Shown here: piece by piece, positions 1-33,820 of the stretch
Position numbering within the stretch: the first letter of the stretch is position 1
Layout: the number at the start of each line of letters is the position of its first letter
Assembly (NCBI RefSeq): GCF_008831305.1
Contig: NZ_ML708630.1
Location: 1 to 33,820 of the forward strand
Reading direction: 5' to 3'
Source of the DNA: Kocuria coralli
Lineage (GTDB): Bacteria > Actinomycetota > Actinomycetes > Actinomycetales > Micrococcaceae
DNA length: 33,820 nucleotides
Made by a program: the position numbers and the translations under genes
The notes under the pieces: generated by a model
Databases searched by the model: none
What the model was told of the DNA's origin: nothing
What the model saw: only the letters and a program-made list of their open reading frames with translations

Positions 1-764
1 GTTGCGCTGACCGCTTGAATCCGCCATTCCATATCGCTGACTCGATTCTCGGCCCGGAGAACTGCCGTCGGCTGGGCATTCGCAGTAAGGATGACCTTCC
101 CCCGGGAACCGTCGGGCTGGTCGGCTCTCTCATTGCAGCGGTCACCCACGCTCCGTGCATTGTGGTCGGTGGGGGCCTGATCAACGGCAATCGTCGCACT
201 TACGGACCGGACTGCGAGATACGGGCGGTCCGCGGATTCCTGACGAAGACGACCATCATGCGCGACGCGGGCCAGAATCCAGAGGTCATCGGGGATCCCG
301 GTCTGTTGTTGGCCGAAATCGAGCCGGCGCCGGAGGTTCACGATCGGAAGCCTCTCGGGTTCATCGTCCACGCTCAGGATCGCGAGATGTTCCTCGACAG
401 GTATCCGCAGCATGCCCAAGACATCGTCGACAACTATGCCCCACGCGAAGAATTCGTGCGGCAGCTCGCCGAATGCGAGATGATCGCATCGACCAGTCTC
501 CACGGGTGCATTTTCGCGCATTCGTATGGGGTTCCTGTAGCGCCGTTCGTGCTATCGGACCAGCTGTACGGCGGGGACTTCAAGTTCCAGGACCACTACT
601 CCGCGCTGGGTTTCGACGTGCAGCGCAGGAACATGCCGGAGACCATCGACAAGATCGTCTCGATCATCGATTCCACGCCGCAGCCCGACGATAAGCAGTT
701 GCAGCGACTCGTCGATCGTCAATGGACGGTCATTCGGGAAGCGCTCACGTCGACCGGGGGATGA
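1..764 (+). CDS. Polysaccharide pyruvyl transferase family protein, 5' end outside the window
   Basis: The frame is open from base 3 to the TGA at 762-764. The visible protein has a conserved glycine-rich VVGGGLING segment, a GDPGLLL segment and the family signature STSLHGCIFAHSYGVP near the C-terminus, the region that carries the conserved LHG of polysaccharide pyruvyl transferases (ExoV/CsaB type). These enzymes move pyruvate from phosphoenolpyruvate onto a sugar as a ketal. The first visible residues (ADRLNPPF) resemble the N-terminal GDxLNP stretch of ExoV-like members, so probably only a dozen or so codons are missing. An internal TTG at 15 could be read as a start, but homologues would extend further. 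The gene converges on the DUF6270-type gene across a hairpin. Family assignment is firm; the sugar acceptor is unknown. Confidence 0.85.
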   Translation, partial: CADRLNPPFHIADSILGPENCRRLGIRSKDDLPPGTVGLVGSLIAAVTHAPCIVVGGGLINGNRRTYGPDCEIRAVRGFLTKTTIMRDAGQNPEVIGDPGLLLAEIEPAPEVHDRKPLGFIVHAQDREMFLDRYPQHAQDIVDNYAPREEFVRQLAECEMIASTSLHGCIFAHSYGVPVAPFVLSDQLYGGDFKFQDHYSALGFDVQRRNMPETIDKIVSIIDSTPQPDDKQLQRLVDRQWTVIREALTSTGG

Positions 765-766
765 CC

Positions 767-811
767 TGTGGCCCTGGAGGGCCGTGCTATGCACCGCCTT
801 CCAGGGCCACA
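767..811. terminator. Probable bidirectional terminator hairpin
   Basis: A perfect 12-bp inverted repeat (tgtggccctgga at 767-778, tccagggccaca at 800-811) with a 21-base loop sits three bases after the stop of the upstream gene and 16 bases before the stop of the convergent gene. There is no clear T-run on either side, which is common for actinobacterial terminators. The position between two tail-to-tail genes is the main support. Confidence 0.6.
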
Positions 812-826
812 AGTAGCCGCCGCAGC

Positions 827-1591
827 TCAGCTGAGGTTCAAGGCTTGAAACCGTTCGACGAAGTGGAGGTAGAAGGAATCCACGTAGTGGAACGGCGAGA
901 GACCCCAGCGATGTTGGCTGTTAGCGACCAGTAGGTCCGGAGAGTATTCCACCGTATGGCAGTCCAAGATCGTGGCGAGGTGCGAGTACATCTCTCGGAG
1001 AGCCCGGTTGTGCGTGTCGACATCGAATTTCTCGCGCAGATCGCCGCCGGCATCGTCGTGCGTCGCCCAGAAGGCCTGGTTCAGAACTACTGTCCTGCCG
1101 TGCAGGGCATCGGCCATGACATCGGCGGCCCTGAGCCATGCGGCCTTATGAGCGGGAGCCCCGATCTTCAGCTGTCGACCTGAGCCGCCCCGGAAACCGG
1201 CTCTTGCTGCTTCGGGGCTGACCGCGATCAGTCCATTCGCGGATTCTGCGACTCGGATTCTCTCGTCGATGAGGTCGAGAACGACCACCTCATCCGTCAG
1301 TTTCGTCAGCGCTGCGGGGAGCTGCTTCTCGAGGTCCCTTTTGACCATACGTCTCTGGAACGGGCTGGAGATGGCGTTGAGGTCGAGGTCCTCAGGAACG
1401 GAGTCCGGACGCCTGCCGAAGGCTGAGATCAAAGGCGACCGAGCGAAGTAATCGGCCAGGGGCGGTAGGCCGTCGAGCTGGAAGGCATCACGGGACACGC
1501 AGCTTCCGTAGATGAAGGCTCTGCGCGGACTCGCCTTCTCGGGGGGCGCTTGCTCCACCTGATGCCTCTCGTCGGGGTTCTGATACGACAT
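827..1591 (-). CDS. DUF6270-type domain protein
   Basis: A 254-residue protein starting at ATG 1591. After a polar, disordered N-terminus of about 24 residues comes a beta strand ending in GSCVSRD (residues 29-35), the signature I associate with the DUF6270 family, whose members are often found in polysaccharide and surface-modification loci and resemble SGNH/GDSL hydrolases in having an early catalytic-looking Ser. A second conserved-looking stretch, VVVLDLIDERI, follows near residues 103-113, and WGLSPFHYVDSFY lies close to the C-terminus, where SGNH enzymes carry the Asp/His pair. A role as an O-acyl esterase or transferase acting on the surface glycan is possible but inferred. It is transcribed alone, leftward, with a weak ribosome-binding site. 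Confidence 0.7.
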   Translation of the reverse strand: MSYQNPDERHQVEQAPPEKASPRRAFIYGSCVSRDAFQLDGLPPLADYFARSPLISAFGRRPDSVPEDLDLNAISSPFQRRMVKRDLEKQLPAALTKLTDEVVVLDLIDERIRVAESANGLIAVSPEAARAGFRGGSGRQLKIGAPAHKAAWLRAADVMADALHGRTVVLNQAFWATHDDAGGDLREKFDVDTHNRALREMYSHLATILDCHTVEYSPDLLVANSQHRWGLSPFHYVDSFYLHFVERFQALNLS

Positions 1592-2165
1592 CCAGTGCCA
1601 GTCACCCCGGTGGCGACCAGCATCCGATGCTGATTTAGAGTATCCGCGGAATTCCCGAATCGGAAACCCTGTGATGTCCGGCTGACTTATTTCTGCCGTG
1701 CTCCGCCACGCAGCCGATCATCGATCACGGCGCCGATTCAGAGGTTCATTGGATTTGAAGGTGTAGGCGGGGTCTGGAGACGCGGGTTCCGGCTGTCGAT
1801 CGTGTTCCCGGCTGTCAGCTCGGGAACACTGAGACGCCACCACCTTGGCCCCGAATGGGTCCTCGTTCGGCCTTGCCGATTAACGAAAGGCTCCGGCTAC
1901 GGCCTGGCGTTGGGGAGCCGGTCGATGGGCAAATACCCAGAAGCACGTTTTCTATGGTCGGATATATCAACGGTTCCCGGAAGGTGATCTCACGGCAGAT
2001 AGCTGTTGATCAACCTCCACGGCCCTCGTGGAGAGAGTCATGAGCACCACCGCTGACCAAGGCGTATGCATGGCCGACTCTCGGAGCGCTGCAGCCAGCA
2101 TGTGGGCCGGTCAGGGGATAGGCTGGCCCATGGCCCCCGCCTTTCGAAGAACATGAGGACCCCCC
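1592..2165. other. 574-base intergenic region without a supported gene
   Basis: This stretch separates the leftward DUF6270-type gene from the rightward lipoprotein gene and must hold both promoters. No reading frame in it resembles a known protein; the 61-62 codon frames around 1802-2043 lack ribosome-binding sites and recognisable motifs. It contains several inverted repeats: a strong hairpin at 1802-1829, the 10-bp palindrome gttgatcaac at 2005-2014, a 7-bp stem with a 5-base loop at 2015-2033 and a 6-bp stem at 2103-2130. Base composition is visibly more AT-rich around 1925-1985 than in the neighbouring genes. It may be decayed sequence or a regulatory leader. Confidence 0.6.
1802..1829. 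other. Strong hairpin in the intergenic region
   Basis: A 9-bp perfect inverted repeat (gtgttcccg at 1802-1810 and cgggaacac at 1821-1829) is extended inside by gct/agc with a single bulged T, giving a compact stem with a tiny loop. It has no following T-run on either strand. It could be a terminator, an RNA structure in a leader, or an operator. Confidence 0.5.
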
Positions 2166-2510
2166 ATGCGCCGCATCCCCCTGTCAGTTGCCGCTTCCGT
2201 CGTCGGGCTTCTCGCCTTGTCAGCCTGTGGCAGCGAACCGCTCACCGAACGTAGTTTCGACTCGGTCGCCGATCTCAGATCGGCAGTGACGGATCAGGAC
2301 CTTACGTGCGACAGCGAAGACGTCGTCCATGGAGATGGCTACAAGGAATCGATGAGCTGCGGCGACAACGTCTGGCTGATCCTCTTCGAGGATGAGCAAC
2401 AGAAGAATGCACGAGTGGATCAGTACGAGGAAAGCAATTCCAGTTACGTGGATGGGCCCAACTGGGTCGTCGTCGCGCCCCAGGCAGAGCTGGACCGGAT
2501 CACCAACTGA
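2166..2510 (+). CDS. Small predicted lipoprotein
   Basis: A 114-residue secreted protein. The N-terminus MRRIPLS is followed by a hydrophobic core and the lipobox LSAC (residues 18-21), so Cys21 should be lipidated and the protein anchored outside the membrane. The mature part is acidic and has one Cys pair (Cys48 and Cys65) that could form a disulfide, and ends in the hydrophobic stretch NWVVVAP followed by a polar tail. A gagga ribosome-binding site lies 6 bases before the ATG. No enzyme family is recognisable. It is 56 bases upstream of the pyruvyl transferase gene on the same strand, so it may be the first gene of the rightward block or an independent gene. Confidence 0.75.
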   Translation: MRRIPLSVAASVVGLLALSACGSEPLTERSFDSVADLRSAVTDQDLTCDSEDVVHGDGYKESMSCGDNVWLILFEDEQQKNARVDQYEESNSSYVDGPNWVVVAPQAELDRITN

Positions 2511-2566
2511 CATCGTTTCGCCGGCGCGTTCCGGGCGGCTGACAGATTGAAGGAGTTGAGCTTTCG

Positions 2567-3580
2567 ATGGCTCGGATAGGACTGGTCGGTTTCTTCGGCT
2601 GGGGAAACTACGGTGACGAGCTTTTCCTCACCAACTGGCAGAACACGATCGGATTGCATCACGAGGTGTCCGTCGTGCACGACCTGCTGACCACCCCGTA
2701 TTTCTCGCGGCAGGCATCCGATATCGCCGCTGAATACGATGCCCTGGTGATCGGGGGCGGGGATCTGATCATTCCGAACAAGATCTCACCACTGTACTGG
2801 AATCGCGCGTGGCTGCAGCGGCCGGTATATATCAGCGGCGTGGGAGTGCCCACATGGGTGAAGCACCACGCCCCGGATGTCATGGATCGGTTGCGGAACT
2901 TCTTCCAGCATCAGAACGTCCGCCATATCGGCGCCCGCGACGAGGAGAGCGCGCAGTGGATCCGACGTCATCTGGAACCCAAGGTCCCCGTCCAGGTGCA
3001 CGCCGATCTTGTCTTCAACATGTCGTTGCCTCCCGCTGTCGAGTTCGAGAAGCCGACTATCGGCATCAACCTTCGTACTCACCGAGCGGACTCCGATCCC
3101 TCGCATCTGGTGGATGTCTGCAAGACGTACTCCGCCAGAGGCTATGACGTCGTGAACCTGGTGCTCGGCACGGGCCGTACCCGTGCAGCGGATCTCGAAG
3201 TAGCTCAGGCCTTTCCCTTTGCGGACCAGATCGTGCTGGACTCCGAGAGGATTGACGACCTCTCTTCTTGGATCGGTGGCCTGGATCTGCTCCTCTCCAA
3301 CAAGTTTCACGGGACGGTCGTGGCGACCATGTACGGAGTCAGTTCAGTGGTGCTCTCGGCCACAACGAAGAGCCGCAATCTATACACCCGGCTCGATCGC
3401 CGCCCGCTGCTGTCCGCAAATGAGGATGCGCAGATGCTATCCAAGGCGGACCTCGCCCGGATGCCCGTCTCTTCGGCAGCCGTCCGTGAACTGGAGTCGG
3501 AGGCAGCGGCCGCGGTGCGCGCACTACAGCGCAGGATCAACGCAGACTTCCCGGGACGTGCCCCGGAGCGGACGTCCTGA
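2567..3580 (+). CDS. Polysaccharide pyruvyl transferase family protein
   Basis: A complete 337-residue enzyme. It begins with a GFFGWGNYGDELF motif (residues 8-20), the N-terminal Gly-Asn-x-Gly-Asp-Glu signature of CsaB-like pyruvyl transferases, followed by DALVIGGGDLI and, near residue 245, LLSNKFHGTVVATMYGV, which contains the conserved HG. The reaction would be transfer of enolpyruvate from phosphoenolpyruvate to a hydroxyl pair on a glycan precursor in the cytoplasm. An aaggag site precedes the ATG by about 11 bases. Its stop overlaps the next start by one base (TGATG at 3578-3582), indicating coupling. It is a close paralogue of the leftward gene at 13765-14748: both share the opening GLxGFFGWGNxGDEL and a SPLYWNRxWLQ segment. 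Confidence 0.9.
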   Translation: MARIGLVGFFGWGNYGDELFLTNWQNTIGLHHEVSVVHDLLTTPYFSRQASDIAAEYDALVIGGGDLIIPNKISPLYWNRAWLQRPVYISGVGVPTWVKHHAPDVMDRLRNFFQHQNVRHIGARDEESAQWIRRHLEPKVPVQVHADLVFNMSLPPAVEFEKPTIGINLRTHRADSDPSHLVDVCKTYSARGYDVVNLVLGTGRTRAADLEVAQAFPFADQIVLDSERIDDLSSWIGGLDLLLSNKFHGTVVATMYGVSSVVLSATTKSRNLYTRLDRRPLLSANEDAQMLSKADLARMPVSSAAVRELESEAAAAVRALQRRINADFPGRAPERTS

Positions 3581-5205
3581 TGCAGGCAAGACAAGGCGAT
3601 ACGGATTTCCCAGATTCAGCCAACCAGCCGATCTTCAAAGCGCTGGAAACGGCTGATGCCAAGCTGGCTACGGCCACGCTCCGGGCTCTGTTGACGGCTC
3701 ACGAATATGAGACGGCGACCGCACTGATGCAGCGATGGGGCACCCGATTCGACAGCGATGCCGAATACCTCAAAGTGCAGCGAGCGGTCTTCGGCAAATT
3801 AGGAGAGCTCTCCGAGGCGCTCAGGGTGAACTTCCGACTTTCGGAGCTGAAACAGGTCTCCCCGAGTTCGCTGGCGCTCCTGGAGGGACGTATCCGTGAA
3901 CTGAGTGGCCGGATTCCTCGTATCCAAGGACCGATGAGGCCTATTACGCCGGTTTCGGATCGACGGATAGTCCATATGGTGAAGGAGAGCCGCCCTTATC
4001 TCTCCAACGGATTCACATCCCGTAGCCATTATAATTTTATTGCCGAGAAAAAGGCCGGGCTTGAACCGATCGTCATTACTGAACCAGGATTTCCACGATC
4101 GGTTCTGAATGAACTTCCCCGATCAGAAATTCTCCTGGATGGTATCGGGCACTACTTTCTCGACCTGGGATCCACCGATCTGAGCAATCTTCCAGCCGAC
4201 CGGTACTTGCAGCTCTTCGCGGACATGGCCTATGAGCGGATCGCCAAGATCCGCCCTGCCGCCATCCATGTCAGCTCGGGCAGGCGCGGCTACGAAACTG
4301 CACTAGTGGCACTGGCCATCAAGGAGAAAACCGGTATACCGGTGATCTACGAAGTACGATCCTTTTTCGAGAGCAACTGGACCGGCGAGGTGCGGTACGA
4401 GGCTCAGGGTGAGATCTACGAATCCCGCAGACGGGTGGAACTCGATTGCATGCATCGTGCCGACCTCGTCTTGACCATCGGGGAGTCCATGAAGGATGAG
4501 ATCGTCGCCCGGGGGATTGCCGAATCCAAAGTCGGCTTGGTTCCCAATGGGGTGGATGTCGAGCGATTCACCCCGCAAGAGCGCGATGTGGAACTGGCGG
4601 ATCGTATTGGCGTCGGGGGACACCCGACTTTCGGCTACGTCTCCAACATGGATCACTACCGCGAGTCCCAGGAGACCTTGATCGCCGCGACAGCTCACCT
4701 CGCCCGTGCCGGCCGCCCAGAGCACTGCGTCCTGGTCGGCGACGGGCCCCGACGCGAGAAGCTGGAACTGCTGGCGGACTCCTACGGGGTCATGGACCGC
4801 GTCCATTTCACGGGCCGGGTGGATCATGATGACATTCCTCGCTACTACTCCCTGATCGACGTTTTCGTGGTGCCCAGGACTCATGAACGGGCCGCAACAT
4901 ATGTGACGCCTCTGAAGCCCTTCGAAGCGATGGCCATGGGGCGCCCAGTGGTGGTGAGCGATCTCCCCGCATTGTCGGAGATCGCTCCGAGCCCCGAACG
5001 AGGGTGGTCATTTCCGGTGGACGATGCCCGCGGCCTGTCGAAGGTGTTGTGCGAAGTGTTCGACGATGACGAGGAACGTGCACGTCGTTCTCAGGCGGGT
5101 CTCGATTGGGTGCGTGGTCATCGCCAGTGGAGTCACAACGGGCCCCGCTATGCGCAATACCTGACTTCCGTTCTGAAGACCGCCGCTTCCGGGGAAGGAG
5201 CCTGA
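3580..5205 (+). CDS. GT-B fold glycosyltransferase (family 4-like) with N-terminal helical extension
   Basis: A 541-residue protein. Residues 1-125 are a mostly helical, Leu/Ala-rich extension that is not part of the catalytic fold. The GT-B part begins at about 128 (RRIVHMVKES, then the NGFTSRSHY loop at 143-151). The C-terminal donor-binding half shows VPNGVDVERF (321-330), VLVGDGPRREKLE (384-396), the VHFTGRVDHDDIPRYY segment and PLKPFEAMAMGRPVVVSD (444-461), in which Glu449 is the usual nucleotide-sugar contact. It should transfer a sugar from an activated donor to a lipid- or glycan-linked acceptor at the cytoplasmic face. It overlaps the preceding gene by one base and ends four bases before the next start. 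It contains a rare TTA codon at residue 74 and an AT-rich patch near 4030. Confidence 0.88.
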   Translation: MQARQGDTDFPDSANQPIFKALETADAKLATATLRALLTAHEYETATALMQRWGTRFDSDAEYLKVQRAVFGKLGELSEALRVNFRLSELKQVSPSSLALLEGRIRELSGRIPRIQGPMRPITPVSDRRIVHMVKESRPYLSNGFTSRSHYNFIAEKKAGLEPIVITEPGFPRSVLNELPRSEILLDGIGHYFLDLGSTDLSNLPADRYLQLFADMAYERIAKIRPAAIHVSSGRRGYETALVALAIKEKTGIPVIYEVRSFFESNWTGEVRYEAQGEIYESRRRVELDCMHRADLVLTIGESMKDEIVARGIAESKVGLVPNGVDVERFTPQERDVELADRIGVGGHPTFGYVSNMDHYRESQETLIAATAHLARAGRPEHCVLVGDGPRREKLELLADSYGVMDRVHFTGRVDHDDIPRYYSLIDVFVVPRTHERAATYVTPLKPFEAMAMGRPVVVSDLPALSEIAPSPERGWSFPVDDARGLSKVLCEVFDDDEERARRSQAGLDWVRGHRQWSHNGPRYAQYLTSVLKTAASGEGA

Positions 5206-5209
5206 CGGC

Positions 5210-6385
5210 ATGCTCGTCCACCTCAACGGTTTCCGCAGGGAGGCCACCAGCCCGGTGCAAGAGATCCATCAAGCGATCCGGGCTGTGGGTACAGACCCCA
5301 GCCCTCACCTGCTCGGTTACACTGCTGTGGCTAGGGTCAACCCCTTCCAGGCGCTGCTCTATCGGTCTTTCCCCCAGAAGGGCGTCGCCGTAGCACCCAT
5401 CCTGAATGGATTCGACTTCGCTGCCCTGCCACAGTTCCACCGGCTGTCAGCCTCACAGACGGTCCATTTTCATTGGATCAACTGGGTCATCGGTGAGGCC
5501 AAGGACGCGGCACAGGCGGGGATCAAGGCTCGTGGCTTTCTGGGGAGAGTGGACCAGTTCAGAGAACGCGGCGGAAAAGTGGTCTGGACGGCTCACAACG
5601 TCTATCCACATGACGCGCGGTTCATCGATGAAGAGCTCACGCTGCAGCAGGGCCTGGCGGACCGCGCCGATGCCGTCCATGTCATGGCCGATGCCACCGT
5701 CTCCGCGATGGACGGGCTGCTCGACGTCGAGCCCGGCAAGTTGGTCGTCGCCCCCCATCCGAGCTATGTGGGTGCTTACGAGGATTTCGTTTCCCGCGCT
5801 GAGGCGAGAGCCGCCCTGGGCATCGACGGCGATGAAATCGTGTTCGTCTTATTCGGTGCGCTCAAGGCCTACAAAGGACTTCATGTGCTGCTCGATGGAT
5901 TTCAGGAGTTGTGCAGGAGAGACAGATCTACTCCCTATCGGTTGATAGTCGCCGGCCATCCCGACGAGGATCCCGACGTGCGCCGGTTCGTCGCTCGATG
6001 CGCCGCCGACCCTCAGGTTCTCATCGAGCCGCACCGCATTCCGGGGACGAAGGCGCAGTACTACCTGAGGGCAGCCGATGCCGGTCTGGTGACCTACACA
6101 CGGTCGCTCAACTCAGGGGCGGCCTTGCTGTATCTCAGCTTCGATCTGCCGGTGCTGGCCACCGACACCCCGGTCTTCCGGGAGGCTCTCCCCGGCAGTT
6201 TCGTCGAGTACGTCGAGAAGCCTGGGGAGACCAGCCCCGGAGAAATGGCGGACCATCTCGAAGGAATGGGCAGGCTTGCACTCCGAACCACGCCCGAGGA
6301 AGTCCAGAACTCGATCACGGCGCTCAGAAGCGATGTGGTCAGCACAGGATTCCATCGTGACCTCGGCCGGGTCCTGGGTTGGTAG
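5210..6385 (+). CDS. GT-B fold glycosyltransferase
   Basis: A 391-residue protein starting at ATG 5210 behind a gggaaggagc ribosome-binding site that lies inside the end of the previous gene. The N-terminal half carries HFHWINWVIG (86-95) and VVWTAHNVYPHD (124-135); the TxHNxxPH pattern is typical of bacterial exopolysaccharide glycosyltransferases acting on lipid-linked intermediates. The C-terminal half has FVLFGALKAYKGL (212-224), VAGHPDEDPDVRRF and a donor-site region around LNSGAALLYLSFDLPVLATD (300-319). The Glu of the classical EX7E motif is not obvious; the Ser-Gly-Ala loop takes its place. Residue 214 uses a rare TTA codon. Sugar and linkage cannot be deduced. It overlaps or abuts the next gene, so the two are co-expressed. 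Confidence 0.85.
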   Translation: MLVHLNGFRREATSPVQEIHQAIRAVGTDPSPHLLGYTAVARVNPFQALLYRSFPQKGVAVAPILNGFDFAALPQFHRLSASQTVHFHWINWVIGEAKDAAQAGIKARGFLGRVDQFRERGGKVVWTAHNVYPHDARFIDEELTLQQGLADRADAVHVMADATVSAMDGLLDVEPGKLVVAPHPSYVGAYEDFVSRAEARAALGIDGDEIVFVLFGALKAYKGLHVLLDGFQELCRRDRSTPYRLIVAGHPDEDPDVRRFVARCAADPQVLIEPHRIPGTKAQYYLRAADAGLVTYTRSLNSGAALLYLSFDLPVLATDTPVFREALPGSFVEYVEKPGETSPGEMADHLEGMGRLALRTTPEEVQNSITALRSDVVSTGFHRDLGRVLGW

Positions 6386-6396
6386 GCGATTCGAAC

Positions 6397-7197
6397 ATGG
6401 CAAGCACCCGCAGGGACCTTTCACGCTACGCTCGTCGCACCTCGGAATACGCAACAGCGGATGATTTCCTGCGTCATTCACTCAGCGGGCGGGAGATCGT
6501 GTCGATCGGTCAGACGCATCCCGTCGATATCCATGTCAGCCCTGCTCATTCGGACACGACGGTCGTCGTATTCCACGCGGCTCTGACCAAACGCAGTACT
6601 TTGCTGCCCGTCTTCACCGGCGCCAACATGTTGAAGCCTTTCAAGGTGAATCTTGTCCAGGTGGCAGACCCTGGACTGTATGCCGATGACGAACTCACCA
6701 TCGGCTGGTTCGCCGGAACCGCTGTTCACCCAGTCCAGCAAGAACTCGTCATGATCCTCAGACATCTAGTGAGCGAGCTCGGCGGCTCGAGGACGCTGTT
6801 CTTCGGCGCCTCGGCCGGGGGATTCGCCGCTTTGTACTACGGGAGGAATTTCCCCGACGCGACGATCGTGCCCGTCAATCCGCAGACCGTCCTGGAGAAC
6901 TTCTCGCTCGAACATCAGACCGCCTACTGCACGACCGCTTGGGGCGCCGCACCGACCGATGTCTGGGAGAATTCCGTGGACGCTGACCTCCGCCGGATCT
7001 ACAACGGTGCCAACCACAACGACATCCTGTACATCCAGAATGTCACGGACGCCCACGTGGAGCTGCACATGCAGCCGTTCCTCGGGAGCATTCCCGACGA
7101 ACGGGTAGAGGTGGTCCGGGGTGACTGGGGCGATGGGCACACGGCGCCTTCGCCGGAGGAACTGACTCAGCTGCTGACACGGGTGCTCGACCGCTGA
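6397..7197 (+). CDS. Alpha/beta-hydrolase-like protein of a glycopolymer locus
   Basis: A protein of 266 residues from ATG 6397; a TTG at 6379 would add six residues and overlap the previous gene. It has the fold markers of an alpha/beta hydrolase: strand VVVFHAAL, segment LTIGWFAG, nucleophile elbow FGASAGGFAAL (Ser at residue 139 in the ATG-based count), a later Asp in IQNVTDAHVE (218) and a final His in WGDGHTAPSP (248). An esterase, thioesterase or acyltransferase acting on an acylated sugar is the simplest reading; substrate unknown. It is clearly homologous to the last domain of the giant leftward protein (14745-18455), with matching ADPxLYA, GWxAGT, GASAGGFAAL and IQN...HMxPF segments. 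It is the last gene of the rightward block. Confidence 0.75.
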   Translation: MASTRRDLSRYARRTSEYATADDFLRHSLSGREIVSIGQTHPVDIHVSPAHSDTTVVVFHAALTKRSTLLPVFTGANMLKPFKVNLVQVADPGLYADDELTIGWFAGTAVHPVQQELVMILRHLVSELGGSRTLFFGASAGGFAALYYGRNFPDATIVPVNPQTVLENFSLEHQTAYCTTAWGAAPTDVWENSVDADLRRIYNGANHNDILYIQNVTDAHVELHMQPFLGSIPDERVEVVRGDWGDGHTAPSPEELTQLLTRVLDR

Positions 7198-7227
7198 AGC
7201 CCTGATACTCGGCGAATCGCTCAGCGG
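7191..7227. terminator. Convergent-gene hairpin spanning both stop codons
   Basis: A perfect 7-bp inverted repeat, ccgctga at 7191-7197 and tcagcgg at 7221-7227, has the TGA of the rightward hydrolase gene at the end of its left arm and the TGA of the leftward gene at the start of its right arm. Only 23 bases separate the two genes. It probably acts as a shared terminator or as a barrier between two converging transcripts. Confidence 0.45.
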
Positions 7228-9002
7228 AGCACTTCAGCCAATGCCAATAGCCTTCCGGGCATGCCGTGGGTATGTCCCAATGGAATGCTGGGATCACGCA
7301 CCGTCCGGCGCATCTCCTCCGCGACCGAGGACCATTGCTCGGAGAGACCAGATCCGGCGACCACGCGCGCGGCGTCATCAATCAAAGGACGGACTCCATC
7401 ACGGTTGACCCGGCCCCGGATACGCGAAGCATCGACAAGTCCGAGCAGCGTGGTGCTCGGCCCGTCCGCGACATCATGAGGGTTCCCGGACACATGATAG
7501 GTACTCAATTCAGCGCTGGAGATCGGACCTCCGAGGAGACGGAGGCGTTCAACCACTTGGTGCGGCGATCGGTCCTTGACCGGCCGATCGAACGGCCGGG
7601 CCGCCAGGGATGGGCTCAGCAGGACCAGCAGGTCATCCGGAACCTGCTCCGGTCCCGTCATCAGCGGTGAATAGAGATCCGGGCTGACTTTGCTGAGGCC
7701 GACCAGGTTCCGCTGTTGCAGAGGACGCAAACCAAACTTGCTGACCGGGGTGAAGCGTCCACCGTGTATCGCGTTGCGAAGGAGCAGATAGTGCCATTCC
7801 GCACTGAGATGACGTCTAGGGTCGATGCCGCTTTGGACCAGCACCTCCTCCGCGATAGAGCGGACGCTCTCCGCAACCTCCGGCTGAGTTCTGGCAATGG
7901 AGGTCACGATGGCCTGGAGGGGGCGCTGCCCGTAGTTGCCCTTGTACAGCTCGGATCCGAAACCGGCAATTGCGAATCGGCCCTTGGCCCGCAAAGCGTA
8001 GGCCTGAATCCTCAAGGGGTAGTAGCTCAGGCAGTTGTCAGAGAACCACAGCGCCAGGGGGTTGGCGACTCTGCGCAGTTCATCCGATCGGCTTTCGATG
8101 GAACCTCGCGCCCCCAAAGGGAAGCCGAACTCGGTGGAGAGCTCTGTGACGACCTCATAGTCACGTCGATGCTGCTCGGATGTGTTGGTACACGAGTATC
8201 GAGCGGAATCGCGAGCCGCAGGGGACAGGAGTGCAGCCGCAAGGCAGATGCGCGAGTCCTTTCCTCCCGACAGCGAGAGCCGAGCGTGCTCCGGACCCGA
8301 GGACGCGACCGTGTTGATCAATGAGCCGATACGGATGCCCGCGAGTCGCAACTCGGCGGCGTAGTCAGTGCTCGGGGGACTGAAAATCTCAGGCACGGGC
8401 CGACCGACCTCCAGGGCGGTACAGCTCGGCGAATCCAGGGGCAGTCGCACGTGGCGTCCGACGGGAACGTATCTGATGTCCTTCACGGGCGTCCGAGACC
8501 CCAGCAGTTGCCCGGACATCGAGTTCCGCCAGAGCATCGCACGGGCGACACCTTCATCCAAGACCACCGGTAGTCGCAGTCGCCGCCGCATCTCCATCAG
8601 GACGTAGGCGGAGTCGGAGACCATGGTGAGGCCGGGAACGGAGGTCACGAAGATCGACATGCTCCGGTAGAGATCCGCGGTGATATCGACACCGTGCTGG
8701 TCCCACGCTGCGCTGATATAGCAACCCGGCAGTCCGTCTCCGAGGGCGGGGCGCCCCTCCGCCAGCACTCCGCGGGCGCCGTACATGATGCGCTCATGGC
8801 CGTCGTCGACGGCGAAGCCCGAAAAGAGTCCGGTCCCGGGGAGAAGGTCGCTCTCCGCGCCCTTGGCGATCCAGCTCAGGTGCCAACCACCTGCCAAGGT
8901 TCGATGTGCTATCTCTTCAGAGGGTCCTAGCAGGTTCTCGGTGAGCCGTCCTTCGGCGGCCGACCGCCCTTCGTGCCTGAGGATGCAAAGATAGTTCGCC
9001 AC
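7221..9002 (-). CDS. Asparagine synthetase-related protein lacking the glutaminase cysteine
   Basis: A 593-residue protein with the two-part architecture of class B asparagine synthetase. The N-terminal Ntn-hydrolase-like half keeps strand patterns such as GCYISAAW and TMVSDSAYVLMEM but starts MANYLC, so the catalytic Cys2 needed to take ammonia from glutamine is missing. The C-terminal half has the PP-loop RLSLSGGKDSR (241-251), which binds ATP and adenylates a carboxylate. It therefore probably makes an amide or other acyl-nitrogen bond with free ammonia or an amine, not from glutamine. The GTG start overlaps the stop of the upstream gene by one base (TAGTG, 9002-9004). In lasso-peptide, beta-lactam and glycan loci, relatives carry out cyclisation or amidation; here, amidation of a uronic acid or aminoacylation of a sugar is possible. 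Confidence 0.78.
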   Translation of the reverse strand: MANYLCILRHEGRSAAEGRLTENLLGPSEEIAHRTLAGGWHLSWIAKGAESDLLPGTGLFSGFAVDDGHERIMYGARGVLAEGRPALGDGLPGCYISAAWDQHGVDITADLYRSMSIFVTSVPGLTMVSDSAYVLMEMRRRLRLPVVLDEGVARAMLWRNSMSGQLLGSRTPVKDIRYVPVGRHVRLPLDSPSCTALEVGRPVPEIFSPPSTDYAAELRLAGIRIGSLINTVASSGPEHARLSLSGGKDSRICLAAALLSPAARDSARYSCTNTSEQHRRDYEVVTELSTEFGFPLGARGSIESRSDELRRVANPLALWFSDNCLSYYPLRIQAYALRAKGRFAIAGFGSELYKGNYGQRPLQAIVTSIARTQPEVAESVRSIAEEVLVQSGIDPRRHLSAEWHYLLLRNAIHGGRFTPVSKFGLRPLQQRNLVGLSKVSPDLYSPLMTGPEQVPDDLLVLLSPSLAARPFDRPVKDRSPHQVVERLRLLGGPISSAELSTYHVSGNPHDVADGPSTTLLGLVDASRIRGRVNRDGVRPLIDDAARVVAGSGLSEQWSSVAEEMRRTVRDPSIPLGHTHGMPGRLLALAEVLR

Positions 9003-11881
9003 TATTCCTGCCCAGATGATGCGCTAGCCGCGAGCTGAGGCTCGAGTGCTCGGACTTCCCCCGCCGACGCGAAGAGAGTCCGAGCAGGTCCCCGATCATT
9101 CACCGCGTGGACTTCATGGATCCTCACGGATACCCGACTGTACTTCGGCCATGACTGTGCGGGGTAGCAACGACCGTTGACGAACAACGAGACCCTGACC
9201 GGGATCTCCTGGATACCGGAGGTCCTCAGCCGCAAGAGGACGGGTTCCTTGGAGCGGGCGAGATCATCGACGAAGACGTGTTCTCCGACCTGCACCATCG
9301 TGGTGATCTTCCCGAGGTTCTGTTCGCGTTCGTAGTTGCTGGTGACGCTCAGCGACACCTCCACCGGTGACGCGCTGTCCAGGTTCAACGAACACCGGTT
9401 GTGGATCGCTTGCCCAGCGACCGGAGAAGTCGTCGGCAGGGAGATGTGCAGCGCCTTCGGGGAGTCGAAGAGAACGTTCAACGCTCGCTCGGGGATTTCC
9501 AGCTCCGTGGCGGAGAACTCGGCCTTGGTGAAGGCAGCTACCGGTTTCTGGATCACGACGCCTGGGGCCTCTGGTTCATCGGGACGCTCGGCCGGGATCT
9601 CGTAGACGGCTGTTCGCACGGGTGCCCGGGCCACGCGCATGGCGGCCTCAGTCAGCGCCGCGCTGGATTCCACTTCGAGGGCCCGCACCGCCTCTGCGGT
9701 GCCCGGGTCCATGATCCTTCCCTCCGCGATGGCCGCATGCGTCCGCTCGTAGATGGGCTCCCATGCGCTGGTCAGCGGCAGGGCGAAGTCGCTTCTGCCG
9801 ACCTCTTCGAAGTGGCGGGCGACCTTGGGATCGTAGACCAGGCCGATCGTGGGCAGGCCCCGGCGGTGGGCCAGGAGCGCTGCGTGCAGGCGCATGGTGA
9901 TCAGTGCATCGAGCTGACCGATGCATTGATCGAAGGAATCGAACGTCGGCGGATCCGGCATCAGGAAGAAGGAGATGTTCGGCGACAACCGTGATCCAAG
10001 CTTCTCCAGAATAGAGCGGTCATGGGTCGCGCCGGCTTGCATCGGAATGCCGACAAGGGCGAGAGGTCCGTGCGCGGCTTCGGCGTTGATTGCCTTCTCG
10101 ACCTCGGCCAGAACCGCGTCCATGTCCTCGCGTGCCCAGCGCCGCAGATTGACCCCGACGAGCCTACGACCTTCCGCTTTCAGGCCCGCGATGGTCTCCG
10201 TCGAATGCGCCTGGGTTCCACCGTCCGGCAGGTTGATGGCATAGACCACATCGGGTGCTGAGCGCACGCAGGCAGCGTCGATGCCGGTATTGACGATGGC
10301 TGCCTTCGAGTCCTCATCCCGGACAAGGATGGACTCGGTCTGGCCGGCCAGATAGCGGACCATCGCCTGAGCATCCCGGTCCTGCAGCGGACCGGCGCCC
10401 AGGCCGATCACGTGGTAGGGAATGCCCAGGACCCGCCCCATCAACGGCAGGTTGCCGAATCCTGCGATCGACATCGTCGAGCCGTTCACCAGGCTTGCGA
10501 GGCCTCCAGCCCGGTTAAAGGTCAGGTCATGCCACAGGCCGCCGCCTCCCACGACCACGGCATCGGCTGTATGGAGCTGGTACGCGCTTTCGTAGACGTC
10601 CGCGCGCTTGAAGGCCTGAAGGCCATGGTGCAGTTCCACCTGGCGCGGGTTCTCAGCGGCGACGACGACCTGGATGGCCGGGTCTGCAGCCGCGAGCGCG
10701 GAAGCGATGGAACGCAGGATCAACTCGTCGCCCAGGTTGCCCGCCCCGTAGAAGCCCGACAAGATGATCTTGCGTGCACGGGGGAACGACTGGCCGAGAG
10801 CTTCCCGTATCTGCCCGATGCGCTCAGAACTCAGCCAGGGGGTGGACTCGGTCGAGGCGTTGCGGATGGTGTCGAAAAGCTCCATCCACCGGTGTTCGTA
10901 CAAATGGTTGTCCACTAGACGTCGAAAGCCGTTAAGCCGAATCCGCTCATATTCGGCAGGATCGCTGAGCAGGTGCTCGATCTTCGCCGAAAGGTCATCG
11001 TCGTCGGTGTATCCGATGATTTCCTCGCCATAGTCGAAGAATCGAGCCATCTCCTCGAACTCACCCGTCGCAATGACAGCACCTGCGCCGACGGATTCGA
11101 AGACTCCGCACTTGATATTGATGTACCCCGCTCGGGTGAGCGGGAAGTTGATATGCACACGTCCCATCTTGAGAGCTTGAAGTGCTTTATCACCTGCGAC
11201 AGGCTCGCTGCCGGGGACATCCCAACCGCGGCCGTACGTTTTGACGTCGAACCGGCGATTGAGCGCCGTCATGGTCTGATTGCGGTCCGGTCGATTGTTG
11301 GCGTGTCCCAGGCAGATGACGTCGGCCTCCATCGATGGGTCCTCGTCCACCTCCTGCGTCACGAATCCACGGTCGATTCCGAAGGGGAAGTACACGGTGT
11401 TCATAACACCCTCATCCCTGTACATCTGCAGGGAGAGTTCCGCGTTCGTCGTATGCACGTCGAAAACGTGCGCATGATCCTTGATACTCGGGAAGACGTC
11501 GGGGTCACTTAGAGTGATACCGACCAAGACGATCCCTTGTGCTTTCAGCCACGCCGCATCCTGGTCGGTAAACGTCAGTCCGCCGGCACAGCAGATGATC
11601 ATCTGCGGGCGGAAGTTCTCCAGCACGGGGGCCAGCTTCGTTGCCTGCACGTAGATCGGTCCGTTGCCCCCTGCTGCCCGCTCCGGGTTCTCCGTGATGC
11701 GGTGGAACTTCAGGTCCAGATCCAGGACGTGGTGCCCGAGGTTACGCAAGGATCGGGATAGCGACGAGACGATATCCGTGGTCCCGTTGATCGATCGTCC
11801 GAGAAAGAGAATGCGCCAGTGGAAGCCCTGGTCGAACGTCTTGCTCTCGAGTTCGGCCTTCAGCTGGTTGATGCTCTGCAT
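9002..11881 (-). CDS. Glycosyltransferase-polysaccharide pyruvyl transferase fusion protein
   Basis: A 959-residue fusion. Residues about 20-340 are a CgeB-like GT-B glycosyltransferase: RILFLGRS start, VICLGHANNRPDRNQ (188-202), KTYGRGW, and the donor region AGYINIKCGVFESVGAGAVI (251-270) containing the catalytic-type Glu262. Residues about 369-755 are a CsaB-type pyruvyl transferase with ILSGFYGAGNLGDELI (373-388), AVVVGGGGLW, VIGLGAGPLQ and ITMRLHAALLAHRRGLP (661-677), where Arg-Leu-His is the family signature. Residues 780-930 form a predicted beta-sandwich of unknown role that may bind the glycan. One polypeptide could add a sugar and pyruvylate it. ATG 11881 is preceded by an extended C-rich, G-poor spacer of 63 bases after the FAD gene. 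The stop is coupled to the next gene. Confidence 0.88.
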   Translation of the reverse strand: MQSINQLKAELESKTFDQGFHWRILFLGRSINGTTDIVSSLSRSLRNLGHHVLDLDLKFHRITENPERAAGGNGPIYVQATKLAPVLENFRPQMIICCAGGLTFTDQDAAWLKAQGIVLVGITLSDPDVFPSIKDHAHVFDVHTTNAELSLQMYRDEGVMNTVYFPFGIDRGFVTQEVDEDPSMEADVICLGHANNRPDRNQTMTALNRRFDVKTYGRGWDVPGSEPVAGDKALQALKMGRVHINFPLTRAGYINIKCGVFESVGAGAVIATGEFEEMARFFDYGEEIIGYTDDDDLSAKIEHLLSDPAEYERIRLNGFRRLVDNHLYEHRWMELFDTIRNASTESTPWLSSERIGQIREALGQSFPRARKIILSGFYGAGNLGDELILRSIASALAAADPAIQVVVAAENPRQVELHHGLQAFKRADVYESAYQLHTADAVVVGGGGLWHDLTFNRAGGLASLVNGSTMSIAGFGNLPLMGRVLGIPYHVIGLGAGPLQDRDAQAMVRYLAGQTESILVRDEDSKAAIVNTGIDAACVRSAPDVVYAINLPDGGTQAHSTETIAGLKAEGRRLVGVNLRRWAREDMDAVLAEVEKAINAEAAHGPLALVGIPMQAGATHDRSILEKLGSRLSPNISFFLMPDPPTFDSFDQCIGQLDALITMRLHAALLAHRRGLPTIGLVYDPKVARHFEEVGRSDFALPLTSAWEPIYERTHAAIAEGRIMDPGTAEAVRALEVESSAALTEAAMRVARAPVRTAVYEIPAERPDEPEAPGVVIQKPVAAFTKAEFSATELEIPERALNVLFDSPKALHISLPTTSPVAGQAIHNRCSLNLDSASPVEVSLSVTSNYEREQNLGKITTMVQVGEHVFVDDLARSKEPVLLRLRTSGIQEIPVRVSLFVNGRCYPAQSWPKYSRVSVRIHEVHAVNDRGPARTLFASAGEVRALEPQLAASASSGQE

Positions 11882-11944
11882 GATGTTCTTAAGCTCCGGA
11901 TTCGGGGGGATGGGAGAGGGGAGAGTGAATGGGGAGAACGGCGT

Positions 11945-13726
11945 TCAGCATCGCTTGGGGACCAGGGGGGAGGTCCAATCCGCATATTCGTCCAGCAGCG
12001 TCTGACCGAGCCGCGCGGCCCTGTCCAGATCGAGCCCCAGCAGGGGAGAGGCTTCGGGGCGTTTGATCTCTACAGTATCGACCAACTGATGCACCACCGC
12101 GATCTGTGTCGCTGAATACCCGGGCTCACCTGGGCGGATACCTCTTATAGGATACGGTGCCAAATGCGCCCCTTGGTACACCAGAAGGCTCTGGACCGCC
12201 ATCGTCGGCACCGAGTGGGGGAGGACCCCGTGGTGAATAGCGAGCGCCGCAAGCGTCCCCGCCGCTTGGCCGATCGCGGTTACCGTCGGGTGCAGGCGCG
12301 TTGCTGCAGCAGCGATGCGGGAAGCGGAGATGTTCTTCTCAGCCGCGATCAGCGGGAGTGGGGAACGCGGGATGAGCGAACCGAGCGGGATGGGGAACGG
12401 TCCTTCCCTCCAGGTGAGGGGTTTGTCCGCCAGGCTCTCGCTGAGGTCTTCTTCCATATCGCGGATCGTCCGCCCACCGTGCAGATCCGGGGGATAGGTG
12501 CCGACCGCGACGGCATGCGCATCCCAGGGAGCCAGAGTCCGGTTTCCCCGACGATAGATGGTCTTGCCGGTCATGGTGTCCCGTCCGATGATCCGGGGGG
12601 ACTCACGCACATAGGGGATAGGCGGAAAATGCCGGACGATGGCTTCCGGCAGCCCGGCCACCACACGTGGGTCCCTGCAGCCCGGGCCTCTATCGAATCC
12701 CTCGTCCGTGACCACGCTCCAGTCGAGGCGCAAGTGATGCTGCAGGAAATATATGATCGCGAGCGTCCGGAGGATGGCCTCGCGGTCATAGCGAACCCGG
12801 GAGAGTTCGTCGGTGAAATAGGCCGCGGTAATCGGCTGATCGTTGTGGTAATTAAGCGAGGTGCGGGTGATTTTCTCCCATTGCGAACCCGTGTAGTTCA
12901 CGTCACCCGCAAGGTCCGGGGCGGCCCGATAGCCGGCAAAACCGTTGTCATGCCCGATCCTCGCTTTTCCGGGCCCGAACGGGTAACCCCGGACGATAGC
13001 GGGAATGAACTCGTGGAAGCGCTCGGGCGGTTCTTCGAGCCTCAGTTCCGCGGGCATCGTTCCGGGTTCGTACCGACGGATCATCGCCGTCTGCGTGATG
13101 TCCTGCAGGACGACCTCTTCCAGGTCGGTAGTCGAGTATCCGGTTCCATCGGATACCGCGTTTCCGAGTCGATGCGGTACGAGGGAGAGGCGAGTCACGG
13201 CGCCGTCTTCCGTGGCGTCGATGATGAGCTTGCCGGAGATCGGGCCTGAACTCGTCGACAGCTTCGCCGCTCCGGGCCGGATCTCGGCAGACTCGATGTG
13301 AACGTTGCGATACGTTCGCACGCCTGCTTCTTTCAGCATCTGCGTCAGCACTCGATCGACCACTACCGGGTTGGGGGCGAAGGAGGTGTCCCTGTACTGC
13401 GAGACATTCAGGTGGCGGCGAAGTCGGTATCTGTAGACGTCGTTGATGCGCGACCGGAGTTCCTGCCATAGCCCATGGCCGTTGATCTGATCGTCGTAAT
13501 GCTGAGTGACATCCATGGCAGAGACCCCCGCCGGACCCGCCTGACCACCCAGCATGTGAGTTGGTTCGATCAGGACTACCGGGGCCCCGAGCCGAGCCGC
13601 TGACAGGGCAGCCGCGCATCCCGACAACCCCCCTCCTGCCACCACGAGTCCGGCGTACAGGGGAAGCCGCCGCGGCACGGTTGACCATACTTTGGCGTGG
13701 GCGGGGGAGTCGAGGAGATGCGTCAT
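11945..13726 (-). CDS. FAD-dependent oxidoreductase
   Basis: A 593-residue flavoprotein of the FAD_oxidored type. The Rossmann dinucleotide motif is VVAGGGLSGCAAALSAARLG (28-47), with the acidic strand end VLIE at 51-54, followed by HMLGGQAGPAG, which normally contacts the flavin. The segment LIIDATEDGAVTRLS near residue 170 and a late IGQAAGTLAALA stretch (about 490-501) are typical of this family. Members oxidise a range of substrates, and the family alone does not reveal this one; within a glycan operon, oxidation of a sugar or polyol alcohol is a reasonable guess. It starts 38 bases after the pyruvyl transferase gene and ends 63 bases before the fusion gene, so it is part of the leftward operon. 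Confidence 0.85.
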   Translation of the reverse strand: MTHLLDSPAHAKVWSTVPRRLPLYAGLVVAGGGLSGCAAALSAARLGAPVVLIEPTHMLGGQAGPAGVSAMDVTQHYDDQINGHGLWQELRSRINDVYRYRLRRHLNVSQYRDTSFAPNPVVVDRVLTQMLKEAGVRTYRNVHIESAEIRPGAAKLSTSSGPISGKLIIDATEDGAVTRLSLVPHRLGNAVSDGTGYSTTDLEEVVLQDITQTAMIRRYEPGTMPAELRLEEPPERFHEFIPAIVRGYPFGPGKARIGHDNGFAGYRAAPDLAGDVNYTGSQWEKITRTSLNYHNDQPITAAYFTDELSRVRYDREAILRTLAIIYFLQHHLRLDWSVVTDEGFDRGPGCRDPRVVAGLPEAIVRHFPPIPYVRESPRIIGRDTMTGKTIYRRGNRTLAPWDAHAVAVGTYPPDLHGGRTIRDMEEDLSESLADKPLTWREGPFPIPLGSLIPRSPLPLIAAEKNISASRIAAAATRLHPTVTAIGQAAGTLAALAIHHGVLPHSVPTMAVQSLLVYQGAHLAPYPIRGIRPGEPGYSATQIAVVHQLVDTVEIKRPEASPLLGLDLDRAARLGQTLLDEYADWTSPLVPKRC

Positions 13727-13764
13727 TGTTGTCTCACTGTTCGGGGGAGGGGCAAAGAGTGCGT

Positions 13765-14748
13765 TCAGGAAGCCGCGAGGAGAGTGTCCACCGCGCGGGT
13801 GATAGCACTCTTGGCGCTGCTCTCGGCTTCACGGACGGAGTCCGTGGGAGGCCGTCGCCGTACGACTTCCAACAGCTGGGTATCGCTGAACTCTGACGGG
13901 TGCATAGCCAATTCGGGATCTCCGAGCTGGCAGGCCAAGGCGCTGATCTTATGGGTGGGACGAAGTGATAACGAGGGGATTCCATACCTGCTTGCTACGA
14001 CAGCTCCGTGGAATTTGGCGCTGAATAGACAGCGGTAACCACTGATGGCACGCATAAGATCCTCGATCGAATCCGCGGTCCGGAAAGGCACTCGCGGTAG
14101 CTCCGACCGGAGCCCTTCGATCTCCCGCTGCCTCTCGGCACCCGTAGCCAGGACAAGCAGCTCCATAGTGACTCCGTGGGCCTCTCCCCACGTCAAGAGC
14201 CGTCTCACGACTCGTCGGTCCTCCTCGCTCGGCACCTTTCGCAGGACGATGCCCATCCGGTCGTCCCGCGGCGGAACGGGCGCAGGAAGATCCGTGGCAA
14301 ACCCCAGGTCCGCGGAGACCCCAACGGGCCGTGCGGGGTCCAGGTGCTCGCGGAGCCACGCTGCGCTCGCCCCGTCACGGGCTCCGATGGACCGCACCAT
14401 CTCTGAAGAGAAGAACGTGGTGAGGCGTTCCAGGACGTCGCTCCGTTCTCGGCGTCTTTCCAGCGCGACGCCGATTCCTTCGATGACGATCGGCTTCTGA
14501 AGCCAGGAGCGGTTCCAGTACAGGGGGGAGATGGCGTCCGGGTGGACCAGGTCGCCGCCACCGATGACCAAGGCGTCGAATCGGCGGGCGACGGAGTCGG
14601 CCGGTTCCTCGAAGTACGGTCTGTGAAGCAACGTGTTCACTTTGCGGGCGATGGCTGACCCTGCGAAGGCATCCGACCAGCAGCGCAGCATCAGTTCGTC
14701 CCCGAAGTTGCCCCACCCGAAGAACCCGATGAGGCCGACGCGTTTCAT
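13765..14748 (-). CDS. Polysaccharide pyruvyl transferase family protein
   Basis: A complete 327-residue enzyme. It opens MKRVGLIGFFGWGNFGDELM, carries DALVIGGGDLVHPDAISPLY, and ends its catalytic part with LFSAKFHGAVVASRYGIPSL, which contains the conserved HG. These are the markers of CsaB-like transferases that place ketal pyruvate on a sugar using phosphoenolpyruvate. Its ATG overlaps the stop of the giant upstream gene (ATGA at 14745-14748), so translation is coupled. It is the paralogue of the rightward gene at 2567-3580; the two are similar along their whole length, including a shared IGARD segment. Different acceptor sugars for the two copies are likely but not shown. Confidence 0.9.
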   Translation of the reverse strand: MKRVGLIGFFGWGNFGDELMLRCWSDAFAGSAIARKVNTLLHRPYFEEPADSVARRFDALVIGGGDLVHPDAISPLYWNRSWLQKPIVIEGIGVALERRRERSDVLERLTTFFSSEMVRSIGARDGASAAWLREHLDPARPVGVSADLGFATDLPAPVPPRDDRMGIVLRKVPSEEDRRVVRRLLTWGEAHGVTMELLVLATGAERQREIEGLRSELPRVPFRTADSIEDLMRAISGYRCLFSAKFHGAVVASRYGIPSLSLRPTHKISALACQLGDPELAMHPSEFSDTQLLEVVRRRPPTDSVREAESSAKSAITRAVDTLLAAS

Positions 14749-17700
14749 GGCTGCCCCTCAGCCCGCACCTGCAGACGATTGGCCTGGGGATCGCCGTCGA
14801 AGTGAGAGCAGGCATAGTCGATCCAGCTGCGGATTCTCCTCGGCGTCGGGGGATTCGTCCCCTTGCAGTGATGCTCGAGGACGAAGGCCACTCGGTCACC
14901 TGTCACATTCTGGAAGGGAATCATGTGCTTGCGCATGTTCGGCTCATCGCCTGTGTTCTGTATGAACCAGGCACGGCCGCCGGTGTACTGCCGGTATAGC
15001 GAGGAGAGGTCGACTCGCCCGGGCTGGTCGCGGGCGAGGTCGGCCACGGTGTCATATCCGGGGAAAGCCGACTCGATGAGCGTCTTGGCCGGCCCACCTT
15101 GTGCGTATGGCCGGATGTCCGTCTGAGGCGAGAAGGCAACGGCTAGGGAATCCTTGATCCTGGGGGCCAGGGAGAGGGCGGCGAAGCCGCCAGCGGAAGC
15201 CCCCGTCAGGATGACCTTGGACGCCCCCAGCTGCCGGGCTGCCTCCTGTATCATCCCGGCAATTCGCTCCGGCACTACTTCTTCAGTTGTCCCGGCGTAC
15301 CAGCCCACCCGCAGGTTGGGTGACGCGTAGAGCGTGGGGTCGGCCAGGAACAGGACGTGATGGGGGAGGTCACGAAATTCCTGAAAACGTTCGAAGTATG
15401 GCAACCCATGTTTTTTCCGGTCGAGCGTGCCGTGCAGCGGAACCACGAGAGTGTCGGAGGCATCTCGGCGCAGGAGCAACGAGTTCATCGGAAGCGACGC
15501 CCCAGAGGGGTCGGCGATGGTGTGCCGAACCGAGGCTGCCGTATTCAGGAAGTCCGGAACCTCCGATGGACGCCATCTCAACTCCGGGAGATCTTCTACA
15601 GTCTCCGCCACATGCCGGCCCGGGGCGCCCTTTGGATTCCCGCGAGGCACCGCAGACCCGGCGTCGGCAGCACGGACGGCTCTCAGGACGTCGGCCTTGA
15701 CCATGGGATTGTGACCGGCGACAGCGTCCTCATAGTGGTGGATGCAGAGACCCTCCGTCAGAGTCGGGTGCTCCCTCATGAAGCTCTCCACCTGTGGCAG
15801 ATCCACCACCCGGTCGTGATCGGAAGCCACATTGACCCAGTAGTCGATCCGAGCGGGCTTCTTCCTGTGCTTCCACAGCTGCAGCACGCTGGTTCGGGTC
15901 GGGTACTGGCTACGGATGGTGGCCGGCAGGATGCCGTCGAACCTGGCAGCTCGCAGCTCGTTGACGGCGCCGGCCATCCACCGCGTCCAGTCGATCTGGG
16001 CATTGTTCACGACGGCCCGCGAGCCCGTATCGAGGATCGCAGCGGACCAGGCCCAGAAGCCACCGGCCGAGGATCCGAAATAAGTGCGCTGTTCAGCTGA
16101 CTGGGCACCGAGCACGGATGCCAGCAGACGCACGGCCTCCACGGTGGCCGGAACGGCGGTGACGTCCCGGGAGACCTGGCCCCACGCGAGGCTCAAGGCC
16201 TCCGGTCCGATCGTTCCTGGATCGGCCACGTAGATCTGCGACCACGGGATGTCCTGCCACCAGGTCGAGCGCTGGAATACGGGTTGCCCCTGGGAGCGCT
16301 CGAGGTCTACGGCGCCGTTGAACAGGGTGATCACTCTGGCGTCTTCCGTCGGCTCGCGGCGCACCACCAGCAGGGGGACGAGACAGTCGCCCAGGTCCAC
16401 ATCCAGGCGGGTGGGTTCGTCCAGGGGGAAGAACTCAGCCAGCAGCGTGCCGAGATCAGCGGGGGCCAAGCACGGAGGATCGGCGTTGTACTGGGGACGG
16501 GTTGACCGAGGGGCGTCGAGCGCAACACAGGTCTGTCCGGCGGGGTCTTTGGCTTCGAAGACGATGTCCTCGATCTGAGCGCGGCTGGCGTTCGACCATG
16601 AAGCGGTGGCATGCCGGTCCACCAGAGCCATGACGGCGACAGAGACGATGGAACCCGCCCGCAGATCCGTGACCGTGACGTGCACCGGGGCCTTGGAGAT
16701 GCCTCCGTCCCAGCTGGTGTGCATGCGGCCGTCGACCCAGACCTGGCACCTCCAATGGCCGGCGGCTGCGGCATATCCGTAGGTGGAGCTCAAGGTGAAA
16801 CGCAGTTCGCCGTCCTGCGCAGTGGGCTCGAAAACGCGATGCGCGGCGCTGGCCGGAAGGAAATGCTCCTGGGGGATGATCAGCTGCGCACCCTTCGCGG
16901 CGAGCAGCTCATGGCCCTGGGGGCCCCTGATCTCCAGGTGACCCTGCAGAGGCAGTCCGGTCGGCGATCCCGCGCCGTCGCCCCCTTTGTCCCGGGTGAT
17001 CTCGTAGAGATTGCGGTAATCATTGAATCCGGGGAAATTCAACGGCGGGGCGGCGCTGTTGATGAGTTCCGAGTAGAAGAAACTGGAATGCCGTTGTTCC
17101 AGAGGGAAGGACAGGGTGAGCTCCAGCAGAGCCCTCACATTCATGGTGGCGCAGGTCTCGAAGGCGATATCGGTCTCGTTGCAGATCTCCGCGGACCAGC
17201 GCCCCAGGCGGACCTCCCAGTAGAAGAGGTCTTTCCGGTGCAGGCCGTGCAGATCTCCGTCGTAGCCCCAGCGTTCATAACCGGCTCGGAAGTCCTCCTG
17301 GCGCTGGGCATCGGGGATGTCGTCGTCGTCTTTGCCGGTGCGTATCGAGCGCTCCTGCTCCAGAGCCTCGAAGGAGTCCTCGTCCCTTTTCCTGGTCCAG
17401 GGGCTCTTGCCGACCGCCGCGGCGTTGCCGCGCAGGTGGATCACGTGGTCCTCGGGGAAGGCCTGCAGGTAATGCGGCAGAAGCCACCTGCCGTGCTTGA
17501 CCAGCGCATTGGTGGCCATGTGCTCCCGCTGGCCGGGGGTCAGGCGGAGCTTTGGTTCGTCGGTGTAGAAGTAGGTGTGCGAAACCGGCGGTATAAGTTG
17601 CAGGAGCTGCTCGACGAGGGTCCTGTCCCGGACCAGTGAGCGTTGCAGTTTGGTGCTCTTCCTGGTCACCGTGGCTTTCGTCGAATAGGTGAACAGCGCC

Positions 17701-18455
17701 AGCCGGTCCAGGTGCTCCAGCGACAGCGCCAGCCCGGTCCGGCTGTCCCAACCCCCTGTGATGGACATGATCAGCCGGGCATCGAGGGCGACGAGGTCGC
17801 GCATCATCCGTTCCCAGCGGGTACGGAATAGATCCACCCTCTCCTGGACGCTCAGATGCGCGTACGGGTTCTCCCGGCGCGGGTAGAAGCGCTCGATGGA
17901 CCACGTGCCGAGCTCCAGCGAGTGGTTGGGCAGCAGCGCCTCCACCCCCAGCCGCGGTGTGCGACCCCACATGGTCAGAAAGCTCGCCAACCCCTGCTCG
18001 GGGGTGCGCAGCGGATGCGGCTGCAGGCGGTTGACCAGCTCCACGTGGCTGGCCACCACATCGGCAGTCTCGGAGAAGTGCACCGTCCTCATCCCGGTGG
18101 CGTCCTGGTAGAGCACGGGAGCACGATCCCCGGGCCCACCGCGGAGGATGATGTAGCGACCTCCATAGAGGTCGAGCTGCTCCAGGAAGGCCTCCTCGGA
18201 GCGCCCGAGGGCTTCCACCAGACGCTCCGAGGGCGTCAGCTCGCGAACGTCGTCACCCGCGTAGAGCAGCAGACCGTAGCTCAGCACCCATTCGCCGTCC
18301 TCGCCGACCGCCAAGGAGGGCTCCACCGCGGGGTCGTGAGAGAAGAACCAACCTGAGCCCTGCAAGGCCAACGTCAGCCAGCCGGTCGGCACCTCCAGTG
18401 CATCACCCGTGCGTAGGAGCGCGAATCCGCGGGGGAACAGGCGGGAAGCGGCCAC
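14745..18455 (-). CDS. Giant multidomain protein: asparagine-synthetase-like module plus two tandem alpha/beta-hydrolase modules
   Basis: A protein of 1236 residues from GTG 18455, chosen because gagagaag lies just upstream; a GTG at 18494 would add 13 residues without a ribosome-binding site. Residues 1-180 resemble the N-terminal half of an asparagine synthetase with no catalytic Cys2; residues about 181-475 hold the PP-loop IMSITGGWDSR (229-239), where Trp replaces the usual Lys/Val. Residues about 507-637 look like a beta-sandwich. Two hydrolase modules follow: elbow YFGSSAGGFW (Ser796) with Asp879/881 and His915 in AGHNP, and elbow LTGASAGGFAAL (Ser1087). The second module matches the stand-alone rightward hydrolase. 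It may form an amide or acyl link on the glycan and also trim or transfer acyl groups. It is the second gene of the leftward operon. Confidence 0.78.
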   Translation of the reverse strand: MAASRLFPRGFALLRTGDALEVPTGWLTLALQGSGWFFSHDPAVEPSLAVGEDGEWVLSYGLLLYAGDDVRELTPSERLVEALGRSEEAFLEQLDLYGGRYIILRGGPGDRAPVLYQDATGMRTVHFSETADVVASHVELVNRLQPHPLRTPEQGLASFLTMWGRTPRLGVEALLPNHSLELGTWSIERFYPRRENPYAHLSVQERVDLFRTRWERMMRDLVALDARLIMSITGGWDSRTGLALSLEHLDRLALFTYSTKATVTRKSTKLQRSLVRDRTLVEQLLQLIPPVSHTYFYTDEPKLRLTPGQREHMATNALVKHGRWLLPHYLQAFPEDHVIHLRGNAAAVGKSPWTRKRDEDSFEALEQERSIRTGKDDDDIPDAQRQEDFRAGYERWGYDGDLHGLHRKDLFYWEVRLGRWSAEICNETDIAFETCATMNVRALLELTLSFPLEQRHSSFFYSELINSAAPPLNFPGFNDYRNLYEITRDKGGDGAGSPTGLPLQGHLEIRGPQGHELLAAKGAQLIIPQEHFLPASAAHRVFEPTAQDGELRFTLSSTYGYAAAAGHWRCQVWVDGRMHTSWDGGISKAPVHVTVTDLRAGSIVSVAVMALVDRHATASWSNASRAQIEDIVFEAKDPAGQTCVALDAPRSTRPQYNADPPCLAPADLGTLLAEFFPLDEPTRLDVDLGDCLVPLLVVRREPTEDARVITLFNGAVDLERSQGQPVFQRSTWWQDIPWSQIYVADPGTIGPEALSLAWGQVSRDVTAVPATVEAVRLLASVLGAQSAEQRTYFGSSAGGFWAWSAAILDTGSRAVVNNAQIDWTRWMAGAVNELRAARFDGILPATIRSQYPTRTSVLQLWKHRKKPARIDYWVNVASDHDRVVDLPQVESFMREHPTLTEGLCIHHYEDAVAGHNPMVKADVLRAVRAADAGSAVPRGNPKGAPGRHVAETVEDLPELRWRPSEVPDFLNTAASVRHTIADPSGASLPMNSLLLRRDASDTLVVPLHGTLDRKKHGLPYFERFQEFRDLPHHVLFLADPTLYASPNLRVGWYAGTTEEVVPERIAGMIQEAARQLGASKVILTGASAGGFAALSLAPRIKDSLAVAFSPQTDIRPYAQGGPAKTLIESAFPGYDTVADLARDQPGRVDLSSLYRQYTGGRAWFIQNTGDEPNMRKHMIPFQNVTGDRVAFVLEHHCKGTNPPTPRRIRSWIDYACSHFDGDPQANRLQVRAEGQP

Positions 18456-18470
18456 AGATCTTCTCTCACT

Positions 18471-18478
18471 GGGGGGGG
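18471..18478. repeat. Homopolymer tract G8 (C8 in the transcript)
   Basis: Eight consecutive G residues on the + strand lie 16 bases upstream of the preferred start of the giant leftward gene and just before its ribosome-binding site. The tract would also shift the frame between the upstream GTG (18494) and the gene if it changed length. Such tracts are prone to slippage. Confidence 0.6.
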
Positions 18479-18526
18479 TGGGTCGGCCGAGCACGGCACG
18501 ACAGGGGAGGGTGCGCTGGCGCGGGG

Positions 18527-19687
18527 TCAGTCCTGGGGCAGGTCCGGATTGAAGTCCGCGATCCGCTCACCGATACCGAACATCTGCTCGATCGCGGCGA
18601 TCGTCCGCTCGGCCGCCCGGCCGTCGCCGTAGGGGTTCACGGCGTTGGCCATGGCCTCGTAGATGCCCTGCTGGTGCAGCAGGGTGTCCACTTCCTCCAC
18701 GATGCGCTCCTCGTCCGTCCCGATGAGCTTGACCGTCCCGGCCGTCACGGCCTCCGGACGCTCGGTGTTCTCGCGCATGACCAGGACCGGCTTGCCCAGG
18801 GAGGGAGCCTCCTCCTGCACGCCGCCGGAATCGGTCAGCACGATGTCGGCCACGGCGAGCATGCGGGTGAACTCCCCGTAGGCCATGGGCTCGGTGACGT
18901 GGACGTTGGGCTTGCCCTCGATGGCGGGCAGGACGGCCTCCCGGACCACCGGGTTGCGGTGCGCGGGCAGCACGATCGTCAGATCGGGCTCCGCCTCGGC
19001 GATGCGGGCCAGGGCTCGTCCCACGCCGCGCATGGCCTCGCCCTGGTTCTCCCGCCGATGGGTGGTGACCAGGAGTGTCTTACCGGAACGCTGGGCGATC
19101 TCCTCCAGCTGGGGATCGGAGAAGGGGAGCGCCTTCGCCACGGTGTGGTGCAGGGCGTCGATCACCGTGTTGCCGGTGACCACCACGTCCTCGCCGTTGA
19201 TCGACTCGGCGATCAGGTTCCGCTTGGAGATATCGGTCGGAGCCAGGTGGAGGCTGGTGATCTGGGAGGTGATCTTCCGGTTGGCCTCCTCCGGGAACGG
19301 GGAGAAGAGGTTGAATGAACGAAGGCCGGCCTCGGCGTGGATGACGGGGATCCCGCGGTAGAAGGCCGCGATGGCGCCGGCGGTCGACGTCGTCGTGTCA
19401 CCCTGGACCACCACGGCGTCGGGAGTCTTCTCCTCGAAGATGGCGTCCAGGCCCTCGACCGTGCGGGTGAGCACGCCGTTCAGGGTCTGGCGCGGCTGGA
19501 TGATGTTCAGATCGTGATCCGGGGTGATGTCGAAGATCTCGTTGACCTGATCCAGCATCTCCCGGTGCTGGCCCGTCACGGTGACCACGCACTCGAAGTT
19601 CGGCGACTCCTTGAGCGCCTTCACGATGGGGGCCATTTTGATGGCCTCGGGCCGGGTGCCGTAGATGGGCATGATGGTCAGGGTCAT
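18527..19687 (-). CDS. wecB: UDP-N-acetylglucosamine 2-epimerase (non-hydrolysing)
   Basis: A complete 386-residue enzyme that interconverts UDP-GlcNAc and UDP-ManNAc. It opens with the family motif GTRPEAIKMAP (10-20), followed by VTGQHREMLDQV. The expected catalytic acids and base are present: Asp97 in VQGDTTT, Glu119 in HAEAGLRS, Glu133/134 in PFPEEANR and His210 in VTTHRRENQGE. The C-terminal part contains LTDSGGVQEEAPSLGKPVLV and MRENTERPEA, which bind the nucleotide. Length is normal for the family. A ggaagaag ribosome-binding site precedes ATG 19687. It is the first gene of the leftward glycan operon and would feed a ManNAc-containing polymer; ManNAc or ManNAcA is a frequent component of Gram-positive secondary wall polymers, some of which are pyruvylated. 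Confidence 0.96.
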   Translation of the reverse strand: MTLTIMPIYGTRPEAIKMAPIVKALKESPNFECVVTVTGQHREMLDQVNEIFDITPDHDLNIIQPRQTLNGVLTRTVEGLDAIFEEKTPDAVVVQGDTTTSTAGAIAAFYRGIPVIHAEAGLRSFNLFSPFPEEANRKITSQITSLHLAPTDISKRNLIAESINGEDVVVTGNTVIDALHHTVAKALPFSDPQLEEIAQRSGKTLLVTTHRRENQGEAMRGVGRALARIAEAEPDLTIVLPAHRNPVVREAVLPAIEGKPNVHVTEPMAYGEFTRMLAVADIVLTDSGGVQEEAPSLGKPVLVMRENTERPEAVTAGTVKLIGTDEERIVEEVDTLLHQQGIYEAMANAVNPYGDGRAAERTIAAIEQMFGIGERIADFNPDLPQD

Positions 19688-19731
19688 GAGGGCTTCTTCC
19701 CGCTGCTGCAGTCAGCTTCTTTGGTGTTCGA

Positions 19732-19768
19732 GGGGGACTTCCAAGAAGCATAAATGAGGATGTCCCCC
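19732..19768 (-). promoter_or_regulatory. Candidate promoter/operator region of the epimerase operon
   Basis: A 7-bp inverted repeat (gggggac at 19732-19738, gtccccc at 19762-19768) flanks a TATGCT hexamer (minus strand, 19752-19747) that resembles a -10 box about 60 bases before the epimerase start. No good -35 box is visible at standard spacing, so the promoter reading is tentative; the repeat could be a binding site for the neighbouring response regulator. Confidence 0.3.
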
Positions 19769-19800
19769 ATTACGTGGTGCGCGACGCCACGTCACGCCGG

Positions 19801-20487
19801 TCAGAGCTCAACCATGCCGGCCCGGTGAGCTGCGATGACCAGCTGCAACCTGTCCCGGACCCCGAACTTGCTCACCAGGTGAGTCACATGCTGTTTCACG
19901 GATTTCTCGGTGATTCCGAGCGTGTCGGCGATCTCCTTGTTGCGGCATCCCGTGGCCAGGTGCCGCAGCACCTCCGCCTCCCGAGTGGTGAGGGTGACGG
20001 CCGGGGGCAGTTCGTCACGCCTGTCGGATTCCCGCAGGTGCCCGACGACGGCGTCCAGGGCCGTGGGGGAGAGCTCCGTCTTCCCGGAGACGGCTCGGCG
20101 GACGGTGGTCAGGATCCTCTCGGGGGGATCCGACTTCAGCACGTAGCCCAGCGCCCCGGCACGGAGTGCGGGCACGACGGCGTCCGCGGTGGTGAATGTG
20201 GTGATCATGACCACCTGGGTGGCAGGCAGGATGCGCAGCAGCTCGGCGGTGGCCTCCACCCCGTCCACCCGGGGCATCTGGATGTCCATCAGCACGATGT
20301 CCGGTCGGAGGTTCGCCGCCATCTGCACCGCCCCGCGGCCGTCGGCGGCGGTTCCCACCACTTCCATGTCGCCGGCACTGGCCAGGTACACGGACAGCGT
20401 CTCGCGGACCACGGCCTCGTCGTCGGCGATCAGGACCCGGTACGGGCGGCCGGTAGCACCCGTACGGGCACCAGGATGTCTGCTCAA
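19801..20487 (-). CDS. NarL/FixJ-type response regulator
   Basis: A 228-residue two-component regulator. The receiver domain has the acidic pair in LIADDEA (Asp22, Asp23), the phosphoacceptor Asp68 in VLMDIQMPRVDG, a Thr switch in VMITTFT and the conserved Lys in GYVLKSD. After a linker, a LuxR-type helix-turn-helix covers TLTTREAEVLRHLATG and KEIADTLGITEKSVKQHVTHL near residues 160-205. The start appears to be TTG at 20487; no better ATG or GTG lies before the receiver domain. It is divergent from the peptide-kinase pair, 189 bases away, and should be its partner. It ends 113 bases upstream of the epimerase start on the same strand, so readthrough or direct control of the glycan operon is possible. 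Confidence 0.93.
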   Translation of the reverse strand: MSRHPGARTGATGRPYRVLIADDEAVVRETLSVYLASAGDMEVVGTAADGRGAVQMAANLRPDIVLMDIQMPRVDGVEATAELLRILPATQVVMITTFTTADAVVPALRAGALGYVLKSDPPERILTTVRRAVSGKTELSPTALDAVVGHLRESDRRDELPPAVTLTTREAEVLRHLATGCRNKEIADTLGITEKSVKQHVTHLVSKFGVRDRLQLVIAAHRAGMVEL

Positions 20488-20676
20488 GGGAACCGCCTAT
20501 ACTGCCGAGTCCGTTAAATCTTGTGGCTTTCATGACACGATGACGGATTCCTCCGCACAAGTCGCCAGTTTGAGAATATCCTGGATACGTGCGGAATGGA
20601 TCCTGACTCCCCAGGTCAGGCGTCCTGCTTGCTCCGCGCATCCCCCCGCCCCGTCTCGCATCCTGCAGGAGTACCA
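20488..20676. promoter_or_regulatory. Divergent promoter region of the two-component system
   Basis: The 189 bases between the response regulator and the peptide gene must hold promoters for both directions. A TATACT hexamer at 20498-20503 on the + strand looks like a -10 box but has no matching -35 box. The region is noticeably AT-richer than its flanks around 20510-20530. Autoregulation by the response regulator would be expected to act here. Confidence 0.4.
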
Positions 20677-20883
20677 ATGCCGATTCTCAACCGCTCTCGA
20701 AAAGCCGCAGCCGCAGCCGCCATCGCCGGGTCCATGTTCCTCAGTGGAAGCCTGGCGACGGTCGCGATTGCACCCTCCATCGGGGCTGCCCCCGCACCGG
20801 CCCAGACCACCTCCGTGGTCAAGGCCGAGCCCGGCGTGTTCGTCAGCCTGCTGTGCCTCTACTACGGGCGCTGCTCGAGGTAA
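20677..20883 (+). CDS. Small secreted peptide with C-terminal cysteine pair, candidate signal precursor
   Basis: A 68-residue peptide beginning at ATG 20677, preceded by AGGAG at 20667-20671 with a 5-base spacing, the strongest site in the area; an in-frame ATG at 20596 lacks one. Residues 1-10 are basic, 11-38 hydrophobic and Ala-rich, then an Ala-Pro segment (GAAPAPAQ) ends in a likely signal-peptidase site after Ala42. The mature part would be about 26 residues, ending FVSLLCLYYGRCSR with Cys60 and Cys66 six positions apart, suited to a disulfide ring. Its TAA (20881-20883) is one base before the GTG of the kinase, so the two are translationally coupled. Nothing in it looks enzymatic. I infer a ligand, or a small membrane or secreted modulator, for the adjoining kinase. 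Confidence 0.68.
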   Translation: MPILNRSRKAAAAAAIAGSMFLSGSLATVAIAPSIGAAPAPAQTTSVVKAEPGVFVSLLCLYYGRCSR

Positions 20884-20884
20884 T

Positions 20885-22207
20885 GTGACGCCCGATTCAT
20901 CCGACGTGGGTCCGTGGACCGCGATTCAGCGCCGCTGGCCTGAACTGCGGGTCACGGACCCACTACCTGTTCCCGCGCTCCTCCGCGTCGGTCTCAGCGT
21001 GGTCGTCGCCATGCTGTGCCTTTTCGACGTACTGCAGTTCACCATCACCGGTATCCATGTCTCGCAATCGCCTGGAACCGATCCCTGGATGGAGGTCCTG
21101 GGTACCGTTGGCGGCACCTATCTGCCCATACTGGGCACGCTGGCCGGGCCCCGACTGGGCATCAGCACACTGGTCTTCGCCTACGCCCTGGCGCTGATGA
21201 CGCAGTCGACCTATGCCGTGTTCGTGCCAGGTGTCCTGTGCACCCTCGTTCTCACCATGTGGCTGCGCTGGGGCGTGGGCCTGACGGTCCTCGGCGCTCA
21301 GTGGCTCGCCGCCCTTGGCCTGGGAATCTTCGTCACCGAAACAGATGCATGGGCCGAGGTCGTCGCGCTGTGGGCACTACTCAGCTTCGGCGCGCTCCTC
21401 GGTTTCACCACGCGGTTCTTCCGATGCCGCACACTCCTATCCGCGCGCACCATCGCCCGCCTGGAGCACGATGCCGCCCTGGTGCGCGCCGCAGAACGAC
21501 AAGAACTGGCCCGTGAACTGCATGATCTGGTCGCCCACAACGTCACGGCCACCGCGCTGCGCGCCAATGCAGGATTGCTCTCCCAGGACGCGGACATGCA
21601 GCGCACGGCGCTGAGGGATATCGCCAACGGCGCCAGCGGGACCATCGCCGACCTGCGCAGGCTGGTCAGCATCCTGCGCGAGGAACCCGTGGGCATCTCG
21701 GCCACCCGGATCTCCCCGCTCGACGGATCGAGTCAGTCCGCCGACTCCTCCAAGCCCGCCCCGCCCACACCCACGATGTCCATGGTTCTGCAGAACAGCG
21801 TGCAGATCCTGCGGGACTCCGGCTTCAGGAACATCGAGGTCCAGGAAGGACCGGACTGGGAGTACGTCACCACCTCGGTCCGCAGCGCCTGCCAGCGGGT
21901 GGTCCAGGAGGCCTGCGCCAATATCGTCCGCCACGGTTCGCCCGCCGGTCCCGTCTCCATCCGCGTGGAGATCGTCAGAAACCGCGCCCGCGGTCCGCGC
22001 GCGGAGGTGGAGGTCTCCAACAAACTCGCCCACGCCCGCCGTCGTGAGGTCTCCACGCCGGCGGCGGTACTGAGCACCGGCGGATTCGGTTTGCTGGGCC
22101 TCCGGGAACGCGTGTCGGTCTTCGGCGGCGAGCTGACCAGCGGGCCCAGAGAGGGCCGCTGGATCGTCCACGCACGGCTGCCCCTGCAGGAGATCGATCT
22201 GCCCTAG
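20885..22207 (+). CDS. NarL-family membrane sensor histidine kinase
   Basis: A 440-residue kinase starting at GTG 20885; the frame is open far upstream but that part overlaps the peptide and regulator genes. Residues about 31-178 hold five or six hydrophobic segments with only short loops, so there is no large external sensor domain. A coiled stretch leads to the HisKA_3 dimerisation helix RQELARELHDLVAHNVTATA, with phosphoacceptor His213. The ATPase domain has the N-box QEACANIVRH (341-350) and the G-box GGFGLLGLRERV (399-410). The usual Asp-x-Gly-x-Gly box between them is not visible; the corresponding strand reads VEVSNKLAHA. It is co-transcribed with the small peptide and would phosphorylate the divergent NarL-type regulator. 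Confidence 0.92.
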   Translation: MTPDSSDVGPWTAIQRRWPELRVTDPLPVPALLRVGLSVVVAMLCLFDVLQFTITGIHVSQSPGTDPWMEVLGTVGGTYLPILGTLAGPRLGISTLVFAYALALMTQSTYAVFVPGVLCTLVLTMWLRWGVGLTVLGAQWLAALGLGIFVTETDAWAEVVALWALLSFGALLGFTTRFFRCRTLLSARTIARLEHDAALVRAAERQELARELHDLVAHNVTATALRANAGLLSQDADMQRTALRDIANGASGTIADLRRLVSILREEPVGISATRISPLDGSSQSADSSKPAPPTPTMSMVLQNSVQILRDSGFRNIEVQEGPDWEYVTTSVRSACQRVVQEACANIVRHGSPAGPVSIRVEIVRNRARGPRAEVEVSNKLAHARRREVSTPAAVLSTGGFGLLGLRERVSVFGGELTSGPREGRWIVHARLPLQEIDLP

Positions 22208-22208
22208 T

Positions 22209-22226
22209 GGGGGAGGGTCTTTCCCC
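22209..22226 (+). terminator. Weak hairpin after the kinase gene
   Basis: gggga at 22210-22214 can pair with tcccc at 22222-22226 around a 7-base loop, two bases after the kinase stop, followed by gttctgt. The stem is short, so this is only a candidate terminator. Confidence 0.3.
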
Positions 22227-22364
22227 GTTCTGTATACGAGCCTGAGAGCCGGGACTCGATGTCTGTGCGGTACGGTGGACACGACATCTTCATGTAAACG
22301 CGGTCCCCACCGATACGCCGCGCCCCTGCCCCTCCCGTTCTGATTCATCTAAGGTGATGACGCC

Positions 22365-23030
22365 GTGAAACTCGGACACCGCCCAGAGCACTCCAGGATC
22401 CATTTCAAAGTCCAAGACGCCACTGGACTGAACATGGTCCTCAGCCGGGACGTGCTCCGGCGTACCTACGCGGCCGTCAAAGAGCTGTGCCGCCACTTCT
22501 GCGAGACCGCGGCCGATTCGGATGGGAACGCACTGTCGATCTCGTTCATCGAATCGCAAAGCGGAGACATCGTCTTCATCGTGGACGATCTGGGTGAGCT
22601 CTCATCCGCGTCTCACCACAGGCTGCGCAGATTCCATCGGGACTCCCCCTCCTCGGACGGCATTCGACTCGCCGCTCAAGCGGCCATGCGGAATACGGTG
22701 TTCCTGGCTCAAGCGACCATGTTCGCGTTCGAGTTCGGGGGAGTACGGCCCGTTCCCGCATCCCAAGACGGTCTCGTGGACCTGGTGTCCGAGGAGACCT
22801 CCCAGCGCCTCCGCGTTCCCGCCGAGGTGGCCCGTGCATTGCTTGATCCCGACATGCAGGACACCATGCGCGAGTTCTTCGCGGCGATCGGCGAGCAGGG
22901 CGCAGCGTCGATCGTGATCGGCCTGGACCCCGATACCCCGGAGCGCCGACTCGAATTCCTGATCCCCGCGATCGATGACGTCATTGACTTCGTCGACGGC
23001 GCGCCGCTGCCTGTCCAAGGACCTGCCTGA
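22365..23030 (+). CDS. Protein of unknown function (221 residues)
   Basis: I do not recognise the family. GTG 22365 is preceded by aaggtg at a 9-base spacing; the ATG just upstream (22357) runs into a stop after three codons. The protein is soluble, without signal peptide or membrane segments. It alternates strands and helices: IHFKVQDATG, a helix SRDVLRRTYAAVKELCRHF, then LSISFIESQSGDIVFIVDDL, a second helical stretch RLAAQAAMRNTVFLAQATM, and a C-terminal half with LLDPDMQDTMREFFAAIGE and ASIVIGLDPDTPE. It is convergent with another unrecognised gene of similar size and layout. Transcription is rightward after the kinase, separated by 157 bases, so it probably has its own promoter. Confidence 0.75.
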   Translation: MKLGHRPEHSRIHFKVQDATGLNMVLSRDVLRRTYAAVKELCRHFCETAADSDGNALSISFIESQSGDIVFIVDDLGELSSASHHRLRRFHRDSPSSDGIRLAAQAAMRNTVFLAQATMFAFEFGGVRPVPASQDGLVDLVSEETSQRLRVPAEVARALLDPDMQDTMREFFAAIGEQGAASIVIGLDPDTPERRLEFLIPAIDDVIDFVDGAPLPVQGPA

Positions 23031-23074
23031 GGGCGCTCAGCCCCGGGGATTCAGGCTCCTGAGGGTTCAGGCGC

Positions 23075-23854
23075 TCAGTCCAGAGGGCCCATGCCCGAGA
23101 TGCCGGTCCCGAAAACCTGCCGCCGTTGCGTGCTGGTCATCAGTTCCCGTAGAGGGGCGTCGTCGAAGATCGCTTTGGCCAACAGCACCTCGAAATCGGA
23201 ACTCTTCACCTGCTGATGGAACTCCTCCGTCAGATCCAGGACGATCTCGTGCCTCCTGTTCGGGCACGTGGGGTCGCGCACCACGACGATGGTCTTGAGG
23301 TCCGGTAGGAGAAAGCTGGTCAGCATCTGCCGGGACGCCGCGGCAACCTCCGGGACGGAGAAGAAGAGTGTGAACACCAGAACCGGAATCCTGAAGGTGC
23401 GACGCTCGTCGATGACCACGGTGCAGAAACCGTCGTCGTCGCCTTTGGAGCTGACCCGGATGCTCTTCGCAACGACCAGAGGAGGAACGCTCTGGATGGT
23501 CGCGGCGAGCATTTCCGCGCCCTTGCGCAGCCACATGTGAGCCGCTTGACGCTTGGCCTCCGGCACGGGAAGCAGAAACCGCCAGACGGCCGACCTGGGG
23601 TCCATGGCCACCAGCTGGATGGTGTACGTGCCCGGCACGGGGCTCTGGTAGTTGACCGCGATCTGGGGCAACCGGTCGCCCATGTCCTGATCTTGGACCA
23701 TCAGCGAAACACTATGATTCAACATGGAAAGCATGCCACGGCGGGTGGCTTGCAGAACGGCTTCGGAGGGAACGAAGGGGCCATTCTTCCCCTCCAATCG
23801 AACCTCTACATCCACGTGGGTGATCAGCGCTTCACCTCGTCGCGGCAGACTCAT
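23075..23854 (-). CDS. Protein of unknown function (259 residues)
   Basis: The family is not recognised. ATG 23854 has a strong gagaggag ribosome-binding site seven bases upstream. The protein is soluble, with no signal peptide or membrane helix. Its start (HVDVEVRLEGKNG followed by a helix SEAVLQATRRGMLSMLN) has the same strand-then-helix order as the convergent gene at 22365-23030, and both end in an acidic helix of the type ELMTSTQR or EFFAAIGE; a distant relationship is possible but cannot be shown by eye. Three strand-rich segments (TIQLVAMD, FCTVVIDERR, TIVVVRD) suggest a beta-rich core. A CTCACTG-spaced TATACT box lies about 100 bases upstream. Confidence 0.75.
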   Translation of the reverse strand: MSLPRRGEALITHVDVEVRLEGKNGPFVPSEAVLQATRRGMLSMLNHSVSLMVQDQDMGDRLPQIAVNYQSPVPGTYTIQLVAMDPRSAVWRFLLPVPEAKRQAAHMWLRKGAEMLAATIQSVPPLVVAKSIRVSSKGDDDGFCTVVIDERRTFRIPVLVFTLFFSVPEVAAASRQMLTSFLLPDLKTIVVVRDPTCPNRRHEIVLDLTEEFHQQVKSSDFEVLLAKAIFDDAPLRELMTSTQRRQVFGTGISGMGPLD

Positions 23855-23952
23855 GTCTGAACTCCTCTCGGTCGCGGGCAGAGAAACGCGGCCGGGTCGC
23901 CTTCAAAATGTAATGCCTGCCAGCGGGGGAGAAGGCAGACAACGACGTAGCG

Positions 23953-23981
23953 AGTATACGGTCAGTGAGGGACAAGTTCAT
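23953..23981 (-). promoter_or_regulatory. Candidate promoter of the 259-residue unknown gene
   Basis: On the minus strand TATACT (23958-23953) matches the -10 consensus at five of six positions and is preceded, with 17-base spacing, by ATGAAC (23981-23976), a poor -35 match. It lies about 100 bases upstream of the ATG at 23854. Confidence 0.3.
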
Positions 23982-24028
23982 TCTTAGACCTGTAAACCCC
24001 GGTCCTCGTGTCTTCGCGCGTCCCGGCT

Positions 24029-24056
24029 CGGGGCCAGAGACGCCGCTCGGGCCCCG
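24029..24056. terminator. Candidate hairpin after the UbiB-like gene
   Basis: A 7-bp GC stem (cggggcc at 24029-24035, ggccccg at 24050-24056) with a 14-base loop lies 22 bases after the stop of the leftward kinase-like gene. There is no T-run. Confidence 0.35.
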
Positions 24057-24077
24057 CCGTCAAAAGGTGCGTGAACG

Positions 24078-25769
24078 CTAGGAGGTCCGGCGACGGCGGG
24101 CCCTGAGCCCCGCCACCAGCCTGCGCGTCCTGGGGGCCGCAGTGGAGACCGCGAGGTATCCGGACAGCGCTCCGACGGCTCCGGTGCCGCCCACGAGCAA
24201 GGGGATCCTGAGCCTGCTGAACCGCTCCGGGTCGGATGCCACCACGTGCGACATGCCGTTGATGGTGGCGGCGATGACCGCACCCGCGATCAGCTGGTGC
24301 CCGATCTTCTCCGTCTGCTTCAGCAGCGGCTGCAGCTCGTCGGTACGCAGGTGGACGTCGAACCCCCCGCGCTCCAGCACCGTCAGGACGCGTCGCACCA
24401 CCTCCGGGGCCTCGGCGCCCATCTGGAGGGCATCCTGGAGGATGTCCCGGACCCGCCCGATCAGGGCGTCGGGAGAGAGGCGCTTGAGCACGAAACGCTG
24501 GGCGTAGGGCTGCATGACCGAGACCAGGTCGAAGTCCGGGTCCAGGCTGGTGCCGATGGCCTCGGCCGTGAGCACCATACGCAGGAACAACGCCGACTGG
24601 CGGGGCAGGCGCAGGCCGTGCCGCCGCAAAGTGGAGACCAGGTCTGTCATCAGGGCGCCGATACGGACCTCCGAGAGCGGCCGGTTGGCGTATCGGCGCA
24701 GCATCCCCTCGATATCGCGTTCGAGCTTGCTCCGGTCCAGATCCTCGCGCGAGGTGTCGGTGAGGGCCAGCAGGCCGCCGGCGGCCCGGCGGGTGTTCCC
24801 CTGGACCACTCCCATCATCAGGGTGACCAGGCCGTCCCGGAACTCCTCGGAGAGCGTCCCGACCATGCCGAAGTCGATCATGGCGATGGAGCCGTCCCGC
24901 TGGACGAAGAGATTGCCGGGGTGCGGGTCGGCGTGGAAGAAACCGTCCTCGAAGATCATCTTGGACAGTGCGTCCGTGGCCGTCACCGCGACCTCGTGGC
25001 GGTTCAGGCCGGCGGCGTCGAGGCCCGCGAGATCGCTGATCTTGAACCCCGTCATGCGCTCCGTCGTCAGGACACGGGTGGAGGTGGCCTCCCAGAACAC
25101 CTCGGGAATGAGGATCGCCGGGTCCGCCGCGAAATTCTCGCGCATTCTCTCCGTGTTGCGGGCCTCGGTGAGGTAGTCCATCTCGTCGCGCATCGAGGAG
25201 GCGAACTCGTCCACCAGGCCCGTCAGGTCCTGGTACTGCACGCCGGGCCAGTACCGGGTCAGCAGCACCGCGAGCTCGCGCAGGATCTCGAGGTCGCGAT
25301 TGACCTCGTCCACGATGTCGGGGCGGCGGATCTTGACCACCACCTCGGTACCGCGGAAGGTCGCCAGGTGGGCCTGTCCGATGGATCCGGTGGCCATCGG
25401 CACCGGGTCGATGTGCTGGAGGATCTCCTCAGTGGCCGTCTCGGGCTGCTCGGCGAGCATCTCGCGCATGACCTCAGGCGGGATGGGCGGGGTGCTGTCC
25501 TGCAGCCCGGCCAGTGCCTCCGCATACGGCGGCGGCAGGAGATCCGGCCTGGTCGAGGCCAGCTGCCCCAGCTTCACGAAAGTGGGGCCGAGTTCCTCGA
25601 GCGCGAGGCGCAGGTGCACGGGCTGGGACTGGATCTTCTGCGGGTCGATCAGGCGCACCTTGGCCAGGTAGGACCGCCATCCGGGCTTGAGCCCGCCCAG
25701 GACGAACCCGAAGCCGTGCTTGGAGAGCACATCGAGGATCTGAAGGAGTCGTTCGCGCCTGGATATCAT
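24078..25769 (-). CDS. ABC1/UbiB-family atypical kinase
   Basis: A 563-residue membrane-associated protein. The family hallmark KxGQ motif is present in TFVKLGQLASTRPDLLP (63-79, Lys66-Gln69), followed by an Ala-rich nucleotide loop region, VVVKIRRPDI with the conserved Lys, the catalytic-type HADPHPGNLFV and the metal-binding DFGMVG. Two hydrophobic helices close the C-terminus (GAVIAATINGM and LLVGGTGAVGALSGYLAV), as usual. Relatives in ubiquinone-making bacteria support quinone synthesis; actinobacteria use menaquinone, so the role here is likely lipid or isoprenoid homeostasis, which remains unproven. It starts 32 bases after the HIRAN-like membrane gene and forms an operon with it. Confidence 0.92.
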   Translation of the reverse strand: MISRRERLLQILDVLSKHGFGFVLGGLKPGWRSYLAKVRLIDPQKIQSQPVHLRLALEELGPTFVKLGQLASTRPDLLPPPYAEALAGLQDSTPPIPPEVMREMLAEQPETATEEILQHIDPVPMATGSIGQAHLATFRGTEVVVKIRRPDIVDEVNRDLEILRELAVLLTRYWPGVQYQDLTGLVDEFASSMRDEMDYLTEARNTERMRENFAADPAILIPEVFWEATSTRVLTTERMTGFKISDLAGLDAAGLNRHEVAVTATDALSKMIFEDGFFHADPHPGNLFVQRDGSIAMIDFGMVGTLSEEFRDGLVTLMMGVVQGNTRRAAGGLLALTDTSREDLDRSKLERDIEGMLRRYANRPLSEVRIGALMTDLVSTLRRHGLRLPRQSALFLRMVLTAEAIGTSLDPDFDLVSVMQPYAQRFVLKRLSPDALIGRVRDILQDALQMGAEAPEVVRRVLTVLERGGFDVHLRTDELQPLLKQTEKIGHQLIAGAVIAATINGMSHVVASDPERFSRLRIPLLVGGTGAVGALSGYLAVSTAAPRTRRLVAGLRARRRRTS

Positions 25770-25801
25770 CCGTCGCCGTATATCGCCTCTCCGCGCAATC
25801 G

Positions 25802-27028
25802 TTAGGAACCGCTACCCGCAGAGGGTACACGGGAGGAGCCGCTCTCCTGGGGGACCGGCTTGCCCAAGGGGCCGAACAGGGACCGGAGGTAGATCGCCAT
25901 GCCACCGGTCGCGGCGGCCACGATCACCGCCAGCGCCGAGACGAGCGGTTCGCGTCCCAGGAAGAACAGGGCCAGGAGGATCAGGACCACGGTGACCGCG
26001 GCCAGCGCCCACAGGGTGATCCTGCTCCGCTGATTCCAGGAGCCTCCCTCCGAGGACGCTGCCGTCCCGCCCGCAGAGGACTTGCCACCGACACGGGTGG
26101 ACCCGCCCGGCCTGGACGCGAAGGCGCTCTGGCCGGCGCCGGAGGCCGCCATGCCCTTGCGCCACTTCTTCGCGTTCTTGCCGCGTTCGGCCTCCGTGGG
26201 CACGTAGGAGGAGGGGACCTCGTACTCATCGGCCTCGGGCAGGAGCTCATCCCCCTCACGGGGCAGTTCCTGGTACCAGGCGGGGTCGATCGAGTCCGGA
26301 CGCGCGGCCTGGACGGTCAGGGAGACCTCGTAGGCCGAGCCCCGGATGGTCGCCCACACCGCGGTCAGCAGCTCATGCTCGAAGGCATGCCGGATGACCG
26401 GGATGAACTGCTCCGAGAGCTGGGTGGAGAACCGGCCGACCACCTGACGCTCGTGCAGCACTTCCACGATCTCGGCGTGATCGCCGTGGTGGGTACGGAT
26501 CTGATTGACCTCGAGGGTCAGGAAGAGCCGCGCTTCGCCGGACTTGGGCAGGATCGAATGCAGATACGCGGCGTGGTCCTGTTCATCCAGGACTTTGATC
26601 GAGGGGCCCTGGGGAAGGACGGTCGAGCGCTGCGGGGGAGAGTTCACGGGAAACAGCAGGTCCGGCGGTGACAGCTGCACCCGGCCGGTCGCGTCCACCT
26701 CGGGGGTCCCGTCCTCGTCGACCAGCGTGGCCTTCAGGACGATCGGCGCGGTCGGGACGAGCCCGGAGGCCACCACACGGGTCACGGCCGGCCAGTACCG
26801 TGCCGCGTCCTCCTTGGCCAGATGACCGACCTGGTTCTCGCCCACGCGCACCGAGATGGTCCTGGGGTCGAAGGGGTTGTCCGGTTCCGGGATCAGCGAG
26901 GCGTCTCCCGTAAAGGTCTCGACCATCCCGTAGGGCAACGAACCGAAGACGCGGAGTATCTCGGCGTCGTAGAAGTTCTCGGTGACGATCTCCAGAGAAC
27001 CGCGATCATTCAGCGCGTAGTGGGTCAT
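25802..27028 (-). CDS. HIRAN-like domain membrane protein
   Basis: A 408-residue protein. Residues about 18-100 resemble a HIRAN-type beta-barrel: after VFGSLPYG comes LIPEPDNPFDPRTISVRVG (45-63) and NQVGHLAKEDAARYWP, the EPDNPxD...VGHL pattern of that domain, which in other proteins binds DNA ends or stalled forks. A second domain of similar strand order lies at 165-242 (ARLFLTLEVN, ERQVVGRFSTQLSEQFIPV). A basic, Gly/Ser-rich linker (282-333) leads to two membrane helices (about 337-358 and 361-382). A HIRAN-like module tethered to the membrane is unusual. It precedes the UbiB-like kinase by 32 bases and shares its direction. Domain assignment is by pattern and moderately sure; the membrane helices are clear. 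Confidence 0.75.
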   Translation of the reverse strand: MTHYALNDRGSLEIVTENFYDAEILRVFGSLPYGMVETFTGDASLIPEPDNPFDPRTISVRVGENQVGHLAKEDAARYWPAVTRVVASGLVPTAPIVLKATLVDEDGTPEVDATGRVQLSPPDLLFPVNSPPQRSTVLPQGPSIKVLDEQDHAAYLHSILPKSGEARLFLTLEVNQIRTHHGDHAEIVEVLHERQVVGRFSTQLSEQFIPVIRHAFEHELLTAVWATIRGSAYEVSLTVQAARPDSIDPAWYQELPREGDELLPEADEYEVPSSYVPTEAERGKNAKKWRKGMAASGAGQSAFASRPGGSTRVGGKSSAGGTAASSEGGSWNQRSRITLWALAAVTVVLILLALFFLGREPLVSALAVIVAAATGGMAIYLRSLFGPLGKPVPQESGSSRVPSAGSGS

Positions 27029-27192
27029 GGTCTCCCTTAGTCCTGAGAGATGGGGGGAAGCGTGGCGCTCCGGACTGCCACGTCACGTCTGAACCCGAGC
27101 ACATCGGGACCGTCATAGTCTTTCACGGATTGCCCACATTTTAGGGGATTGGCAGGCTGCCGCGAGGCCTGTTCCCGCCGGTCGGACCCCGG

Positions 27193-29922
27193 TCACGAGC
27201 GGGCGCATGCCTGGATGCGCACGAGCCGCCGCCGTTCGTCCAGCTGCTCGGCGAGCAGTCTGCGCAGAGCCCCCGGGGCGTCCCCATGGTGCTTCAGCCA
27301 GGCCTCCGTCGAGCGGACGACGGCGTCGCCCGCTCCCTCTGAGTCCGCTCCCTCTGAGTCCGCTTCCTCCGACTGTGCCGCGGACTCGCAGGCCCGGGGG
27401 TAGAGGCCGGTGACCACGCGGGTGGCCATGCCGATCGACCGGGTCGCCCACTGCCCGGCGAGCACGGCGAAGTACCGGTCCCGGTAGGGCTCGAGCAACG
27501 ACGGTTCCCCCAGCTGGAACCCCATGATGGTGGCGGTCAGCAGATCGTTCGACAGCTCCGCCCCCAGGATCTCCTCCCAGGCGGCCTCCTTGGCCTCCTG
27601 GGTAGGACGTGACGCCAGCGTCCGGGCGCGCCCGATCTGCGCCTCACGGGAGGCGTCTCGCTGGGACTCCAGGGCGATCCACGAATCCCCGGCGTGTCCG
27701 GAGGCCACCAGCCCGGTCAGCAGCCGCCAGCGGAGGGCGGGGCCCAGGCGCAGACCGGGGAGGGCCTCGGTGCCGCGCAGAAGGGCCTCCGCCCACTGCG
27801 CATACGTGCCGTCACGGGCCAGCAGGTGCCCGAAGGTGCGGGCCAGGGCGGTCTGCTCGTCCGAACCGGGGGCGGCGGCACGCAGTCGTGTGACCACGAA
27901 GTCGGTGAGCTGCCGGCGGCGCTCCGGGCGGTGGCGCTGCGGCAGGTAGTGCTCCAGCGCCTCGAGCGCCCGTTCCAGGGCGGTCTCGAAGATCACGGAC
28001 TCCGTCTCCCGCCCGATGTGGTGGATCACCGCGCCGATGTAGTCGTCCGGATCCAGCCGGGCGTCGCGGACCATGGACCACAGGTGGCTCCACGCCACGG
28101 CTCGGGCCATCGGCTGCGGCAGATCGCCGAGGTGCTCCAGCAGCCCGGCGGCACCGTCCGGGTCCAGGCGGTACTGGGCGTAGTCGAGGTCGTCGTCGTT
28201 GACCAGGACCAGACCAGCGCTCCCGACCAGGCCGGGGAGGTCGATGGCACGGCCGGGCTCATGGCCGGCCGGGATGTCGACGCCGATCCGGCGGGAACGC
28301 TCCAGGTCCCCTCGACGGGAGGCGGGACTATGGGACGCGGAATCGTGGGACGCGGAATCGTGGGATGCGGGGGAGTACAGGCCCACCGCCAGGTGGTGCG
28401 CCCGCGCCGAGGAGGGGTCCTGGGCAGTGCCCTGAGGGATCAGCGCGGCTCGTGTGATGGGCGAGGCGATGCCCGTCGCCTCGCGCTCGATCACCACGTC
28501 GATCTCCGTGGCGTTGGTGGTGCTCAGCCAGTCCCGGGCCCACGCCCGGGTGTCCCGGGCAGAGGATTCCTCCAGCACGGCCAGGAAGTCCGCCAGCTCC
28601 GCCGAACCCCATGCGTGGCGGCGGAAGTAGAGACGGCAGGCCTCCACGAAGGCCTCGATCCCCACGAAGGCGACCAGCTGCTTGAGCGCGGCTGCGCCCT
28701 TGGCATAGGTGATGCCGTCGAAGTTCTGCTTGGCCGCCGCGACGTCGGGGACATCCGCCACGATCGGGTGCGTCGTGCTCAGGGCGTCCTGCCGGTAGGC
28801 CCATGCCTTGCGCCGGACGGCGAATCCGGCCCACGCACTCCTGAACTCCGTGGCCTCCGCCGAGGCGTAGGCGCCCATGAACTCCGCGAAGGACTCCTTG
28901 AGCCACAGGTCCTCCCACCACCGGATGGTGACCAGGTCCCCGAAGTACATGTGCGCCATCTCGTGCAGCACGGTGTTGGCCCGGCCCGCGCGTTGCTGGG
29001 CGGTGGGACCGTCCGGGAAGAGGTAGTCCTCCGTCAGGGTCACCAGCCCGGGGTTCTCCATCGCCCCCAGGTTGTACTCGGGCACGAAAGCCTGCCCGTA
29101 GGAGCCGAAGGGCAGCTCGAGGTCGAACAGGTCCGTGTAGAAGTCCAGGCCGGCGCGGGTGAGGTCGAACAACTCCTCCGCCGGCAGGTGCCGGGCCATG
29201 GAGGCGCGGCACCACAGCGTCAGCGGCAGCGTCTGGTTCCGGCCCTTGGTGCTGCTGGTCCAGACGCTGTCCACCCGGTGGTACGGGCCCGCCAGCACGG
29301 CCGTGAGGTAGCTGGGGATCGGAGTGGTGGCGGTGAACCGGTGCAGGAGGCCCTGCCCGTCCTCGGGGACGCGGGGCGCAGCGGCCCCGGCCGCTGCGCT
29401 CTCGCCCGCCGGGGCCGGGAGCGCGTTGGAGGCGACCGACCATCCCCGCGGTGCGGTGATGGTGAACGTCCACGGGCAACGCAGGTCCGGCTGATCGAAG
29501 CACGGCACCACACGACGGGCATCCGTGGGCTCGTACTGGGTGTACAGGTACGTGGCGCCGTCCTCCGGGTCGGTATAACGGTGCAGGCCCTCACCGGAGC
29601 GGGAGTAGTACCCGCTGCCCTCGACCACCACCGTGTTGCGCTCCCGGAGCCCGGTGAGCTCGATCCTCCCGGGGCTCACGGCTTTCGCGAGCGCCTCCTC
29701 GCTCACGGCGGTGCCGTTGATCTCCAAACGATGGACGTCGCCGATGAAATCGAGGAAGGAGGAGGCTGCCGCGCAGGTGAAGTCCCAGCGGATACGGACC
29801 GGGAAGGTGGCGATCGCCGGATCGGGAGCCCCCGTCAGGTCGAGCTCCACCTCGGCTCCCTGCAGGGTCAGGGACCGGGAGCGAGCAGCGGCGTCCGCAC
29901 GGGTGAGATCGTAGTGAGACAC
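27193..29922 (-). CDS. pepN: Aminopeptidase N (M1 family zinc metallopeptidase)
   Basis: A cytoplasmic peptidase that removes N-terminal residues. From GTG 29922 it has 909 residues and opens with SHYDLTRADAAAR, the usual start of actinobacterial PepN; the frame runs on to a GTG at 29994, but those 24 extra residues are Arg/Pro-rich and unlike the family. In the 909-residue count the exopeptidase signature GAMEN is at 286-290 and the zinc site HEMAH at 320-324 with the third ligand Glu343 in LWLKESFAEF. The C-terminal ERAP-like helical domain is complete. Two short in-frame tandem repeats (27331-27375 and 28331-28370) encode Ser/Asp/Ala-rich loops that are not part of the conserved fold. Confidence 0.95.
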   Translation of the reverse strand: MSHYDLTRADAAARSRSLTLQGAEVELDLTGAPDPAIATFPVRIRWDFTCAAASSFLDFIGDVHRLEINGTAVSEEALAKAVSPGRIELTGLRERNTVVVEGSGYYSRSGEGLHRYTDPEDGATYLYTQYEPTDARRVVPCFDQPDLRCPWTFTITAPRGWSVASNALPAPAGESAAAGAAAPRVPEDGQGLLHRFTATTPIPSYLTAVLAGPYHRVDSVWTSSTKGRNQTLPLTLWCRASMARHLPAEELFDLTRAGLDFYTDLFDLELPFGSYGQAFVPEYNLGAMENPGLVTLTEDYLFPDGPTAQQRAGRANTVLHEMAHMYFGDLVTIRWWEDLWLKESFAEFMGAYASAEATEFRSAWAGFAVRRKAWAYRQDALSTTHPIVADVPDVAAAKQNFDGITYAKGAAALKQLVAFVGIEAFVEACRLYFRRHAWGSAELADFLAVLEESSARDTRAWARDWLSTTNATEIDVVIEREATGIASPITRAALIPQGTAQDPSSARAHHLAVGLYSPASHDSASHDSASHSPASRRGDLERSRRIGVDIPAGHEPGRAIDLPGLVGSAGLVLVNDDDLDYAQYRLDPDGAAGLLEHLGDLPQPMARAVAWSHLWSMVRDARLDPDDYIGAVIHHIGRETESVIFETALERALEALEHYLPQRHRPERRRQLTDFVVTRLRAAAPGSDEQTALARTFGHLLARDGTYAQWAEALLRGTEALPGLRLGPALRWRLLTGLVASGHAGDSWIALESQRDASREAQIGRARTLASRPTQEAKEAAWEEILGAELSNDLLTATIMGFQLGEPSLLEPYRDRYFAVLAGQWATRSIGMATRVVTGLYPRACESAAQSEEADSEGADSEGAGDAVVRSTEAWLKHHGDAPGALRRLLAEQLDERRRLVRIQACARS
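27331..27375 (-). repeat. 15-bp tandem repeat in pepN, about 2.7 copies
   Basis: cgctccctctgagtc occurs at 27331-27345 and 27346-27360 exactly, with a degenerate third copy to 27375. In frame it encodes a repeated Asp-Ser-Glu-Gly-Ala unit near the C-terminus. Confidence 0.85.
28331..28370 (-). repeat. 15-bp tandem repeat in pepN, about 2.7 copies
   Basis: tgggacgcggaatcg occurs at 28331-28345 and 28346-28360 exactly, with a partial third copy. In frame it encodes repeated His-Asp-Ser-Ala-Ser units in a surface loop of the protein. Confidence 0.85.
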
Positions 29923-30196
29923 CGTCCCAGTGTAGGAACCCGATCCGGTTCGCGGCGATCGCCGGCCCGGCGCGCGGCGCGAACGCGGTAACACCCGTGA
30001 ACAGAATCCGCGGAGCCTTAGGATCTCAGCAGGATCTTCCGTGTGCGCCCCATCACGAAATGGTCCCGCAACACATCTGCGCCAGGCTTATGCGCGGTCA
30101 TCCGCAAGACCAGCCGAGCGAACCGCACAGTTCGCGTGACCGGGGCTTTCGGGCTCGCGCCCGGGACCGACAATCGAAGGGAAGTGATCCACCAGC

Positions 30197-31807
30197 ATGA
30201 CGGATCTGTTCGCCTCCTACGCCCACGACATGGCCGGGTCGGGAGCGTACGACGAGATGTTCACCGACCAGCACAACGTTCGTTCGGCTTTCCATCGCGT
30301 CTCGGACGTGCTCAGTTCGCTGGACCTGAGCGACGTCACCTCCCGCGACGAGTCCATGGCCCGCTCCTTCCTGGACCGCGGGGTCACCTTCGACTTCGCC
30401 GGCGAGGAGCGCCCGTTCCCCCTCGACATCGTTCCCCGTGTGCTCACGATGGGCGAATGGGAGGTGATCGAACGCGGTGTGAAACAGCGGGTCAGGGCCC
30501 TGGAACTGTTCCTGGACGACGTCTACGGCGAGCAGAAGATGATCGACGACGGCATCGTGCCCCGCTCCCTGATCACCTCGTCGGCCCATTTCCACCGCAC
30601 CGTCTGGGGCTTCAAGCCCGTGGGCGGGGTGCGGATCCACGTGGCGGGCATCGACGTCGTCCGCGACAATGACGGCGTCTTCCGGGTGCTCGAGGACAAC
30701 GTCCGGGTGCCCTCCGGGGTCTCCTACGTGCTCGAGAACCGGCGGGCCATGATGAAGGGCCTGCCGGAGGCCTTCATGTCCACGCCGATCATGCCCGTGG
30801 ACTCCTACCCCCGCCACCTGCTGCACGCCCTCAAGGCGACGGCCCCCGAGCCGGGCGAGGACGCCGTCGTCGTGGTCCTGACGCCGGGTGTCTTCAACTC
30901 CGCCTATTTCGAGCACACCCTGCTGGCGGGGCTGATGGGCGTGGAGCTGGTGGAGGGGCGCGACCTCGTGGTGCGCGGTGACCGCGTGTACATGCGCACC
31001 ACCGAAGGCGAACAGCGCGTGGACGTGATCTACAAGCGCATCGACGACGACTTCACGGACCCGCTGCAGCTGCTGCCGGATTCCGTGCTGGGCTGCCCGG
31101 GGCTGGTGAACGCCGCCCGGGCGGGCAACGTGACCATCGCCAATGCCATCGGCAACGGCGTGGCCGACGACAAGCTGGTCTACTCCTACGTTCCCGAGCT
31201 GATCCGCTATTACCTGGACGAGGAACCCATCCTGCCCAACGTGGATACCTACCGTCTGGAAGAGGACGAGGCCCGCGAGTACGTCCTCGCCCACCTGGAG
31301 GAGCTGGTGGTCAAGCCCGTGGACGGCTCGGGCGGCAAGGGCATCGTGATCGGCCCGCATGCCACGCCCGAGGAGCTGGAGGAGCTGCGGGCCAAGGTCC
31401 TGGCCGACCCGCGCGGCTGGATCGCCCAGCCGGTGCTGCAGCTGTCCACCGTCCCCACCTTCGACGGCGAGGGGTTCAGCCCTCGGCACGTTGACCTGCG
31501 CCCGTTCTGCGTGAACTCGGGTGAGGACATGTTCGTCCTGCCCGGCGGGCTCACCAGGGTGGCCATGACCAAGGGGTCGCTGATCGTGAACTCCTCGCAG
31601 GGCGGCGGGTCCAAGGACACCTGGGTGGTCGGCAACCGGTACGCCCCGGTGCACCGCAATCCCGAAGCCGAGGAGAAGGTGGCCTCCATGGCCTCCTTCC
31701 CGGTCTCCGGGCACTGGGCCGACGACGCCGACCTGGCCGACCAGATGCAACAGCAACAACAGCAGGCCAGCCGAGGCCGGGCCGGAGAGGAGCAGGGCGC
31801 ATGCTGA
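30197..31807 (+). CDS. Circularly permuted type 2 ATP-grasp protein
   Basis: A 536-residue member of the CP_ATPgrasp_2 family (formerly DUF404/DUF407). The conserved N-terminal block includes FPLDIVPRVLTMGEWEVIE and the GIDVVRDNDGVFRVLEDN region, and PSGVSYVLENR follows; the permuted ATP-binding part appears near residue 370 as LVVKPVDGSGGKGIVIG and further on as WIAQPVLQLS and HVDLRPF. Such enzymes are predicted to ligate an amine to a carboxylate with ATP, possibly making a peptide tag, but no substrate is known to me. ATG 30197 follows gaaggga. The last seven bases (ATGCTGA, 31801-31807) also contain the start of the next gene, so the two are coupled. Confidence 0.93.
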   Translation: MTDLFASYAHDMAGSGAYDEMFTDQHNVRSAFHRVSDVLSSLDLSDVTSRDESMARSFLDRGVTFDFAGEERPFPLDIVPRVLTMGEWEVIERGVKQRVRALELFLDDVYGEQKMIDDGIVPRSLITSSAHFHRTVWGFKPVGGVRIHVAGIDVVRDNDGVFRVLEDNVRVPSGVSYVLENRRAMMKGLPEAFMSTPIMPVDSYPRHLLHALKATAPEPGEDAVVVVLTPGVFNSAYFEHTLLAGLMGVELVEGRDLVVRGDRVYMRTTEGEQRVDVIYKRIDDDFTDPLQLLPDSVLGCPGLVNAARAGNVTIANAIGNGVADDKLVYSYVPELIRYYLDEEPILPNVDTYRLEEDEAREYVLAHLEELVVKPVDGSGGKGIVIGPHATPEELEELRAKVLADPRGWIAQPVLQLSTVPTFDGEGFSPRHVDLRPFCVNSGEDMFVLPGGLTRVAMTKGSLIVNSSQGGGSKDTWVVGNRYAPVHRNPEAEEKVASMASFPVSGHWADDADLADQMQQQQQQASRGRAGEEQGAC

Positions 31808-32736
31808 GCCGCATTGCAGAATCGTTGTTCTGGATCGGGCGCTACATGGAACGCGCCGACGGGGTCTCCAGGATCCTGGACGTCCATCTCGAGCGCATCA
31901 CCCAGCTGCCGGAGGCGGAGCAGTCGCAGGAGCTGCGCCGCATCATGGACGTGATGGGAGCACCCTCGACCGACGAGAACCCCGATGTGGGCGTGCTCAT
32001 CCACGAACTCGCGTGGAACCGCCAGTCCAAGACCTCGATTGCGGGCTCCGTCAACGCCGCCCGTGAGAACGCGCGCCGGGCCCGGGAGATCGTCTCCTCC
32101 AAGATGTGGGAGGCCGTGAACTCGACCTACTACGGCCTCAACCAGCACCGGCACGATGTGGTGGGCACCTTCCGCATGTGCCAGTGGGCCGCGGAGCGCA
32201 TCTCCACCATCCGGGGCCAGGCGGAGATGACGATGTCCCACGACCAGTCCTGGCAGTTCCTGACCCTGGGGGTCACCCTGGAGCGGGCGGATATGACGGC
32301 CCGTCTCCTGTGGACCCGCACCTCTGGGCTGTCGCCGTCGGCGGAGACCTCCTGGGTGGACATCCTGCACTGCGCCGGCGCCTACGAGGCGTTCCTGCGC
32401 ACCAGGAACGGGTCCTTCAACGACGAGTCCGCCGTGCGCTTCCTGCTGCTGGACCGCCTGTTCCCGCGCTCGATCATCTACTCGCTGACCCACGCCGAGC
32501 GCATCCTCGAGGCGCTGGACCCCGGCTCCCGGCGGATGGGCTTCACCAATGACGCCCGCCGGATCATCGGCCGGGCCCGGGCCGAACTGGAGTTCCTGAA
32601 CTCGGAGAACATCACCCGCGAGCTGCCGAAGCATCTCAACGAGGTGCAGGCCGCCGTGGCCAGCACCGCCGAGTTCGTGACCGACAAGTACTTCACGCAC
32701 GAGCAGGAATCGTCTTGGTTTGGAGGGGTACTGTGA
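31801..32736 (+). CDS. Alpha-E domain protein
   Basis: A 311-residue, almost wholly helical protein of the alpha-E family (formerly DUF403). It begins with the typical MLSRIAESLFWIGRYMERA and shows the conserved NxxxARExARRAR helix, read here as NAARENARRAREI, plus a LLLDRLFPRSI segment later. The family is nearly always encoded between the circularly permuted ATP-grasp and transglutaminase-like genes and is thought to form a complex with them, but no activity is assigned. It overlaps the upstream gene by seven bases and the downstream gene by four, so all three are translated together. Confidence 0.92.
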   Translation: MLSRIAESLFWIGRYMERADGVSRILDVHLERITQLPEAEQSQELRRIMDVMGAPSTDENPDVGVLIHELAWNRQSKTSIAGSVNAARENARRAREIVSSKMWEAVNSTYYGLNQHRHDVVGTFRMCQWAAERISTIRGQAEMTMSHDQSWQFLTLGVTLERADMTARLLWTRTSGLSPSAETSWVDILHCAGAYEAFLRTRNGSFNDESAVRFLLLDRLFPRSIIYSLTHAERILEALDPGSRRMGFTNDARRIIGRARAELEFLNSENITRELPKHLNEVQAAVASTAEFVTDKYFTHEQESSWFGGVL

Positions 32737-33587
32737 CCCGGCTGAAGATCAACCACGTGACCCGGTACGTCTACGACACCAAGGTCAAGCGCTCGCATAA
32801 CGAGGCGCGTATGACGCCCCTGGGCGACGACGAACAGGTGGTGCTGAAGGCGGAGCTCGCGGTCAAGCCGAGCTCGGCGCACATCCACAACTACGTGGAT
32901 TACTTCGGCACCCGGGTCGCGGATTTCGACGTCCCCACGCGGCACTCCATCCTGGAGGTCCGTTCCTCCTCCGAGGTGGAGGTCAACCGGTTCACGGTGG
33001 ATCCCGACAGGCCCGGAGTGACCTGGGAGGATCTGAAGGATCCGAAGATCCGGGACCGTTACGCCGAGTACCTGGTCACCACCCCCCTGACCACGCCGGG
33101 CAAGGAGCTGCAGGCGGTGGCCGACGAGGTGCGCGCCACGGCGGCCACGCCGTTCGACGCGGTGCAGGCGATCCTCAAGCGCATCGCCGGGAAGGTCACC
33201 TACGAGTCCGGGGTCACCGGGGTCCACACCGACGCCGACGCCGTCTGGGCCGACGGGCGCGGGGTGTGCCAGGATCTGGCGCACGTCGCGATCGCCCTCC
33301 TGCGGCACGCAGGGATCCCCGCCCGCTATGTCTCCGGCTATCTCCACCCGGATGATTCCGCGGGGATCGGGGTGACCGTGGTGGGGGAGTCCCATGCGTG
33401 GATCGAATGGTGGGACACCCGGTGGATCGGCTACGACCCCACCAATCACAAGTACCTTGACGACCTGCACGTCAAGGTCGGCCATGGCCGCGACTACAAG
33501 GACATCCCGCCGCTCAAGGGCATGGTCACCGGCGGGGGCGGCACGCAGGAGCTCGACGTCAACGTCGAGGTCACCCGCCTGGAGTAG
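32733..33587 (+). CDS. Transglutaminase-like cysteine protease family protein
   Basis: A 284-residue protein from GTG 32733, supported by ggagggg at 32722-32728 and a GTGA overlap with the previous stop; an earlier TTG (32715) is inside the upstream gene. An N-terminal beta-sandwich (residues about 1-95) opens with INHVTRYVYD, as in bacterial transglutaminase-like proteins with that domain. The papain-like triad is intact: Cys179 in GRGVCQDLAH, His221 in ESHAWIEWW and Asp235 in IGYDPTNH. It probably hydrolyses or transfers a peptide or amide bond, and with the ATP-grasp partner may close a make-and-break cycle; the substrate is unknown. Confidence 0.92.
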   Translation: MTRLKINHVTRYVYDTKVKRSHNEARMTPLGDDEQVVLKAELAVKPSSAHIHNYVDYFGTRVADFDVPTRHSILEVRSSSEVEVNRFTVDPDRPGVTWEDLKDPKIRDRYAEYLVTTPLTTPGKELQAVADEVRATAATPFDAVQAILKRIAGKVTYESGVTGVHTDADAVWADGRGVCQDLAHVAIALLRHAGIPARYVSGYLHPDDSAGIGVTVVGESHAWIEWWDTRWIGYDPTNHKYLDDLHVKVGHGRDYKDIPPLKGMVTGGGGTQELDVNVEVTRLE

Positions 33588-33634
33588 ATCTCCAGAGCAG
33601 GGATTAGAGCCGGCCTGAGCGGGTGGCATCGCCC

Positions 33635-33687
33635 GTGACGTGCTGAGAGCCGGTTTCAGAGACTGAAACCGGCTCTCAGCACGTCAC
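33635..33687. terminator. Perfect 25-bp bidirectional hairpin
   Basis: Left arm 33635-33659 and right arm 33663-33687 are exact reverse complements over 25 bases, with a 3-base loop (aga). It sits 47 bases after the transglutaminase-like stop and 17 bases before the stop of the convergent glgC-like gene. The position supports a shared terminator; no T-run follows on either strand. Confidence 0.8.
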
Positions 33688-33704
33688 CGCAGGGGTCTGC
33701 GCGA

Positions 33705-33820
33705 CTACTCGAACTTGTAGTTCTTGGGGATCACGGTGATCCCGGACTCCGTGACGTGCAGGCCGCGCGCACGGTCCTCCTCGGCGCTCACGCCGACGCG
33801 CACGCCCTGGGGCACCACCA
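33705..33820 (-). CDS. glgC: Glucose-1-phosphate adenylyltransferase-like, C-terminal fragment
   Basis: Only the last 37 codons are in the window; the gene runs off the right edge, with its TAG at 33705-33707. The visible protein contains VPQGVRVGVSAEEDRARG followed by VTESGITVIPKNYKF, matching the tail of actinobacterial GlgC (the usual DRARGF-VTESGITV end) after the left-handed beta-helix. GlgC makes ADP-glucose for glycogen synthesis. The catalytic domain is outside the window, so identification rests on this tail only. It is convergent with the transglutaminase-like operon and separated from it by the 25-bp hairpin. Confidence 0.72.
   Translation of the reverse strand, partial: VVPQGVRVGVSAEEDRARGLHVTESGITVIPKNYKFE

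Follow-up and report, generated by a model that had tools for sequence, protein, structure and literature searches.

What is encoded between a NarL-type response regulator and the sensor histidine kinase that is transcribed away from it in Kocuria coralli, and does it work with the pair? The locus lies in a stretch of 33,820 nucleotides, all of which was analyzed and which we call the window. The analysis revealed a three-gene unit in which the regulator on the minus strand is followed by a divergent region of 189 nucleotides, an open reading frame (ORF) of 68 amino acids and the gene for a kinase of 440 amino acids. The encoded peptide, MPILNRSRKAAAAAAIAGSMFLSGSLATVAIAPSIGAAPAPAQTTSVVKAEPGVFVSLLCLYYGRCSR, consists of a basic N-terminus, a hydrophobic segment, a Pro/Ala linker and a C-terminus with Cys60-x5-Cys66. 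A single base, 20884, separates its stop codon from the GTG start of the kinase at 20885. A preliminary description of this DNA had laid out the same gene plan (a Sec-type ORF of 68 residues, a ribosome-binding site, Cys60 and Cys66, and a one-base gap to the kinase), which proved exact to the base, and the divergent partner that it had assigned to the kinase is indeed a regulator of the NarL type. A longer peptide gene starting at the ATG at 20596 (95 amino acids) was rejected because the start codon and AGGAG common to five close copies are those of the ORF that begins at 20677.

Table 1 Positions of the peptide–kinase locus and of neighboring genes in the window
Feature	Position	Strand	Basis or remark
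1249-aa protein	14745–18494	−	No Pfam match
Partner response regulator, NarL/LuxR type	19801–20487	−	Response_reg and GerE domains
Divergent intergenic region, presumed shared control region	20488–20676		Position
AGAATATCCT block, candidate promoter or regulator site	20573–20582	+	Invariant in 5/5 close copies (alignment)
Ribosome-binding site AGGAG of peptide	20667–20671	+	AGGAG before start also in 5/5 close copies
Peptide precursor, 68 aa	20677–20883	+	ATG 20677, stop TAA 20881–20883; C-terminal VFVSLLCLYYGRCSR
Predicted Sec signal peptide	20677–20787	+	Proposed cleavage after Ala37 (SIGA/APAP); rule-based, exact site a guess
C-terminal Cys60-x5-Cys66 segment, proposed disulfide ring	20854–20874	+	Sequence; Cys pair in 5/5 close copies
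Sensor histidine kinase (HisKA_3, HATPase) with about six predicted membrane segments	20885–22207	+	GTG start, stop 22205–22207, 440 aa
Gene after kinase	22365–23030	+	No Pfam or NCBIfam match
Gene after kinase, convergent with the preceding	23075–23854	−	No Pfam or NCBIfam match
M1-family aminopeptidase	27193–29994	−	About 5 kb beyond kinase
Gene pair, circularly permuted ATP-grasp and Alpha-E domain	30197–32736	+	Unrelated to module

The close copies are five Kocuria loci (L002–L006), with L002 being the window's own. All five retain the start site, the AGGAG, the Cys pair and a junction composed of the stop codon, one nucleotide and GTG. Values of dN/dS for the peptide, calculated with our own Nei-Gojobori script, range from 0.11 to 0.27 in nine of the ten pairs; the tenth pair (L003–L006) is saturated and its ratio could not be computed. 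Between L004 and L005, the last 22 codons contain 11 synonymous changes and no non-synonymous change. The peptide frame is under purifying selection, and codon-level conservation had been proposed in the preliminary description as a check on it. Invariant blocks in the divergent regions are clade-specific; in another clade, the block GGACAAAGGT is found in 7 of 7 loci.

The kinase matches Pfam HisKA_3 (E 9e-12), and its best fold matches in the PDB are DesK structures, over the catalytic core only. An AlphaFold2 model (mean pLDDT 79, pTM 0.50) contains five membrane-length helices (residues 31–55, 67–87, 89–106, 110–124, and 127–148), and the start of a long helix that spans residues 155–232 is likely to be the sixth membrane segment. 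Hydropathy analysis gave six segments with no more than 23 residues between them, which together with the modeled helices upholds the earlier claim that the external loops are short. Among 59 of 60 peptide-bearing kinases (L188 was dropped as its motif was not found), hydropathy analysis gave six segments in 46, five in 12, and four in one; the gaps are at most 30 residues in 58 of the 59 and reach 56 residues in the remaining one. These short gaps between predicted segments indicate that the kinases have no large external sensor domain, or almost none. In each of the eight clades compared, the catalytic half is better conserved than the sensor half, which is usual for sensor kinases. In partial Mantel analysis, the peptide gave a value of 0.28 with the sensor half given the catalytic half and 0.32 with the catalytic half given the sensor half; since the two values are alike, they do not distinguish specific coevolution of peptide and sensor. 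The clade comparison and Mantel analysis leave out L213 and L028. A search of a plasmid collection with the window kinase gave no match.

The window thus combines a divergent NarL regulator, a Cys-pair peptide and a short-loop kinase, the three elements by which we define the module. Neither Pfam nor NCBIfam contains a family that matches the window peptide above cut-off; ten module peptides compared with both collections gave sub-threshold matches only, and a protein search of the window's own genome returned the peptide itself and nothing else.

When the window kinase was used as query, 28 related loci were recovered in 24 of 59 genomes. In 26 of these 28 Kocuria loci, a short ORF with a Cys pair at its end directly precedes the kinase gene, so that a further check proposed earlier, the search for a conserved Cys-pair peptide upstream of homologous kinases, found it in the same slot. 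The arrangement of peptide before kinase is more than chance. The two exceptions are L025, which has a more distant kinase, and L007, in which the kinase is 43% identical and the regulator divergent; the L007 kinase (also numbered L055, L276, and L164) belongs to the window's own clade. With loci from a family-wide search added, at least one module is present in 24 of 27 Kocuria genomes. The family-wide search itself matched at least 355 of 395 genomes, a figure that counts any NarL-type kinase. Six Kocuria genomes (G002, G003, G012, G015, G018, and G022) carry two modules with different peptides. At L008–L014, L019, L021, L023, L116, and L130, inspection by eye showed no clear Shine-Dalgarno sequence before the peptide start, and a −10-like TAAACT (TAAGCT in L021) lies shortly before the start codon, which suggests that transcripts in this Kocuria clade may be leaderless.

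How tightly the peptide is linked to a divergent regulator was determined with a strict rule that accepts an ORF of 38–125 amino acids with a basic residue, then a hydrophobic run, and C-x4..7-C no more than five residues from the stop. Among 161 NarL-kinase loci, the rule found a peptide in 57 of 70 with a divergent regulator versus 0 of 91 others; every locus with a strict-rule peptide has a divergent regulator. For this count, the duplicates L067, L074, L017, and L015 were removed, the near-duplicates L090/L181, L051/L053, and L086/L180 were kept, and L189 passed only by way of an over-long ORF, its true ORF being likely leaderless. Of the 91 peptide-free loci, 60 have a co-directional regulator downstream and one has it upstream; no regulator was found near the other 30. 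A looser reading adds L016, L101, and L188, bringing the divergent loci with a peptide to 60 of 70. No peptide was found in eight of the 70 (L007, L077, L083, L086, L088, L095, L132, and L180), and in L190 and L191 a Cys-less 15-mer occupies the slot. In these ten loci, we saw no convincing Sec-type ORF without a Cys pair either, and the ORFs that pass a loose segment test in L007, L077, and L132 look spurious. All of these counts describe the loci examined, a minority of the matches that the wider searches listed, which were chosen by kinase similarity and are mutually related, so that a Fisher P value calculated from them does not represent a true probability.

Several controls bear on this association. 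The eight other NarL-type kinases in the window's own genome have a co-directional regulator downstream, and none of the eight has a peptide. Three Kocuria genomes are without a module (G020, which is 76% complete, G021, and G026). All 14 of their kinases detected at E 1e-25 were examined (for L284, which lies close to the end of a contig, the slot was placed approximately); none has a peptide by the strict rule. One of the 14 (L276, the L007 locus) has a divergent regulator, and the 13 with a co-directional regulator gave 0 of 13 with a peptide. In a control of 80 loci, the strict rule found peptides in 11 of 16 Micrococcaceae and 0 of 64 others (mostly Streptomyces, Nocardia, and Rhodococcus); a twelfth Micrococcaceae locus, L101 of Nesterenkonia alkaliphila, has C-x9-C. 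L111, for which no upstream sequence was available, was scored as negative in both the 80-locus and the 161-locus counts. Over 1.35 Mb of strand the strict rule gave 21 matches, 11 of them the kinase peptides and 10 outside the kinase slot, which corresponds to a background of about 0.003 per slot of 450 nucleotides.

In a second set of 58 loci, a strict-rule peptide was present in 2 of 10 divergent loci (L210 and L211, both repeats) and in 0 of 48 among the non-divergent ones. Looser means were used to read the remaining eight divergent loci, L239 and L240 by eye because the rule had missed them. A looser rule required no signal; it accepted an ORF of 15–125 amino acids that begins with ATG or GTG, has C-x5..6-C close to its stop codon and an F, W, Y, or L within the ring, and follows a Shine-Dalgarno match of at least 4/6. 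Applied after nine duplicates had been dropped, it matched 42 of 73 divergent loci versus 3 of 147 others. One of the three, L078, is a strict-rule module with a second regulator on its other side; the other two look spurious.

In a phylogeny of 110 kinases (all 70 divergent ones and a random 40 of the 91 others), a fully supported branch parts 35 conventional kinases from the 70 divergent and five conventional ones. The tree was built by a quick method and has several long branches, so single placements are unsure; its topology is consistent with one origin of the divergent module and later losses. Kinases of one Micrococcaceae genus, g45 (L056–L062, L068, and L184), have a co-directional regulator and no peptide. 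Five of them were placed in the tree and fall inside the divergent clade, so a secondary loss accompanied by rearrangement may have occurred in this genus.

The same peptide plan, combined with different rings, occurs in Citricoccus, Micrococcus, Paeniglutamicibacter, Arthrobacter sp. C2, Glutamicibacter, and further genera. Rings outside Kocuria include FWCNWWGFFC, WLCKVFGIFCG, WFCRTYGAWCPR, WVCRNLGALCR, and WFCKNYGLACG. Among the matches listed, an order-wide search placed Sec-type peptides in at least three further families, with ends such as GRWACKRLGLFC (L182), DLNCFFFKRC (L183), DLMCVVLKKRC (L187), and MALCDLIPELCPPHLR (L185), and a class-wide search gave at least one case outside the order, L213, with YALCSYYPDWCGPQWQIPQK. 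We compared 58 Sec-type peptides, a set from which L181 and L188–L191 were dropped and to which L213 was added. Their spacing is C-x6-C in 46, C-x5-C in eight, C-x7-C in three, and C-x9-C in one. The 58 peptides contain 46 different rings, in which aromatic residues make up 34% of positions versus 5% of the linker; the L016 peptide failed the hydrophobic-run test, and its tail fits the plan. A strict A-x-A cleavage site was observed in 50 of 58, with 41.7 expected after the Ala-rich segments were shuffled, and a relaxed site in 58 of 58, with 57.1 expected. These signal-peptidase-like sites are weak evidence for cleavage, and the mature products predicted by rule are not uniform, ranging from 15 to 75 residues.

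Not all peptides in the slot have a signal segment. In family f19, short peptides that lack one, mostly behind a good ribosome-binding site, are DLGDWLCKMLGICA, DLGDWLCQMLGICA, DDPTWLCEVFGICD, FFEWLCQMFGICS (read by eye, its ribosome site unscored), FLDDLCRYLKICQ, and ALCKLLRACS; one f13 locus encodes the leaderless peptide FWTWLCEASGFCK. By eye, the f19 peptides and the f13 peptide have neither a signal nor a membrane segment. Some leaderless peptides share a WLCxxxGIC-like core that resembles the Sec-type WxCRxxGxxC of Micrococcaceae. At L190, L191, and L216, Cys-less peptides of 15 amino acids (MGIFYVFGKMIGIFR, MGIFYIFGKMIGIFR, and MPFWQQVGKFFGLVR) lie in the same slot behind strong ribosome sites and may represent another peptide chemistry on related kinases.

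The preliminary description had also set the unit beside a surface-glycan locus. This holds for the window's clade, in which the regulator is followed by wecB and by a relative of the large neighboring gene at 6 of 6 loci, the window included; one of the six (L164/L007) is peptide-free. It does not extend to any of the 15 other modules examined, in which the neighbors differ between clades. None of these 15 has relatives of window genes besides the kinase and regulator, and a glycan-specific role of the module was rejected on that ground. Surface-glycan genes may be a target in the window's clade; they do not define the module. The large neighboring gene, which encodes the 1249-amino-acid protein, stands in a row with wecB and genes resembling polysaccharide pyruvyl transferase; other loci of the clade contain related segments that vary in length. 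Relatives of the two convergent genes beyond the kinase are present in five of five and four of five clade loci examined, respectively. Those of the M1-family aminopeptidase are present in three of five; its proximity to the peptide gene is probably unrelated. No AgrB was detected when 15 window genes and the peptide were scanned against Pfam, and among the window genes scanned we recognized no dedicated maturation gene, transporter, immunity-like gene, or peptidase-ABC exporter.

The conserved slot, the purifying selection and the short kinase loops make a ligand or modulator of the kinase the best inference for the peptide. We consider it probable that the window holds one copy of a widespread actinobacterial peptide-signaling module in which an exported disulfide-ring pheromone is sensed by the co-encoded kinase. 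Gene order, selection on the frame, rings that differ from lineage to lineage and a sensor buried in the membrane all agree with this reading. Sec would export the precursor and signal peptidase would free it; a disulfide in its C-terminal C-x5..6-C segment would close an aromatic ring of seven or eight residues, the cognate ligand of the neighboring kinase. With about six segments and almost no external domain, the kinase would bind this ligand in the membrane or at its surface, in the manner of AgrC-like receptors. It would then phosphorylate, or stop phosphorylating, the divergent regulator, a response that could have either sign. The regulator would probably act on the shared control region, a form of autoregulation, and on other targets.

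Because cleavage sites are hardly above chance after the shuffling control, we moved some of the weight that we had given to such a pheromone to a modulator resembling MgrB. The peptide would then be anchored or cell-associated and hold the kinase in one state in cis; there would be no cell-to-cell signal, and the Cys pair may serve to report the redox state. In MgrB, a bitopic small protein that inhibits the kinase PhoQ, the two periplasmic cysteines are essential, and a redox-sensing disulfide between them has been proposed (PMC10576120). The Cys pair of the peptide, its one-base spacing to the kinase and the lack of a recognized maturation gene among the window genes scanned agree with such a modulator, but the C-termini vary strongly by lineage (46 rings in 58), and the f19 peptides and one f13 peptide show, by eye, neither a signal nor a membrane segment. 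We regard the modulator as rather unlikely, yet a serious contender. The pheromone reading is itself weakened by the peptide-free L007/L055/L276 locus in the window's own clade, by the other peptide-free divergent loci and by the Cys-less peptides; nor did the analysis reveal any sign of control by cell density.

Many bacteriocins are their own inducers, and the ring peptide could be a small bacteriocin for which the kinase–regulator pair induces immunity in the producer. Its aromatic rings often bear Arg or Lys, and one module peptide matches the lactococcin 972 model over the signal region, at a sub-threshold 12.5 bits (cut-off 32.1). This explanation is improbable, however, given that the window genes scanned include no recognized transporter or immunity-like gene, that neighbors differ between clades and that no Pfam or NCBIfam match exceeds the cut-off. 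Finally, the one-base gap from stop to start in five of five close copies would suit a non-coding or leader ORF relevant only to translational coupling with the kinase. Purifying selection at the amino-acid level (dN/dS 0.11–0.27, with Cys pair and start site kept) contradicts such a reading, and the same architecture recurs far outside Kocuria; we give it almost no credence.

If the ring pheromone is extended beyond the window, we lean slightly toward the view that many Actinomycetes use an unrecognized peptide language, in which each lineage has a private disulfide ring and a co-encoded NarL-type kinase, parallel channels operate in one cell, and no dedicated maturation enzyme is needed beyond Sec and oxidative folding, with some families leaderless. 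Peptide-based quorum sensing is a familiar trait of Firmicutes. Quorum sensing has been reported in 25 of 342 actinobacterial genera, nine of them with experimental evidence, and the part of that source cited here mentions Kocuria only for LuxR homologs (PMC4748050). A literature search, incomplete in journal coverage and without bioRxiv preprints, returned no description of the peptide–kinase family. A module whose precursors, receptors and regulators are defined in many genomes would allow peptide communication in actinobacteria to be tested directly with short synthetic peptides, and orthogonal ligand–receptor pairs could come from it. Should the MgrB-like modulator prove true, the peptides would still form a large and new family of small proteins that regulate kinases.

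Peptide–kinase signaling as such is already known; what appears to be unrecognized is this peptide family. The agr system produces a cyclic, hydrophobic, lineage-specific thiolactone from the AgrD precursor, which is encoded beside AgrC, an HPK10 kinase with small external loops that acts with a LytTR regulator. The module resembles it in that a short precursor lies beside a polytopic kinase with small external loops, and its proposed signal would likewise be cyclic, hydrophobic and specific to each lineage. It differs in its HisKA_3 kinase and NarL-type (GerE) regulator, which are not of the HPK10/LytTR type, in its Sec-type precursor and divergent gene order, and in that no AgrB-type protease gene is present among the window genes scanned. 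The second Cys, retained in five of five close copies, suggests a disulfide rather than the agr thiolactone. ComC/Blp-type and RRNPP systems share with the module a ribosomally made precursor linked to a receptor gene. Unlike the former, the module peptide has a Sec-like segment in place of a double-glycine leader, and the window genes scanned include no peptidase-ABC exporter; unlike the latter, its candidate receptor is a membrane kinase and not a cytoplasmic TPR protein.

The likeness to MgrB and PhoQ lies in a small protein with a Cys pair, which in MgrB is essential and acts on a histidine kinase and in the module, whose peptide has a hydrophobic segment, would do so. MgrB itself is bitopic in the membrane, and the periplasmic domain of its target PhoQ has a PAS fold (PMC10576120). 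In the module, by contrast, the C-termini vary by lineage, the peptide gene precedes the kinase gene and the kinase has no large external domain. With DesK–DesR the module shares the HisKA_3 catalytic core and a NarL-like regulator, which place it among systems of the NarL/DesK type. Within that type, the peptide gene sets the module apart from the 91 NarL/HisKA_3 loci in which the regulator is not divergent.
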